A program made the position numbers and the translations under genes. The notes under the pieces were generated by a model, which did no database searches, was not told the DNA's origin, and saw only the letters and a list, made by a program, of their open reading frames with translations. Shown piece after piece: positions 1-64,000 of a stretch of DNA of 64,000 nt. This stretch comes from Glutamicibacter protophormiae (GTDB lineage Bacteria; Actinomycetota; Actinomycetes; Actinomycetales; Micrococcaceae): assembly GCF_014647495.1 (NCBI RefSeq), contig NZ_BMPH01000013.1:1-64000 (forward strand), read 5' to 3'. Positions within the stretch are counted from its first letter, which is position 1; every line of letters starts with the position of its first letter.

Positions 1-1
1 G

Positions 2-223
2 GCCAAGGAATCCCCGAACTGGGTCGAGGTGCCCGTCGGGGAGTACTCCCACTCCATCCGCATCAACCCGGGCACCGGAGCCTACTACCAGTCAGTGGCG
101 CCGCCGGTGACCGGGTACCGGCACCGCCGGTTCCCGGATTTGCTGACCCAGTCGAAATGGGTGCGCGGGAAGACCTTGCTGCGTGAGGAGCTTGAGGACC
201 CGCCCGAGGACCCCGACCCGTAG
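2..223 (+). CDS. Unidentified protein, C-terminal fragment
   Basis: The reading frame is already open at the first base of the window, so this is the last 73 codons of a gene that starts upstream. The visible part is rich in Arg, Tyr and Pro and ends in an acidic Glu/Asp/Pro tail. I see no membrane segment or catalytic motif and do not recognise the family. The stop lies two bases from the stop of the convergent HAD gene on the minus strand, which supports it being a real 3' end. Confidence 0.5.
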   Translation, partial: AKESPNWVEVPVGEYSHSIRINPGTGAYYQSVAPPVTGYRHRRFPDLLTQSKWVRGKTLLREELEDPPEDPDP

Positions 224-224
224 G

Positions 225-1055
225 CTATCGCTGCAGCAGTTCCTCTAGAACCACCGCAAGACCGTCGTCATCCACACCGTCGGTAATCGCATCCGCGACG
301 TCCTTGACCTCATCCGGAGCCTGGCCCATGGCTACGCCGAGCCCTGCCCACTGGAGCATCTCAATGTCATTGCGCCCGTCACCCACGGCAAGGGTGTCAG
401 CGGTGTTGAATTTCAAGATCGCGCGCAGGCGCTCCAGGCCGCTGGCCTTGGTGGTTCCCTCAGCGGCGATGTCCAGCCAAGCGGTCCAGCCCACCGAATA
501 GGTGACGCCGGAGAGTCCAAGCCCCTGCACTGCATGGCCGAAATCTTCAGCCGTCGCGTCCGTGGAAAACACGACCACACGTACGGCTTTGCTGTTGACC
601 AGCTCTTCGAAATCCACGACCTGGGACTCGGCGCCGAAGCTGGCATCGGTGAAAACGTCGCTGGACAGGAATTCACCGCGCTCATTCTCCAGCGCGTATT
701 TGGCATTGGGCAGCGAACGCCACAGGGCGGCCAGCGCCAAGGAAGGATCAAAGACTTCTCGATGGAAGACATCGACGTCTTCGCCGGTGATTTTCGCCAG
801 GACTCCCCCGTTGCTGGCGACAACATAGCCGTGGTCGATGCCCAGCTCGCGGACGATCGGAAGGGCTGCGCCCAATGATCGTCCGGTGGAGATGACGACC
901 TCGTGGCCGCGCTCTACGACTTCGCGGGCGGAGCGGCGCACGCGCTCGCTCATCTGGCCACGGTGGTTGACGATAGTTCCGTCAACGTCGAGGCAAATCA
1001 TCAATTTTCGTGTGTTCAACCGGTCATCGTTGCCGGTTCTAGTTAAAACTGTCAT
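225..1055 (-). CDS. Cof-type HAD superfamily phosphatase
   Basis: Predicted haloacid-dehalogenase phosphatase of the Cof/YidA type acting on small phosphorylated metabolites; the substrate cannot be read from sequence. Motif I is DVDGT at residues 23-27, with Asp23 the expected nucleophile and Asp25 the acid/base. Motif IV is GDGRND near residue 222, which binds magnesium. The C2 cap lies between them. Length 276 aa is normal. The first ATG gives an 18-residue leader before the core; a start at Met19 would also be compatible. It stands alone, downstream of serS on the same strand but separated by that gene's terminator. Confidence 0.85.
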   Translation of the reverse strand: MTVLTRTGNDDRLNTRKLMICLDVDGTIVNHRGQMSERVRRSAREVVERGHEVVISTGRSLGAALPIVRELGIDHGYVVASNGGVLAKITGEDVDVFHREVFDPSLALAALWRSLPNAKYALENERGEFLSSDVFTDASFGAESQVVDFEELVNSKAVRVVVFSTDATAEDFGHAVQGLGLSGVTYSVGWTAWLDIAAEGTTKASGLERLRAILKFNTADTLAVGDGRNDIEMLQWAGLGVAMGQAPDEVKDVADAITDGVDDDGLAVVLEELLQR

Positions 1056-1147
1056 GCCCCTAGTGAACCATCACCCGCAAGATATTGCGATGATCCATGG
1101 CACAAGCACAGGTGAACATCGAATTAAGTACAGTACGCCTTAAACGA

Positions 1148-1173
1148 GTAAACCGGCCCGAAGGCCGGTTTAC
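1148..1173 (-). terminator. Rho-independent terminator of serS
   Basis: Perfect 11-bp stem GTAAACCGGCC / GGCCGGTTTAC around a tetraloop (TTCG in the minus-strand transcript). It lies 8 bases beyond the serS stop, followed by a short T-containing tail on the minus strand. Confidence 0.85.
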
Positions 1174-1180
1174 CGAGGTC

Positions 1181-2458
1181 CTACCTGAGAACTTCCAGTC
1201 CGCCGAGGTACGGCTGCAGTGCCTTCGGAACGTTTACCGTCCCGTCTGAGTTCTGGTGGGTTTCCAGGATGGCGACGATCCAGCGGGTGGTGGCCAGCGT
1301 TCCGTTCAAGGTGGCTACCGCACGGGTCTTGCCGGGCTTGCCGTCGACGATCTCGCGTTCGCGGATGTTCAGGCGGCGCGCCTGGAAGGTGGTGCAGTTG
1401 GAGGTCGAGGTCAGCTCACGGAAGGTTTCCTGCGTCGGAACCCATGCCTCGCAGTCGAACTTGCGGGCCGCGCTCATGCCAAGGTCTCCTGCGGCGGTGT
1501 CGATCACGCGGTAGGCCAGCTCCATGCGGCCGAGCATGTCCTCTTCCATGGCCAGCAACTTCTCGTGCTCTGCCTCGGCGTTCTCCACGCTGGTGTAGAT
1601 GAACATCTCCAGCTTGTTGAACTGGTGTACGCGGATGATGCCGCGGGTGTCCTTGCCAGCCGAACCAGCCTCGCGGCGGTAGCAGGAGGACCAGCCGGCG
1701 TAGCGGATCGGACCATCGGACAGATCCATGATCTCGTTCGCGTGGTAACCAGCCAGAGCCACCTCGGAAGTGCCGACCAGATACAGGTCGTCGCGCTCGA
1801 GCTTGTAGATCTCGTCGTCGTGCTCGACGTCGAAGCCGGTGCCCTGCATGGTTTCCGGGCGGACCAGGGTCGGGGTGATCATCGGGATGAAGCCGTGCTC
1901 CATGGCCACGTCCAGGGCCATGTTCATCATGGCGATTTCAAGGCGTGCGCCGATGCCCTTGAGGAAGTAGAAGCGGGAGCCGGAAACCTTGGCGCCGCGT
2001 TCCATGTCGATGGCGTCGAGCTTTTCGGCGATCTGCAGGTGGTCCAGCGGTTCGAAGCCCTCGGCCGCGAAGTCGCGCGGGGTGCCCACGTGCTTGAGCA
2101 CGGTGAAGTCATCCTCGCCGCCGGCGGGGATGCCGTCGATGATCAGGTTCGGAATGGAACGCTGCAGCGCCACGGAAGTGGCTGCCGCGGCGTCGGCCTC
2201 GGCCTGCGCCGACTTCACGGAAGCAGCCAGCTCCTTGACCTCGGCCAACAGCGCGGCACGCTCCTCGCCCTTGGCTTGGCCAACCTTCTTGGAGAACGCG
2301 TTCTGCTCTGCGCGCAGGCGTTCGAAGGTGGCGATGGTCTCGCGACGAGCCGCATCAGCTTCAATGAGCTGGTCAATCAGCGACTCGTCGGCACCGCGCG
2401 CGCGTTGCGAGGCGCGGTACAAATCCGGATTCTCGGTGAGCATTTTCAGGTCGATCAC
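1181..2458 (-). CDS. serS: Seryl-tRNA synthetase
   Basis: Class II aminoacyl-tRNA synthetase that charges tRNA-Ser (and tRNA-Sec where present) in the cytoplasm. The first ~110 residues form the Ala/Glu/Arg-rich antiparallel coiled-coil arm that grips the tRNA long variable arm. The catalytic domain follows, with class II motif 2 in the region [14 protein letters not shown] and motif 3 around [15 protein letters not shown] near the C-terminus. Length 425 aa matches the family. It is divergent from the lipid kinase gene, with only 38 bases between starts, and is closed by a strong hairpin downstream. Confidence 0.98.
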
Positions 2459-2496
2459 ACATTAAGCCTAGCAACCATGAGTACGATGAGAGCACT

Positions 2497-3543
2497 ATGC
2501 AGACAAAAAGGGCGATCATTTTCTCTGCGGCGGCCGCAGCAGCCGCCGCCGCGGCAACCAGCTGGTACTCGGTGCGCAAGCTTTCCCACTCAAGCCAACC
2601 GCTGAGCAGGCCTGCCGAGGAGGTCGTGCAGACCGACCCGCGCAAAGTCGCGCTAATTGTCAATCCCTCCAAGTCAGGAGGCGACGACGCGGAGCAGGCG
2701 GTCACCCGGGTCTGCGCCGAGGCGGGCATGGATGCGCCGCTGGTCTTCCATACGACCCCGGACAATGCGGGACAGGATGCGGCCCGCAAGGCACTCGAAG
2801 CGGGGTGCGACACGGTCGTCGCCGCGGGCGGCGACGGAACCATCCGCGCGGCGGCCGAAGTCCTCGAAGGCACCGACGCCACGCTGGGCATCATCCCGCT
2901 GGGCACCGGCAACCTGCTGGCGCGCAATGTGGAGGTCCCGCTGGACGACATGCATACCGCCGCATTAGTGGCCGTGCGCGGCACCGTGCGTCCCATCGAT
3001 GTGGGACATATGAAGCTGAACCTGCTGGATGGCACCACCGCGGACCACGCGTTTCTGGTGATCGCCGGGGTGGGCACCGACGCAGACCTGTTCGACGACA
3101 CCGACGAGGAAATGAAGTCCAAGGTCGGCTGGCTGGCCTACTCGCAGGCGGGCCTGCGCCAGCTGCCGGGGCGGCGCAAGCGCGTGCACTTCAAGCTCTC
3201 CGACGATTCCAATTGGCAAACCCGCAAGGTCCGCTCGGTGCTGTTCGCGAATGTCGGCAAGCTGCAGGGGCTGGACTTCGTGCCGGACGCACGGATTGAC
3301 GACGGCGTGCTGGATGCCGTGGTGCTCTCCCCGCGCTCGGCCGCGGGCTGGACTTGGATCCTGCTCAAGACGGCGTTCCGCGCGAAAAACAAGATCCCGG
3401 TCATGAGCTTCTACCAGACCAGCGGGGTCTTCCTGCGCTGCGCCGAACCCATGAATACGCAGATCGACGGCGACCCCACCGGCCAGGTCAACGAACTCGA
3501 GGTGTCGGTGAACGCCGGTTCGCTGCGCCTGCGCACACCCTAG
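2497..3543 (+). CDS. Diacylglycerol kinase family lipid kinase
   Basis: Predicted lipid kinase (DAGK catalytic domain, YegS/DgkB type) that phosphorylates diacylglycerol or a related lipid. The nucleotide-binding signature GGDGT is at residues 111-115 and PLGTGN at 134-139. The C-terminal beta-sandwich domain ends with the family's IDGDP-type motif. The N-terminus has a run of Ala (residues 11-20) ahead of TSWYS, probably a signal-anchor-like hydrophobic segment. Length 348 aa is somewhat longer than average because of that segment. Its TAG stop overlaps the pheA stop on the other strand. Confidence 0.92.
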   Translation: MQTKRAIIFSAAAAAAAAAATSWYSVRKLSHSSQPLSRPAEEVVQTDPRKVALIVNPSKSGGDDAEQAVTRVCAEAGMDAPLVFHTTPDNAGQDAARKALEAGCDTVVAAGGDGTIRAAAEVLEGTDATLGIIPLGTGNLLARNVEVPLDDMHTAALVAVRGTVRPIDVGHMKLNLLDGTTADHAFLVIAGVGTDADLFDDTDEEMKSKVGWLAYSQAGLRQLPGRRKRVHFKLSDDSNWQTRKVRSVLFANVGKLQGLDFVPDARIDDGVLDAVVLSPRSAAGWTWILLKTAFRAKNKIPVMSFYQTSGVFLRCAEPMNTQIDGDPTGQVNELEVSVNAGSLRLRTP

Positions 3544-4463
3544 AGCCGCGCGCGCAGGGAATCGACGAAGGAGCGCGCCTGGATGAAGGCGTCGTTGGAA
3601 TTGTGCTCCTCGATCAGCGGGCTCTCACCCTGCACGGCGGGGTAGGACCCCAGGAAGCGCAGCGAAGGGCACAGGCGGTGCAGCCCGGAGACGGCGGCCG
3701 CCACCCGTTCCTCGGCGATATGCCCCTCGATGTCCACCGAGAAGAAGTATTTCCCCAAGCCTTCGCCAGTGGGGCGCGACTCGATGCGCGAAAGGTTCAC
3801 TCCGCGGGCGGTGAAATGCTCAAGGATGCCCATCAACGCACCTGGCCGGTCCTCGGCCAGCGGGATGATCAGCGTTGACTTGTCCACGCCGGTGGGCGCC
3901 GGGATCTTTCCCGGGCGGGTGACCAGGATGAACCGGGTGACCGCGCCGACGTTGTCCTCCACCCCGCGCACCAGCACGTTCAGGCCGCGCTCCTGGGCCA
4001 CCAGAGGGCTGCAGATCGCGGCGTCGTGGTGCTGTTCGGGATCCTGCAGGCCCAGCGCGCCGGCGGCAGTGGAGGCCGCCGGCGCGAAGACCGCCGCCGG
4101 GATGTTGGCCTCGGCCCACAGTCGGCACTGCGCCCACGCGTGCCCGTGCGTCGACACTTGCCTGATCTGGCCCAGCTCGGTGATTCCCTCGCGGGCGGCG
4201 AGCACGAACGTGATCGGCACCAGGATCTCGGCCACGATCTGCAGCGAATCGCCGGTGGCGATGGAGTCCAGCGTCGCGGAAACCCCGCCCTCCACCGAGT
4301 TCTCGATGGGCACGACGGCGGCGTCGACATCGCCCTCACGCACCATGGACAGGGCGACGTTGACGTTGGCGGCGGGGACGCGTTCGGACTCGTGGGCGCC
4401 GTCAACCTGCAGCAGCGCGGATTCGGTGAAGGTTCCCGAGGGGCCTAGATAGGCATATTTCAT
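3540..4463 (-). CDS. pheA: Prephenate dehydratase
   Basis: Converts prephenate to phenylpyruvate in phenylalanine synthesis. The catalytic domain covers residues ~3-180 and includes the conserved TRF triplet at 176-178. An ACT regulatory domain follows (~195-280) with the ESRP motif at 228-231 that binds Phe, so feedback inhibition is expected. This is a monofunctional enzyme of 307 aa without a chorismate mutase domain. The start chosen is the ATG whose first four bases overlap the rhodanese stop (ATGA), implying translational coupling. A longer in-frame reading upstream is only the antisense of the rhodanese gene's coding frame. Confidence 0.96.
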   Translation of the reverse strand: MKYAYLGPSGTFTESALLQVDGAHESERVPAANVNVALSMVREGDVDAAVVPIENSVEGGVSATLDSIATGDSLQIVAEILVPITFVLAAREGITELGQIRQVSTHGHAWAQCRLWAEANIPAAVFAPAASTAAGALGLQDPEQHHDAAICSPLVAQERGLNVLVRGVEDNVGAVTRFILVTRPGKIPAPTGVDKSTLIIPLAEDRPGALMGILEHFTARGVNLSRIESRPTGEGLGKYFFSVDIEGHIAEERVAAAVSGLHRLCPSLRFLGSYPAVQGESPLIEEHNSNDAFIQARSFVDSLRARL

Positions 4464-4786
4464 CGAACGGTCGGCTCCTGACCATTCTCGGATTCCATTG
4501 GCAGCTTGGCCTCGAGCCAGGCGTCGGATCCGCCGGCGATGTTGAAGGCGGTGTAGCCCAAGCCGGTCAGCCAGGCCGCGGCCTGCGCCGAACGCCCTCC
4601 GGTGCGGCAGATGACGTAGGTGTCCACGTCCGGGTCCAGCTCGGAAACACGCTCGGGCAGGGTGCCGAGCACCACGTGGGTGGCGCCTGCGGCGTGCCCG
4701 GCTTCCCACTCGAAGTCTTCGCGCACGTCCAGGATGAATGCGTCCTTGGGTACGTCGGTTACCGAAACAGTCTCGAAATCGCTCAT
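4460..4786 (-). CDS. Single-domain rhodanese-like protein
   Basis: A 108-residue rhodanese domain with the active-site loop CRTGGRS; Cys60 is the expected persulfide-carrying nucleophile and the loop length fits sulfurtransferases rather than phosphatases. Such proteins move sulfane sulfur between donors and acceptors in the cytoplasm; the partner is unknown. It is the first gene of a two-gene operon with pheA (4-base overlap), but no biochemical link between the two is evident from sequence. Confidence 0.9.
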   Translation of the reverse strand: MSDFETVSVTDVPKDAFILDVREDFEWEAGHAAGATHVVLGTLPERVSELDPDVDTYVICRTGGRSAQAAAWLTGLGYTAFNIAGGSDAWLEAKLPMESENGQEPTVR

Positions 4787-4852
4787 GGCTGGAATTCCTT
4801 TTCAATTGGGTGTTTGCTTTAAAGACTAATCATTCCTGCCTCGAAAGCCGAT

Positions 4853-6205
4853 ATGTTGCCTCTCAGCGCCCTGACATTGCGCGACCAGCTGGCGGACGGA
4901 GACATCTCCAGCCGCGAAGCCACCGCACACTACCTGCAGCAGATCGATCAGCAGCAGGCCCTGGGCGCCTTCATCCACGTCTCCGAGGCGGCCATGGACG
5001 CCGCCGCCCGGGCCGACGAGGCGTTCGCGAAGCACCGCGGCAAGCTGGGGCGGATGCACGGGATGCCCACGGCCTTCAAGGACCTGAACGACGTGGCCGG
5101 CATGCCCACCACCTACGGATCGGCCGCGATCAAGCAGACGACGGCCACCCGGGACTCCGCGCTCGCGGCGCGGCTGCGCGCGGAAGGGGTGATCGTCCTG
5201 GGCAAGACCCAGGTGCCCGAGTTCGGGCTGAGCAGCTATTCGGAGAACCTGATCGCCGCGCCCTCGCGCAACCCGCACGACCCGCTGCGTTCCTCCGGCG
5301 GCTCCTCCGGGGGGCAAGCCGCCGCGGTGGCGGCCGGCATGATCCCGGTCGGTCCGGGTTCGGACGGCGGCGGATCGGTGCGCATCCCGGCGGCCGCCTG
5401 CGGTCTGGTCGGGCTCAAGCCATCGCTGGGCCGGATCCCCAGCGACGTGCTGGAGGGCTACAGCGACGGCTTCGGCGCCCCGAAGCTCACGGTCTCCGGG
5501 CCGCTGGCCCACGACGCGCTGGATGCGGCGCTGCTGATGGACGCGATGCGCGGATCGGATTATTTCCTGCCGCTGCTGCGTGGCGGTTTCCCGGAGGAGC
5601 TGTCCAACCTGCGCATCGGCTACAGCACCCACTCGCCGTTCCAGAGCGCCTACGACATCGCGGTCTCCGCCGAGGCGCAGCAGTCGTTCACCGCGGGACT
5701 GCAGCTGCTCGCACGGCGGCATCAGATGGAACTGGCAACGCTGGACTACGCGGAGGACTACCCGGAGGCTTTCACCGCGGTGTGGACCAACGGGCTGAAG
5801 GACATCCCGCTGGATGACGAATCGCGCTTGGGAACCCTGGCACGGGACTTCCGGCGCCGTTCACAGGAGCGCAGCCGGCGCGAAAGCCTGCGGGCGGCCA
5901 CCCGGGTCCGGCAGATCGCGGCGGACTTCATCCGGCAGTGGTCGGCGTACGACGTCATCGCCACTCCGGCGCTGTCGGGCATCCCGCCGCTGGTGGGGCA
6001 CTATACCCAAGGATCGGCGGAGCGCGATTATATGTTGCAGTGCCAGTATTCCCCGTACAGCTCCATGGTGAACGTGGCTTCGGCGGCCGCGGTTACCGTA
6101 CCCGTGGGTACCAGCAAAGACGGCCTCCCGCTGGGGATCCAGCTGATTTCCCCGCGTTCGGACGAGGGAATGCTGCTGGCTTTAGCGTTGCAGATCTCAA
6201 TGTGA
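4853..6205 (+). CDS. Amidase (amidase-signature family)
   Basis: Amidase-signature hydrolase with the Ser-cisSer-Lys triad: Lys76 in AFKDL, the cis-Ser within SSGGSSGG (about 148-154), and the nucleophile Ser175 in [10 protein letters not shown]. Length 450 aa is typical. This could be a general amidase or a 6-aminohexanoate/nicotinamidase-like enzyme; specificity cannot be assigned, and a GatA role is unlikely because no gatB or gatC is nearby. The upstream ribosome-binding site is weak (GAAAG). It is followed 52 bases later by a peptide transporter gene on the same strand. Confidence 0.9.
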
Positions 6206-6257
6206 GCTTTCCGACAGAAGTAGGTACTCGCCTGTCGAAAAGTGAAAAATATTACGT

Positions 6258-7715
<1,458 letters not shown>

Positions 7716-7732
7716 AGCCCCGATCGCCTAAG

Positions 7733-7774
7733 CAGCTGCGGCGCGGATCCCCTTGGGGATCCGCGCCGCAGCTG
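7733..7774. terminator. Strong bidirectional terminator hairpin
   Basis: A 20-bp perfect inverted repeat (7733-7752 and 7755-7774) with a two-base centre. It lies between the peptide-transporter stop (+) and the XRE regulator stop (-), and TTTAAT follows on the plus side. It can serve both convergent genes. Confidence 0.9.
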
Positions 7775-7775
7775 T

Positions 7776-7985
7776 TTAATGGAGGACCAGCAGCTCGCCG
7801 ATCTCGCAGTCCAGGGCCTGGCAGATGGCCACCAGCGTGCGGAAACGGATGGCTCTGGCCCGGTCGTTTTTGAGCACCGACAGGTTCACCACCGAGACAT
7901 CGACCAGTTCGCTGAGCTGGACCACGGTCATCTTGCGTTCAGCCAGCAATTCGGTCAGCCTGCAGTGCACAGCGCGCAGTTCCAC
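7776..7985 (-). CDS. Small XRE/Cro-type DNA-binding protein (YozG-like)
   Basis: 69-residue single helix-turn-helix protein. The HTH runs from about residue 19 (MTVVQLSELVDVSVVNLSVL) and is followed by FRTLVAICQALDCEIGELL, typical of the YozG/HTH_26 group. In Bacillus and many actinobacteria this family is paired with a DUF2975 membrane protein, and such a gene lies three bases upstream here. It probably regulates its own cassette. Confidence 0.9.
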   Translation of the reverse strand: MELRAVHCRLTELLAERKMTVVQLSELVDVSVVNLSVLKNDRARAIRFRTLVAICQALDCEIGELLVLH

Positions 7986-7988
7986 GGA

Positions 7989-8339
7989 TCAGAGCAGCCG
8001 CTCGTACTGCCACGCCATCTTCATGCCGGCGTTGGCCAATTCCACCACCACCAGGATGGCCAGGGCCATGAAGAGCGGTGTGAATTCGTAGCTGATGGAG
8101 AAGGTCGGGTCCGGCCACGGGAAGGATCCGGAAAATACCTGGTCTCCTGTGCTGGCGTAGCCGTCCACCCTCAGCGTTTCCTCGCCCGCCCGGTAGGTGC
8201 CGATGCCGGTGAGCGTCTGGCCGATCAGCGTTCCGAAGGCCAGGGCGCAGGCGGCAAGCCTTCCGGCGCGGAGCAGCGAGACGCTGAACGGCTTGCCCGC
8301 CAGCAGCTTGCTGCACAGCGCGATGACCGTTGCCAGCAC
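7989..8339 (-). CDS. DUF2975-type membrane protein, short at the N-terminus
   Basis: 116 residues with about three hydrophobic segments. The region KLLAGKPFSVSLLRAGRLAA matches the part of DUF2975 proteins that follows their second helix, so the first ~45 residues expected for the family (about 160 aa) are missing. A stop codon sits just upstream in frame, so no longer start is available. The GTG start lies 16 bases after the DUF4190 stop and has a poor ribosome-binding site. It could be a functional short variant, a product translated by coupling, or a deletion remnant. Confidence 0.65.
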   Translation of the reverse strand: MLATVIALCSKLLAGKPFSVSLLRAGRLAACALAFGTLIGQTLTGIGTYRAGEETLRVDGYASTGDQVFSGSFPWPDPTFSISYEFTPLFMALAILVVVELANAGMKMAWQYERLL

Positions 8340-8355
8340 GGCGCAGCCACCGGGT

Positions 8356-8685
8356 CTAGGAGTAGTTCAGGTCCTCGTAGACGTAGTCCGAGTACTCGTA
8401 GAAGGTTTCCGGTACCCAGAAGATCACCCAGATCAGGAACGCGTAGAGCAGCGCCGCAAGCACCAGGGCAATCCATGAGGTGATCAGCCCGGCCAGCGAC
8501 AGCGCGCGGGAGTTCGGTTCGCGCCGATAGCCGAGGTGTCCGGTGATGACTCCGGCCAGCGGAACTAGAATGATGATGGCGAAGCCCAGCATCGAGAGGA
8601 TGCCGAGCACCAGCGAGGCCACCGACAGCCCGGTCGACTCCGGCGGGCGCTGGTAGGGGTTTTGCGGATATGGGTAGTAGCTCAT
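8356..8685 (-). CDS. DUF4190 small membrane protein
   Basis: About 109 residues: a Tyr/Pro/Gln-rich cytoplasmic head (YYPYPQNPYQRPP), then two membrane helices with the DUF4190 hallmark (SVASLVLGILSML ... LAGVITGHLGYRR) and a short Tyr/Glu-rich tail. The ATG at 8685 fits the family start better than the upstream GTG at 8724. It heads a probable three-gene unit with the DUF2975-like and XRE genes. Function unknown. Confidence 0.8.
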   Translation of the reverse strand: MSYYPYPQNPYQRPPESTGLSVASLVLGILSMLGFAIIILVPLAGVITGHLGYRREPNSRALSLAGLITSWIALVLAALLYAFLIWVIFWVPETFYEYSDYVYEDLNYS

Positions 8686-8740
8686 GACTATCCATTGTCT
8701 ACGACTTCGCGGACAACGTACCAACTAGGAGACATACGCA

Positions 8741-10339
8741 GTGGCACACGAACGAGCCGGCCAGCCGGCGCAGGAAACCGACCTGATCGATCTTCAGGCG
8801 GTGCTCGACGCCTACACACGGATCGTGCCTTCCAGCGCGAACCCGGACCAGGCGGTTGTCTTCGGAACCTCCGGCCACCGCGGCACCTCGCTGAACGGCA
8901 CCTTCAACGAGGCGCACATCGCCGCGATCACCCAGGCCGTCGTCGATTACCGTACCGCCGCCGGCATCACCGGCCCGATGTACGTCGGAAAGGACAGCCA
9001 CGCGCTCTCCGAGCCGGCCTACCGCACTGCGTTGGAGGTCCTGGCCGGCAATGGGGTCCGGGTGCTGGCCGAGGACGGCCTGACCCCCACCCCGGCGTTG
9101 AGCCACGCCATTCTGGTGCATAACGCGCGCGGCGGCGAACAGGCCGACGGCCTGATCATCACCCCCTCGCATAATCCCCCGGCCGACGGCGGCATCAAGT
9201 ACAACCCGCCGCACGGCGGCCCGGCCGAATCGGAGATCACCGGGCCCATCGCCGCCCGCGCGAACGAGCTGCTGGCCGGCGACGGAATCAAGCGCGGCAC
9301 CCCCAACGCCATGCCCTTCGATTTCCGCGAGCTGTACATCGCCGATCTGGCGCAGGTCATCGACTTCAAGGCCATCGCCGACTCCGGCATCTCGATCGGC
9401 GCGGATCCGCTGGGCGGCGCCTCGGCGCACTACTGGGGCGAGATCGGCCGGCGCTACGGGTTGAACCTGAGCGTCGTGAACGAGTCCGTGGACCCGCGCT
9501 TCGGCTTCATGACGCTGGACAAGGACGGCAAGATCCGCATGGACTGCTCCTCGGCCCATGCCATGGCCTCGCTGGTGGCCAACCGCGGCAAATACGACAT
9601 CTCCACGGGCAACGACGCGGACGCCGACCGCCACGGCATCGTCACCCCGGATGCCGGGCTGATGAACCCGAACCACTTCCTGGCCGTGGCCATCGACTAC
9701 CTGCTCACCCACCGCCCGCAGTGGCCGGCCGACGCGAAGGTCGGCAAGACGCTGGTCTCGTCGGTGCTGATCGACCGCGTAGTCGCCGCCCACGGGCGCG
9801 AGCTGCTGGAGGTCCCGGTGGGCTTCAAGTACTTCGTGGCGCCGCTGGCCTCTGGCCAGGTGGGCTTCTGCGGCGAGGAATCGGCCGGCGCCAGCTTCCT
9901 GGACTTCGCCGGCCGCGCCTTCAGCACCGACAAGGACGGCATCATGCTGGCCCTGCTGGCCAGCGAGATCCGCGCGGTGACCGGCAAGAGCCCCAGCCAG
10001 ATCCACGCAGAGCTTCTCGCCCGCCACGGCGGCAGCTTCTACGACCGCTTCGACGCCCCGGCCGGCCGCGAGCAGAAAGCCGTGCTGGGCAGGCTGAACC
10101 CGGGCATGGTCGAGGCCACCGAGCTGGCCGGCGACCCGATCACCGCCAAGGCCACGGAAGCCTCGGGCTTCGCGATCGGCGGTTTGAAGGTCTCCAGCGA
10201 GCATGCCTGGTTTGCCGCGCGCCCCTCGGGCACCGAGGACATCTACAAGATCTACGCGGAATCAACGAAATCACCCGAACATCTGCAGCAGGTGCTGGCA
10301 GAGGCCCGGGTGATCGTGGATGCGGCGCTGAACGCCTAG
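8741..10339 (+). CDS. pgm: Phosphoglucomutase (alpha-D-glucose phosphate-specific)
   Basis: Interconverts glucose 1-phosphate and glucose 6-phosphate, linking glycogen, trehalose and cell-wall sugar nucleotides to glycolysis. It is a member of the alpha-D-phosphohexomutase family: the N-terminal substrate loop GTSGHRG, the phosphoserine loop ITPSHNPP, the metal loop [10 protein letters not shown] and the C-terminal phosphate-binding [12 protein letters not shown] are all present. 532 aa is normal. GTG start with a TAGGAGA ribosome-binding site 8 bases upstream. Its stop shares CTAG with the convergent permease gene. Confidence 0.97.
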
Positions 10340-11784
10340 TGCAGCTCGGCGGTCCACGGGTCGATCTTCACGGCTGGCTGCTTGCGGGTGGCCAGCCAAT
10401 GGCCCAGCCAGAGCAGCAGGAAGATCGGCAGGCCGATGTAGGAGGAAACCACCTGCAGCAGGTTGCCTTCGACGACCGCCTGGTAGTTCTGGCCGGCGAT
10501 GACCACGATGAGGATCGCGAAGGCCAGGATGGGACCCAGCGGGAACAGCGGCGCCTTGTAGGGCAGCTTGGCCAGGTCCTGGCCGCTGGCGATGTATTGC
10601 TTGCGGAACTGGTAGTGGCAGACCGCAATGCCGATCCAGGCGATGAACCCGGACAAGCCGGAGACGTTCAGCAGCCAGGTGTAGGCAGCGCCTTGGCCGA
10701 TGATCGCTGTGAGGAAGCCGAACAGGCCCACCGAGGCGGTCAGCAGCATCGCCGGCATCGGCACGCCGTTGCGGTTCAGCCGGGCGAAGATCTTCGGGGC
10801 CTTGCCGTCCAGCGCCATCGAGTACAGCATGCGCGCTGAAGCATATAGCCCTGAGTTGCCGGCGGACAGGATGGCGGAGAGGATCACGGCGTTCATCAGG
10901 GCCGCGGCGAAGGCAATGCCCGCACGCTCGAAGACCAGGGTGAACGGCGAGGTCGCGATGTCGGAGGCCTCGGAGGAGAGCAGCGAGGGATCCAGGTACG
11001 GGATCAGCATGCCGATGACGAAGATCGCGCCGATGTAGAACAGCATGATGCGCCAGAAGATCGCCTTGATGGCGCGCGGGATGTCGCGCTTGGGGTTCTC
11101 CGCCTCGCCGGCGGCCACGCCGACCAGCTCGGTGCCCTGGAAGGAGAAGCCGGCGATCATGAAGACCGAGACGATGGACAGCCAGCCACCGACGATCGGA
11201 GCCTCGCCATCCGTCCAGTTGCTGAAGCCCGGGGAGCTGCCGCCGATGATCCCGAAGATCATCGCGACGCCGCAGATCAAGAACACGATGACGGTAATGA
11301 CCTTGATCATCGCCAGCCAGTATTCACCTTCGCCGAAGGCCTTGGCGGACAGCGCGTTCAGCCCGGTGAGCAGCGCCAGGAAGATCGCCGCCCAGATCCA
11401 GCTCGGTGAATCGGGGAACCAGTAGGACATGATGATGCCCGCGGCAACCAATTCCGCGGCGACGGTGATCGCCCAGTTGAACCAGTAGTTCCAGCCGATC
11501 GCGAAGCCGAAGTGGCGGTTGACGAACACCGTGGCGTAGGTCTGGAAGGAGCCGGCAACCGGTAGGCGCGCGCTCATCTCCCCCAGCGACTGCATCAGCA
11601 GCAGGACCATGAGCCCGATCAACCCGTAGGCGATCAGCGCTCCCCCGGGCCCTGCGTCGGCGATCGCGCCTCCGGAGGCGACGAACAATCCGGTTCCGAT
11701 CGATCCGCCAATTGCAATCATCTGCAGGTGGCGGGCCTTGAGACCACGCTTCAGACCGTCGTGGGACGGTGCGGGCTCACTCAT
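10336..11784 (-). CDS. Amino-acid permease (APC superfamily, LysP/AnsP-like)
   Basis: 12-helix amino-acid/proton symporter of the AAT family, 482 aa. The helix 1 signature [14 protein letters not shown] and the following [16 protein letters not shown] are diagnostic, as is [14 protein letters not shown]. Best overall resemblance is to lysine-, GABA- or asparagine-type permeases; the substrate cannot be fixed. It stands alone between pgm (convergent) and the aldehyde dehydrogenase gene. The 79 bases upstream hold its promoter, but I see no clear operator. Confidence 0.93.
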
Positions 11785-11863
11785 GCGTTACAGCTCCTGG
11801 TGCATAGAAAAATCCAACCTTTCAATCCAAGCACCACGGCGAGCTCAAACGCTATGAACCGCG

Positions 11864-13297
11864 CTACAGTAAGCGATCAATAATCTTTCGCTTAGCCCAT
11901 GAGTACGGAGGATAAATTGCGCTCAGGGTATCTACCACCGTAGTTTTGCTCAGTTCCGAGCGTATTTGCGAAAGCCGGTCGAAGCCGTGCTTGCCGTGGT
12001 AGGAGCCCATTCCGCTGGGACCAACCCCGCCGAAGGGCAGGGACGGAATGATCATCTGGGCCAACGGGGCATTGTGCACGATGGCGCCGGCGCGCACCCG
12101 GTCGGAGAAGATCGACTGCAGCCGCGGGCTTTCGCTCATCAGGTAGGCCGCCAGCGGAGCAGGCCGAGCGGCAATGAATTCCAGCGCCTCTTCGAAGGTG
12201 GCCACCTCGATCACCGGCAAAATGGGACCGAAGATTTCCTCCTGCATCAGCGTTCCGTCGAGGTCGACGTTGCGCATGATGGTCGGCGCGATGCGCAGGG
12301 TCGTCTCGTCGTACTGTCCGCCGTGCACCACCTCGCCCTGTTCGAACATGTCCAGCAAGCGCTGGAAATGGCGGTGGCTGGCGATGCGGCCGAAGTCGGG
12401 GTGCGTCAGCGGGTCCTTGCCGTAGAAGCTGTGGATGGTCTGGCTCAGGCGCTCGATCAGCGGCGCCGAGTCGCCGATGGACAGCACGTAGTCCGGCGCC
12501 ACGCAGGTCTGGCCCGCGTTCATGAACTTGGCGTAGGCCAGCCGTTTGGCGACGGCCGGCAGCTGGTTGTCCACCACGGCCGGGGACTTGCCGCCCAGCT
12601 CCAGGGTGGTCGGAGTCAGGTGCTTGGCGGCCGCGGCGGCGACCACCTTGGCGACCTTCTCGCCGCCGGTGAGGAAAATGTGGTCCCAGCGCGCAGCCAG
12701 CAGTTCGGTGGCGGTGTCAACGCCGCCTTCGATGACTGCGTATACGCGGTTGTCCAGGTAGAGCGGCAGGAACTTGGCCAATGCCCCGGAGGTCGCCGGG
12801 GCAATCTCCGAAGGCTTGAGCACTGCGGCATTGCCGGCGGCGATGGCGGCGACCAGCGGGGCCAGCATGAGCTGCAGCGGGTAGTTCCACGGGCCGATGA
12901 TCAGCACTACGCCCAGCGGACGTGGCTCGACCTTGGCCATGGCCGGCTGCAGTGCGAGCGGCACCTTGACGTTGGTGTGGTCCATCCATTCGGCCAGATG
13001 GCGCAGCGCAAAGTCGATTTCGGCGCGGACCACGTCTACCTCGGAGAACTTCGCCTCGGTGGCGCCCTTGCCCAGGTCCTCGTTCAGCGCGGACAGGAAG
13101 TCGTCCAAATGCTCGTCGAGCATCTTCTCCAGCGCGCGCAGCTGCTGGACGCGGAAGCGGCGCGGGTGGGTAATGCGGGAATCGGCCGAGTGGCGCAGGC
13201 TGGCGAGCGTGGCGGCGATTTTCGAAGGATGCTCGTCCACGGGCGGCGCGAAGTCGCCGACGGGATCGGGCAGCGGAGTGGAAGTAAACAGGCCCAT
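11864..13297 (-). CDS. Aldehyde dehydrogenase (class 3 / fatty or aryl aldehyde type)
   Basis: NAD(P)-dependent oxidation of aldehydes to acids. The catalytic Cys lies in NAGQTCVAPDYVL and the general base Glu in LELGGKSP. The sequence ends with a hydrophobic/basic tail (PPYSWAKRKIIDRLL) and uses IGPWNYPLQL for cofactor binding, features of the ALDH3/coniferyl-aldehyde dehydrogenase group rather than betaine or acetaldehyde enzymes. 477 aa. Monocistronic, divergent from the membrane protein-GntR operon with 85 bases between the two starts. Confidence 0.94.
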   Translation of the reverse strand: MGLFTSTPLPDPVGDFAPPVDEHPSKIAATLASLRHSADSRITHPRRFRVQQLRALEKMLDEHLDDFLSALNEDLGKGATEAKFSEVDVVRAEIDFALRHLAEWMDHTNVKVPLALQPAMAKVEPRPLGVVLIIGPWNYPLQLMLAPLVAAIAAGNAAVLKPSEIAPATSGALAKFLPLYLDNRVYAVIEGGVDTATELLAARWDHIFLTGGEKVAKVVAAAAAKHLTPTTLELGGKSPAVVDNQLPAVAKRLAYAKFMNAGQTCVAPDYVLSIGDSAPLIERLSQTIHSFYGKDPLTHPDFGRIASHRHFQRLLDMFEQGEVVHGGQYDETTLRIAPTIMRNVDLDGTLMQEEIFGPILPVIEVATFEEALEFIAARPAPLAAYLMSESPRLQSIFSDRVRAGAIVHNAPLAQMIIPSLPFGGVGPSGMGSYHGKHGFDRLSQIRSELSKTTVVDTLSAIYPPYSWAKRKIIDRLL

Positions 13298-13353
13298 GAA
13301 TCGAGACTACGTCAATGCGCTGGAGTTGGCCTGATTGAGACCCCTCTTTATTT

Positions 13354-13373
13354 TGTATCAACTGGTTGGTACA
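13354..13373. promoter_or_regulatory. Near-palindromic operator, probable GntR (YtrA-type) site
   Basis: TGTATCAACTGGTTGGTACA reads the same on both strands at 16 of 20 positions, with arms TGTA-CAAC / GTTG-TACA. It lies 9 bases upstream of the ATG at 13383 and would overlap the promoter (possible -10 TACATT at 13370-13375). The last gene of the operon encodes a YtrA-type GntR repressor, the obvious candidate ligand. Confidence 0.65.
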
Positions 13374-13382
13374 TTAAGCCTC

Positions 13383-14939
13383 ATGCAGGGGTTTTCATCG
13401 GCCGCTATCGGCCTCGCACTCATTGCCGGAGTCATCTATCTCTGGCTCAGGGCCGTAGCCCGCAACCGAAATACCCCTGCACTGGCGCGTGCCAAGTCGC
13501 ATTCCTTCTGGTGCGCGCTCATTGCCTTCTTCGCCAGCACTTCGACCCCTGATCAGCCGTTCTGGTCGATTGCGGCTGATGGTTCCACGCAGTGGCCGGC
13601 GGAAAACATCTGGTTCTCGGTCCTCAGCCCAGCGCTCTGGCTTGGCACGGTCTATCTGATCGGGCTCTACAGCTGGCCACGTGAACTGAAAAGCGTACGC
13701 AGCGCCTCGCTGGAGCCGCGATCCCTCACCACACCGGTACCCCGCCGGCTGCTGGTCACTGCTTGCCTGCTTGCCGCACTTTCCATTGCCAGCCTCTGGC
13801 CGATGCTCTCCCAGCCGGGTTTCGTACCAGTCCCCGCAATCGAGACGGTTGTCGCCGGGGAATTGTTGTCCACGGACGACCAGCAAGGCATCATGCCCGG
13901 CAGGGAAGCCATCGCGTATACGGCGTTGCAGATCATCGCCTTGATGACCTCCATGGCAATGATTGCATTGGTCATCCTGCGTCGCAGTCCGCTGAACGGC
14001 ATCTCGCACCATGACAACCAGGTGCTGCGCGCGACATGGCTCAACCGTTTGCTGCGTACTGGCGGTTTTCTGCTGGCAGTTGCCGCAGTGGAGAATCTCA
14101 GTTTCGTCGTGGCGACCCCGTTGGGCATGGGAGTTCACGGTGTTGAGCCGGACAGCCAATGGATGATGGCCTCGAATATCTTTATGCTCGCCGTCAGTGC
14201 CGTGATGTTCTTCTGGGGGCCGAAGGCAAACTTCGAAGGCGAACCCCGGCGTGCTGCCTGCTATGCCTTCGGCCGAGCCCGCGATCACCTACTGGTGATG
14301 GCCTTTGTCGCTACCTTGGTGGCTTTGCTGAGCGTTTTCCTTTCCTCGGCGGCCGTCGAGTATGTCGCGGACGAGGTAGACAGATGGAGCCGTCCGATCA
14401 TTGGCGAGCACGCCTTGGCCACGATGTTCACCCTGCTCGTCGCTGCTTTGGCATACCTGCTCATCACCTGCTCACTCACCGCTTACGGCCATTTGATGGC
14501 CGGCGCGGCCCGGCAGCTGCCCCGACTGGCCAGCAGGCTTCCCACCTACATCTACTGCGTCGCCGGGGTTGTCGGGACAACGGGGATCGTCCTCCTGTTC
14601 GCTCCCCCTCATGATCCGCACGCGATGCTCGTAACAGCGAAGACCTGGGAAACGCTCGCTGTTGTCTCGGCGCTTGCGGCCGCGGTTGTCGGCGCGATCT
14701 GGTGGGTCCGCCGCTGCGCGGTGCCGTGGAAGCTGAACGCCGAAGAAGAAATCTGGTACCGGCAGGTCTTGGAACTGCGCATCCTGCGGACGTCGAGCAG
14801 CGCGCTGCTATTGATGCCCACGTGGGCCTATGATCTCGGTCCAGCGATGGTCGCGATCGGGTTGATCCCCTGCTGCATTCCTTCCATGGTTGTGCTGAAT
14901 AAGCCCACGGCATCGATTCCCTACAGGCAACCTGCATGA
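13383..14939 (+). CDS. Polytopic membrane protein of unknown function
   Basis: About 518 residues with roughly ten hydrophobic segments; no transporter signature that I recognise. The stretch WSIAADGSTQWPAENIW near residue 50 loosely recalls the extracytoplasmic PxHW-type motif of DUF1648 membrane proteins, which are often next to YtrA-type GntR regulators, but the match is weak. A TTG at 13335 is an alternative start, yet it would put the operator inside the coding region. The ATG at 13383 has no ribosome-binding site and may be leaderless. The TGA overlaps the ATG of the GntR gene, so the two are co-transcribed. Confidence 0.75.
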   Translation: MQGFSSAAIGLALIAGVIYLWLRAVARNRNTPALARAKSHSFWCALIAFFASTSTPDQPFWSIAADGSTQWPAENIWFSVLSPALWLGTVYLIGLYSWPRELKSVRSASLEPRSLTTPVPRRLLVTACLLAALSIASLWPMLSQPGFVPVPAIETVVAGELLSTDDQQGIMPGREAIAYTALQIIALMTSMAMIALVILRRSPLNGISHHDNQVLRATWLNRLLRTGGFLLAVAAVENLSFVVATPLGMGVHGVEPDSQWMMASNIFMLAVSAVMFFWGPKANFEGEPRRAACYAFGRARDHLLVMAFVATLVALLSVFLSSAAVEYVADEVDRWSRPIIGEHALATMFTLLVAALAYLLITCSLTAYGHLMAGAARQLPRLASRLPTYIYCVAGVVGTTGIVLLFAPPHDPHAMLVTAKTWETLAVVSALAAAVVGAIWWVRRCAVPWKLNAEEEIWYRQVLELRILRTSSSALLLMPTWAYDLGPAMVAIGLIPCCIPSMVVLNKPTASIPYRQPA

Positions 14940-15301
14940 GCGCCCAGATCACCGTGGACCTGGACTCGACGCTTCCGCCCTACGAACAGATCCGGGCCCA
15001 GGTGGCCTCGCTGATATCGCTGGGTGAGCTGGCGGCCGGGAGCAAGCTGCCCACGGTGCGCGCGCTGGCCACCGACCTGGGAGTGGCGGCGGGCACCGTG
15101 GCCCGCGCCTACAAGGAACTGGAGGCCGAAGGCCTGATCTCCTCGCGCCGCCGGGCGGGCACCGTGGTCAACCAGCTGCCCGGGCAGCAGCCGCTGGACG
15201 AGCACCTCATTCGGGCCGTGGACCGGGTCTGGGAGCTGGCCGCGGAGCTGGGGGTGGACGCGGCGACGGTAAAGGCGCTGGTGGAGCGCCGGGCGCGATA
15301 G
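14936..15301 (+). CDS. GntR-family transcriptional regulator, YtrA subfamily
   Basis: 121 residues: winged helix-turn-helix at about residues 10-77 (LPPYEQIRAQVASLI ... LPTVRALATDLGVAAGTVARAYKELEAEGLI) and only a short helical C-terminal extension, which defines the YtrA group. Such regulators usually repress the operon they belong to and are relieved by cell-envelope stress or antibiotics. The start overlaps the upstream membrane-protein stop by four bases. The near-palindrome at 13354-13373 is its likely site. Confidence 0.93.
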   Translation: MSAQITVDLDSTLPPYEQIRAQVASLISLGELAAGSKLPTVRALATDLGVAAGTVARAYKELEAEGLISSRRRAGTVVNQLPGQQPLDEHLIRAVDRVWELAAELGVDAATVKALVERRAR

Positions 15302-15413
15302 CACGGGCGTTTCCTCACCAGCCCATCATTCCTGCGTAGCCAGGATATGCTCGACGGAACCCGACCCTGTCTACGGGCTCGCTTTAATCTCGCCGCATTG
15401 GAATGGACTATCA

Positions 15414-15608
15414 GTGGATCCGGTTTCGATTTTAATCGTCTGCGTATTGCTCATGCTTTGCGCGCTGCCGTTTGCCGTAGGGGCTATGCGCAGTCTCGAC
15501 CGACGCGCCGACGACCTCGAAGGATCGGACCCTGAAATCTCCAAAGCCCTTCGAGAAGCCCGCAAGAATATCGATCGCGGCAGGGGTTACGAAGATCCGA
15601 GGCTATAG
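15414..15608 (+). CDS. Small single-helix membrane protein
   Basis: 64 residues from a GTG start: an N-terminal hydrophobic helix (VSILIVCVLLMLCALPFAVGAM) followed by a charged cytoplasmic tail rich in Asp, Glu and Arg. No family recognised. The amphipathic design and placement in an otherwise empty gap between the GntR gene and the TPP riboswitch argue for a real gene, but there is no strong ribosome-binding site. Confidence 0.55.
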   Translation: MDPVSILIVCVLLMLCALPFAVGAMRSLDRRADDLEGSDPEISKALREARKNIDRGRGYEDPRL

Positions 15609-15687
15609 CGGCCAGCGTCTGCGGACCGGGTCGCCGCGGCGTTAGGATTTGTCCTCGCGCGGTTATCTGCGTACCCTCGGGATCAGT

Positions 15688-15763
15688 GACACGGGGTGTC
15701 GGAGAAGCCGACTGAGATGAGACCCGTTGAACCTGAACTAGGTCAAGCTAGCGGAGGGATGTC
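15688..15763 (+). promoter_or_regulatory. TPP riboswitch (thi box)
   Basis: All thi-box landmarks are present in order: P1 GACA, ACGGGGTGTC, the CTGAGATGAGACCCGTTGAACCTGA core (15712-15736), the GGTCAAGCTAGC arm and GGAGGGATGTC closing P1. The closing strand ends two bases before the thiM ATG. The Shine-Dalgarno GGAGGG (15753-15758) is therefore inside the aptamer, so thiamine pyrophosphate binding should hide it directly and block translation. Confidence 0.95.
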
Positions 15764-15765
15764 GC

Positions 15766-16560
15766 ATGACTCTGCCTATTGTTGCCCGCAATTACCGGGA
15801 ACAATCCCCCTTGGTGTTCTGCCTGACGAACACCGTGGTTGCCAATTTCACCGCCAACGTGCTGCTGGCTTCCGGCGCGGCCCCGGCCATGACGGACCTG
15901 CCCGGGGAAGCCGGGCCGTTCGCCGCGGTCGCCTCGGCCATGCTGGTCAACCTGGGCACGCCCACCACCGAACAGCTGCGTGCCATGGAAGAAGCCGTCG
16001 AGTCGGCGAGCGCCGCAGGCACCCCCTGGGTGCTTGACCCGGTGGCCGTCGGTGCGCTGCCGGTGCGCACCGAATTCGCCCAGCGCATCGTTGCCCGGCG
16101 CCCCACGCTGATCCGCGGCAACGCCTCGGAAATCATGGCGCTGGCCGGATGGGAATCCTCCGGCCGAGGTGTGGACTCGCTGGACAGCGTGCAGGAAGCC
16201 ATCGCCGCCGGGCGCGAGCTGGCAGTGAAATACGGTTCGGTGGTCGCGATTTCCGGCGAGGCGGATGCGGTCATCGACGCGCAGCGCACCGTGCTGGTGC
16301 ACACCAACGGCATCGGCCTGACCCGCATCACCGGCGGCGGCTGCGCCCTGGGCGCGGTATGCGCAGGCATGCTCGCGGTGCACGAGGACCCGTTCGAAGC
16401 CGCCGTGGCGGCCCACGGATACTACGGCCTGGCCGCCGAAAAGGCGCTGGCCGCCAGCTCCGGGCCGGGCAGCTTTGCCGTGGCCTTCCTTGATTCCCTG
16501 GCGGCCGTCGAGCCCGCCGCACTTGAGAGCCTGAACTGTGAGGAGACGACCCATGCGTGA
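15766..16560 (+). CDS. thiM: Hydroxyethylthiazole kinase
   Basis: Phosphorylates 4-methyl-5-(2-hydroxyethyl)thiazole, a salvage step that feeds ThiE. Family hallmarks: [34 protein letters not shown] at the N-terminus, the VLDPVAVGA strand, [11 protein letters not shown], and the ribokinase-like anion hole [11 protein letters not shown] with the active-site Cys. 264 aa, normal. First gene of the thiMED operon, directly after the TPP riboswitch; the 3' end overlaps the thiE start. Confidence 0.97.
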
Positions 16561-17194
16561 ACTCGGAGCCTACCTGGTGGCCAACACCGCCAGCTGCACC
16601 CCGCACAGCACCCTTGAGGTGATCGAAGCAGCCGTGGCCGGCGGGATCCAGTGGATCCAGCTGCGCGCCAAGGAGGAAAGCGCGCGCGAGTTCTTCGAGC
16701 TGACGCTCGCCGCCGCGAAGCTGACCGAAGGCAAGGCCGAGCTGCTGGTCAACGACCGCATCGACGTGTTCCTGGCCGCGCGCGCCGCGGGGGCCGCGGT
16801 GACCGGCATCCACATCGGGCAGAAGGATGTGCCGGTGCATCTGGCCCGCCAGTTGCTCGGCGAGGGCATCATCGGGCTGAGCGCCTCCACCGAGGAGCAG
16901 ATCGCCCAGGCCAATCGCGATGCCGCGTTCATCGACTATCTGGGGGTGGGTGCCGTGCGCGCCACCCCGACCAAGAAGGACCACCCCACCCCGCTGGGCC
17001 TGGACGGCTTCGCGGCGCGCACCGGGTGGACCGAGCTGCCCTGCGTGGCCATCGGCGCGGTGACCGCCGACGACGCCGCAGCCATCCGCGCCGGGGGCGG
17101 CGCCGGGCTGGCCGTGGTGCGGCCGGTCTGCCAGTCCGCTGATCCGCGCGCCGCCAGCGCCCAGCTGGTCTCCGCATGGGAGGCGGCGAAGTGA
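16553..17194 (+). CDS. thiE: Thiamine-phosphate synthase
   Basis: Condenses HMP pyrophosphate with thiazole phosphate to make thiamine phosphate. TIM-barrel with the pyrophosphate-binding [31 protein letters not shown] and [14 protein letters not shown] segments; the variant ALGAV-type loop carries TPTK as in the family. 213 aa from the ATG at 16553, which has GAGGAGA upstream and overlaps the thiM stop. An upstream GTG at 16538 coincides with the ribosome-binding site and is unlikely. Confidence 0.96.
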
Positions 17195-18615
17195 ACATCC
17201 TTTCCATTGCTGGTTCCGACCCGTCCGGCGGCGCCGGCATCCAGGCTGACCTGAAGACCATCGCCGCCAACGGCGGCTACGGCATGGCGGTGATCGCGGC
17301 GCTGACCGCGCAGAATACCCTCGGGGTCAGCGGCGTGCAGGCCATCGGCGCGGACTTCGTCACCGCGCAGCTCGAAGCGATCAGCGCGGATGTACGCATC
17401 GACGCGGTGAAGATCGGCATGCTCGCCAACCAGGAGATCATCGACGCGGTGGCCGCCTGGCTGGATACCGTCAGCGTCCCGGTGGTGCTTGATCCGGTCA
17501 TGGTGGCGACCAGCGGCGATGCTCTGCTGGAAGACGCCGCCGCGCTGCACCCGCTGCTGGCCCGCGCCACGGTCATCACCCCGAACACCGCCGAGCTCGG
17601 CGCGCTGCTCGGCGTTGCCGCCGCGCAGGACTGGTCGGGCGCCCTGGACCAGGCGCAGCGCCTGGCCGAGGCCCATGACGTGCTGGTGCTGGCCAAGGGC
17701 GGGCACCTGTCCGGGGCGCAATGCCCGGACGCGCTGGTCTCCGCCGCCGGGGTGCTGGCAGAATTCACCTCCCCGCGCCATGCCACCAAGAACACCCACG
17801 GCACCGGCTGCACCTTGTCCAGCGCGCTGGCCACCCGCTTTGCCGCGACCGGCGACTGGTCCGCGGCGCTGGAGCAGGCCAAAGGGTACCTGGACCGCGC
17901 CATCGGCGCCGCGGATCAGCTGCAGGTGGGCTCCGGGCACGGCCCGGTGCACCACTTCGTCGACTTCTTCGGTGCCGCGGATCCGATGGCCGCGTGGTGG
18001 GAGGACATCGCTCCGCTGCGCTCGGGCATCGACGAGCTGGCATTCATCGTGCAGCTGGCCGACGGCACCCTGGAGCGCGAGAAGTTCGAATACTACCTGG
18101 CGCAGGACGCGCTGTACCTGCAGCGCTATGCGCAGGTGCTCGCGCAGGCCAGCGCGCTGGCCCCGGAGCTGGATTCCCAGCGTTTCTGGGCCAGGGGCGC
18201 CGGGGAGATCCTGAAGGGCGAGCTGCAGCTGCACCGCAGCCGCCTGGTGGAGGGGCTGGCGAATCCGTCGGCCACCACCTTGAACTACGTGAACCACCTG
18301 GCCTCGTGCAACACCAGCTATCCGGAGCTGATCGCCGCGATCCTGCCGTGCTACTGGCTGTACCAGGACATCGGCAAGCGCCTGGCCGCGGCCAACCACG
18401 AGGGGCATCCCTACGGCGACTGGCTGCAGACCTACGCCTCGGAGGAATTCGACGCATCCACCGCGCAGGCCATCGAGATGGTGCGTGATGCCTGGATGCT
18501 GGCCGATGCCGGGCAGCGCGAACGGATGCGCCAGGCATTCCTGCGGTCTTCGGAACATGAGCTGGCCTTTTTCGCCCAGGCCCATGCCGAGAGCGTAGAA
18601 TTCTCTACGGCCTAA
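17191..18615 (+). CDS. thiD: ThiD-TenA fusion: HMP(-P) kinase and aminopyrimidine aminohydrolase
   Basis: Residues ~1-265 are a ThiD kinase ([49 protein letters not shown]) that phosphorylates hydroxymethylpyrimidine twice. Residues ~270-474 are a TenA domain (FEYYLAQDALYL, LPCYWLYQDIG with the catalytic Cys, YASEEF), which recycles degraded thiamine by hydrolysing aminopyrimidine. The fused order gives degradation-product salvage and kinase activity in one chain. Start chosen at the GTG overlapping the thiE stop, with GGGAGG upstream; an ATG at 17176 would swallow that site. Confidence 0.94.
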   Translation: MNILSIAGSDPSGGAGIQADLKTIAANGGYGMAVIAALTAQNTLGVSGVQAIGADFVTAQLEAISADVRIDAVKIGMLANQEIIDAVAAWLDTVSVPVVLDPVMVATSGDALLEDAAALHPLLARATVITPNTAELGALLGVAAAQDWSGALDQAQRLAEAHDVLVLAKGGHLSGAQCPDALVSAAGVLAEFTSPRHATKNTHGTGCTLSSALATRFAATGDWSAALEQAKGYLDRAIGAADQLQVGSGHGPVHHFVDFFGAADPMAAWWEDIAPLRSGIDELAFIVQLADGTLEREKFEYYLAQDALYLQRYAQVLAQASALAPELDSQRFWARGAGEILKGELQLHRSRLVEGLANPSATTLNYVNHLASCNTSYPELIAAILPCYWLYQDIGKRLAAANHEGHPYGDWLQTYASEEFDASTAQAIEMVRDAWMLADAGQRERMRQAFLRSSEHELAFFAQAHAESVEFSTA

Positions 18616-18649
18616 AACGCGTTAAGGCCGCAGAGTCTGGAGGAACTGC

Positions 18650-19921
18650 ATGAGTTGGAGCATTCACGGCAACGGCAAGACGATCACCCCCGGTGAAGTC
18701 GTTGCCCCGGATGAGCGGCTGCACTGGCCGCAGACCATCTCCATCGGCACGCAGCACATCCTGGCGATGTTCGGCTCCAGCATCCTGGTCCCGACCATCA
18801 CCGGGTTCCCGGTCACCACGACCCTGCTCTTCACGGGTGTGGCGACCATCCTGTTCCTGCTGATCACCCGGAACAAGGTGCCCAGCTACCTGGGGTCCTC
18901 CTTTGCGCTGATCGCCCCGGTGGTGGCCACCACCAAGGCCCACGACATGTCCGCGGCGCTGGGCGGCATCGTGATGACCGGCGCGCTGCTGTTCCTGGTG
19001 GGCGTGGTGGTGCAGAAGACCGGCACCGGCTGGATCCACGCGCTGATGCCGCCGGTGGTCATGGGCACCATCGTGGCGCTGATCGGACTCAACCTGGCCG
19101 GCGCCACACTCAAGCCGATGCAGGACTTCCCGGCCACTACCTTCCTGACCGTGATCGCCACGGTGCTGGCCACCGTGCTGTTCAAGGGGCTGCTGGGACG
19201 GTTGTCGATCCTGGTCGGCCTGGTGGTCGGCTACCTGATCGCGCTGGCCCAGGGACAGGTGGACTTCTCCGGGCTGGCCGATGCCGACTGGCTCGGCCTG
19301 CCGATCTTCAACACCCCGAGCTTCCATTTGGACACCGCGCTGATGTTCCTGCCGGCGGTCTTCGTGCTGATCGCGGAGAACATCGGCCATGTGCGCACCG
19401 TGGGCGTGATGACAGGCCGCGACCTGTCAGCCTTCAATGGCCGCGCGCTGATGGCCGACGGCGCCGCCAGCATGGTGGCGGGATTCGGCGGCGGCTCGGC
19501 CACGACCACCTACGCGGAGAACATCGGCGTCATGGCCGCCTCCCGCGTGTACTCCACGGCCGCCTACTGGGTCGCGGCGATCGCCGCGATGGCCCTGGCC
19601 TTCATGCCGAAGGTGGGTGCGCTGATCGGCACCATCCCGGAAGGCGTGATCGGCGGGCTGGGCATCGTGCTCTACGGCATGATCGGCATCGTGGGCGCGC
19701 GTCTGTGGATCGAGTCCAAGGTGGACTTCGGCAATCCGATCAACCTGATGACCGCGGGAACCGGCCTGATCATCGCCATCGCGGTGACCAGCGAGATCAC
19801 TTTCGGGCAGTTCCAGCTGGGCGGCATTGCGCTGGGAACCATAGCCACCCTGGTGGTCTTCCACCTGATGAGCATCGCGGCGAAGCTGCGCGGGAACGAC
19901 CTGTCCCAGACCAGCGCCTAG
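18650..19921 (+). CDS. Uracil-xanthine permease family (NCS2) transporter
   Basis: 423 aa with about 12-14 helices. HWPQTISIGTQHILAMFGSSILVP and the nucleobase-binding region with AENIGHVRTVGVMTG and GFGGGSATTTYAENIGVMA are typical of UraA-like uracil:proton symporters. It starts 34 bases after thiD-tenA with a good GGAGGAA site and no terminator between, so it is probably the last gene of the thiamine operon. That position suggests uptake of a thiamine-related pyrimidine, although UraA-like proteins normally carry uracil. Confidence 0.92.
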   Translation: MSWSIHGNGKTITPGEVVAPDERLHWPQTISIGTQHILAMFGSSILVPTITGFPVTTTLLFTGVATILFLLITRNKVPSYLGSSFALIAPVVATTKAHDMSAALGGIVMTGALLFLVGVVVQKTGTGWIHALMPPVVMGTIVALIGLNLAGATLKPMQDFPATTFLTVIATVLATVLFKGLLGRLSILVGLVVGYLIALAQGQVDFSGLADADWLGLPIFNTPSFHLDTALMFLPAVFVLIAENIGHVRTVGVMTGRDLSAFNGRALMADGAASMVAGFGGGSATTTYAENIGVMAASRVYSTAAYWVAAIAAMALAFMPKVGALIGTIPEGVIGGLGIVLYGMIGIVGARLWIESKVDFGNPINLMTAGTGLIIAIAVTSEITFGQFQLGGIALGTIATLVVFHLMSIAAKLRGNDLSQTSA

Positions 19922-19940
19922 TTTTCACTTTTTCAGCGCT

Positions 19941-19978
19941 GCGGCGGCCGGCATCCCCACGGGGAAGCCGGCCGCCGC
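19941..19978 (+). terminator. Terminator of the thiamine operon
   Basis: 12-bp stem GCGGCGGCCGGC (19941-19952) with its complement at 19967-19978; the loop contains a nested CCCC/GGGG pair. It begins 20 bases after the permease stop and is followed by CATTTAA. Confidence 0.8.
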
Positions 19979-20065
19979 GGCCATTTAAGCCGCCGGGCCA
20001 AACCTATAGTAAGGATGCCTTCCAAAAAGTGACGCGGAGCCATCACTCCGCTACGATGGGCAACT

Positions 20066-21472
20066 ATGACTGCGACCACATCTGATGGAAAGATCTCTGC
20101 ACGCCTGATTTTCATCGCCCTCGGGGCGGCGTTGGGCGGTTTCGTCTTCGGCTACGACTCCTCGATCGTGAACGGCACGGTGGACTCCGTGGAGCACGAG
20201 TTCGCGCTCAACGCGGTGACCGTCGGCTTCACCGTGTCCTGCGCGCTGCTCGGCGCAGCCCTGGGCGCCTGGGTGGCCGGCGTGGTCTCCGAGCGCGTGG
20301 GACGCGTGCGCACCATGCTGATCGCCGCCTGCCTGCTGCTGGTCTCCGCCATCGGCTGCGGACTGTGCTTCAGCGCCGTCGACCTGATCATCTGGCGCAT
20401 CGTCGGCGGCATCGGCGTGGGCTTCGCATCGGTCATCGCCCCGGCCTACATCGCGGAGATCTCCCCCGCAGGCCACCGCGGACGACTGGGCTCCATGCAG
20501 CAGATGGCCATCGTGCTGGGCATCTTCGTGGCCTTCCTGGTCAGCGCGCTGCTGGTGTTCGTGATGGGCTCGGCCGACGCGGTGGGCCTGTTCGGGCTGG
20601 CGGCCTGGCGCTGGATGTACTTGTCGCTGGCCGTGCCCGCGGTCATCTACGGACTGATGGCCCTGCGCCTGCCCGAATCCCCGCGCTACCTGGTGGAGCG
20701 CGGGCGCTACGTCGAAGCGGCCACCGTCCTGACGCGCGACATGGGACTGGAGCCGGGCAAGTCGACCGAGGACAAGATCGAGGAAATCCGCGCCACGGTC
20801 CACGTCGAGCGCCGCCAGCAGTTCAAGGACCTGCTGGGCCGCTTCGGGTTCCACCCGCTGGTGTGGGTGGGCATCCTGCTCTCGGTCTTCCAGCAGTTCG
20901 TGGGCATCAACGTCATCTTCTACTACTCGACCACGCTGTGGAAGTCGGTGGGCTTCACCGAATCCGATTCCTTCACCATCTCCCTGATCACCTCGGTCAT
21001 CAACGTGTTGGCCACGATCGTGGCCGTGCTGCTGATCGATGTACTTGGCCGCAAGCTGCTGCTGATGATCGGCTCCGGGCTCATGACGTTGTCGCTGGGC
21101 GCGATGAGCCTTGCGTTCGCGCAGGCAGTGACCGTTGACGGGGCGCTGTCGCTGCCCGGCTCCTGGGGCGTGGTCGCGCTGGTCGCGGCGAACTTGTTCG
21201 TGATCGGCTTCGGCGCCACCTGGGGCCCGGCGGTGTGGGTGCTGCTGGGCGAGATCTTCCCGAATTCCATTCGCGCGCTGGCCCTGGGCGTGGCCGCTTC
21301 CGCCCAGTGGATCGCCAACTTCGTGGTCTCCACGACCTTTCCGGCGCTGGCCGAAGCCGGGCTGGCCCTGGCCTACGGCATCTACGCGTTCTTCGCCCTG
21401 CTCTCCCTGGTCTTCGTCGCCTTCATGGTCCGCGAGACCAAGGGGCGCACCCTGGAGGACATGACGCTGTAG
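20066..21472 (+). CDS. MFS sugar transporter (sugar porter family)
   Basis: 12-helix sugar:proton symporter, 468 aa. The signature motifs GYDSSIVNGT, RVGRVRT after helix 2, PESPRYLVERGR before the central loop, QQFVGINVIFYYS in helix 7 and FVRETKGRTLEDM-like ending are all visible. Related to XylE/GalP-type pentose or hexose porters. It is convergent with the HAD/GH65 phosphorylase, which may use an imported disaccharide or its products, but co-function is only suggested by proximity. Confidence 0.94.
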   Translation: MTATTSDGKISARLIFIALGAALGGFVFGYDSSIVNGTVDSVEHEFALNAVTVGFTVSCALLGAALGAWVAGVVSERVGRVRTMLIAACLLLVSAIGCGLCFSAVDLIIWRIVGGIGVGFASVIAPAYIAEISPAGHRGRLGSMQQMAIVLGIFVAFLVSALLVFVMGSADAVGLFGLAAWRWMYLSLAVPAVIYGLMALRLPESPRYLVERGRYVEAATVLTRDMGLEPGKSTEDKIEEIRATVHVERRQQFKDLLGRFGFHPLVWVGILLSVFQQFVGINVIFYYSTTLWKSVGFTESDSFTISLITSVINVLATIVAVLLIDVLGRKLLLMIGSGLMTLSLGAMSLAFAQAVTVDGALSLPGSWGVVALVAANLFVIGFGATWGPAVWVLLGEIFPNSIRALALGVAASAQWIANFVVSTTFPALAEAGLALAYGIYAFFALLSLVFVAFMVRETKGRTLEDMTL

Positions 21473-21498
21473 CCGCCGCCTGGATGGCTCAAGCAAGT

Positions 21499-21526
21499 AG
21501 GCGGGAACCCACAACAGTTCCCGCCT
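21499..21526. terminator. Terminator between the sugar porter and the GH65 gene
   Basis: 10-bp perfect stem AGGCGGGAAC / GTTCCCGCCT with an 8-base loop. It lies 26 bases after the transporter stop and 40 bases beyond the stop of the convergent phosphorylase. The plus side is followed by a weak T run (CTTGGACTTTT). Confidence 0.7.
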
Positions 21527-21565
21527 CCTTGGACTTTTAATGGCTATTGCGCAGTGTAGCCGCCG

Positions 21566-24500
21566 TCACCAGGGCTTGATCGGCACCTCGGCCCCAACGT
21601 CAGCCTGCAGCGAGAGCACGTGCTCCAGTGTCGGGCGCCCTTCGAGCAGCGGTCCCTGGCCATCGAGCTTCACCGTGACGGTCTCATCCACCGGCAGGTC
21701 CAGCTGCTCTCCGCGTACCCACACCGGGCGCGAATGCGGGCCGCGCAGGGTGAAGTCGATGGAGTCCTGGCGCAGCGTGATGCGGATGCTGGTTCCGTGC
21801 CAGGCCAGGGCGAAGCTCATGGAGTTCCATTCCTCCGGAAGCCGGGGATCGAAGCAGAGTCTGTCGTCGTCATCGCGCAGCCCGGCGAAACCGTAGACCA
21901 GCGCGGCCCAGACCCCACCGGTGGAGGCGACGTGCACGCCGTCGGCCGTGTTGCCGTGCAGGTTCTCCAGGTCCACGTTCAGCGCATGCTCGAAGTACTC
22001 CCACGCAAGGTCCCGGTAACCCACCTCGGCGGCGAGGATCGACTGCACCGTGGCGGACAGCGTCGAGTCGCCTGTGGTCAGCGGGTCGTAGTAGTTGAAG
22101 TCGGCGAGCTTCTGCTCCGCGGTGAAATCGCTGGAACGCAGCCACAGCGCCAGCACTGTATCGGCCTGCTTGATGACCTGGAAGCGGTAGATCACCAGCG
22201 GGTGGTAGTGCAGCAGCAGCGGGCGCTTGTCCGCTCCGGTGTTCTCCAGGTCCCAGACCTCGCGATTCAGGAAATGCTCGTCCTGCGGATGGATTCCCAC
22301 CCGTTCCGAGTACGGAATATGTATGCATGAAGCGGCATGTTCCCAACTCGAAAGCTCTTCAGGTTGCAGATTCAGGCGTTTGGCCAGGTCTGCATACGCC
22401 TTGGGATGGCGTTGCGCGAATTCGCCCAGCAGCTGCGCGCTGCGGCGCAGGTTGAAGCGCGCCATGACGTTCGTATACAGGTTGTCGTTGACCACGGCGG
22501 TGTACTCGTCAGGCCCGGTGACGCCGTGGATATGGAAGCGTTCGCTGTCCCCTCCGCCGCGCCAGAAGCCCAGCGAGGACCACATGCGCGCGGTGCCCAC
22601 CAGAATCTCGGCACCCCCGGCGATCAGGAACTCGTCGTCCTCCACCGCGGTGACGTAGCGGTTGAGCGAATACACCACATCCGCGTTGATATGGTACTGC
22701 GCGGTGCCCGCCGGGTAGTAGGCGCTGGCCTCCTCGCCATTGATGGTGCGCCACGGGAAAAGCAGGCCGTCCTCGTTCATAATCCGCGCCCGGCGTTTGG
22801 CCGCCGGGATCATGGCCACGCGGGCGCGCAGCGTGTTCCGGGCCCACTGCTGGTTGGTGTAGGTCAAAAAAGGCAGGACGTAGATCTCGGTGTCCCAGAA
22901 GTAGTGCCCGGAGTAGCCGTTGCCGCTGACCCCCTTGGCGCTGATCCCCATGCCGTCCGCCCGGGCCGATGCCTGGGCCAGCTGGAACAGGTTCCAGCGG
23001 ATCTTGCGCTGCAAGGCCTTATCAGCGCTGTCCACCACGACATCGCTGCGTTCCCAGTAAGCGGCCATGAAGTCGCGCTGGGTGCGGAAATGCTCATCGA
23101 TGCCCCGGGGCACCAGGTGGTTCAGCGCGCGGTGCGCGCGGTGCAGCATTTCCTCCGCCGGGTGGCGGCGCGAGCAGTGGAAGACCGCGAATTTCGCCAC
23201 GCGAAGCCCCTGCCCGGCATCCAGCCGCGCGGTGGCCACCTCCTCGGCGCGTTCCTCCGATACCGTGCGGGTGAGGTCCACCAACGGGGTTCCCCCTCCG
23301 GTGGTGGTGACCTGATGCTCCACCATCGCGGCTACCGACATGCCGGAGCCGGCCACGTCGTAGGAGATGCCCATGCGGGCCCCGTCGCGGCGGTGGCCGG
23401 CCGGCACCAGCGGGTTCACGCTGGCCTCTTCGGCACGGCGCGGGTCGGCGGCCGAGCCGGAACCGTCCAGCTCCCCGGGCGAGGCCACCGGGCGCTGGGA
23501 GCGGTAGCCGATCAGCGAGGACTGAACGATCACGTTGGCCGGGGCGTCCAGCAAGCGCACGTGCAGATCCTGCAGAGCCAGGTGCCGGTCGGAGAAGGAG
23601 ATCATGGTGCGGGCGGTGACCGCGACCCGGTGGCCCTCCGCGGTGCGCCAGACCGTGGTGGCCAGCAGCGCGCCGTCGCGGAAGTCCAGACGCAGGTCGT
23701 CGCGCAGCATTTCGGTGCGGCCTATTTCCAGCGCCTCATCGTTGATGAACACGCGCAGGGTCCGGAAATCCGGGGCGCTGATCATGGTCTGGCCTGTTTC
23801 GGCCAGGCCGAAGGCGCCCTCCGCATGGCGGATCTGCCAAGTCTCATGCAGCCCGTTGATGAAGGTCCCGCCGACCTGCTCACCCAGCCCGATCTGCGCG
23901 GAGCGGCAGCCCAGGAATCCGTTGCCCAGCGAGAACACGGTGTCCTGGGCGCCGGTCTCGTCGCGCCCGGCGTCGCGGGAGATGGACCACGGATCGTACT
24001 CCCAGGCGTCGGCGGCCTCCTCCGAGACCAGTTCGGACAAGTCGCCCACCACGAAGTGCGCGCCGGAGGCCATCAGGTCGGCTTCGTTGTCCTCGCGGGC
24101 CACGCCGACCACCATGAAGCCGCCGTTCCGGGCCGCGCAGACCCCGCTGGAGGCGTCCTCGATGACCACGCATTCTTCCGGGCGCCAGCCCAGATCGCGG
24201 GCGGCGGCCAGGAAGGTGTCCGGCTCGGGCTTTCCGGCCAGTTGGCGGGCGGCGGCCTCGGTGCCGCCCATGACCACCGGGATCAGTTCCCCAAGGCCGG
24301 ATCCGGCCAGCACGGCTTTGGCGTTGCGCGAGGAGGAGACCACCGCTACGTCCAGACCCGCGGCGAGCACCTGCCGCAAGTAGGCCAGGGAGCCGGCGTA
24401 GGGTTCGATGCCGTCACGTTCCAGCACGGCGGTGAACACGCTGTTCTTCATGTTGCCCAGGGCGCAGATGCTGCCGTAGCCCGGCGCGTCGTCCGGGATG

Positions 24501-24754
24501 CCCCAGGGCAAGTCGATGCCGCGCGAGCCGAGCAGCGCTGCAACCCCGTCGTAGCGGGGGCGGCCATCGAGCAGGCGGAAATAGTCCGCTTCGGTGTAGG
24601 GAGCCAGATCGGGGTGTTCGGCTGCGAGGTAGCCGCTGAAAAGTTCATGCCACGCCGAGCGGTGCAGCAGCGCCGTCGGCGTCAGGACCCCATCCAGGTC
24701 GAAGAGGACGGCTTTGTAATCACGGTGCCTGTAGCTGGGTCGAAAAGCGTTCAC
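21566..24754 (-). CDS. Fused HAD beta-phosphoglucomutase and GH65 disaccharide phosphorylase
   Basis: About 1,062 residues. The first ~240 are a HAD domain of the beta-phosphoglucomutase type (YKAVLFDLDGVLTPT, SSSRNAK, GKPEPDTFL, VIEDASSGV). The rest is glycoside hydrolase family 65, with the N-terminal super-sandwich and an (alpha/alpha)6 barrel carrying the general acid Glu in TGPDEYTAVVNDN and the phosphate/substrate motif VIKQADTVLAL. Such chimeras split trehalose, maltose or kojibiose with phosphate and convert the beta-glucose 1-phosphate to glucose 6-phosphate; a substrate cannot be chosen. GTG start at 24754 preceded by AAGGA; a TTG at 24781 is less likely. Confidence 0.93.
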   Translation of the reverse strand: MNAFRPSYRHRDYKAVLFDLDGVLTPTALLHRSAWHELFSGYLAAEHPDLAPYTEADYFRLLDGRPRYDGVAALLGSRGIDLPWGIPDDAPGYGSICALGNMKNSVFTAVLERDGIEPYAGSLAYLRQVLAAGLDVAVVSSSRNAKAVLAGSGLGELIPVVMGGTEAAARQLAGKPEPDTFLAAARDLGWRPEECVVIEDASSGVCAARNGGFMVVGVAREDNEADLMASGAHFVVGDLSELVSEEAADAWEYDPWSISRDAGRDETGAQDTVFSLGNGFLGCRSAQIGLGEQVGGTFINGLHETWQIRHAEGAFGLAETGQTMISAPDFRTLRVFINDEALEIGRTEMLRDDLRLDFRDGALLATTVWRTAEGHRVAVTARTMISFSDRHLALQDLHVRLLDAPANVIVQSSLIGYRSQRPVASPGELDGSGSAADPRRAEEASVNPLVPAGHRRDGARMGISYDVAGSGMSVAAMVEHQVTTTGGGTPLVDLTRTVSEERAEEVATARLDAGQGLRVAKFAVFHCSRRHPAEEMLHRAHRALNHLVPRGIDEHFRTQRDFMAAYWERSDVVVDSADKALQRKIRWNLFQLAQASARADGMGISAKGVSGNGYSGHYFWDTEIYVLPFLTYTNQQWARNTLRARVAMIPAAKRRARIMNEDGLLFPWRTINGEEASAYYPAGTAQYHINADVVYSLNRYVTAVEDDEFLIAGGAEILVGTARMWSSLGFWRGGGDSERFHIHGVTGPDEYTAVVNDNLYTNVMARFNLRRSAQLLGEFAQRHPKAYADLAKRLNLQPEELSSWEHAASCIHIPYSERVGIHPQDEHFLNREVWDLENTGADKRPLLLHYHPLVIYRFQVIKQADTVLALWLRSSDFTAEQKLADFNYYDPLTTGDSTLSATVQSILAAEVGYRDLAWEYFEHALNVDLENLHGNTADGVHVASTGGVWAALVYGFAGLRDDDDRLCFDPRLPEEWNSMSFALAWHGTSIRITLRQDSIDFTLRGPHSRPVWVRGEQLDLPVDETVTVKLDGQGPLLEGRPTLEHVLSLQADVGAEVPIKPW

Positions 24755-24849
24755 GCTCGAAATCCTTCGAAAGAGGGGCAAAGTACTGGCCGTGATTCCT
24801 ACCGTAGCAACTCATTGCGCACTTGACCCGGCATACTACGATTAAGAAT

Positions 24850-25827
24850 GTGGCTCAGTGGATAGATGTGTGGAATAGCGATGACTGGCGTGAAGCGGCC
24901 GCCGAATGGATCGACCAGGCGTGCAGCGCCTACAAGATTTCTCGGGTTGGCGGCCCGGATTTTTGGCCTGCCAGCCTGCATCAGATCTCGGCGCTGGTGC
25001 AAACCGACGCCGCCGACCTGATCTTCAGCGCCAATGCCCCGGGGCTGGCCGCCGAGGCGGCCGCGACAGTGAAGGCCGGCGAACTGCTGCCGGACCGCGT
25101 GGTCATGCCGTTGGCAATCGACCGCATGGCCGGGTACATGCTCAGCCCGGACTTCGGGCATACCATGATCGACCTGGGCCATTCGACGGAGAACTGGGAA
25201 CTGGCGATGGCTTCGCTCGGTTCCTTCCAGGTGGCGCTCATGGGCCACGAGGAAGACTTCTTCAACGCCGGCGTGACCGTGGTGGATCCGCAGTTCCTGC
25301 CCGAGCAGTTCGAGCAGGCACTCATGCTGCATGTTTCGCTGGATCCCGCCCACCCGCTGTACCTTGACCCGGCCCGCGCCGATGCGCTGGTCGCCAACGT
25401 GGACGCGCTCTCCCGTGCGGCCCAGGCACTGCATGCCGGCCCGGTGCCGCTGAGCCTTGAGCACGGCGGCTTCGACCTGGCGCAGGTGGTGGTCCCGGCC
25501 GAACCCGGCGAGCACGGACGTATCCTGAACCTGGGCGCGGCCCACTGGGCGCACCCGTTCTCCTCGCTGGCCGCACCGCTGGCGTCGATGACCGAGGCCT
25601 GGAACTGCAGCGTGGAGGATGAGCGGGTCATGCGCGCGCTGGCGGCCTACCTGGACGAGTTCTCCGCCTACGGCACCCCGGACGACCTCTACGACCTGGT
25701 GGCCCCGGCCTGCCTGGTGGCCCCGCTCGCGCAGCACGAAACCTGGCTGCGCCTGCTGCTGGACGCCGGCGACGAGCAGCTCAGGGAGAACGCCGCGCTG
25801 GTACTGGATACCCTCGCGCTGGCCTAG
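24850..25827 (+). CDS. Aminoglycoside phosphotransferase-fold protein lacking catalytic residues
   Basis: The C-terminal third (LSLEHGGFDLAQVVV ... ILNLGAAHWAHPFSSLAAPL) lines up with the APH/choline-kinase catalytic core (HGDFHPGNV ... DWGDSGVGHPLLDLA). The catalytic Asp of HGD is Gly, the metal-binding Asn is Gln and the DWG Asp is Asn, so phosphotransfer is doubtful. The N-terminal half resembles the APH N-lobe region. About 325 aa. No ribosome-binding site precedes the GTG at 24850; TTGCGC (24815) and TACGAT (24837) are spaced as a promoter for a leaderless mRNA. A TTG at 24823 is the other start option. Confidence 0.7.
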   Translation: MAQWIDVWNSDDWREAAAEWIDQACSAYKISRVGGPDFWPASLHQISALVQTDAADLIFSANAPGLAAEAAATVKAGELLPDRVVMPLAIDRMAGYMLSPDFGHTMIDLGHSTENWELAMASLGSFQVALMGHEEDFFNAGVTVVDPQFLPEQFEQALMLHVSLDPAHPLYLDPARADALVANVDALSRAAQALHAGPVPLSLEHGGFDLAQVVVPAEPGEHGRILNLGAAHWAHPFSSLAAPLASMTEAWNCSVEDERVMRALAAYLDEFSAYGTPDDLYDLVAPACLVAPLAQHETWLRLLLDAGDEQLRENAALVLDTLALA

Positions 25828-26549
25828 GCCTGCGCGCCGAGCACCTTCACCAGCAGCTCCGCATCATCGCTCATGATGGCGTCGACGCCGCGGGCGGCCA
25901 GCAGCCGCATGGTCGGCTCGTCATTGACGACCCACACGTGCACCTGCGCGCCGGCGCGCTGCACCGCGCGCACGAAGCGGGCTGTGGCCACGGGGATGAC
26001 GCCTTGCTTCAGCGGGACCTGCACGGCCCAGAAATCACGGATCAGCCGGTGCGGGACACGTCCGAAGAGGTGCGCGCAGAGCCAGATCAGCACCATGTCG
26101 CGCTGCCCCGGCGAGCGCCGGACCGGTTTGGAAAGCAGCGCGGCGACCGCGGCGCTGCGCCTGGTGTCGAAGGAGGCCAGCGCGATGGAGTCGTGCGCCT
26201 GGCGCCGTTCGATGAGTTCGGCCAGCGGGCCGATGACGTGCTCGTCCTTGACGTCCAGGTTCAGCAGGGCCTGCGGGAAGGCGTCCAGCAGCATATCGAG
26301 GGTGCACAGCGGCTGGCCCCCAGCGCGGACCTGCGCCAGCTGCGCATCCGAGTAGTCGTTGAAGCGTCCGCTCGCGGTCGTGACCCGGTCCAGGGTCTCG
26401 TCGTGGAACAGGTAGACCGTGCCGTCCGCGGAAGCATGCACGTCGGATTCGAGGTGGTCCACACCCAGGTCCACCGCCCGCTGGAAGGCGATGAGGGTGT
26501 TCTCCTCCAGCCCGGTGCGCACTCCCCGGTGGGTGAAGGCGCGGGTCAT
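25824..26549 (-). CDS. Glycerophosphodiester phosphodiesterase
   Basis: 241-residue GDPD-family TIM barrel that hydrolyses deacylated phospholipid head-group diesters to glycerol 3-phosphate. The motif THRGVRTGLEENTLIAFQRAVDLGVDHLESDVHASADG...VYLFHDETLDR has the catalytic His pair and the metal-binding Glu/Asp. No signal peptide, so it is cytoplasmic. It is the last of a tight minus-strand series and overlaps the HAD gene upstream by four bases. Its stop shares CTAG with the convergent phosphotransferase-like gene. Confidence 0.94.
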   Translation of the reverse strand: MTRAFTHRGVRTGLEENTLIAFQRAVDLGVDHLESDVHASADGTVYLFHDETLDRVTTASGRFNDYSDAQLAQVRAGGQPLCTLDMLLDAFPQALLNLDVKDEHVIGPLAELIERRQAHDSIALASFDTRRSAAVAALLSKPVRRSPGQRDMVLIWLCAHLFGRVPHRLIRDFWAVQVPLKQGVIPVATARFVRAVQRAGAQVHVWVVNDEPTMRLLAARGVDAIMSDDAELLVKVLGAQA

Positions 26550-27340
26550 GGCAGCAGTGCCTCGATGACCTGGGCGACGCCGTCCTCTGCCAGCGGCGGG
26601 GCGACATAGCGGGCGGAGGCCAGCGTGAGCGGGTGCCCGGACGCCATGGCGTAGCCGTGGCCGGCGAACTGCAGCATCTCGATGTCGTTGGGCATGTCGC
26701 CGAAGGCCATGACCTCTTCCGCACCGATGCCCAGCCGGCGGCAGTACTCGTCCAGCGTGGTTGCCTTGTGGATGTCCACGTGGGCCATTTCCAGCAGCGA
26801 GACGTCGAAGGCGGAGTGGGTCACGGAGAGCAGGCTGTCCAGCTGCGGGGCGACCGCGGCGTAGAAGTCGTCCATCGGCATGCGCGGTGAGCGCGCCAGG
26901 AATTTCACGATGCCTTCGGCGTCGATCGTGTCGCTGGACAGGTCCAGCGGAGCCTGGATGCCGAAATTGTGGTGGCGGTCGGCGAAGCCCTCGCCCAGAT
27001 GCAGCCCCTTGGTGGTTTCCGCCGCGAAGGCGGCGTGGGGTTCGTGGTCCAGGATGATCTGCGCGGCCTTCCGGGCGGTTTCCACCGGCAGCGTGCGCGA
27101 CCAGATGACCTGGTCGTGCTCCAGGTCGTAGAGCAGCGCTCCGTTGGAGCAGATGACGGTTCCCATCTCGCCGAAGGATTCGATCACCGGGGTCAGCCAG
27201 CGGAACGGGCGTCCGGTGACGAAAACGATCTGGATGCCCGCGTCCCGGGCTGCGAGGAACGCCTGCCGGGTGCGGTCGCTGATCGAACCGTCATGGTTGA
27301 CAATGGTTCCGTCCAGGTCCGAGGCAATCAGCTTGATCAT
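26546..27340 (-). CDS. Cof-type HAD superfamily phosphatase
   Basis: 264 residues with DLDGTIVNHDG (motif I, Asp8 nucleophile), VTGRPFRWL (motif II), and AFGDMPNDIEML (motif IV), and a C2b cap between. A second paralogue of the gene at 225-1055. It begins one base before the PfkB kinase stop codon and overlaps the GDPD gene, so all three are translated from one message. In that setting a sugar-phosphate substrate is plausible but unproven. Confidence 0.93.
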   Translation of the reverse strand: MIKLIASDLDGTIVNHDGSISDRTRQAFLAARDAGIQIVFVTGRPFRWLTPVIESFGEMGTVICSNGALLYDLEHDQVIWSRTLPVETARKAAQIILDHEPHAAFAAETTKGLHLGEGFADRHHNFGIQAPLDLSSDTIDAEGIVKFLARSPRMPMDDFYAAVAPQLDSLLSVTHSAFDVSLLEMAHVDIHKATTLDEYCRRLGIGAEEVMAFGDMPNDIEMLQFAGHGYAMASGHPLTLASARYVAPPLAEDGVAQVIEALLP

Positions 27341-28240
27341 CTACAGCTCCTCGCGGCGCGGCGGGTTGGCCCCGGCGCGCTGCACCGTCACCGAGGCGGC
27401 GCGGGAGGCGAAGTCCAGCGCCTGGGCCAGCTGCTCGACCTGCAGGTCCGCCAGCTTGGCGCGGTTGGCCGCGCCGAGGGTGCCGTGCTCGGCCAGCCAG
27501 CACAGCAGCGCCGCGGTGAACGTATCGCCGGCGCCCACGGTGTCCGCGACCTCCACTGCCGGGGATTCATGGGCGGTGTCGCCGGCGCGCACCACGCCCC
27601 AGGAGCCGCGCGATCCGGAGGTCGCCACGATCAGCGCCGGTCCCAGCGCCAGCCAAGCGCGGGCCGAGTCCTGCACCGAGCGCATGGGGTAGAGCCATTT
27701 CAGGTCGATGCCGGAGACCCGGACCACGTCGGCCTGTCCAACGAACTGCTCCACCTGGGTGACGGTCTGCGCGTGGCTGGAGACCAGCGAGGGGCGCAGG
27801 TTCGGGTCGTAGCTGATGGTCGCGTGGGCGCGGGCCGCGCGGAGCAGCGGCAACAGCTCGTCGGGGCTGAAGAGCGTGGCGATGGAGCCGGTGTGCACCA
27901 GCTCGGTGTCCTGCGGCAGCTCGGGGCCGATTTTCGGCATCTGCCAGTAGGCGTTGAAGGTGAAGCTGGCGCCGCCGGCCGGGTCCAGGATGCCATGGGC
28001 CAGCACGGTCGGCTCGCTGTCCTTGCCGCCGATGTAGCGCACGTCGTTGCCGGCCAGGTAGGACTCGATCTTGCGACCGTTCTCGTCGTCGCCCCAGCGG
28101 GAAATCAGGGTGCCCGGGTAGCCCAGCCGGGCCAGGGAAACCGCCACGTTCAGCGGAGATCCGCCCACGAATTCCTGGGCCGGGGCGATGCCTGAGGCCA
28201 GGACATCGACGAGCGCTTCGCCGATGACGGTCGGGTTCAT
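27341..28240 (-). CDS. PfkB-family carbohydrate kinase (fructokinase-like)
   Basis: 299 residues. The first PfkB signature covers EFVGGSPLNVAVSLARLG near the N-terminus, and the second, DTVGAGDTFTAALL, holds the catalytic Asp and anion hole. Best overall resemblance is to fructokinases, which phosphorylate fructose at C6. It is immediately upstream of a sugar-phosphatase-like HAD gene and 10 bases downstream of an esterase gene. Confidence 0.92.
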   Translation of the reverse strand: MNPTVIGEALVDVLASGIAPAQEFVGGSPLNVAVSLARLGYPGTLISRWGDDENGRKIESYLAGNDVRYIGGKDSEPTVLAHGILDPAGGASFTFNAYWQMPKIGPELPQDTELVHTGSIATLFSPDELLPLLRAARAHATISYDPNLRPSLVSSHAQTVTQVEQFVGQADVVRVSGIDLKWLYPMRSVQDSARAWLALGPALIVATSGSRGSWGVVRAGDTAHESPAVEVADTVGAGDTFTAALLCWLAEHGTLGAANRAKLADLQVEQLAQALDFASRAASVTVQRAGANPPRREEL

Positions 28241-28250
28241 GTTGCTCCTT

Positions 28251-28916
28251 TTAATAGTGCGCCGGGGACAACGCCCGGATGCAGGCGGCCCATTGGCTGC
28301 TGTGCGGGTCGATCCAGGTGTAGTGGTCGCCCTCGAAGAGCGAGAAGGTGTGCTCCTGCCCCAGGGCCGCGGCCCGCTGGGCAGCGCGCCGCGCGATTTT
28401 CACCGGTACGTCTTCGTCGTCCCGTCCATGAACGATTATGACACGGGCGCGCATCGGCCATAGTTCCACCGGGTCGTAGGAGGCGCGCGGCAGCGGGCCG
28501 AGCAGCTCGTCCACCGCCCCGTCGCTGAGCCCCAGGGCCTGGGCCAGGCCCAGGTCCAGCAACCCGGCCTGGCTGATGACCTGCGTGATGCGTTCGTCAT
28601 GGGCGGCGAGCACGCAGCCCAGCTGCCCGCCGGCCGAATGCCCGATGACCGTGATGGGGCCGGCTTCCTTGATGAGCCCCACGGCCAGCTTGGCGTCGGC
28701 CAGCATCCGCGCGGCACTGCCCGGGCCGCGGCGGTATTCCAGGTTGTAGGCCGGAATACCGCGTGCGGCCAGGTCCGCGGCCAGCGGAGCGCCCAGGCTG
28801 GCGGTGTATTTTTCGCGCCAGTACCCGCCGTGGATGACCATCACGGCCCCGCGGGCGGTGACGGCCTCGGGCTCGTAGTACTCGAGCCACTGGTCGGGAT
28901 GGGCGCCGTAGTGCAT
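28251..28916 (-). CDS. Alpha/beta-hydrolase (carboxylesterase / kynurenine formamidase-like)
   Basis: 221 residues. HGGYWREKY is the oxyanion-hole strand of the HGG-type esterase/formamidase group; GHSAGGQLG carries the nucleophile Ser, and the catalytic Asp and His are in HGRDDEDVP and GDHYTWID. No signal peptide. Two bases separate it from the enoyl-CoA hydratase upstream. No tryptophan-degradation genes are nearby, so the formamidase reading is not supported by context. Confidence 0.88.
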   Translation of the reverse strand: MHYGAHPDQWLEYYEPEAVTARGAVMVIHGGYWREKYTASLGAPLAADLAARGIPAYNLEYRRGPGSAARMLADAKLAVGLIKEAGPITVIGHSAGGQLGCVLAAHDERITQVISQAGLLDLGLAQALGLSDGAVDELLGPLPRASYDPVELWPMRARVIIVHGRDDEDVPVKIARRAAQRAAALGQEHTFSLFEGDHYTWIDPHSSQWAACIRALSPAHY

Positions 28917-28918
28917 GG

Positions 28919-29707
28919 CTATTTGCCCGGGAATTCCGCCGTGCGCTTTTCGACGAAGGCGGCCCGGCCTTCCACCGAGTCCTCGGTGTGGAAGGCGCTC
29001 ATGAACGCGTCGGCTTCCTTGGCCAGGGCATCATGGGTGTCCAGCCCGTCCATCTGCACCATGGCGCGCTTGGCGATGGCCACTGCGGTCGGCGACACTG
29101 CGGCGATTTCCGCAATGGTCGCCACCGCGGCGGAAAGCAGTTCGTCCGGTGCGGTGACGCGGTTGGCCAGGCCGATGCGCAGCGCCTCGTCGGCCTTGAT
29201 GCGCCGTCCGGTGAAGATCAGTTCGCGGGCCATGGCGCGTCCCACGCGCTGCGGCAGGCGCACCGAGCCGCCGAACCCCGGGACCAGGCCCAGGTTGACC
29301 TCCGGCTGGCCGAAGCTTGCGCGCTCGGACGCGTAGATGAAGTCGCAGGCCAGCGCGAGTTCGCAGCCGCCGCCCAGGGCGAATCCGTTGACCGCGGCGA
29401 TGACCGGAACCTGCAGGGATTCAAAGCGCTCGGTGACCACGTGCATCTGGCGGGCGTAAGCCAGGAAGGTCGCCTCGTCCATGGAGTTCATCTGCACGAT
29501 ATTCGCGCCGGCGACGAAGGACTTCTCCCCCGCGCCGGTGACGACCAGCCCGCGGTACTCGTAGCCGGTGGTTTCAAACCAGTCGAGGAATGCCTCGAGG
29601 TCGTTGACGACCTCGCGGGCCAGCGCGTTCAGGCTCTTGGGCTGGTCGATGGTGAGGATCAGGGCATGGTCCTGGACGGACAGGGTGAGGGTATCGAATT
29701 GCTTCAT
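28919..29707 (-). CDS. Enoyl-CoA hydratase/isomerase family protein
   Basis: Crotonase-fold protein of about 262 aa. The oxyanion hole is at SFVAGANI and ALGGG, and both catalytic glutamates are present, in GGGCELALACDF and GQPEVNLGLVPGFGG. This pattern fits a true hydratase acting on 2-enoyl-CoA in beta-oxidation. The ATG at 29707 has AGAGAG upstream; a TTG two codons earlier is unlikely. The gene is 53 bases downstream of the LysR-type binding protein gene. Confidence 0.93.
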   Translation of the reverse strand: MKQFDTLTLSVQDHALILTIDQPKSLNALAREVVNDLEAFLDWFETTGYEYRGLVVTGAGEKSFVAGANIVQMNSMDEATFLAYARQMHVVTERFESLQVPVIAAVNGFALGGGCELALACDFIYASERASFGQPEVNLGLVPGFGGSVRLPQRVGRAMARELIFTGRRIKADEALRIGLANRVTAPDELLSAAVATIAEIAAVSPTAVAIAKRAMVQMDGLDTHDALAKEADAFMSAFHTEDSVEGRAAFVEKRTAEFPGK

Positions 29708-29760
29708 ACCCAAACTCTCTCATGAGTTGCGGATCACGTCCTAGGAGATTGCGCCGGTGC

Positions 29761-30483
29761 CTATCGGCGCTTGCGCGGCTTGGAACCTGCAGCGCGGGCT
29801 TTGCTCTTGGCCTGCTGTTTTGCCTTCTTGGCGGCTTCCTGCGCCTTGGCCTTGGCTTTGGCCTTCAGTTTGTCGTTGGCCTGCTTCGCCTGCTGCTCGT
29901 CCTGGCGCACCGAGGCTTGGCGCGAGGAGCTGGCGCTGCGTCCGCGCACGATGCCGATGAATTCATCCACCAGGGTCGTGTCTTCCATCGCCGCAGGCCA
30001 GGCGATGCCGATCCGGGTCGGGTTGCCGTCTTCGATGAGGCGGTAGATGACGTCCTTGCGGTGGAAGAGCCGGGCGATGCTCTGCGGCACGCGGGCCACC
30101 TGGGCGCCGGAGGCGACCACTTCCATGGCGGTGGGAATGCCGCCGACGCCCTCGGGGTAGTCGGCCAAATCCAGCTGCGGGAAGGATTCCACGACCGACG
30201 CCGGGATGGACTCCTCGTAGTACTCCACGTCGTGGTCCTTGGCCGCGCAGACCACCTCCAACTCCTCGTACAGCGGGATGACGTGGCGGGTTGCGTCCTT
30301 GGGCGAGTCCCCGCGGTAGCGCACGAACACCGCGTCCGCCGCATCCTCGGCCAGCAATTGGAGGATGTCGCCGTCGTCGTGGCGCGCTGCCACGAGTTGG
30401 ACTTCCGGGTAGCGTTCGACGAAACGGTCCATCCACTTGCCCGGGGTGACGCCTGCAACGTAGGAAACTCGAAGTTTTTGCAC
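29761..30483 (-). CDS. LysR-type substrate-binding domain protein with basic coiled tail, no HTH
   Basis: Residues ~1-185 match the LysR effector-binding domain (LRVSYVAGVTPGKWMDRFVERYPEVQLVAAR, then IPLYEELEVVCAAKDH), but the N-terminal winged helix is absent: the ATG sits exactly where the ligand domain begins. Residues ~190-240 are almost only Lys, Ala, Gln and Arg (KLKAKAKAKAQEAAKKAKQQ), a likely basic helix able to bind nucleic acid or acidic partners. Similar LysR-like ligand-binding proteins occur in other Arthrobacter relatives. Role unknown. Confidence 0.85.
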   Translation of the reverse strand: MQKLRVSYVAGVTPGKWMDRFVERYPEVQLVAARHDDGDILQLLAEDAADAVFVRYRGDSPKDATRHVIPLYEELEVVCAAKDHDVEYYEESIPASVVESFPQLDLADYPEGVGGIPTAMEVVASGAQVARVPQSIARLFHRKDVIYRLIEDGNPTRIGIAWPAAMEDTTLVDEFIGIVRGRSASSSRQASVRQDEQQAKQANDKLKAKAKAKAQEAAKKAKQQAKSKARAAGSKPRKRR

Positions 30484-30528
30484 GGTTAAAGCCTACTGTC
30501 TTTCGCCCACGGCATTGCGGTTAATCGC

Positions 30529-30566
30529 CGCTGGCGGGCTCCGGAATGCTCCGGAGCCCGCCAGCG
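30529..30566 (-). terminator. Terminator of the universal stress protein gene
   Basis: 17-bp perfect inverted repeat (30529-30545 and 30550-30566) with a 4-base loop, 15 bases beyond the usp stop on the minus strand. No long T run follows, so it may work as a simple mRNA end or bidirectional block. Confidence 0.75.
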
Positions 30567-30581
30567 GGTGAAGTCTGCTGC

Positions 30582-31013
30582 TTACTTGTCGGTCTTGACG
30601 ACCAGCACATCGCATGGAGCCGAGTGGGCCACCGAGGAGGCGACGGAGCCGAGCACGCGGCCCAGACCCTTCATGCCCACGTTGCCGACAACGATCATCG
30701 ACGCATTGCGGCCCTCGGCCTCGGAGATCAGGACGTCGCCCGGCTTGCCGTGGCCTGCCGCCGCGGTAATGTTCACGCCCGGAACCGCGCTCTGGACGTC
30801 GTTGGCAACGCGCTGGGCCAGCTTGCGGGCCTGCTCGGCGTCATCCAGGATCCAGGTGTCGGATCCGATGGAGACGACCTCGGTATTGTCCGAAGCGTGC
30901 GCGGTGACGACGACCAGTTCGGCGTCCAGCTTGACGGCCAGGTTGGCGGCGCGGCGCGCGGCGCGCAGCGCAGTTTCGGAACCGTCAACGCCGACAATAA
31001 TGGTCTCAGACAT
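30582..31013 (-). CDS. Universal stress protein (UspA family)
   Basis: 143-residue single Usp domain. The ATP-binding signature is complete: IIVGVDGSETALRAARRAA at the N-terminus and the C-terminal VVGNVGMKGLGRVLGSVASSVAHSAPCDVLVV, matching G-2x-G-9x-G-S/T. An ATP-binding dimer is expected, acting in stress survival. Own terminator downstream; 57 bases separate it from the dienelactone hydrolase gene. Confidence 0.95.
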   Translation of the reverse strand: MSETIIVGVDGSETALRAARRAANLAVKLDAELVVVTAHASDNTEVVSIGSDTWILDDAEQARKLAQRVANDVQSAVPGVNITAAAGHGKPGDVLISEAEGRNASMIVVGNVGMKGLGRVLGSVASSVAHSAPCDVLVVKTDK

Positions 31014-31070
31014 ATTTTCTCCTCTTATGTAGTGATGCTGCTTGCTGTGATGAATACCACTTTATGGGTT

Positions 31071-31769
31071 CTAGGCGACTTTTTCCTGCAAGAAATCCAC
31101 GGCGCGCTCCCAGGCGGCGCCAGCCAGGGCCGGATCATAGTTTCCGGCCGGATTTTCGTCGTTGTGGAAGGCGTGTTTGCCGTCGTAGTAGAAGTAGGTG
31201 ACTTCCGACCCGGATTCGCGGCGGATCTGCCGTTCCTGTTCACGCGCCTGGTCGACCGGGTAGAAGTCGTCGAAGTTCGCGTAGTGGCCCTGGACCGCGG
31301 CGCTCACGCCGCTGAAGTCGTTGGGCACTCCCTGGCCGACGCCGTAGAACGGCACGGCCGCCGCGATCTTCTCGCCCTGCTGCGCCGCCAGTTGCAGGAC
31401 GAACCCGCCGCCCATGCAGAAACCGATGGCTCCGAGCTTTTCGCTCGTGACGTTGTCGCTGGCCAGCAGGAAGTCGACTGCGCCAGCCAGCAGTTCGGCG
31501 CCCTTTTCCTCCGGAAGCTCGGACATCATGCGCCCGGCTTCCTCGCCGTCGTGGGTGATGCTTCCGCCGAAGAGGTCCGGAGCCAGCGCCACGAAGCCCC
31601 GGGCGGCCAGGCGGTCTGCGACGTCGCGAATGTGGTCGGTCAGGCCCCACCATTCCTGGATGACGATGACCCCGGGGCCCTTGCCGGATTCCGGAAGGGC
31701 AAGGTATCCATGCGCCTGGGTGCCGAAGGATTCAAATGCTACGTTTTGGTGCGGGGTTCGGACTGCCAT
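31071..31769 (-). CDS. Dienelactone hydrolase family protein
   Basis: 232-residue alpha/beta hydrolase. The nucleophile elbow is GFCMGG, with Cys instead of Ser as in classical dienelactone hydrolases, plus VIVIQEWWGL near the N-terminus (conserved Glu that positions the Cys) and the His in GKHAFHND. The family opens dienelactones in chlorocatechol breakdown, but no other catabolic genes are nearby, so the true substrate is open. Confidence 0.92.
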   Translation of the reverse strand: MAVRTPHQNVAFESFGTQAHGYLALPESGKGPGVIVIQEWWGLTDHIRDVADRLAARGFVALAPDLFGGSITHDGEEAGRMMSELPEEKGAELLAGAVDFLLASDNVTSEKLGAIGFCMGGGFVLQLAAQQGEKIAAAVPFYGVGQGVPNDFSGVSAAVQGHYANFDDFYPVDQAREQERQIRRESGSEVTYFYYDGKHAFHNDENPAGNYDPALAGAAWERAVDFLQEKVA

Positions 31770-31924
31770 CTCACAACCTTCGTTTCAATGAATATCGCTT
31801 TGAAATCAGTCTATGAAACGGATGGCAGAAATTGCATTGACCCTAGTCACATATCAGTGAATCACCAGTGTGTCGGCTGTTACTGATATGCTCCGCCGAT
31901 TGGCCGCGCAAAGCCCCCGCAGCG

Positions 31925-32908
31925 TCAGCGGGAGGCGGGCTGCGGAAGCTCGACATCCCCGATGCGCTCGAGCGCGTCGATGACCAGATTCCAGAATCCG
32001 GCGTGGTCCAGGTCGACCGCCACGGAGGTATGGCAGTCGTCAGCCGCCGGGGCGCGGAAATCCACGACGGTCATGCCCAGGGTGAGATCGCCGCGCAGCT
32101 CCACGCTGACCGGGGCCTTGACGGTCCGCACGACATTGGGATCGATCACATAGGCCACGGCGCACGGGTCGTGCACCGGAGGCGCGTCGAACCCTTGGTT
32201 GTCGCGGTAGGCCTGGGCGAAGAAATCCATCAGCTCGCGTACGAAGCGGGCCGGACCGGTCCCGATCTGCTCGATGCGCTCGACCACCTGCTCGGTGGCC
32301 AGCGCCTGGTGGGTCAGGTCCAGGCCCACCATGACCACTGGCCACGGCTCGTTGAAAACGATATGCGCGGCCTCCGGGTCGATCTTGATGTTGAACTCCG
32401 CCACGGCGCTCCAGTTGCCGACGTGGTAGCCGCCGCCCATGAGCACCACTTCGCGCACGCGCTGGACGATGCGCGGTTCCTTGCGCACGGCCAGTGCGAT
32501 ATTGGTCAGGGCCCCGGTGGGCACCAGGGTGACTTCGCCGGGCTCGTGGGCCATGATCGTGTCGATGATCAGGTCCACGGCGTGGCGCGGATCGAGTTCG
32601 ATGTTCGGTTCGGGCTGGGAGGGGCCGTCCATGCCCGAGTCCCCGTGCACGTCGCCCGCAGTTTCAATGTCGCGCACCAAGGGGCGGGCGCAGCCCGCCG
32701 CGAACGGGACGCCGGTGATTCCGGCGATGGTTCCCACGGCGAGCGCATTGGCGGTGACCTTGTCCAAGGTCTGGTTGCCCGCCACGGTGGTGACCGCCAG
32801 CAGGTCGATCAGCGGGCTGCCGTGGGCCAGAAGCATCGCGACAGCATCGTCATGGCCGGGGTCGCAGTCGAGGATGATCTTGCGAGGGGCAGGTGCCTCA
32901 TGAGTCAT
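31925..32908 (-). CDS. Nucleoside hydrolase (Rih/inosine-uridine type)
   Basis: 327 residues. The calcium-binding signature DCDPGHDDAVAMLLA is at the N-terminus, with VPTGALTNIALA and MGGGYHVGNWS in the middle and NIKIDPEAAHIVF later. It cleaves the N-glycosidic bond of ribonucleosides for salvage. The ATG at 32908 is where the domain begins. Divergently transcribed from a LacI-family gene; the shared 140 bases hold a LacI-like operator, so nucleoside- or ribose-dependent induction is likely. Confidence 0.95.
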   Translation of the reverse strand: MTHEAPAPRKIILDCDPGHDDAVAMLLAHGSPLIDLLAVTTVAGNQTLDKVTANALAVGTIAGITGVPFAAGCARPLVRDIETAGDVHGDSGMDGPSQPEPNIELDPRHAVDLIIDTIMAHEPGEVTLVPTGALTNIALAVRKEPRIVQRVREVVLMGGGYHVGNWSAVAEFNIKIDPEAAHIVFNEPWPVVMVGLDLTHQALATEQVVERIEQIGTGPARFVRELMDFFAQAYRDNQGFDAPPVHDPCAVAYVIDPNVVRTVKAPVSVELRGDLTLGMTVVDFRAPAADDCHTSVAVDLDHAGFWNLVIDALERIGDVELPQPASR

Positions 32909-32993
32909 GGTGTGCTGTCCTTTGGGCGCCGGGCGGGAGCCGTCGGCATGGATTACGGGTTCTTCCTTGATTCTCCCGGCAACAACGATGATC

Positions 32994-33007
32994 GTCAAAC
33001 GCTTAAC
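32994..33007. promoter_or_regulatory. LacI-type operator between nucleoside hydrolase and its regulator
   Basis: GTCAAACGCTTAAC is symmetric at 10 of 14 positions about a central CG, the classic LacI-family layout. It lies 42 bases upstream of the lacI-type ATG and 86 bases from the nucleoside hydrolase start. Confidence 0.55.
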
Positions 33008-33048
33008 TATTGCCCGTCGCAGCACAGAATCCGCACTAGTATGGATCC

Positions 33049-34098
33049 ATGAACATTGGGGAAAAAACTGCGGGCAAGCAGCCGCCGCGCCGCGTGACCG
33101 CTGCAATGGTCGCCGAGCACGCCGGGGTGTCGACAGCCACCGTGTCGCTGGTAGCCAACGGCAAATCCGCCGGCCGCGTATCAAAGCACAACGAGGAACG
33201 CGTCCGGGAGGCGATCCGCGAGCTCGGCTACTTCGTGGACGGCATCGGCAGCTCGCTGGCCAAGGGTGTCAGCTCGCTGGTCATCCTGGTGGCGCCCGAT
33301 ATCTCCAACCCGTTTTTCGCCAAGGTGATCGCCGGCGTGCGTTCGGTGCTGGGCAACGACTACCAGCTGCTGCTGTCGGTGACCGATGCCGGCCTCTCCC
33401 CCAGCGCGACCGAGACCCGGCGCCTGCTGGGCCTGCGCCCGGCGGGGCTGCTGGTTCACGCGCCGACCAAGGCGTTCCTCGAGGACTTGGCCGGACCGCT
33501 TCCGCTGGTGGCACTGGACGCGCCGGGCATCGACCCTTCGATTCCCGCGGTGAACATGGATGTGGCGCAGGGCGCCGAGGCCGTCGTGGCCCATTTCTCC
33601 GGCTTGGGGCACACCAGGGCCGCCTATCTGGACGGCAGCACCGGCACCGACACCCTGATGGTTCGCCGCCAGGCGTTCCTCGAAGCGGCCGAGCGCTACG
33701 GCATCGAGGTCCTGCCGGGCAATGTGGCAAGCTCGATGATCGACGTCAGCTCGGCCTCCGACGAATTCAGCCGCAACTGGCCCGCTTGGGAGGCCAACGG
33801 GGTGACCGCACTGGCCTGCGCCACCGACACCCAGGCCTTCGGCGTGCTGCACGCGGCGCGGCATCTGGGCATCCGGATCCCCCACCGCCTTGCCGTCGCC
33901 GGATTCGACGACCTGCCGTACTCGGCCACCTCGAACCCGTCGATCACCAGCGTCCAGCTCCATGCCACCGAGGTCGGCCGGCAGGCCGCGCTCAAGTTGC
34001 GCGAGCTGATCGACGGCCAGACGCCGCAGTCGCTGCAGTCGCTGCTTCCGAGCTCCCTTGTGGTCCGCGGGTCCACGACCGCCGACGGAGGGCTCTAG
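33049..34098 (+). CDS. LacI-family transcriptional regulator
   Basis: 349 residues: HTH at about 16-40 (VTAAMVAEHAGVSTATVSLVANGK), hinge helix near GYFVDGIGSSLAKG, then a periplasmic-binding-protein-like effector domain (LVAPDISNPFFAKVIAGV ... VAGFDDLPYSATSNPSITSV). It probably represses the divergent nucleoside hydrolase gene and itself through the site at 32994-33007. The effector may be a nucleoside or ribose. A small membrane-protein gene follows after two bases. Confidence 0.95.
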   Translation: MNIGEKTAGKQPPRRVTAAMVAEHAGVSTATVSLVANGKSAGRVSKHNEERVREAIRELGYFVDGIGSSLAKGVSSLVILVAPDISNPFFAKVIAGVRSVLGNDYQLLLSVTDAGLSPSATETRRLLGLRPAGLLVHAPTKAFLEDLAGPLPLVALDAPGIDPSIPAVNMDVAQGAEAVVAHFSGLGHTRAAYLDGSTGTDTLMVRRQAFLEAAERYGIEVLPGNVASSMIDVSSASDEFSRNWPAWEANGVTALACATDTQAFGVLHAARHLGIRIPHRLAVAGFDDLPYSATSNPSITSVQLHATEVGRQAALKLRELIDGQTPQSLQSLLPSSLVVRGSTTADGGL

Positions 34099-34100
34099 GC

Positions 34101-34265
34101 GTGCGGAATTCGAAGTTCTTCACCGTTGCCACGGCTGTCGTGGCACTGTTGGTGGTGGTGGGCATGGTGGTCATGAGCAGCGGCGTGCTGGGGCTGATTT
34201 TCGACGCCGAGCCGGAGATCGACAGCTACTACCTGTTCAGGGTCGTGCCGCACGTTCCGTCCTAG
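34101..34265 (+). CDS. Small single-helix membrane protein
   Basis: 54 residues from a GTG start two bases after the LacI-gene stop: short basic N-terminus, a hydrophobic helix rich in Val, Ala and Leu, then an extracytoplasmic segment ending YYLFRVVPHVPS. No family recognised. Tight spacing suggests it is co-transcribed with the regulator. Its TAG stop shares CTAG with the convergent YdeI-like gene. Confidence 0.55.
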   Translation: MRNSKFFTVATAVVALLVVVGMVVMSSGVLGLIFDAEPEIDSYYLFRVVPHVPS

Positions 34266-34798
34266 CCAATCAGCTTGCCGCTCCTGGCAACCTCGGGGTC
34301 GGTGCAGGAAGACAGGTCGAAGCAGCAGGGGCGGCGCTTGCCGTCCAGCAGCTTGGAGATGCTGACTTCCACGCGGCGCTTCCGGGTCTGCGGATTCTTG
34401 GTCGCTCCGACCCAGCGCACCCATTCCCAGCGTGCCATCGGTGTCAGCCCTGCCCAGGTCCCATCCAGCTCCGGGGTGCCCTTCAGCGCCGCGGAAAGAT
34501 CCATCGGCACCTCGGTCTCCGGCCAGGAGCCGCTGAGTTGGGCGGTAAAAGCCAGGGACGAACCGCTTTCGGCCTCGATATCCACCGGCCCGCTGCCGTC
34601 GATGGACAACCAATGCCCCCTGCGCCCGTCCGGGTCGAGCACGACGGTGGACGATTTGCCGGCGAAGACCAGCTCCACCGCGACCTGGCCACGGCTGGGC
34701 AGTCGGTCACTGGATTCCTGGTCGAAGACGACGATCCGCCGGTCGGCGATCATGCGCACCGTCCCGGTTAGTTCAAATGCTTCGCCCTTGGCACCCAT
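34262..34798 (-). CDS. DUF1905 / YdeI-OmpD-associated domain protein
   Basis: 178 residues: an N-terminal DUF1905 beta-barrel-like part (residues ~10-100) and a C-terminal YdeI-type segment (MARWEWVRWVGATKNPQTRKRRVEVSISKLLDGKRRPCCFD). YdeI proteins are linked to bacteriocin or peptide protection in enterobacteria; in actinobacteria the role is unknown. No signal peptide. Single gene, convergent with the small membrane-protein gene. Confidence 0.85.
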   Translation of the reverse strand: MGAKGEAFELTGTVRMIADRRIVVFDQESSDRLPSRGQVAVELVFAGKSSTVVLDPDGRRGHWLSIDGSGPVDIEAESGSSLAFTAQLSGSWPETEVPMDLSAALKGTPELDGTWAGLTPMARWEWVRWVGATKNPQTRKRRVEVSISKLLDGKRRPCCFDLSSCTDPEVARSGKLIG

Positions 34799-34927
34799 CG
34801 ACCTGTCCCTTCATTGGTTTTCCGAGTCCGATTTTATGCCACCGGGCACGTGACCGGAACGTCCCCGAATTGGTAAACTCCGCAATATCAGATGACTTCT
34901 CCTTGGCCGGATCGAGCGGGTGGCCCC

Positions 34928-35673
34928 ATGAGCGCGACCGAACCAACAGATGCTGCGCGGCAGGCCTGGGCCGCCGTGCAGGGCGCGATGGGTCTGCTGA
35001 TCCTCGCGGCGGTCGCGGCCCAGGCCCGGGCGACCGTTGAAAGGACCGTAGGCCTCGGGCGGGACTTGCCCACCACGATGGCCAACTTCTTCAGCTACTT
35101 CACGATCCTGTCCAATATCTTCTGCGCCGTGGTGCTGCTGCTTGCCGCATGGTGGATGACCAGACCGCGCTCGAAGCCGCAGGAAGCCGCCTGGCTAGCC
35201 ATCCTGCTAGCCTGCGCAACGACCTATATGATCGCCACCGGCGTGGTCTACAACCTGCTACTCAGGTCCATCGCGCTGGATCAGGGAACCACCGTGCCGT
35301 GGTCGAACGAGGTCTTGCACCTGTTGGGGCCGGCCTTCATGCTTCTCCACGCGCTTTGCGGCCCCTGGCCCCGCACGCTCCCCGGGAAATCGGTGGCTTT
35401 GGTGCTGATATTTCCGCTGGCCTGGCTCGGATACACCTTGATCCGCGCTCCGTTCGTGACGGCCCCGGCCACCGGAGTCCCGTGGTGGTACCCGTACCCG
35501 TTCCTCGACCACACCTGCAAGGCGGCTATGGACCTGTCGTGGGATACGTCGCCGGTTTTGCCGCAGCCATAACTGCCATCGCCTATGCGGTTGTTGCGCT
35601 GGAGCGGTGGCGGCACCACCGGCGGGCAGCGCCGGGGATCTTGATGTCCGACACGCGGCGGCGGTCGGGGTAG
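34928..35673 (+). pseudogene. Pr6Pr-family membrane protein, frameshifted
   Basis: Reads as a six-helix Pr6Pr protein from ATG 34928 (ANFFSYFTILSNIFCAVVLL, HLLGPAFMLLHALC, PWWYPYPFLDH) up to about 35512. The frame then shifts: the expected GGYGPVVGYVAGFAAAITAIAYAVVALERWR ending continues in the frame one base back and stops at 35673, whereas the unshifted frame stops at 35572 after unrelated residues. One missing base near 35510-35515 explains this. Either a recent pseudogene or a sequencing error. The rest looks intact. Confidence 0.8.
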
Positions 35674-35760
35674 TTTGATTCGAGTGAGATCTCCGCGACC
35701 CGACAACGTGTTTTTTCCGACGGCGGCGGGCCGCGAAATACAATGCTTTCGGAAAAGAAA

Positions 35761-35800
35761 TAACCTCCGGTTCAAGATCTAAATCTTGACCCGGAGGTTA
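35761..35800 (-). terminator. Terminator of tRNA-Leu
   Basis: 18-bp stem with one mismatch (35761-35778 / 35783-35800, 4-base loop), 9 bases beyond the tRNA 3' end. On the minus strand it is followed by TTATTTCTTTT, a clear T-rich tail. Confidence 0.88.
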
Positions 35801-35809
35801 TCCATTCTG

Positions 35810-35893
<84 letters not shown>

Positions 35894-36175
35894 ATATTCA
35901 CTTTTTTGCCGCCCACTGTCTCGGCAACAAGAATTAGCTTACACACACTTTTCCCGATCACCTAATCGAAACGGTACTTTGTGGTCAGCAACACATTTGC
36001 AACCTTTTTGGCACTTATATCGTTGGCTTATTGCGCCATGTGTCCGCCAGCAAATTTCCGGCAATTGCACAGCTGAAAACAGTAAGATCGACAATGAAGT
36101 TCCGTGTTCCGGCCGAAATGGCTACTTGGCTCGGGACTCAACAGACATCCAAAAAGGTAGGAAGGAGCGCGAGTA
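35894..36175. other. Non-coding gap upstream of fhaA
   Basis: 282 bases between the tRNA-Leu gene and fhaA, noticeably more AT-rich than the surroundings. It must contain the fhaA operon promoter and the tRNA-Leu promoter. A TAAGAT hexamer at 36083-36088 is the best -10 candidate, but no well-spaced -35 partner was found. GGAAGGAG just before the fhaA ATG is a strong ribosome-binding site. I see no further gene. Confidence 0.5.
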
Positions 36176-37009
36176 ATGGGCTTTCTCGACAAGGTCGAAC
36201 GAGGCTTGGAAAAGGTCGTCACCAGCTTCTTCCGAGGCACCAGCACCAGCGAGGTCAAACCCGTGGAGCTGACCACGGCCCTGCGCAATGAGATGGATCG
36301 CGGCATCCTGCCAATCAGCGAGGGCCGCAGCCTGGCGCCGAACGACTTTGTCGTCTCCTTGAGCGAGAAGGACTTCGAGACCGCCAAGGGATGGGGTTCA
36401 TCCGTAGTCAACGAGCTGGCCAAGGTCACTGCGGAACACGCAAGCACCCAGGGCTACTCGGTGCAGAGCGACATCATGATCCACTTCGTCTCCGATCCGA
36501 GCTTCAAGGTCGGCGAAATGGAGATCAACGGATCCATCAAGGACGCCAGCTCCAAGCCGGCCGCCTCCGCACCAGTTCGCGAACCCGCACCCAAACCCTC
36601 AGGCGCCGCTGCGGTCCCCCCTGATTCCGCCGCGCCGAAGACCACCGCCCAGCCGCGCCCGACCAGCCGGCCGAAGCCGCAGCCGACGGCCCCTTCCATC
36701 CCCAAGCAGGCGATTTTGGAAGTCGACGGCCAGCGCTTCGCGTTGCACCATCACTCAATCGTTCTCGGCCGCTCGGCCAGCACCGACATCCCGGTGGACG
36801 ACTCCGGAGTTTCGCGCCAGCACGTGCGCGTGGAAACCCGAGGGCAGAACATCTATGTCGTTTCCGATCTCGGTTCCACCAACGGAACCTACGTCGATGG
36901 AAAGAAAATTTCCACTGAAACCCGTATATTTGACGGTTCAATCATCAATATCGGACAGACGAAGATCGTCTTCCGACTGATTACCACGAACAACGGAGAC
37001 CATGCATGA
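36176..37009 (+). CDS. fhaA: FHA-domain protein FhaA (DUF3662 + FHA)
   Basis: 277 residues: N-terminal DUF3662 domain (1-~120, GFLDKVERGLEKVVTSFFRG), a Pro/Ala/Lys-rich linker, and a C-terminal FHA domain (~185-275) with the phosphothreonine-binding pattern VLGRSASTDIPVDD, SRQHVRVE and STNGTYVDG. In mycobacteria FhaA binds phosphorylated partners such as MviN and PbpA and tunes peptidoglycan synthesis. First gene of the seven-gene operon; 4-base overlap with fhaB. Confidence 0.95.
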   Translation: MGFLDKVERGLEKVVTSFFRGTSTSEVKPVELTTALRNEMDRGILPISEGRSLAPNDFVVSLSEKDFETAKGWGSSVVNELAKVTAEHASTQGYSVQSDIMIHFVSDPSFKVGEMEINGSIKDASSKPAASAPVREPAPKPSGAAAVPPDSAAPKTTAQPRPTSRPKPQPTAPSIPKQAILEVDGQRFALHHHSIVLGRSASTDIPVDDSGVSRQHVRVETRGQNIYVVSDLGSTNGTYVDGKKISTETRIFDGSIINIGQTKIVFRLITTNNGDHA

Positions 37010-37485
37010 ATGACCTCGTTCTGAGCCTGCTCCGTCTGGGCTTCCTTGTCCTGATATGGCTGCTTGTTCTCAGCGTGGTCGGGTCGATGCGCCGCGACCT
37101 GGCCATTGGTTCGCGTTCCCGCACCGGAAAGCCCAGCGCTCGGGCCCTCAAGAAGAACCCCGAGCTGGCAGAACCGGAGCCGACCACCCGCAAGGCCGCA
37201 AGCTCACTGCAGATCCTCGAGGGTCCCCTGGCCGGGCGCACCATCACCCTGCAGGGTCAGCCGATCCTCTTCGGTCGCGCCCAGGATGCCACTGTGGTCC
37301 TGGAAGACGACTACGCCTCGGGACGCCATGCCCGCCTGTTCCCGCAGGGCTCGCGCTGGTTCATTGAAGACCTCGGTTCCACCAACGGAACCTTCGTAGG
37401 AGACAGCCAGCTGACCCGCGCCCAGGCAGTTGAGCCGGGGCAGCGTATCCGCATCGGGAAGACTGTCCTGGAATTGAAGGCTTAG
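37006..37485 (+). CDS. fhaB: FHA-domain protein FhaB (FipA-like)
   Basis: 159 residues: an N-terminal membrane helix (LSLLRLGFLVLIWLLVLSVVG), a linker, and a C-terminal FHA domain (ILFGRAQDA, SGRHARL, GSTNGTFVGD). The mycobacterial orthologue links FtsZ and FtsQ at the septum after phosphorylation by PknA. Starts inside the fhaA stop; three bases before pstP. Confidence 0.95.
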   Translation: MNDLVLSLLRLGFLVLIWLLVLSVVGSMRRDLAIGSRSRTGKPSARALKKNPELAEPEPTTRKAASSLQILEGPLAGRTITLQGQPILFGRAQDATVVLEDDYASGRHARLFPQGSRWFIEDLGSTNGTFVGDSQLTRAQAVEPGQRIRIGKTVLELKA

Positions 37486-37488
37486 CCT

Positions 37489-38886
37489 ATGGCTTTGAAG
37501 CTTAAATTTGCCGCCAAGTCCGACGTCGGACGAATCCGCAAGAAAAATGACGACTCCGCCTATGTCGGAGAGCACCTCGCGGTCCTGGCCGACGGCATGG
37601 GTGGCCATGTAGGCGGCGATGTCGCCTCGGCCTCCACCGTGCTGGATCTGGTGCACCTGGACCGCGCCGTCACTGCCGATCCACGCAATGCACTGCCCGA
37701 TGAAATCCAGGCCGCCAACCTCGTCTTGAACGAACTGGTCGGCGCCAACCCCAAGCTTTCCGGGATGGGCACCACAGTCACCTCGCTGCTCCTGTCCGGA
37801 ACGACCCTGCACATGGCGCACATCGGCGACTCACGCGCCTACCGCCTGAAAAATGGTGTCTTCGAGCAGATCAGCACCGATCACACCTTCGTCCAGCGCC
37901 TCGTTGACGAGGGGCGCATCAGCCGCGCGGAAGCGGAAATCCACCCCCATAAGAACGTGCTCCTGCGCGTGCTGGGTGATTCGGACGCTTCCCCCGAGCT
38001 CGACGTCCAGCAGCTCGAGGCAAGCGTGGGCGAACGCTGGATGCTCTGCTCGGACGGCCTGACCGATGCGGTGGCCGTTCCGGTCATCGAAGAGATCATC
38101 CGTTCAACCCCCGACATGGACCAAGCCGTCAACGACCTGGTCGCCATCACGCTGAAGAACGGCGCTCCGGACAACGTCACCGTGGTGATGTTCGAGATCG
38201 TGGAAGACCAGGCTCCCGGCAGCGATGAACCGGCAAGGCTTGAACCGGCTCCGGATACCGGCCAGCTGGCCATCGCCGCAGAGGGGGATGTCGAAGCCAG
38301 CGCCTCGTTGCTTCGCCACGAGATCTCCCAACGCCCGCATCTGCTGGTGGGCTCCGCCCAGCTGGCCACGCAGACCGGGCAGATCCCGGTTGTCACGCAG
38401 CACACCGGAGAACGCCGCGCTGCGGCATTGCTCACTCACCGCTCCCCCGCAGCCCGGGACGTGCTGGATCCCATCGAAGATTCCCTTCCGCATCGCCGCT
38501 GGCTGATGCCGATCCTGCTGACCCTGACCGCCGTGCTGGTGGTCATCCTCGGCGCTTGGGGTTACATGTGGACGCAGACCCAGTACTTCGTCGGCCCGGT
38601 GGACGGAAAGGTCGCCATTTACAAGGGCGTGCCCCAGGAGCTCGGCCCGATTTCCCTCTCGGAAATCGACACCGTCAGCTCGGTCCCGCTCGAGGCCCTG
38701 CCCGAGTACTCGCGCCAGCGCGTTGAATCCACCATTCCGGCCGACAGCCGGGAACATGCCCAGTCCATCATCCAGGAGCTGCTGGTCACCGCGAAGCAGA
38801 ATTGCCCGGTGCAGGTTCCGGGCAGCTCGAACAACCAATCAACGCAATCGCCGCTGCCGGCCTACTGTCAGGAGATCATGCAATGA
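37489..38886 (+). CDS. pstP: PP2C-family Ser/Thr phosphatase PstP
   Basis: 465 residues. The cytoplasmic PP2C domain (1-~240) has the metal ligands in VLADGMGGHVGGDVAS, GTTVTSLLL, HIGDSRAYR and SDGLTDAV. A linker, a membrane helix (~340-362, WLMPILLTLTAVLVVILGAWGYM) and an extracytoplasmic tail follow. It reverses PknA/PknB phosphorylation. The rodA ATG overlaps its TGA. Confidence 0.96.
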   Translation: MALKLKFAAKSDVGRIRKKNDDSAYVGEHLAVLADGMGGHVGGDVASASTVLDLVHLDRAVTADPRNALPDEIQAANLVLNELVGANPKLSGMGTTVTSLLLSGTTLHMAHIGDSRAYRLKNGVFEQISTDHTFVQRLVDEGRISRAEAEIHPHKNVLLRVLGDSDASPELDVQQLEASVGERWMLCSDGLTDAVAVPVIEEIIRSTPDMDQAVNDLVAITLKNGAPDNVTVVMFEIVEDQAPGSDEPARLEPAPDTGQLAIAAEGDVEASASLLRHEISQRPHLLVGSAQLATQTGQIPVVTQHTGERRAAALLTHRSPAARDVLDPIEDSLPHRRWLMPILLTLTAVLVVILGAWGYMWTQTQYFVGPVDGKVAIYKGVPQELGPISLSEIDTVSSVPLEALPEYSRQRVESTIPADSREHAQSIIQELLVTAKQNCPVQVPGSSNNQSTQSPLPAYCQEIMQ

Positions 38887-40280
38887 CCGAAGTGCAAACC
38901 GCACCGGTGCCTCGGCGCAATCTCGAGCTCCTGCTGCTGCTTCTGGCCCTATGCGTGGGCGGTGCCGCCTTCTTCCTGGTCGGCAGCGCCACCGAGGACA
39001 ACGACAGCAAGAATTTCCTGATCCAGATGGGGATCATGGGTGCCTTGGCCCTGGTCATCCACGTGCTGCTGCGCATTTTCGCCAAGTATGCCGATCCGGT
39101 AATACTTCCGATCACCGTGGCGCTGAACTCCCTGGGCTTGGCAATGATCCACCGCATTGACCTCGCCAAAGGCACATCCCAGTCCAGCCGGCAGCTGATG
39201 TGGACGGCCATCGCCATCCTGGTTGCCGCCCTGGTGCTCTGGGCCGTGAAGGACCACCGCGTCCTGCGGCGCTTCACATATATCGCCCTGCTGGCATCCA
39301 TCGTCCTGCTGCTGCTTCCGCTGATTCCGGGTCTGGGCGCCACGATCAACGGCGCGCGCATCTGGATCCATGTCGGCCCGTTCTCGCTGCAGCCCGGCGA
39401 GCTGGCGAAGATCACCCTGTCGATCTTCTTCGCCGGGTACCTTTCTTCGAACCGCGACCTGATCCTGATGGCGGGCCGCAAGTTCGGCCCGCTGCAGCTT
39501 CCGCGCATGCGCGACATGGCTCCGATGATCATCGCCTGGCTGCTGTCCATCGGCGTGCTGGTGGTGCAGCGGGACCTCGGTTCGGCAATCCTGTTCTTCG
39601 GCTTGTTCATCCTGATGATCTACGTGGCCACGGCCCGTATCTCCTGGGTGATCATCGGCCTGCTGATGGTGGCCGTCGGCGGCGTCTTCGCCGCGCTGAC
39701 CATGGGCCATGTCGAACGCCGCGTCAATGTCTGGCTCAACGCCTTCGATCCGGAGATCTACCAGGCCCGGGGCGGCAGCGCGCAGATCGTCGAAGGCCTG
39801 TTCGGCATGGCCGACGGCGGCCTGTTCGGCACGGGTCTCGGCGGCGGTTCACCGTACCGCGTCCCGCTGGCCAATTCGGACATGATCATCGCCTCCTTCG
39901 GCGAGGAGATCGGCCTGATCGGCGTCACCGCGATCATCCTGCTGTTCATGCTGCTGGTCTCGCGTGGCCTGCGCGCCGCGCTGGGCGCCCGCGACACCTT
40001 CGGCAAGCTGCTGGCCAGCGGCCTGGCCTTCACCCTGGGGCTGCAGTGCGTCGTCATCATCGGCGGCGTCACCCGGCTCATTCCGCTGACCGGCCTGGCT
40101 ACTCCGTTCATGGCCGCCGGCGGCTCGTCGCTGCTGGCCAACTGGATCATCATCGCCCTGCTCCTGCTCATCTCACACAATGCACGCCGCCCCATGAGCG
40201 GCTCCGTAGGACCTACCGATGAAATCGCAACTCCCACCACCAGCAGGCTCAAGGACCGGAAGGCGGTGACCAATCAGTGA
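38883..40280 (+). CDS. rodA: FtsW/RodA/SpoVE-family peptidoglycan glycosyltransferase
   Basis: SEDS-family polymerase, 465 residues from the ATG at 38883 (AGGAG upstream). About ten helices; WIHVGPFSLQPGELAKITLSIFFAGYL and QRDLGSAILFFGLF and the late GGGSPYRVPLANSDMIIASFGEEIGLIG carry the conserved residues of the family. It works with the class B PBP encoded next to it. Four-base overlap with pbpA. Confidence 0.96.
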   Translation: MTEVQTAPVPRRNLELLLLLLALCVGGAAFFLVGSATEDNDSKNFLIQMGIMGALALVIHVLLRIFAKYADPVILPITVALNSLGLAMIHRIDLAKGTSQSSRQLMWTAIAILVAALVLWAVKDHRVLRRFTYIALLASIVLLLLPLIPGLGATINGARIWIHVGPFSLQPGELAKITLSIFFAGYLSSNRDLILMAGRKFGPLQLPRMRDMAPMIIAWLLSIGVLVVQRDLGSAILFFGLFILMIYVATARISWVIIGLLMVAVGGVFAALTMGHVERRVNVWLNAFDPEIYQARGGSAQIVEGLFGMADGGLFGTGLGGGSPYRVPLANSDMIIASFGEEIGLIGVTAIILLFMLLVSRGLRAALGARDTFGKLLASGLAFTLGLQCVVIIGGVTRLIPLTGLATPFMAAGGSSLLANWIIIALLLLISHNARRPMSGSVGPTDEIATPTTSRLKDRKAVTNQ

Positions 40281-41737
40281 ATCAGGCAATCAAGCACGTA
40301 TGGGTGGCCCTGACGGCGATGTTCGTCATCTGCCTCGGTGCGTTGAGCTACATCCAGTTCTTCAACGCCGAAACCCTCAACGACAATGCCCTGAACAAGC
40401 GGCAGCTGTTCCGCGAGTTCGATCTTCCGCGCGGCGCGATCCTGGTGGACGGCAAGCCGATCGCCGAATCCGTGGAAACCGACGATGGCCAGTTCAACTT
40501 CCAGCGCAAGTACACCGATCCCGAGCTGTATGCGCATTTGACCGGCTACTACTCGCTGGCCAACGGCACCACCCAGCTGGAGTCGGAACTCAACGACTGG
40601 CTGACCGGCTCGAGTTCCGACCTGCTCTTCGACCGTCTTGCCGGCATGTTCACCGGCCAGAAGGCCGAGGGTGCCTCGGTGGAGCTGACCATCGACGGCA
40701 AGCTGCAGCAGGCCGCCTATGATGCGATCCCTGACGGCCTGCGCGCCAGCGTGGTGGTCACCGACCCGAAGACCGGCGAAATCCTGAGCATGGTCTCCAA
40801 GCCGACCTTCGACACCAACGACCTGGCGGTCCACTCGACCTCCGAGGCAGCGAAGAACATGAAAAAGATCAGCGAGATCGACGGTTTGAGCCCGTACGTC
40901 AACCCGGCGATCGGCGACCTGGTCTCCCCCGGGTCCTCGTTCAAGATCCTCAGCACGGTCGCCGCGCTCGAGTCAGACGATTACGACATGAACACCGTGA
41001 TCAAGAACCCCGCGTCGGTGAACTACCCGGGATCCAAGGACAAGATGAACAACTTCTACGAGGGCATCTGCGGGCGCCGTTCCGAGGCGACCTTGGAGTT
41101 CATCTTCGCGCAGAGCTGCAACACCCCGTACATGGAAATCAGCCAGAAGCTGGGGATTGAGAAGTTCGCGGACGTGACCGAGCGCTTCGGCTTCGGCCAG
41201 CAGCTGGATATCCCGCAGTCGGTCACCCCGAGCCAGTTCCCGACCAAGGACATCACCGCCGCGCAGCTGGCGCAGATGGCCATCGGCCAGTACAACAACA
41301 AGGTCACCCCGCTGCAGATGAACATGGCCGCCATGGCCATCGCGAACGACGGGGTCATCATGAAGCCGAACATGGTCAAGAAGGTCACCGCGCCGGACCT
41401 GCGGGTCATCGAGGAGCCGAAGCCGGAGAAGTTCTCCACGGCGACGACTCCCGAGGTCGCGGCTGACCTGAAGTCCCTGATGAAGGGGCCGGTGCAGTCG
41501 GGCACCGCCATGAATGCGGCGGTTCCGGGAGTCGACCTCCGCGCCAAGACCGGCACGGCCCAGGTCAGGAACGAAAATGGCGTGCCGATCGTGAACTCCT
41601 GGATCACCGGCTTCGCGCCGGCGGACGATCCGCAGGTCGCCATCACGGTGACAATCCAGCAAGTAGACTACAACACTGGCCATAACACGGCCGGGGCAAT
41701 CATGAAGAAGATGGTAGAGGCGGTGTTCAACAAGTGA
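40277..41737 (+). CDS. pbpA: Penicillin-binding protein (class B, PbpA)
   Basis: 486 residues: short cytoplasmic end, one helix ([23 protein letters not shown]), a dimerisation domain and a transpeptidase domain with SxxK in SPGSSFKIL, SxN in QSCNTPY and KTG in AKTGTAQV. Cross-links peptidoglycan; the partner of the SEDS protein upstream. The ending [15 protein letters not shown] is typical of the PbpA branch. Confidence 0.96.
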
Positions 41738-43565
41738 GGCCAATAACCGGCACCACCTTGGGCGGGCGTTACAAGTTGACCGATCGCATTGCAATCGGCG
41801 GCATGGGCGAAGTATGGAAAGCACGGGACCAGGTCCTTGGGCGCCTTGTGGCGATCAAGATCCTCAAAGAGGAATATACGAACAACGAGTCGTTCCTGAC
41901 CCGCTTCCGTGTCGAAGCCCGGCACACCGCGCTGCTGAACCACTCCGGCATCGCCGGCGTCTTCGACTACGGCGAGGAGGACGGCTCGGCCTACCTGGTC
42001 ATGGAGCTTGTTCCAGGCCCGCCGCTGTCGACCATCATCGAACGCGAGCGCAAGCTCGACGTGGACCGTACGCTGTCGCTGATTGCCCAGACCGCCCGGG
42101 CACTGGCCGCCGCGCACGAGCACGGGCTGGTGCACCGCGACGTGAAGCCAGGCAACATCCTGGTCATGCCCTCGGGGACCGTGAAGATCACCGACTTCGG
42201 CATCGCCCGCCTGGCCGACCAGGTCCCGCTGACCGCCACCGGACAGGTCATGGGCACCGCCCAGTATCTGGCTCCGGAGCAGGCCACCGGGCAGAACGCC
42301 ACCGGCAGCTCGGACATCTACGCCCTGGGCGTCATCGGCTACGAATGCCTGGCCGGCCGCCGGCCGTTTACCGGCGAATCGCAGATCGCCATCGCCCTGG
42401 CACAGGTCAACGATGCGCCGCCACCGCTGCCGGAAACCATTCCGGCCCCGGTGCGCCAGCTGATCATGTCGATGCTGGCCAAGAACCCCGCGGACCGCCC
42501 GGAGAACGCCACGGCGCTGGCCCAGGCGGCCGACGCCCTGCGCGCCGGAGACACCAACACCGCCGCGCTGGCGGTGCCCGGCATTCTGGCCGCCGGCGTG
42601 GCCGAGGACGCCACCCAGGCGCTGAACCTCGAGGACGACGCCACCCAGGCCTTCTCCCCGGCGGATTCGGCGCCGGCGATGACCAACGCCATGCCGACCG
42701 TGGTGGCCCCGGTCGGCCCGGCGCAGGACGAATTCACCGTTTCAAGCGCCGGCTCCGGTGCGGATGATGGCTTCGACGACGAGGATGCCGACGTCCAGGA
42801 ATACCATGAGGACCAGGAGCGCAAGCGCAGCCCGTGGGTGATCCCGCTGGTCGCGATCATCGCGCTCGCTGCGCTCATCGGCCTGGCCGCTTGGCTGATC
42901 CCCGCCTTCACCGGCAATTCGGGCGGCGACAAGCCGACGGGGGCAACAAATACGCAGTCTGCCGAGGCCACCGAAACCACCGCGGAGACCACGGAGTCCA
43001 GCACGGAAACCACTGCGCCCACGCAGAGTTCCAGCACTTCTTCACCGAGCAAGCCGCAGAAGGAATTCGTCCAGGTCAGTTCCTCCCTGGTGGGCAAGAA
43101 CATCGACACGGTCATCGCCGAGCTCGAATCCCTGGGTTTGAAGGTGAACGACGTCGCTCAGGAGACCTCCGAAGCGTCTCCGAACACCGTGCTCTCCGTG
43201 AGCCCGTCCGGCAGCGTCGAGGCCGGTTCGACCATCAAGGTCGTCTACGCCATGGCCTCGCAGACCGTGAACGTTCCCGCGGTCTCCGGCATGAGCTTCA
43301 GCGCCGCGCAGCAGCTGCTGCAGTCCGCCGGCCTGGCCGCGGTCAAGGGCTCGGAAGCATTCGACGATTCCGTGGCCGGCACCGTGCTCTCCCAGAGCGT
43401 CCCCGCCAACAGCGAGGTCGCCCCGGGGACCAGTGTGAGCCTGACGGTTTCCAAGGGCCCGGAGCCGGTTTCGACCCCGACCCCGACCCCTACCCCTACC
43501 CCGACTCCAACGCAGTCCGCCACCTCCACCGGCGCTGCGAAGGATGAGGCGCCAGGCGGCGAGTA

Positions 43566-43566
<1 letters not shown>
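41734..43566 (+). CDS. pknA: Ser/Thr protein kinase (PknA position) with PASTA repeats
   Basis: 610 residues. Kinase domain 1-~275 with GGMGEVW loop, VAIKIL Lys, HRDVKPGN and DFGIAR; an acidic linker; membrane helix ~367-390; Thr/Ser-rich stalk; then two PASTA units ([13 protein letters not shown]..., [13 protein letters not shown]...) and a Thr-Pro repeat tail. Mycobacterial PknA has no PASTA domains, so this version is expected to sense muropeptides or lipid II itself. All catalytic residues are present. Stop and next start form TAATG. Confidence 0.94.
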
Positions 43567-45488
<1,922 letters not shown>

Positions 45489-45502
45489 CCGCCTTTAAAA
45501 CG

Positions 45503-45534
45503 CATCGCGCCGGACCATGTGGTCCGACGCGATG
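45503..45534. terminator. Bidirectional terminator between pknB and trpG
   Basis: 15-bp stem with one mismatch: CATCGCG-CGGACCA (45503-45517) and TGGTCCG-CGCGATG (45520-45534), two-base loop. Plus-side tail TATTTTAT. It serves both convergent genes. Confidence 0.88.
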
Positions 45535-45549
45535 TATTTTATCTGTTGC

Positions 45550-46194
45550 TTACTCGCCGCTGAACAATGGGCTAAGCGTAGATGCTTTCTCGGCCGCCCC
45601 AGGCAGGCCGACGAATTCCAGCCAGTTGCCGAGCATCTGGTAACCCTGCTCGGTCAGCACCGATTCCGGGTGGAACTGCAGGCCCCACAGCGGTGCGGTG
45701 CGGTGTGCCAGCCCCATGATGACTCCGCCTTCGGTCTGGGCAATAATTTCCAGCTCGTCGGGGATGCTCTCGCGCACTGCGGCCAGCGAGTGGTAGCGGG
45801 TTGCGGTGAACGGATTGGCAACCCGGGCGAAGATCGGATGCCGTTCGTGGGAGACCAGCGAAGTCTTGCCGTGCATCAATTCCTCGGCGTGGGTCACGAC
45901 GCCGCCGTAGGCCTCTGCCAGCGATTGATGGCCCAGGCAGACCCCGAGCATCGGCTTAGCCTGCTCGCCGCACCATTTGATCAGCTCAATGCTCACTCCG
46001 GCGCCAGCCGGGTCTCCGGGGCCGGGGGAAATCAATACCCCGTCATGCTCGGCGGCCAATTCGGCCGCCTGAGCGAAGGAGAGATCGTCATTGCGGTAGA
46101 CGGTTGTCTGCGCGCCCAGCTCCTGCAGGTATCCCACCAAGGTGTAGACGAAACTGTCATAGTTGTCGATCACGAGGATCTTGATGCTGCTCAC
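45550..46194 (-). CDS. trpG: Glutamine amidotransferase of anthranilate/aminodeoxychorismate synthase
   Basis: 214 residues of class I glutamine amidotransferase: ILVIDNYDSFVYTLVGYLQ at the N-terminus, nucleophile Cys in GVCLGHQSLAEAYGG, and His/Glu in GLQFHPESVLTEQG. It supplies ammonia to the TrpE or PabB subunit, neither of which is in this window. In mycobacteria the same position beside pknB is called trpG; a pabA role is equally possible. GTG start overlapping the stop of the small gene upstream. Confidence 0.92.
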   Translation of the reverse strand: MSSIKILVIDNYDSFVYTLVGYLQELGAQTTVYRNDDLSFAQAAELAAEHDGVLISPGPGDPAGAGVSIELIKWCGEQAKPMLGVCLGHQSLAEAYGGVVTHAEELMHGKTSLVSHERHPIFARVANPFTATRYHSLAAVRESIPDELEIIAQTEGGVIMGLAHRTAPLWGLQFHPESVLTEQGYQMLGNWLEFVGLPGAAEKASTLSPLFSGE

Positions 46195-46361
46195 TGGGTG
46201 CTTTGGCCAATCGTCGAGTCGGTGAACGGGCTGATGTACTCATTCAGCCATGGGAAGACGTACATCATCAGTAATAGCACGACAGCTGCAATGAGAATCA
46301 ATGCTTCAATAATACGAAGCCACAAAGGACCGGGCAGGTTGCGGAAAATCCAGGCGTACAT
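46191..46361 (-). CDS. Small membrane protein between sortase and trpG
   Basis: 56 residues from the ATG at 46361, preceded by GGGGAGAAAG. It has an amphipathic start (YAWIFRNLPGPLWLRII), one strong helix (EALILIAAVVLLLMMYVFPWL) and a short polar end. It overlaps trpG by four bases and lies 10 bases after the sortase stop, so it is probably part of that operon. No family name known to me. Confidence 0.75.
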   Translation of the reverse strand: MYAWIFRNLPGPLWLRIIEALILIAAVVLLLMMYVFPWLNEYISPFTDSTIGQSTQ

Positions 46362-46371
46362 TCTTTCTCCC

Positions 46372-47139
46372 CTAGCTCGTTGCCTTGGCAACAAGGTCGC
46401 GAATTGCCGATGGCGGTCCGGCATCAAGCGGGCGCCAATTGGTCAGCTCCGAGTACGCGATCATGCGCTGGCGCGTCGTGTACTTCGGGTGGCAGGTGGT
46501 CATGGTGAGGATGGAGTCTGTCGGTTCGACACCCCATTGGTGCGGTACGGGAAGAAGGACCTCCCCGTCGGAGGGATTCACGATTTCCGTCTTGGACCAG
46601 GTGTAGGTGTAATAGCCGTCCTTGGTCTGAAGATAGATCTTGTCCCCCTCGTGGAGTTTGTCGATGTCCCAGAACACCTGGCCATGTGTCTGGCGGTGCG
46701 CTGCCACGGCAAAGTTGCCCTTTTCGCCGGGCAGCTGCGTGTTCGGGTAGTGCCCGATGCCCAAGCTGTTGATGACGTCGTCTCCCACGCCGTTGGTAAC
46801 CGGGTGGTAGGTTCCGTCTGCTCCCCAGGTCGGGAAGTACATGATGCCGAAGGTTTCCCCCGCCCCGATTTTGGCCACCGGGGCCGGGCCGAAGTCCTTG
46901 TCGTCGTCGTTGGTCTCCGGGATAACCACATCGCCAAGGTTTTCAACCAGGTTGTTCGTGACCTCCTGCTGGGCTTGGGCGGAGTCGATATTTGTCCACC
47001 ACAATTCCCACGCGACGTACAGCATGAGCACGATGCCGAGGGTGATCAGCAGTTCGCCGAAAAAGCCGGCGATTCGGCCGCCCAGGGACTGTCGCGGACG
47101 GCTTGTTCGGCGGCCTGGTGCAGTTGCTGCACGGTTCAC
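46372..47139 (-). CDS. Class E sortase
   Basis: 255 residues from the GTG at 47139 (AAGGAG upstream). N-terminal helix (ELLITLGIVLMLYVAWELWW), then a sortase fold with the catalytic His in AAHRQTHG, Cys in MTTCHPKY and Arg in TTRQRMIAY. Class E enzymes of high-GC actinobacteria anchor proteins with LAxTG-like signals. No sortase substrate is seen nearby, so it is probably a housekeeping sortase. Earlier in-frame starts exist but lack a good ribosome-binding site. Confidence 0.93.
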   Translation of the reverse strand: MNRAATAPGRRTSRPRQSLGGRIAGFFGELLITLGIVLMLYVAWELWWTNIDSAQAQQEVTNNLVENLGDVVIPETNDDDKDFGPAPVAKIGAGETFGIMYFPTWGADGTYHPVTNGVGDDVINSLGIGHYPNTQLPGEKGNFAVAAHRQTHGQVFWDIDKLHEGDKIYLQTKDGYYTYTWSKTEIVNPSDGEVLLPVPHQWGVEPTDSILTMTTCHPKYTTRQRMIAYSELTNWRPLDAGPPSAIRDLVAKATS

Positions 47140-47359
47140 GTCGATCTTGCTCCTTGGTACGGGGCGGGCGGCGGAAGGGCGGAAGCTCTCTCGCGAGGAG
47201 ATATCCCGACTCTCTGGGCAGGACACATTACCGTTAGTATGGAAGCTACGCAGGAAAACCGGAACAATGCGAACGTTCTCCTGCACCTAGCGTACCGGGA
47301 AGACCCAATCGTCTCCCACATTTACTACATTATGCGGAAGAAGCCAAGGGAGCATTCGA

Positions 47360-47614
47360 GTGCCGGAGTCAAAGCCACGACGCAAGAACAAGCCACGGTC
47401 CCAGGAGAGCCAGGGAACCCACTCCGTGGATAAGCCGATGCCGGTTTGGTACAAGCCGGTGATGTTCGGTCTGATGCTTCTGGGTCTGGTATGGATCATG
47501 GTGTACTACCTGTCCCAGACCCTGTTCCCGATCCCGAATATCGGCGGCTGGAACATCGTCATCGGCTTCGGCATCGCCATGGTTGGTTTCTTCATGACCA
47601 CCGGTTGGAAATAG
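47360..47614 (+). CDS. crgA: Cell division protein CrgA
   Basis: 84 residues from GTG with AGGGAG upstream: a basic head (PRRKNKPRSQ) and two membrane helices joined by PNIGGWN, ending MVGFFMTTGWK as in CrgA proteins. CrgA binds FtsZ, FtsI and other septal proteins and coordinates division with peptidoglycan synthesis. It stands between the sortase gene (divergent, 220 bases away) and the SMR exporter gene (convergent, six bases away). Confidence 0.94.
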   Translation: MPESKPRRKNKPRSQESQGTHSVDKPMPVWYKPVMFGLMLLGLVWIMVYYLSQTLFPIPNIGGWNIVIGFGIAMVGFFMTTGWK

Positions 47615-47620
47615 CAATCC

Positions 47621-47938
47621 TCAATGGCTTACGGCCTTCAGGCCGATCACGCATCCGACAAGGCCGAGGATGAATACCATCTTCAAGAGTGTCACTGGCT
47701 CTTGCCCCGTGACCATGGAATAGACCACCGTCAGCGATGCGCCAATCCCCACCCATACCGCGCAGGCGGTACCGGTGGGGATTTCTTTCATCGCATAGGC
47801 CAAACCGCCCATGGAGAGCAGCAGCGCCGAAAAGAAAACGATCGTGGGTACCAGCTTCGACAGGCCGTCGCTAAGCCCCAAAGCGGTCGCCCAGACGGCC
47901 TCAAAGAGGCCGGAAACAATCAAGACAAGCCAATACAT
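47621..47938 (-). CDS. gdx: SMR-family guanidinium exporter (Gdx/SugE type)
   Basis: 105 residues, four helices, working as an antiparallel dimer that exchanges guanidinium for two protons. The essential Glu13 is in GLFEAVW, and Trp16, Ser42 and Trp62 known from Gdx are present. KEIPTGTACAVWVGIG matches the Gdx signature except that the conserved Tyr at position 59 is Cys. The substrate is strongly supported by the guanidine-III riboswitch just upstream. An AAGGA ribosome-binding site lies in the loop of a small hairpin. Confidence 0.93.
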   Translation of the reverse strand: MYWLVLIVSGLFEAVWATALGLSDGLSKLVPTIVFFSALLLSMGGLAYAMKEIPTGTACAVWVGIGASLTVVYSMVTGQEPVTLLKMVFILGLVGCVIGLKAVSH

Positions 47939-47954
47939 AACCAGATTCCTTCTC

Positions 47955-47996
47955 TGGCCGTCTTGTCCTGATTCCGGGTACGGCTCCCTCGTCCGG
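47955..47996 (-). promoter_or_regulatory. Guanidine-III riboswitch (ykkC-III) upstream of gdx
   Basis: On the minus strand the conserved elements occur in order: CCGGACGAGG, GCCGTACCCGG, CAGGACAAGACGGC. The two CCGG segments form P1, and GCCGT with ACGGC form the pseudoknot helix, as in the established aptamer. Its 3' end merges into CCAGA-GAAGGAA-TCTGG (47957-47941), a hairpin holding the gdx Shine-Dalgarno in its loop, so control is probably at translation: guanidine binding frees the site. Confidence 0.93.
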
Positions 47997-48023
47997 GCGC
48001 GGACCGAACTGCCCGCTTGGCAC

Positions 48024-48908
48024 TCACGTTAGCAAATTCAGACCGCCGTCGCTGGCTACCTTCAGCAGTGTGGATTCCAAACGTCCGAGAATTTCAGAAT
48101 CTACTGCCCAGCGCTGGAAATACAGCGGTACGTCGATGAACCACAGCTCATCGAGTTCTATGAGCCCTTCAACTTGCGCCAGCTGTTGGTCGGGGATCAT
48201 CCCCCAGCCCATTCCGGCCTGGATCGCATGCAAAAACTGCCATGAATCCGGAACCGTATGCATGGCCCCTTTCCGCTGAGCCGGATCCAGTCCCAACTGC
48301 TCCAGCAGGTGATGCTGCAATCGGTCTTCCCTGTCGAAAATCATCATGGGCGCCATCAGGAAACCGTCAGCGCCTGCGTTGGCAAAATATTCGCGGGCCA
48401 TCCTTGGACTGCACACCGCCCGATAGCGCAACGCCCCCAGCCTGCGCACCGAACAGCCTTGGGCCGCGGCCGAGCTGTTTGTCACCACCGCACTGACCCG
48501 CCCGCTGCGCAGCATGTCCAGCGATCGGCTCTCATCCATGCGCATGATTTCGATTGAAACGTTGTCCCACCGGGCCAGTTCTTCGAAAACCGGGGTGAAC
48601 CAAGTCGAGAGCGAATCAGCGTTCACGCCCACGGCAACGCGTTGGTGGCCGGTTTGGGTAATTTCGTAGGAGAATTCCGCACTCAACGCCGCAATCTGCC
48701 GCGCATATCGCAATACCTTGATTCCCTGGTCTGTAGGAATGACAGGCCTGCTGCGCACTACCAGCACGGCCCCCAACCTGTTCTCCAGCGCCTTGATCCG
48801 CTGGCTCACGGCTGACGGAGTAATCCCCAAGTCAATGGACGCATCATCGAAGCTTCCAGCGTCCACAACTGCAAGCAGGGTCTGAAGGTGTTCCACATCG
48901 AATTTCAC
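48024..48908 (-). CDS. lysG: LysR-family regulator LysG/ArgP
   Basis: About 294 residues. HTH in the first 60 (LQTLLAVVDAGSFDDASIDLGITPSAVSQRIKALENRLGAVLVVR), the ArgP/LysG form, then the effector domain. It activates the divergent lysE when intracellular lysine or arginine rises. GTG at 48908 aligns with the family start; two ATGs 12-15 codons upstream are alternatives. Only 71 bases separate it from lysE. Confidence 0.93.
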   Translation of the reverse strand: MKFDVEHLQTLLAVVDAGSFDDASIDLGITPSAVSQRIKALENRLGAVLVVRSRPVIPTDQGIKVLRYARQIAALSAEFSYEITQTGHQRVAVGVNADSLSTWFTPVFEELARWDNVSIEIMRMDESRSLDMLRSGRVSAVVTNSSAAAQGCSVRRLGALRYRAVCSPRMAREYFANAGADGFLMAPMMIFDREDRLQHHLLEQLGLDPAQRKGAMHTVPDSWQFLHAIQAGMGWGMIPDQQLAQVEGLIELDELWFIDVPLYFQRWAVDSEILGRLESTLLKVASDGGLNLLT

Positions 48909-48979
48909 ATTAGCTACCCTAATGCAGATGTAGATACTTAAGTTCGACATCATCTTGTCGCTTTTCGTACTGTCGTTCC

Positions 48980-49597
48980 ATGATCACCACCTCCCTTTTT
49001 CTCGGGTTCTCAACAGGACTGTCACTCATCGTCGCCATCGGGGCGCAGAATGCGTTCGTTCTACGACAGGGAATCCGTCGAGAACGCGTTCTGTTGACAG
49101 TGACCCTTTGCGCATTGTCAGATGTGGTGCTCATCTTCGCTGGGGTTACCGGCATAGGCATCGTTGTGGAGCAGGCTCCGTGGATCCTGACGATCGCCCG
49201 CATCGGGGGAGCGATCTTCCTGGTTTCCTATGCATTTTTTGCGTTGCGGCGCACGATCGCCCCGTCAGGCATGGAGTCATCGAGCACGCCATCGCCAACC
49301 ACTGCGTGGTCTATTGCAGGGACTGCACTCATGCTGACTTGGCTTAATCCCCATGTCTACATCGACACGGTACTCCTGCTTGGCTCCATCGGGGCATCCC
49401 AAGGAGAAGAATCCGGTGCATTTGCCGTAGGAGCGATGCTGGCCAGCGTGCTCTGGTTTAGCGCCCTTGGCTATGCGTCGCGTTTCCTGTCGCGATTCTT
49501 TGCTAAACCCACAGCCTGGCGAGTACTGGACGGGCTCATCTGCATCTTCATGCTGGCTTTCGCCATCATGCTCCTGGCGCCACTTTTCACCAGTTAA
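48980..49597 (+). CDS. lysE: LysE-family basic amino-acid exporter
   Basis: 205 residues, five to six helices, with GAQNAFVLRQGIRRE near the N-terminus and TWLNPHVYIDTVLLLG in the middle, both diagnostic for LysE. It exports lysine and arginine, protecting cells during growth on peptides; the POT transporter elsewhere in the window makes that role plausible. It is controlled by the divergent lysG. Its downstream side faces the DnaA-box array, with no obvious terminator. Confidence 0.94.
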   Translation: MITTSLFLGFSTGLSLIVAIGAQNAFVLRQGIRRERVLLTVTLCALSDVVLIFAGVTGIGIVVEQAPWILTIARIGGAIFLVSYAFFALRRTIAPSGMESSSTPSPTTAWSIAGTALMLTWLNPHVYIDTVLLLGSIGASQGEESGAFAVGAMLASVLWFSALGYASRFLSRFFAKPTAWRVLDGLICIFMLAFAIMLLAPLFTS

Positions 49598-49604
49598 CCT
49601 GCGG

Positions 49605-50057
49605 ATATCCACAGGTATCCACAGGTCTTGTGGATTACCTTCAACCACAACTTGTTCACAACTTTATCCACAGCTGGGGACAACTTGGGCATTAGTGGGC
49701 TTTTTGAATCAAAACGCCTTGTCAAAAGGTTTTTGTGCAACAAATTAGGTGTGTACAAAAGTTATTAACACTGTGGATCCTGCTTGTGGAAACATCACTT
49801 TTGGCGCATCCTGGGCGGGCGTTGCCCTCTTCGTTTAAAGATTCGAAGCGCTGGTTATTAACAGGTTTCCAGTTCGTAAATGCACTATCTACAGCCGTGT
49901 TTAAAAGTTATCCACAGCTGGGGAGAAAGGTGTGAGTATCTACTCTTCGGATGGCTTATTCCCTGAGAATGCGGTCATTCCGGGCTGTTAATAACTTTGC
50001 CGCCGCAGAGTTACATGGCTGTAAGTTATTAACAGTGTGGATAAGCAGTGTGGATAT
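49605..50057. other. DnaA-box cluster in a non-coding, AT-rich segment
   Basis: This ~480-base gap between lysE and the rhomboid gene has no convincing gene. Perfect TTATCCACA boxes: 49664-49672 (+), 49908-49916 (+), 50036-50044 (-). One-mismatch boxes: 49605-49613 (+), 49615-49623 (+), 49629-49637 (-), 49652-49660 (+), 49675-49683 (-), 50049-50057 (-). A two-mismatch box lies at 49772-49780 (-). The 17-mer TTATCCACAGCTGGGGA occurs twice (49664, 49908). The density implies DnaA binding; see findings. Confidence 0.85.
49761..50034. repeat. Four copies of GTTATTAACA within the DnaA-box cluster
   Basis: Exact copies at 49761-49770 (+), 49854-49863 (+), 49986-49995 (inverted) and 50025-50034 (+). 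In two of them the 10-mer is followed, one base later, by TGTGGAT (reverse DnaA-box core), at 49761-49778 and 50025-50042, forming a composite element. Confidence 0.9.
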
Positions 50058-50078
50058 CTTTGCTGACGTGTTTTCGAA

Positions 50079-50936
50079 TCAGGCCAGAGGCCATTTAGCG
50101 GCTTCGACTGCAAGATAGGTCAAAATCAACATTGCCGCACTCAATGCGCCCAGGAGTGAGAGCTGAATTTTCGAACGCTGTGGATTACTTCGAGGAATCA
50201 ACATGATGCAGGAAGCGGCGACTATGCCGGCCACGGCGCCGCCAAGATGGGCCTGCCATGAGATCCCGGAAACGACGAAGCCGAGGACGACGTTCAGCGC
50301 CAGAATGATCGCCATTTGGCGCAGCGCCTGCTTGTTGCCGCGCAGAACGACGAATGTGGCCAGGAAGAGTCCTGCCAAGGCACCCGAAGCTCCCAGCGTT
50401 GCCGTTGTGACCGGGCTCAGGAGCATGACTCCCAATGAGCCACCCAAGGCGCTGAGAAGGTAAAGCCAAGTAAATCGGAGCCTACCAAGTCGCGGTTCGA
50501 GAAGCGTGCCAAAAATATATACCCCGTACATGTTCATGAGGATGTGCAGGAACGATCCGGTGGAGTGCGCGAATGCACTGCTGATCAGGCGCCATGGCTC
50601 GTACGCTGCGATCGCCGGGATCAGCACCAATTCCCTCGTAAAGCCCGGAATAATCCACTGCAACAGATAGACGAACACATTCAATCCGATGAAAATCATC
50701 GTGACCAGGGGAGCACCAGCACGAGCGCGGCCTCCGAACTGCGTCTTCTGCGTCGGAACATTCTTATTCGCCTGCCTGACGCATTCAACACACTGAACAC
50801 CGACAGGAGCTGGAACTTGGCACTGCGGGCAGACAGGACGGCCGCAGCGGTTGCACGAGACATAAGAGACCGTCTCTGGATGCCGATAGCAGGTCGGCTG
50901 TGATTGACCTTGAGGATTCACTTGCCCGTAGGACAT
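50079..50936 (-). CDS. Rhomboid-family intramembrane serine protease with N-terminal zinc finger
   Basis: 285 residues. Residues ~15-55 hold a B-box-like zinc-binding pattern (CYRHPETVSYVSCNRCGRPVC, PQC, GVQCVEC). The rhomboid domain follows with HILMNMYGVYIFG, the catalytic Ser in LGASGALAGL and His in SWQAHLGGAVAG. It corresponds to the rhomboid gene found near ppiA in many actinobacteria. Transcribed away from the DnaA-box region, which abuts its 3' end. Confidence 0.94.
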   Translation of the reverse strand: MSYGQVNPQGQSQPTCYRHPETVSYVSCNRCGRPVCPQCQVPAPVGVQCVECVRQANKNVPTQKTQFGGRARAGAPLVTMIFIGLNVFVYLLQWIIPGFTRELVLIPAIAAYEPWRLISSAFAHSTGSFLHILMNMYGVYIFGTLLEPRLGRLRFTWLYLLSALGGSLGVMLLSPVTTATLGASGALAGLFLATFVVLRGNKQALRQMAIILALNVVLGFVVSGISWQAHLGGAVAGIVAASCIMLIPRSNPQRSKIQLSLLGALSAAMLILTYLAVEAAKWPLA

Positions 50937-50982
50937 TTAGTTTTCTACCTAGCGTTGGATGGATCAGCGGTGATTAAGCATC

Positions 50983-51024
50983 GAAGGCCCCGTCGACTCC
51001 ACTAAGGGAATCGCCGGAGCCTTC
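50983..51024 (-). terminator. Hairpin downstream of ppiA
   Basis: 18-bp imperfect stem: GAAGGC... arms at 50983-51000 and 51007-51024 match at 15 of 18 positions, with two of the rest G-U pairs. It lies 19 bases beyond the ppiA stop on the minus strand. T-tail is poor, so termination strength is uncertain. Confidence 0.6.
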
Positions 51025-51043
51025 AAATTGCGGGACGAAGAGG

Positions 51044-51589
51044 TTACAGAGCCTCGATGTCGACCGATTTGATAACTACGTCTTCCAGAGGCTTGTCGCG
51101 GCCATCGGTGGCGACTGCGTTCAGGGCGTCGACAATCTTGCGGGACTCAGCTTCGGTAACTTCACCGAAGATGGTGTGCTTGCCCTGCAACCAGGTGGTT
51201 GGAACGGTGGTGATAAAGAACTGCGAACCGTTGGTGCCGCGGCCCATGCGGATGCCTGCGTTGGCCATGGCCAGCTTGTAAGGCTCGTTGAAGTTCAGTT
51301 CCGGGTGGATCTCATCATCGAACTGGTAGCCGGGGCCGCCAAAGCCCTGGCCCAGTGGGTCGCCGCCCTGGATCATGAAGTCCGCGATGATGCGGTGGAA
51401 AATGGTTCCGCTGTACAGCGGGGTGTTGGTCTTCTTGTCGCCGGATTCTGGGTGAACCCACTCCTGCTCACCGGTCGACAGGCCGACGAAGTTGCTGACA
51501 GTCTTCGGAGCGTGGTTGCCGAAAAGATCGACAACAATGTCGCCCAAAGAGGTGTGAATCGTAGCTTTGTGCGTTGCGTTTGCGGTCAT
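51044..51589 (-). CDS. ppiA: Cyclophilin-type peptidylprolyl isomerase
   Basis: 181 residues, cytoplasmic cyclophilin. FHRIIADFMIQGGDP carries the catalytic Arg, followed by FDDEIHPELNFNEPYKLAMANAG and GTNGSQFFITTVPTTWLQGKHTIFGEV, all core motifs. It speeds cis-trans isomerisation of X-Pro bonds. Conserved neighbour of gyrase genes in actinobacteria, although here transporters and a glycosyltransferase have been inserted between. Confidence 0.97.
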   Translation of the reverse strand: MTANATHKATIHTSLGDIVVDLFGNHAPKTVSNFVGLSTGEQEWVHPESGDKKTNTPLYSGTIFHRIIADFMIQGGDPLGQGFGGPGYQFDDEIHPELNFNEPYKLAMANAGIRMGRGTNGSQFFITTVPTTWLQGKHTIFGEVTEAESRKIVDALNAVATDGRDKPLEDVVIKSVDIEAL

Positions 51590-51758
51590 GCTCTCATTCT
51601 TCCATGAGCACAGCCCGAGCCGCTAAAAGCGGCCTACGCGGTCAGTGAAAATTTCGGGCAATTTTCAATGCACAGAGGCCTAACGCTGGCTACGGCAGTG
51701 GCATATGCCTAGGCTGAAGGTACCTGTTGGACAACGGGTTGAACCCAAAGGAGTAAAG

Positions 51759-51965
51759 ATGAGCAAGAAGAGCAGTGCTGGAAAGCTACTAGCCGTAGGC
51801 CTAATTGTCGGACTCGTTGCGTTGTTGGTAGCCGCATGGAAGGCTTCCAAGCCGGTGGAGGACCCATGGGAAAACGAGCCTTCCAGCGCCGAACCACAAC
51901 AGCCGGTCTCATCGCGCGAAGCCACCGTGGAAGAAGTTCGCGAAATCCTGAGTGAAGACCAGTAA
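51759..51965 (+). CDS. Small single-helix membrane protein
   Basis: 68 residues from the ATG with AAAGGAG upstream: SKKSSAGKLLAVGLIVGLVALLVAAWKASKPVEDPWE, then an acidic Ser/Glu/Pro tail ending VEEVREILSEDQ. Helix near the N-terminus and a long acidic tail; no family assigned. Its overall design (Lys-rich start, helix, Lys-x-Ser-Lys exit) resembles the DLW-39 protein further on, but I cannot claim homology. Confidence 0.75.
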   Translation: MSKKSSAGKLLAVGLIVGLVALLVAAWKASKPVEDPWENEPSSAEPQQPVSSREATVEEVREILSEDQ

Positions 51966-51970
51966 CCAGC

Positions 51971-52840
51971 TCATGTCCCGGATTTTGGCGGTACTTGGCC
52001 CCTGACCACGAGGACCAGCCCCAAGAGGATTACCCCGAGTCCCAGATAGGTCGCTGCCGGGACGACCTGCCCCAGTACAAGAGCCGCAAGCAGCGCAGCG
52101 CCTGGAATCTCCAGCAGAATGAGCGTGGAGACTGTCAGCGGGCCCAGCACATTGAGCAGGTGGTTCATGGCAGTGTGCCCGAGGAGCTGGGCGCACACCG
52201 TAAGCAGAATGATGCCAAGCCACCCTGTGGCGTCGAATCCCCAGACAGGCTGGCCAACCGCGAGACAAAGTACCAGCAGAATCACCGCGGTGATGCCGTA
52301 GCAGCTGGACGAGTAGGTTGCGGTGCTCATGGTCTTGCGCGCTGCGGCACCGGCCAGCGTGTAAATGGCAGCCAGAACACCTCCTGCGAGGGCGAGCAGG
52401 TCTCCAATGATGGCATCGCGCCCCTGTCCCACATCGAAGCCGGTGATCAGCACGACGCCCACGATGGCGATACCCATGCCGAAGAAAACCGGTTTGCGGT
52501 ACCGGACCCCGCGCGACGCTTGGAAGAGAGCGATCCACACGCCTTGGATGCACACTAGCGCGGTACCGGCGGCGACGCTTGTCAGGCGCATCGAGTACAT
52601 GAAGCAGACGAAGTGCAGTGCCAAGGCGACGCCAGCGATACTGGTAAAGAACCATTCGCGGCCAGTGATCTGCCGATAGGACTGCCGATTCTTCTTGAGC
52701 ACGGGAACGGACAGGACAGCCGCGGCAGCGCCGTTTCGCCACAAGGCCATGGAAAGCACGGGAACTTGGGGAAAAGCGGCGATGATTGGGCCGGAGGCCG
52801 AAATCCCCAGAATGCCCAGCGCGGCAAGCAAAAATGTCAC
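51971..52840 (-). CDS. EamA-family (DMT) transporter
   Basis: 289 residues, ten helices in two EamA halves (N-half with ALWRNGAAAAVL; C-half with HTAMNHLLNVLGPLTVSTLILLEIPGAALLAALVLGQ). The family exports metabolites such as amino acids; the substrate is unknown. GTG start. Convergent with the small membrane-protein gene, five bases between stops. Confidence 0.92.
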   Translation of the reverse strand: MTFLLAALGILGISASGPIIAAFPQVPVLSMALWRNGAAAAVLSVPVLKKNRQSYRQITGREWFFTSIAGVALALHFVCFMYSMRLTSVAAGTALVCIQGVWIALFQASRGVRYRKPVFFGMGIAIVGVVLITGFDVGQGRDAIIGDLLALAGGVLAAIYTLAGAAARKTMSTATYSSSCYGITAVILLVLCLAVGQPVWGFDATGWLGIILLTVCAQLLGHTAMNHLLNVLGPLTVSTLILLEIPGAALLAALVLGQVVPAATYLGLGVILLGLVLVVRGQVPPKSGT

Positions 52841-52968
52841 AGGCTAAGATTACCCGCTGTTGATAGGGCTTCTAAATCAGCCTCTTCACGCCCGCGATGG
52901 TCCCGGTTCAGTACCAGAAAATATATTCATCAATAAGCATACATATATGTCAAAGCGCATTTATTAGA

Positions 52969-53943
52969 TTACTCTCCACGATCCTTCCTCCTCCAGAGAG
53001 AAGAAATCACAGCACCTGACAAGTTATGCCAAACGGAGAATACCGCGGCCGGGAGCGCCGCCTCAGGAGTGAAATACTGCTTCGCCAGTCCGCCTGCAAG
53101 ACCGGAATTCTGCATGCCGACTTCGATGGCGATGGTCCGGCGGGATTCTTCTGGCACACGCAGTAATTTCCCAATTCCGTATCCGAGAAGCAATCCGAGA
53201 CCATTGTGCAGGGCAACAGCCAGGAATACCAATAACCCGGCGGACATGATCGCCTCCGAGCTTCCAGCCACGATGATTGTCACCACGATGGTGATAGCTG
53301 CAACCGAGAGCCACGGCAAAGCCGCCAAGATCCCCAGCACTACGCTGTTGAGCAGCATTCGAAGCACGATACCGAGCACCACCGGTATCAAAACGACCTG
53401 GAAGACCGTTCCGGCCATGGACCGGGCATCCACCGGCAGATACTGTCCGGCGAGCCAGAATGCCAGCAGCGGGGTGAATACGGGTGCGACAAGGGTGGAC
53501 AGCGAAGTCATGGACACCGATAGCGCTACATTTCCCCTTGCGAGGTAGGCGACCACATTGGAAGCGGTACCTCCCGGCGCGCAACCGACCAGAATCAGCC
53601 CGGCAGCTAGCGCGGGATCCAGGTTCAGGCCCCAGGCGACCAGCCAACCCATCGCCGGCATCACCATGAACTGGGCTGCAACACCGCCGAGCACCGGGAG
53701 GGGATTTTTGAAGACCAACCCGAAGTCGGGCAGGGTGAGGCTCAGACCCATGCAGAACATGATGACCATCAGCAAGGGGTTGATCCATGACGACAACCCG
53801 GAAAATACCTGGGGAACCAGAACTCCGGACACGCCGCCGAGCAGGATCAGAGCGGGGAAGAGCAACACCGCAATCTGGGACTCCCTTTCGGTCTTCGTCT
53901 GGCCAGCACCGGTATCCTGTGTCGTCGCATCGTCATTCAGCAC
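52969..53943 (-). CDS. Bile acid:sodium symporter family protein (BASS)
   Basis: 324 residues, about nine to ten helices. The core motifs LVGCAPGGTASNVVAYLARGNVALSVSMTSLSTLVAPVFTPLL and EVGMQNSGLAGGLAKQYF are the sodium-binding crossover regions of the family (ASBT_NM/YocS type). Bacterial members carry organic acids such as pantoate or 2-oxo acids rather than bile acids. GTG start. The 128 bases downstream, before the EamA gene, are AT-rich and contain nothing recognisable. Confidence 0.92.
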   Translation of the reverse strand: MLNDDATTQDTGAGQTKTERESQIAVLLFPALILLGGVSGVLVPQVFSGLSSWINPLLMVIMFCMGLSLTLPDFGLVFKNPLPVLGGVAAQFMVMPAMGWLVAWGLNLDPALAAGLILVGCAPGGTASNVVAYLARGNVALSVSMTSLSTLVAPVFTPLLAFWLAGQYLPVDARSMAGTVFQVVLIPVVLGIVLRMLLNSVVLGILAALPWLSVAAITIVVTIIVAGSSEAIMSAGLLVFLAVALHNGLGLLLGYGIGKLLRVPEESRRTIAIEVGMQNSGLAGGLAKQYFTPEAALPAAVFSVWHNLSGAVISSLWRRKDRGE

Positions 53944-54068
53944 CCTGACATCCTGTCAATCATTAGTGCTTGGTTTCAACTGCGGACAGCTCAGGCGAAG
54001 CATTGCTGTTCATGCCCCCTGCAAGTCCAGTTCACATCACGGCCATGTACAAGGTCGAAGCTGTAGGT

Positions 54069-55223
54069 GTGAAAGTAGCAATCATCGCTGAATCCTTTCT
54101 TCCGCACATCAACGGGGTCACCAATTCAATCCTGCGGACCCTTGACCATCTGGCACTCAGAGGGCACGAGGCGGTGGTCATCGCCCCGGCAGGCTCGCTG
54201 GCCAATGAGTTCACCGGCAAGGCGGTTCCGAAGCGCTACCGCGGGTTCCGCGTCATCACCGTGCCTTCGGTGCCGCTTCCAAAGTATCCCGAGGTGCGGC
54301 TTTCCACTGCGTCATCGCAGAAGCTGCGAAGGATCCTGCTCCGGGAGCAAGTGGACTTGGTTCATCTTGCCAGCCCGTTTCTCCTGGGCTGGAGCGCGCT
54401 GCGCGCAGCAGGCGAGCTTGGATTACCGACCGTTGCGGTGTACCAGACAGAAGTGCCTACCTATGCGGCGCGCTACAAGTTCCCCTGGCTGGCTGACAGG
54501 CTCTGGGAGCATGTCAGGGCCATTCATACTGCAGCAGACCTGACACTGGCACCCAGCAGCTTCTCCATGGCCCAGCTGGACGGGCTCGGGATCAATAACT
54601 TGAAATTGCTCCGAAGGGGTGTGGATACTGCGCTGTTCTCGCCCTGTCGAAGAAGCGAAGCCTTCCGCAGAGCCGTTGCACCCTCCGGAGAGCGTCTCAT
54701 CGGCTATGTAGGCCGCCTCTCGGCAGACAAGCAGGTAGGGGACCTCCGAGCGCTTAGCGAGCTGCCTGGGGCACGCTTGGTGGTCGTGGGCTCGGGCCCG
54801 ATGGAGCGCGAGCTGCGGACGCTGATGCCAAAAGCCCATTTCACCGGGTTCCTGTCCGGGAGCCGGCTGGCTGAAATCATGGCCTCCCTTGATGTCTTCG
54901 TGCACCCGGGGGAGTCAGAGACGTTTTGCCAAACCATCCAGGAGGCAATGGCCAGCCGTGTTCCAGTAGTTGCCGTGGGCAGGGGAGGACCGTTGGATCT
55001 GGTGGATTCCTCGCGAACGGGGTGGTTGTACGAGCCAGGCCAGCTCGACGATCTCGCCTATCGAGTCAATGATCTTGTCTTCGACGGCGGCAAACGTGAG
55101 GCTTTCGCTGCTGCGGCGATGGACAGCGTCCAAGGCAAGACTTGGGAGAAGATCGGTGACGAGTTGCTGGAGCACTACAGGTCGGTGCGGTTGCACCGGG
55201 CAGCGCATCGCGCCCGGTTCTGA
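54069..55223 (+). CDS. Glycosyltransferase family 4 (alpha-mannosyltransferase-like)
   Basis: About 384 residues, GT-B fold. KVAIIAESFLPHINGVTNSILRTLDHLALRGHE is the donor-independent N-terminal motif of the MgtA/PimB-like actinobacterial mannosyltransferases, and PGESETFCQTIQEAMASRVPVVA contains the E(x)7E nucleotide-sugar motif. It may glycosylate a membrane lipid (GDP-mannose donor) during lipoglycan synthesis. The GTG at 54069 aligns with family starts; ATG 54045 is possible, and both have weak ribosome-binding sites. Confidence 0.85.
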   Translation: MKVAIIAESFLPHINGVTNSILRTLDHLALRGHEAVVIAPAGSLANEFTGKAVPKRYRGFRVITVPSVPLPKYPEVRLSTASSQKLRRILLREQVDLVHLASPFLLGWSALRAAGELGLPTVAVYQTEVPTYAARYKFPWLADRLWEHVRAIHTAADLTLAPSSFSMAQLDGLGINNLKLLRRGVDTALFSPCRRSEAFRRAVAPSGERLIGYVGRLSADKQVGDLRALSELPGARLVVVGSGPMERELRTLMPKAHFTGFLSGSRLAEIMASLDVFVHPGESETFCQTIQEAMASRVPVVAVGRGGPLDLVDSSRTGWLYEPGQLDDLAYRVNDLVFDGGKREAFAAAAMDSVQGKTWEKIGDELLEHYRSVRLHRAAHRARF

Positions 55224-55261
55224 TTGGAGCTCGACCTCTGGAAACCGGGGTTAACAAACAA

Positions 55262-55289
55262 ACGACGGAAAGCTTTCGCTTTCCGTCGT
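55262..55289 (-). terminator. Terminator of the downstream tRNA-Ala
   Basis: 12-bp perfect stem ACGACGGAAAGC / GCTTTCCGTCGT around TTTC, 9 bases beyond the tRNA 3' end. The minus-strand tail is TTTGTTTGTT. Confidence 0.9.
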
Positions 55290-55298
55290 CTTCTCGTG

Positions 55299-55371
55299 TG
55301 GAGCCTAGGAGATTCGAACTCCTGACATCCTGCTTGCAAAGCAGGCGCTCTACCAACTGAGCTAAGGCCCC
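55299..55371 (-). tRNA. tRNA-Ala (TGC), copy 2
   Basis: 73-nt cloverleaf, acceptor GGGGCCT / AGGCTCC with one G-U pair, discriminator A, anticodon loop TTTGCAA (TGC). No encoded CCA. Identical in sequence to the copy at 55451-55523. Confidence 0.97.
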
Positions 55372-55419
55372 CAATGGCAAGAAATAAATTTACCGGCCAG
55401 TGCGGGTTAAAGCAAAAAC

Positions 55420-55437
55420 GGAAAGCTTTCGCTTTCC
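55420..55437 (-). terminator. Terminator between the two tRNA-Ala genes
   Basis: 7-bp stem GGAAAGC / GCTTTCC with TTTC loop and a TTTTTGCTTT tail on the minus strand. The core matches the hairpin at 55262-55289, consistent with duplication of gene and terminator. Confidence 0.8.
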
Positions 55438-55450
55438 ATTTTCCCTTTTG

Positions 55451-55523
55451 TGGAGCCTAGGAGATTCGAACTCCTGACATCCTGCTTGCAAAGCAGGCGC
55501 TCTACCAACTGAGCTAAGGCCCC
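55451..55523 (-). tRNA. tRNA-Ala (TGC), copy 1
   Basis: Same 73-nt tRNA as at 55299-55371, with anticodon TGC and GGGGCCT/AGGCTCC acceptor stem. It begins 8 bases after the DLW-39 stop, so it is probably cut from the tRNA-Ile/DLW-39 transcript. Confidence 0.97.
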
Positions 55524-55530
55524 AAAAGCG

Positions 55531-55650
55531 TTAGGAAACTTTATCGGCTACCTGATGCCAGGTATCCTTGGTTTCCGAAGAAGCCTTTACCTTCTTGATC
55601 AGCACTGCGGCAGCAGTTGCGATCGTTGCGAGAACCAGGAACTTTTTCAT
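55531..55650 (-). CDS. DLW-39 family small protein
   Basis: 39 residues from an ATG with GAGGAAG upstream. It starts KKFLVLATIATAAAVLIKKVKA, a basic-flanked hydrophobic helix, and ends DTWHQVADKVS, the counterpart of the DLW-containing end of this family (here DTW). Length 39 is exactly the family's size. Located between tRNA-Ile and tRNA-Ala as in other actinobacteria. Function unknown. Confidence 0.9.
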   Translation of the reverse strand: MKKFLVLATIATAAAVLIKKVKASSETKDTWHQVADKVS

Positions 55651-55681
55651 TACTTCCTCTTTCCCTCCAGCAAGGATTCGG

Positions 55682-55755
55682 TGGGCGTACCAAGACTTGA
55701 ACTTGGGACCTCTTCGTTATCAGCGAAGCGCTCTAACCGCCTGAGCTATACGCCC
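55682..55755 (-). tRNA. tRNA-Ile (GAT)
   Basis: 74-nt cloverleaf: acceptor GGGCGTA / TACGCCC, anticodon loop CTGATAA (GAT), T arm with GTTCAAGT, discriminator A. No encoded CCA. The following 31 bases lead straight to the DLW-39 ribosome-binding site without a terminator. Confidence 0.97.
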
Positions 55756-55821
55756 TTGCTTTTGTTTTTGTTCTCTTCGGAACGAAATAAAACTTTACCG
55801 GGGTTTCTGCGAAGATACAAA

Positions 55822-55865
55822 TCGAGCCCGGGTGTCGTGCATCACAGCACTAATCCCGGGCTCGA
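55822..55865 (-). terminator. Terminator of the gyrB-gyrA-DUF3566 unit
   Basis: 11-bp perfect stem TCGAGCCCGGG (55822-55832) / CCCGGGCTCGA (55855-55865); the loop contains a nested GTGC/GCAC pair. It lies 12 bases past the DUF3566 stop; minus-strand tail TTTGTATC. Confidence 0.85.
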
Positions 55866-55877
55866 CTTGGGGTGATT

Positions 55878-56470
55878 CTAGTCGTCGGTGAGGGTCACGC
55901 CGGCGCCGCCCACCAGCGAGGAGGCGATGTTGTACAACACCGATCCCAGCATGGCGACCACCGAAATCACGACCACGTTGACCACGGCGAGGATGGTGGC
56001 GTACGAAGCCACTTGGCCCAGGGACATAGAATCGCGCAGGTCGAAGCTGTCTTCAGCGCCAATGGCCTCGCGCATCAGCTGGTTGAAGGCATCGAACGTT
56101 CCACTGAGATCCAGCACGGCCCAGATACCTACCGCTGCCACCACGGTGATGACGCCGAAAGCCACCGAGAGCAGGAAGGCGATTTTCAGGACCGAAAATG
56201 GTTCCACCTTGGAAACCAGCAGGCGGGCCTTGCGGACCTTGGCCTTCGGCGCAGGGCGCACAAGACGCTCCTGGTTTCCAGCGGGACGCTGCTGGCCTGT
56301 TGGGCGTGGAGCCGCCGGACGGGGAGCTCCGGCTGGACGCTGCTGCCCGGCCGCCGGGCGCTGGCCCGGTGCTGGGCGGCTGCCGGCTGCCGCAGGTCGC
56401 TTTACCTGGGTAGGTCGCGGCGCTGCGCTCTTCGGGGCACTGCCGCTGGGGCGTGGCGTCGAGGGCGTGC

Positions 56471-56474
<4 letters not shown>
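55878..56474 (-). CDS. DUF3566 membrane protein
   Basis: 198 residues. A long Pro/Ala/Arg/Gln low-complexity head (~1-75), then the DUF3566 domain (~80-195) with two helices ([27 protein letters not shown] and [33 protein letters not shown]). It corresponds to the conserved membrane protein after gyrA in mycobacteria (Rv0007 position). The start overlaps the gyrA stop (ATGA). Function unknown; the disordered head may bind septal or chromosomal partners. Confidence 0.93.
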
Positions 56475-59092
<2,618 letters not shown>

Positions 59093-59141
59093 TTTCTTCC
59101 CTTACACATCAAAAAAGTTCTACGGTCCGCGGTGGTATCGC

Positions 59142-61205
<2,064 letters not shown>

Positions 61206-61489
61206 GGGTGCTACGAACTCCTCGATTTTGGCGCGCGACCACCATGCGCGGTCCGAGCCCGGACGCGTCCAGCGATCTTGGTCTGGAGCGACGTAGACGT
61301 GGGTTCACCCACGGCACAGTCAATTCACTACCCCTAATTCTACCGCCTACAGCAAAATTATCGGGGATTCTGTGGCCTAAATCAGCCGCAGAAGGCACGG
61401 AATAGACCATCTGAGCGAGTTTGGGTGATCAACTGAGGGGGGATCCAGCCGGGAGGTGCGTTAGAGCTTCATATGCCATGCCAGCATTT
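61206..61489. other. Non-coding gap between dciA and gyrB
   Basis: 284 bases that should contain the gyrB promoter on the minus strand. A TAGAAT hexamer (minus, in the AT-rich part near 61335-61345) is a good -10 candidate without a clear -35. A small perfect palindrome GTGGGT-TC-ACCCAC lies at 61299-61312. No additional gene seen. Confidence 0.5.
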
Positions 61490-62047
61490 TTAGCCGTAGG
61501 TGTCCCGGGGGCCGCGACCGGCCACCGATCTCAAACCGTGGCGCCACGAAGGTGCGTTCGGACCGATCACCCGGATGACCGTCACGATGCCCGGACCGAG
61601 CTCGGCGTCGAACTTCTTCAGCAGCTGGTGGCTCAGCAGCCGCAGCTGCGTGGCCCATGACGTGGAATCGCAGCGGACCACCACCACGGTGTCCTCGAAA
61701 GACTCCGGACGGCAGTGCTTTGCGATGTTCTCGCCGACCAGCTCGTTCCAGCGGCCGAGCACCGATCCGACGGCCACTTGGGTGCTCCAGCCGCGTGATT
61801 TGGACATTCTGGCCACCACGGCGCCGATGGACCGCGGGTCGCGGGGAGCATCGTCGTCTATCGTTTTCTTGCCTGCGCCCGGCGTATTGCGGGAGTTCTG
61901 GCGTTTGCGCACCTTGGCCAAGCGTGCCGCGTCCAGACGCGAATCGCCGCGTTCCTCGGCGAGCTTGCGCATGCGGTTGAGCAACGCCCTGGCGGCGTCG
62001 ATTTCCGGATCCATGCGATGCTCGTCGTCGAAATTCTGGCTAGGCAT
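61490..62047 (-). CDS. DciA-type helicase loader (DUF721)
   Basis: 185 residues from the ATG at 62047, which overlaps the recF stop by eight bases. Basic, disordered N-terminal half with Arg/Lys clusters, then the DUF721 domain (~85-165, VGSVLGRWNELVGENIAKHCRPESFEDTVVVVRCDSTSWATQLRLL). DciA proteins assist DnaB helicase loading in bacteria lacking DnaC. Sits between recF and gyrB as in mycobacteria (Rv0004 position). Confidence 0.92.
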   Translation of the reverse strand: MPSQNFDDEHRMDPEIDAARALLNRMRKLAEERGDSRLDAARLAKVRKRQNSRNTPGAGKKTIDDDAPRDPRSIGAVVARMSKSRGWSTQVAVGSVLGRWNELVGENIAKHCRPESFEDTVVVVRCDSTSWATQLRLLSHQLLKKFDAELGPGIVTVIRVIGPNAPSWRHGLRSVAGRGPRDTYG

Positions 62048-63203
62048 CGACAACCTGCCCAGGGGAGACCTGGAAGAAATGCCCCTTCAAAGCCTCGGGA
62101 ACGTCTTCTACCACGGCGGCGGTGACCAGCACCTGTTCGGCTCCAGCGACAATATGGGCCAGGCGGTTGCGGCGGGTTGCGTCCAGCTCGGCGAAAACAT
62201 CGTCCAGGATCAAGATCGGCCCGGAGCCCGGACGGGGGTCGTCGTCGCCGAAGACGCGGTAGGCCGCCAAACGCAGCGACAGCGCAAAGGACCAGGTTTC
62301 GCCGTGCGAGGCGTAGCCCTTAGCCGGTGCCGCGCCAAGGGTCAGGACCAGATCGTCACGGTGCGGGCCGAACAGGGAAATGCCTCGATCCAGCTCGCGG
62401 GAACGATTCGCTTCGATCGCAGTCAGCAGCAATTCCTGGATTTCTTCCTGTCCAAGGGTCTCGAGATCCCGGGCCGGCAGGCTGGCATCATCCACTTCTC
62501 CCTCGAGCGATGAACGATATACCGCGCTGGCTTCCTTCGCGCCGTCGGCAAGATCCGCATAAGCGGCCTGCATGTAGGGACGCAGCAGCGACAGGACGTT
62601 GAGCCTGCCGCGGATCAGTCGCGCTCCGCAGGCTGCCAGCTGCAAGTCCCACGCCTGCAGCGTGTTTTCCTGCGAGGTAGTCGGCTTGGACTTCCCGCGG
62701 ATCGACTTGAGCAGCGCGTTGCGCTGCTTCACAATGCGTTCGTAGTCGTTTTTGGTCCCGGCTTCGACAGGGCGCAGGGTCACCAGCAATTCATCGAGGA
62801 ACCGGCGGCGGTTCGAGGGATCGCCCTTGATCAAGGCCAAATCCTCCGGCGCAAAGAGCACGGTGCGCACCATGCCAAGGATTTCCCGGGCACGCACCGG
62901 ATTCGCGCGATTGATGCGAGCTCGGTTGATCTTTCCGCTGGTGATCTCCACTTCGAGCTGCGTCTGCTGGTTTCCTCGATGCAGCGTGCCTCGGATCAAC
63001 GCGCGTTCGGCACCAAAATTTAATAGCGGTGCATCATTGCTGACCCGATGGGAGGCAAGATTCGCCAGATAACCAATGGATTCGACGATGTTGGTCTTGC
63101 CCACGCCGTTAGGCCCCACCAGGACGTTGATCCCCGGGACAAGGTGCACGTCGGCTTGCGCATACGAGCGGAAGCTCGTGAGTGAAAGCTGCGAGATATA
63201 CAC
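62040..63203 (-). CDS. recF: DNA recombination/repair protein RecF
   Basis: 387 residues from the GTG at 63203, with AGGA upstream. Walker A GPNGVGKTN at residues 30-38 after YISQLSLTSFRSY; signature loop around GPHRDDL and Walker B in PILILDDVFAELD. It loads RecA at single-strand gaps with RecO/RecR. Longer in-frame reading upstream overlaps the dnaN hairpin and is not used. Confidence 0.97.
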   Translation of the reverse strand: MYISQLSLTSFRSYAQADVHLVPGINVLVGPNGVGKTNIVESIGYLANLASHRVSNDAPLLNFGAERALIRGTLHRGNQQTQLEVEITSGKINRARINRANPVRAREILGMVRTVLFAPEDLALIKGDPSNRRRFLDELLVTLRPVEAGTKNDYERIVKQRNALLKSIRGKSKPTTSQENTLQAWDLQLAACGARLIRGRLNVLSLLRPYMQAAYADLADGAKEASAVYRSSLEGEVDDASLPARDLETLGQEEIQELLLTAIEANRSRELDRGISLFGPHRDDLVLTLGAAPAKGYASHGETWSFALSLRLAAYRVFGDDDPRPGSGPILILDDVFAELDATRRNRLAHIVAGAEQVLVTAAVVEDVPEALKGHFFQVSPGQVVDA

Positions 63204-63224
63204 CGGAATCCTGACACGAAGAAG

Positions 63225-63250
63225 CGGTGGGTGGCAGCTGCCACCCACCG
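63225..63250. terminator. Perfect 26-base palindrome between dnaN and recF
   Basis: CGGTGGGTGGCAG and its exact complement meet with no spacer (63225-63250), 8 bases after the dnaN stop and 21 bases before the recF start. It can form a long hairpin in the transcript; a T run does not follow on the minus strand. Probably partial termination or mRNA processing. Confidence 0.6.
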
Positions 63251-63258
63251 AAAAATTG

Positions 63259-64000
63259 TTAGTTGGAGTTCGGCAGGCGAACTGGCATGACCAGATAGCG
63301 GTACTGGTCCTGGTCTTCCTCATCCAGCTTTTCCTGCCCGGTCAACATTGCCGGTTTGGGTGCGCTGGTGAAGGAGAAACGAACGAAATCGGTGTTAAAG
63401 GAGTTCAGGCCTTCGGAGAGGAATGTCGGGTTGAATGCCACCACGATGTCTTCGCCGCGCAGGGCTGCAACAATGGCTTCTTCCGCCTGGGCATCCTCGC
63501 CGGTACCGGCATCCAAGGTCAGCTGTCCATCCGTGAATGCCATGCGTACCGGGGTATTTCGCTCGGCCACCACCGAGACGCGGCGCACGGCTTCAATCAA
63601 TTCACTGGTACGAACCGTGGCATGGATTGGGGTGTCGCTGGGGAACAAGGAACGGATCTTCGGGTATTCACCATTGATCAGCAATGAAGTGGTGCGACGG
63701 TTCGCACTCTCGAAACCAATCATTTCGCCGTTCTTGCTGATGGCAAGTTTGAGTTCACCCGAGCTCGAGAGGGTCTTGGCCACTTCACTGAGTGTTTTTG
63801 CCTTGATCAAGAACGACGTAGAGATTTCTGATTGGTTCGGAGTCCAGTTGAGTTCACGCATGGCCAGCCGGTAACGGTCGGTAGCGAGGAAGGTGATGAG
63901 ATCGTTTTCGATCTCGACCTTGATACCGGTCAGTACCGGGAGAGTGTCATCTTTCGATGCAGCCACGATGACCTGCGAAACGGATTCTGCGAATGCCTGC
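63259..64000 (-). CDS. dnaN: DNA polymerase III beta sliding clamp, 3' part
   Basis: The last ~246 codons; the 5' part lies beyond the window, and the frame is open to the last base (reading FAESVSQVIVAASKDDTLPVLTGI at the edge). Domains II and III of the clamp are present (FLATDRYRLAMREL, GEYPKIRSLFPSDTP, LSEGLNSFNTDFVRFSF), ending in the conserved YRYLVMPVRL. It encircles DNA as processivity factor. dnaA and the usual oriC should follow beyond position 64000. Confidence 0.97.
   Translation of the reverse strand, partial: QAFAESVSQVIVAASKDDTLPVLTGIKVEIENDLITFLATDRYRLAMRELNWTPNQSEISTSFLIKAKTLSEVAKTLSSSGELKLAISKNGEMIGFESANRRTTSLLINGEYPKIRSLFPSDTPIHATVRTSELIEAVRRVSVVAERNTPVRMAFTDGQLTLDAGTGEDAQAEEAIVAALRGEDIVVAFNPTFLSEGLNSFNTDFVRFSFTSAPKPAMLTGQEKLDEEDQDQYRYLVMPVRLPNSN

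Follow-up and report, generated by a model that had tools for sequence, protein, structure and literature searches.

The DnaA-box array and its surroundings

The stretch of Glutamicibacter DNA analysed here (the window, 64,000 nucleotides) has the gene order ppiA, rhomboid gene, DnaA-box array, lysE/LysR/SMR genes and crgA. The array, delimited by a box scan at positions 49605–50057, lies inside the gene-free gap between the convergent 3' ends of a lysE-type exporter gene (48980–49597, plus strand; Pfam LysE) and the rhomboid gene (50079–50936, minus strand; Pfam Rhomboid). The coordinates given in the original prediction are correct, and so is its description of the segment as AT-rich and free of genes, with a GC content of 44.7% compared with 64.0% for the whole window. 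Elsewhere in the window, two neighbouring tRNA-Ala genes and one tRNA-Ile gene are located at 55298–55755.

The interval 49598–50078 contains three perfect TTATCCACA boxes, the number originally claimed, 7 sites with at most one mismatch and 20 sites with at most two. Dinucleotide shuffling of this interval yields means of 0.01, 0.14 and 1.76, respectively, and none of the 300 shuffles matches any of the observed counts. The six one-mismatch boxes reported previously become four when counted strictly against TTATCCACA and 14 when counted against TTWTNCACA, so that the number changes but the overall picture is right. Across the 3.83 Mb genome, there are 16 perfect TTATCCACA sites (11 for the reversed motif), three of which are inside the array, and 306 sites with at most one mismatch (197 for the reversed motif); AGTTATTAACA occurs in exactly three copies in the genome, all three in the array.

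Several boxes form recognizable arrangements. The lysE end of the array carries three one-mismatch boxes (49605–49637; starting at 49605 and 49615 on the plus strand and at 49629 on the minus strand). Two inverted pairs were delineated by the box scan and the genus alignment, namely a perfect box at 49664–49672 (plus strand) opposite TTGTCCCCA (minus strand; pair at 49664–49683) and a perfect box at 49908–49916 (plus strand) opposite TTCTCCCCA (minus strand; pair at 49908–49927). The box scan also detected degenerate boxes of the sequence TTATTAACA at 49855–49863 (plus strand) and 49986–49994 (minus strand). A one-mismatch box, TAATCCACA, is embedded in the coding end of the rhomboid gene (50179–50187, minus strand) and is found in the same place in 7 of the 8 named relatives.

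A rigid module of boxes and a palindrome

The novel feature of the locus is a rigid module that consists of tandem DnaA boxes, an inverted third box and a palindrome; the array noted in the original prediction is real, but this repeated module and its palindrome were overlooked there. The two tandem boxes are 12–13 bp apart, the inverted third box follows 10–11 bp further, and the palindrome TYACA-N4-TGTRA starts about 20 bp past the second box, at an offset of 20 from one box and 33 from the other. Family-wide, tandem pairs are spaced by 13 bp (60 pairs) or 12 bp (27 pairs), and opposed pairs by 11 bp (38) or 10 bp (23). Among the 99 family modules, the inverted third box has an offset of 10 in 70 and of 11 in 16; in the order and class, 12 of the 17 modules have it at one of these two offsets.

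Module 1 (50011–50057, minus strand) was recognized as an exact genome-wide pattern match (C13:50011–50040) and as the invariant run in the genus alignment. Its box A, ATATCCACA (50049–50057, minus strand), is followed at a distance of 13 bp by box B, a perfect TTATCCACA (50036–50044, minus strand), both delineated by the box scan and the genus alignment, then by box C, an inverted TTATTAACA with one mismatch to TTWTNCACA (50026–50034, plus strand; box scan), and by the palindrome TTACAGCCATGTAA (50011–50024, minus strand; palindrome and pattern searches). Between box B and the palindrome, the inverted box of Glutamicibacter reads TGTTAATAA. Module 2 (49747–49793, minus strand; box scan and genus alignment) comprises GTTTCCACA (49785), GGATCCACA (49772) and an inverted TTATTAACA (49762–49770); its palindrome is decayed in this genome, whereas most of the aligned relatives have it intact.

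The possibility that TTATTAACA within the array is an origin trio element was considered and dropped, given that its polarity is opposite to that at the origin; this reading is also contradicted by the presence of inverted boxes of the TGTGGAnAA type in the same place in other genera. On these two grounds, TTATTAACA in the array is best read as box C.

The palindrome is the predicted site of a second protein. FtsR was rejected as a candidate binder because its published motif, as presented in an excerpt of PMC6683498, differs from the palindrome. TYACA-N4-TGTRA palindromes also adjoin nrdR genes (Pfam NrdR) at about position 1501 of both L170 and L172; in L170, as in seven more matches of the same form, the palindrome follows a CCACAACATCTAGTAG-type sequence, the place of which is taken by CCACATGTGGATGAC in L172 and L173. 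The palindrome-binding protein may act at ribonucleotide reductase genes too.

Conservation in the family, order and class

In the eight loci of the nearest named relatives (Glutamicibacter species and Arthrobacter strains), the boxes are found at nearly identical places. Loss of the boxes next to retained flanking genes, which the original prediction named as the outcome that would speak against it, is not seen in the Glutamicibacter group, where the sites are kept in all 11 aligned sequences. The longest invariant run in this alignment is TTATCCACACTGTTAATAACTTA. Invariant columns account for 91 of the 125 site columns compared with 52 of the 365 other columns, a footprint that leans towards conservation since the site columns were chosen where at least 6 of the 11 rows have the motif.

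Conservation extends across the Micrococcaceae. A rhomboid gene is detected at an E value of 1e-30 in 139 of the 149 family genomes, and a significant excess of boxes over shuffles past this gene is observed in 58 of the 60 family loci, 16 of the 20 order loci and 9 of the 17 class loci (the latter number leaves out three of 20 loci that have no rhomboid hit). The mean box score in the family is 9.85, compared with 0.30 for shuffled sequences and 0.78 for the reversed motif. The two failing family loci and the weakest passing one all belong to genus g26. Ten family genomes lack a strong rhomboid hit; the nine of these that were checked (all but G067) all contain box clusters, which adjoin either crgA or a rhomboid hit of lesser strength and were judged by score without shuffles.

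When up to one mismatch is allowed, the palindrome occurs in 70 of the 74 family loci, 13 of the 20 order loci and 11 of the 25 class loci, against shuffle predictions of 4.4, 0.4 and 0.5, respectively. Because the palindrome was first noticed in the same data, the composite module was tested separately. In a scan of 120 loci on both strands, 2.3 Mb in all, 116 modules were found near the locus, defined as no more than 2.2 kb from rhomboid, crgA or ppiA; three were located elsewhere, and none occurred in the reversed sequence. The module is found in 83 of the 120 loci, including 68 of the 75 from the family (73 genomes, two of which contributed two stretches each), 10 of the 20 from the order and 5 of the 25 from the class; it is absent at the locus in the other 10 order loci and 20 class loci. 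The seven family loci without a nearby module are L042, L062, L063, L143, L144, L145 and L148, and L143 and L144 each have one module about 8.4 kb from crgA.

The exact module pattern was also used for an unbiased search of whole genomes. In the family, there are 102 matches in 80 of the 149 genomes, compared with 2 for the reversed pattern, and 79 of the 102 matches, spread over 63 genomes, are no farther than 3 kb from the locus. In the class, 58 matches were found in 55 of the 393 genomes, compared with 3 for the reversed pattern, and among the 30 class loci listed, 23 adjoin ppiA, rhomboid or crgA. The flanking genes are convergent in 64 of the 66 loci with crgA within 3.5 kb.

Module copies away from the locus

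In genus g26, all seven loci retain one module beside the rhomboid gene despite the decay of the array, and in 4 of the 7 genomes a second exact module is found 12–93 kb away, where 5 or 6 boxes are clustered. The genera g3, g15 and g16 likewise have exact modules at other places in their genomes. These observations suggest selection on the module as a whole; alternatively, the off-locus copies could be duplicates. In g3 (L192, L193 and L169), the module lies away from rhomboid within large box clusters, and in L169, it is located between two genes that, judged by eye, resemble those for superoxide dismutase and a MarR regulator. The remaining off-locus matches look like chance occurrences or another type of promoter.

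Functional interpretation

The view of the array as a DnaA-binding regulator outside oriC, one of the readings in the original prediction, is well supported by the conservation in the family, by analogy with a mycobacterial DnaA site in the gap between Rv0010c and Rv0011c, and by the box clusters in the corresponding position of Streptomyces-like genomes; the other part of that prediction, a displaced or bipartite origin, is not supported, as discussed below. The retention of a fixed module in the same place across the family and in some distant actinobacteria indicates that the array is probably a switch that times the start of chromosome copying. As to how it might do so, we lean towards an origin-proximal DnaA-control element whose new copies would sequester DnaA and delay a second start. 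We infer that about three DnaA molecules occupy each module, with two arranged head-to-tail along the tandem boxes and a third opposite them, and that a dimer of the putative palindrome-binding protein would sit on TYACA-N4-TGTRA beside DnaA. Lying only about 13–17 kb from the dnaA–dnaN origin, the element would be doubled soon after each initiation, and its new copies would soak up DnaA such that a second initiation would be delayed. Convergent flanks in 64 of the 66 loci with a nearby crgA make a promoter role unnecessary.

The sign of the effect on DnaA could also be the opposite. Under a DARS-like mechanism, which seems possible but considerably less probable, ADP-DnaA assembled on the tandem and opposed boxes would release ADP and thereby regain activity, with the palindrome-binding protein in the role of IHF or Fis. 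The cores of Escherichia coli DARS1 and DARS2, as read from the K-12 sequence, have the layout > -12- > -14- <, and the module (> -12/13- > -10/11- <) shares this topology, with three boxes, two of them in tandem 12 bp apart and one opposed, and with a site for an accessory protein at a fixed distance. The match is nevertheless incomplete: the opposed box is at 10–11 in the module but at 14 in DARS, so that the spacings do not agree, the positions of DARS1 and DARS2 used here are assumed or inferred from a primer, and the DARS2 region holds many other box triples. Furthermore, DARS elements contain IHF and Fis sites rather than TYACA-N4-TGTRA and are far from oriC, whereas the array is near it, and we know of no DARS outside proteobacteria.

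Evidence from mycobacteria bears on the same choice. Point mutants of the Rv0010c–Rv0011c site have longer cells, as dnaA mutants do, and the authors tie the long-cell trait to hypomorphic dnaA alleles, while leaving both titration and reactivation possible for the site (excerpt of PMC7738170). Long, hypomorph-like cells are more in keeping with a site that supports DnaA than with one that takes it away. In its most far-reaching form, which is likewise considerably less probable, the DARS-like reading would make the module an actinobacterial reactivating element, a complex of three DnaA molecules with one opposed box and a dedicated partner on the palindrome, which is retained next to the origin from Micrococcaceae to mycobacteria and accounts for the long-sought role of the Rv0010c–Rv0011c site. 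Sequestration is favoured by the large, high-affinity arrays and by the repressive box clusters reported in other Gram-positive bacteria, and it was ranked first, with the DARS-like mechanism second, after weighing the mycobacterial mutants, the DARS topology, the repressive clusters and titration in E. coli. Besides the mutants and the opposed third box, the absence of the module from half of the order loci, from 20 of the 25 class loci and from the Streptomyces-like loci counts against this first choice.

A role in chromosome architecture or segregation, in which a DnaA-bridged anchor near the origin would work with the parS cluster, appears unlikely. Eight parS-like sites, six of them exact TGTTTCACGTGAAACA, are indeed present at C13 70024–76975, 20–27 kb from the array and beyond dnaA, but parS sites are usual near origins.

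A second or displaced replication origin at the array is slightly less plausible still. The gene for DnaA was identified beyond the window (NCBIfam DnaA); its start is about 16 kb from the array and dnaN is about 13 kb away, as originally estimated. In the two genomes tested, the raw cumulative GC skew reaches its minimum at the array (+16,608 and +16,735 from the dnaA start), and across 41 family loci, the array has more boxes than the dnaA–dnaN gap (8.0 within 1000 bp compared with 5.1 within 650 bp; 3.6 compared with 1.9 perfect boxes). However, the genes switch strand at the raw skew minimum, and after correction for the coding strand, the break can be placed anywhere at about 2–17 kb, with a chi-square excess of 4.8 and 4.5 for the dnaA–dnaN gap and 1.2 and 2.9 for the array; at four-fold sites, no arm effect was seen in a larger genome set.

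The dnaA–dnaN gap itself has the makings of an origin. Just past the window, it holds one perfect box among a total of four with no more than one mismatch, and among the 41 loci, TTATCCACA is present in 38 and TTATTAACA in 34. The usual layout is two abutting boxes, a short spacer and then TTATTAACA; in 28 of the 34 gaps, the AT-richest 50 bp begin no more than 24 bp from TTATTAACA. This layout resembles the published basal unwinding layout (excerpt of PMC8287927) and the Kocuria origin (excerpt of PMC12500396), and for this reason the gap is taken as the origin. The lowest 50-bp GC content is 0.39 at the array compared with 0.33 at the origin (lower at the origin in 27 of the 41 loci), and the polarity of the TTATTAACA-like element, consistent in 27 of 27 cases at the array and in 14 of 15 at the origin, is opposite between the two. 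Both regions contain tandem boxes followed by a GTTAWTAAC element; unlike the array, the origin has abutting boxes, a GC spacer and a forward TTATTAACA beside the AT-rich stretch, and no palindrome was seen in the dnaA–dnaN gap sequences inspected. Two other box clusters were observed, one in the rpmH–dnaA gap (five one-mismatch boxes, contig C13 66402–66581) and one upstream of dnaB (ten boxes with at most one mismatch, two of them perfect; contig C5, about 7249–7586, L003:2850–3187). The dnaB-upstream cluster corresponds to a dnaB-upstream DnaA site reported for mycobacteria.

DnaA is a transcription factor, and that role could be invoked for control of lysE, rhomboid or crgA. Such control is very improbable, and a promoter role was rejected, given that the array faces gene ends rather than starts in 64 of 66 loci and that, in the excerpt of PMC7738170, expression of Rv0010c and Rv0011c is the same in dnaA mutants.

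To our knowledge, little is known of the control of DnaA in actinobacteria. A fixed module that can be traced by a pattern search provides a concrete target with defined bases for study; it predicts a second, palindrome-binding protein, links the mycobacterial DnaA site to one in soil bacteria, and offers a test between opposite roles, sequestering or reactivating DnaA.

Comparison with known systems

The Rv0010c–Rv0011c site of Mycobacterium tuberculosis occupies the same gap as the array, on the crgA side of ppiA (we take Rv0011c to be crgA), and, as here, consists of a cluster of box-like sequences. The two differ in that the mycobacterial site has one module compared with the 450-bp double array and lies upstream of Rv0010c, whereas the array is between convergent gene ends. 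Binding of DnaA was shown in vitro for the mycobacterial gap and in vivo for a homologous region, and the mutation hot spot is palindromic, made up of two box-like sequences (excerpt of PMC7738170). The loci L099 and L100, with the mycobacterial gene order, contain the full module at the 13/20 spacing. The label 'mycobacteria' is inferred from gene order, and 'Streptomyces' from gene order together with chaplins; two of the seven Streptomyces-like genomes were tested for chaplin genes, which support the latter label.

In all seven Streptomyces-like loci, the rhomboid–crgA gap contains three perfect boxes, and in none of the seven did the composite scan detect the module or the palindrome. The cluster in S. 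coelicolor (Smulczyk-Krawczyszyn 2006) is near oriC, and its likeness to the array is one of position and boxes only. According to reviews, box clusters near oriC repress untimely initiation in S. coelicolor and Bacillus subtilis (excerpts of PMC5742627 and PMC4585315). In the open-licence literature seen, no report links this locus to DnaA in Micrococcaceae or Streptomyces.

In E. coli, DnaA boxes are concentrated near oriC, where they are thought to serve titration (excerpt of PMC12371093). The datA locus has its essential boxes all in one direction, with an IHF site between boxes (excerpt of PMC5742627); the boxes of the module are not all in one direction, and the opposed third box is a feature of DARS and not of datA, which favours the DARS-like mechanism. 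The conserved accessory site TYACA-N4-TGTRA lies outside the boxes, unlike WATCAANNNNTTR, a contrast judged on this site alone. In its setting, the array resembles datA, an intergenic locus close to oriC that follows the 3' ends of the genes on either side and has an accessory-protein site (excerpt of PMC5742627): the array, too, lies past the 3' ends of the flanking genes, near the origin and beside an accessory palindrome.
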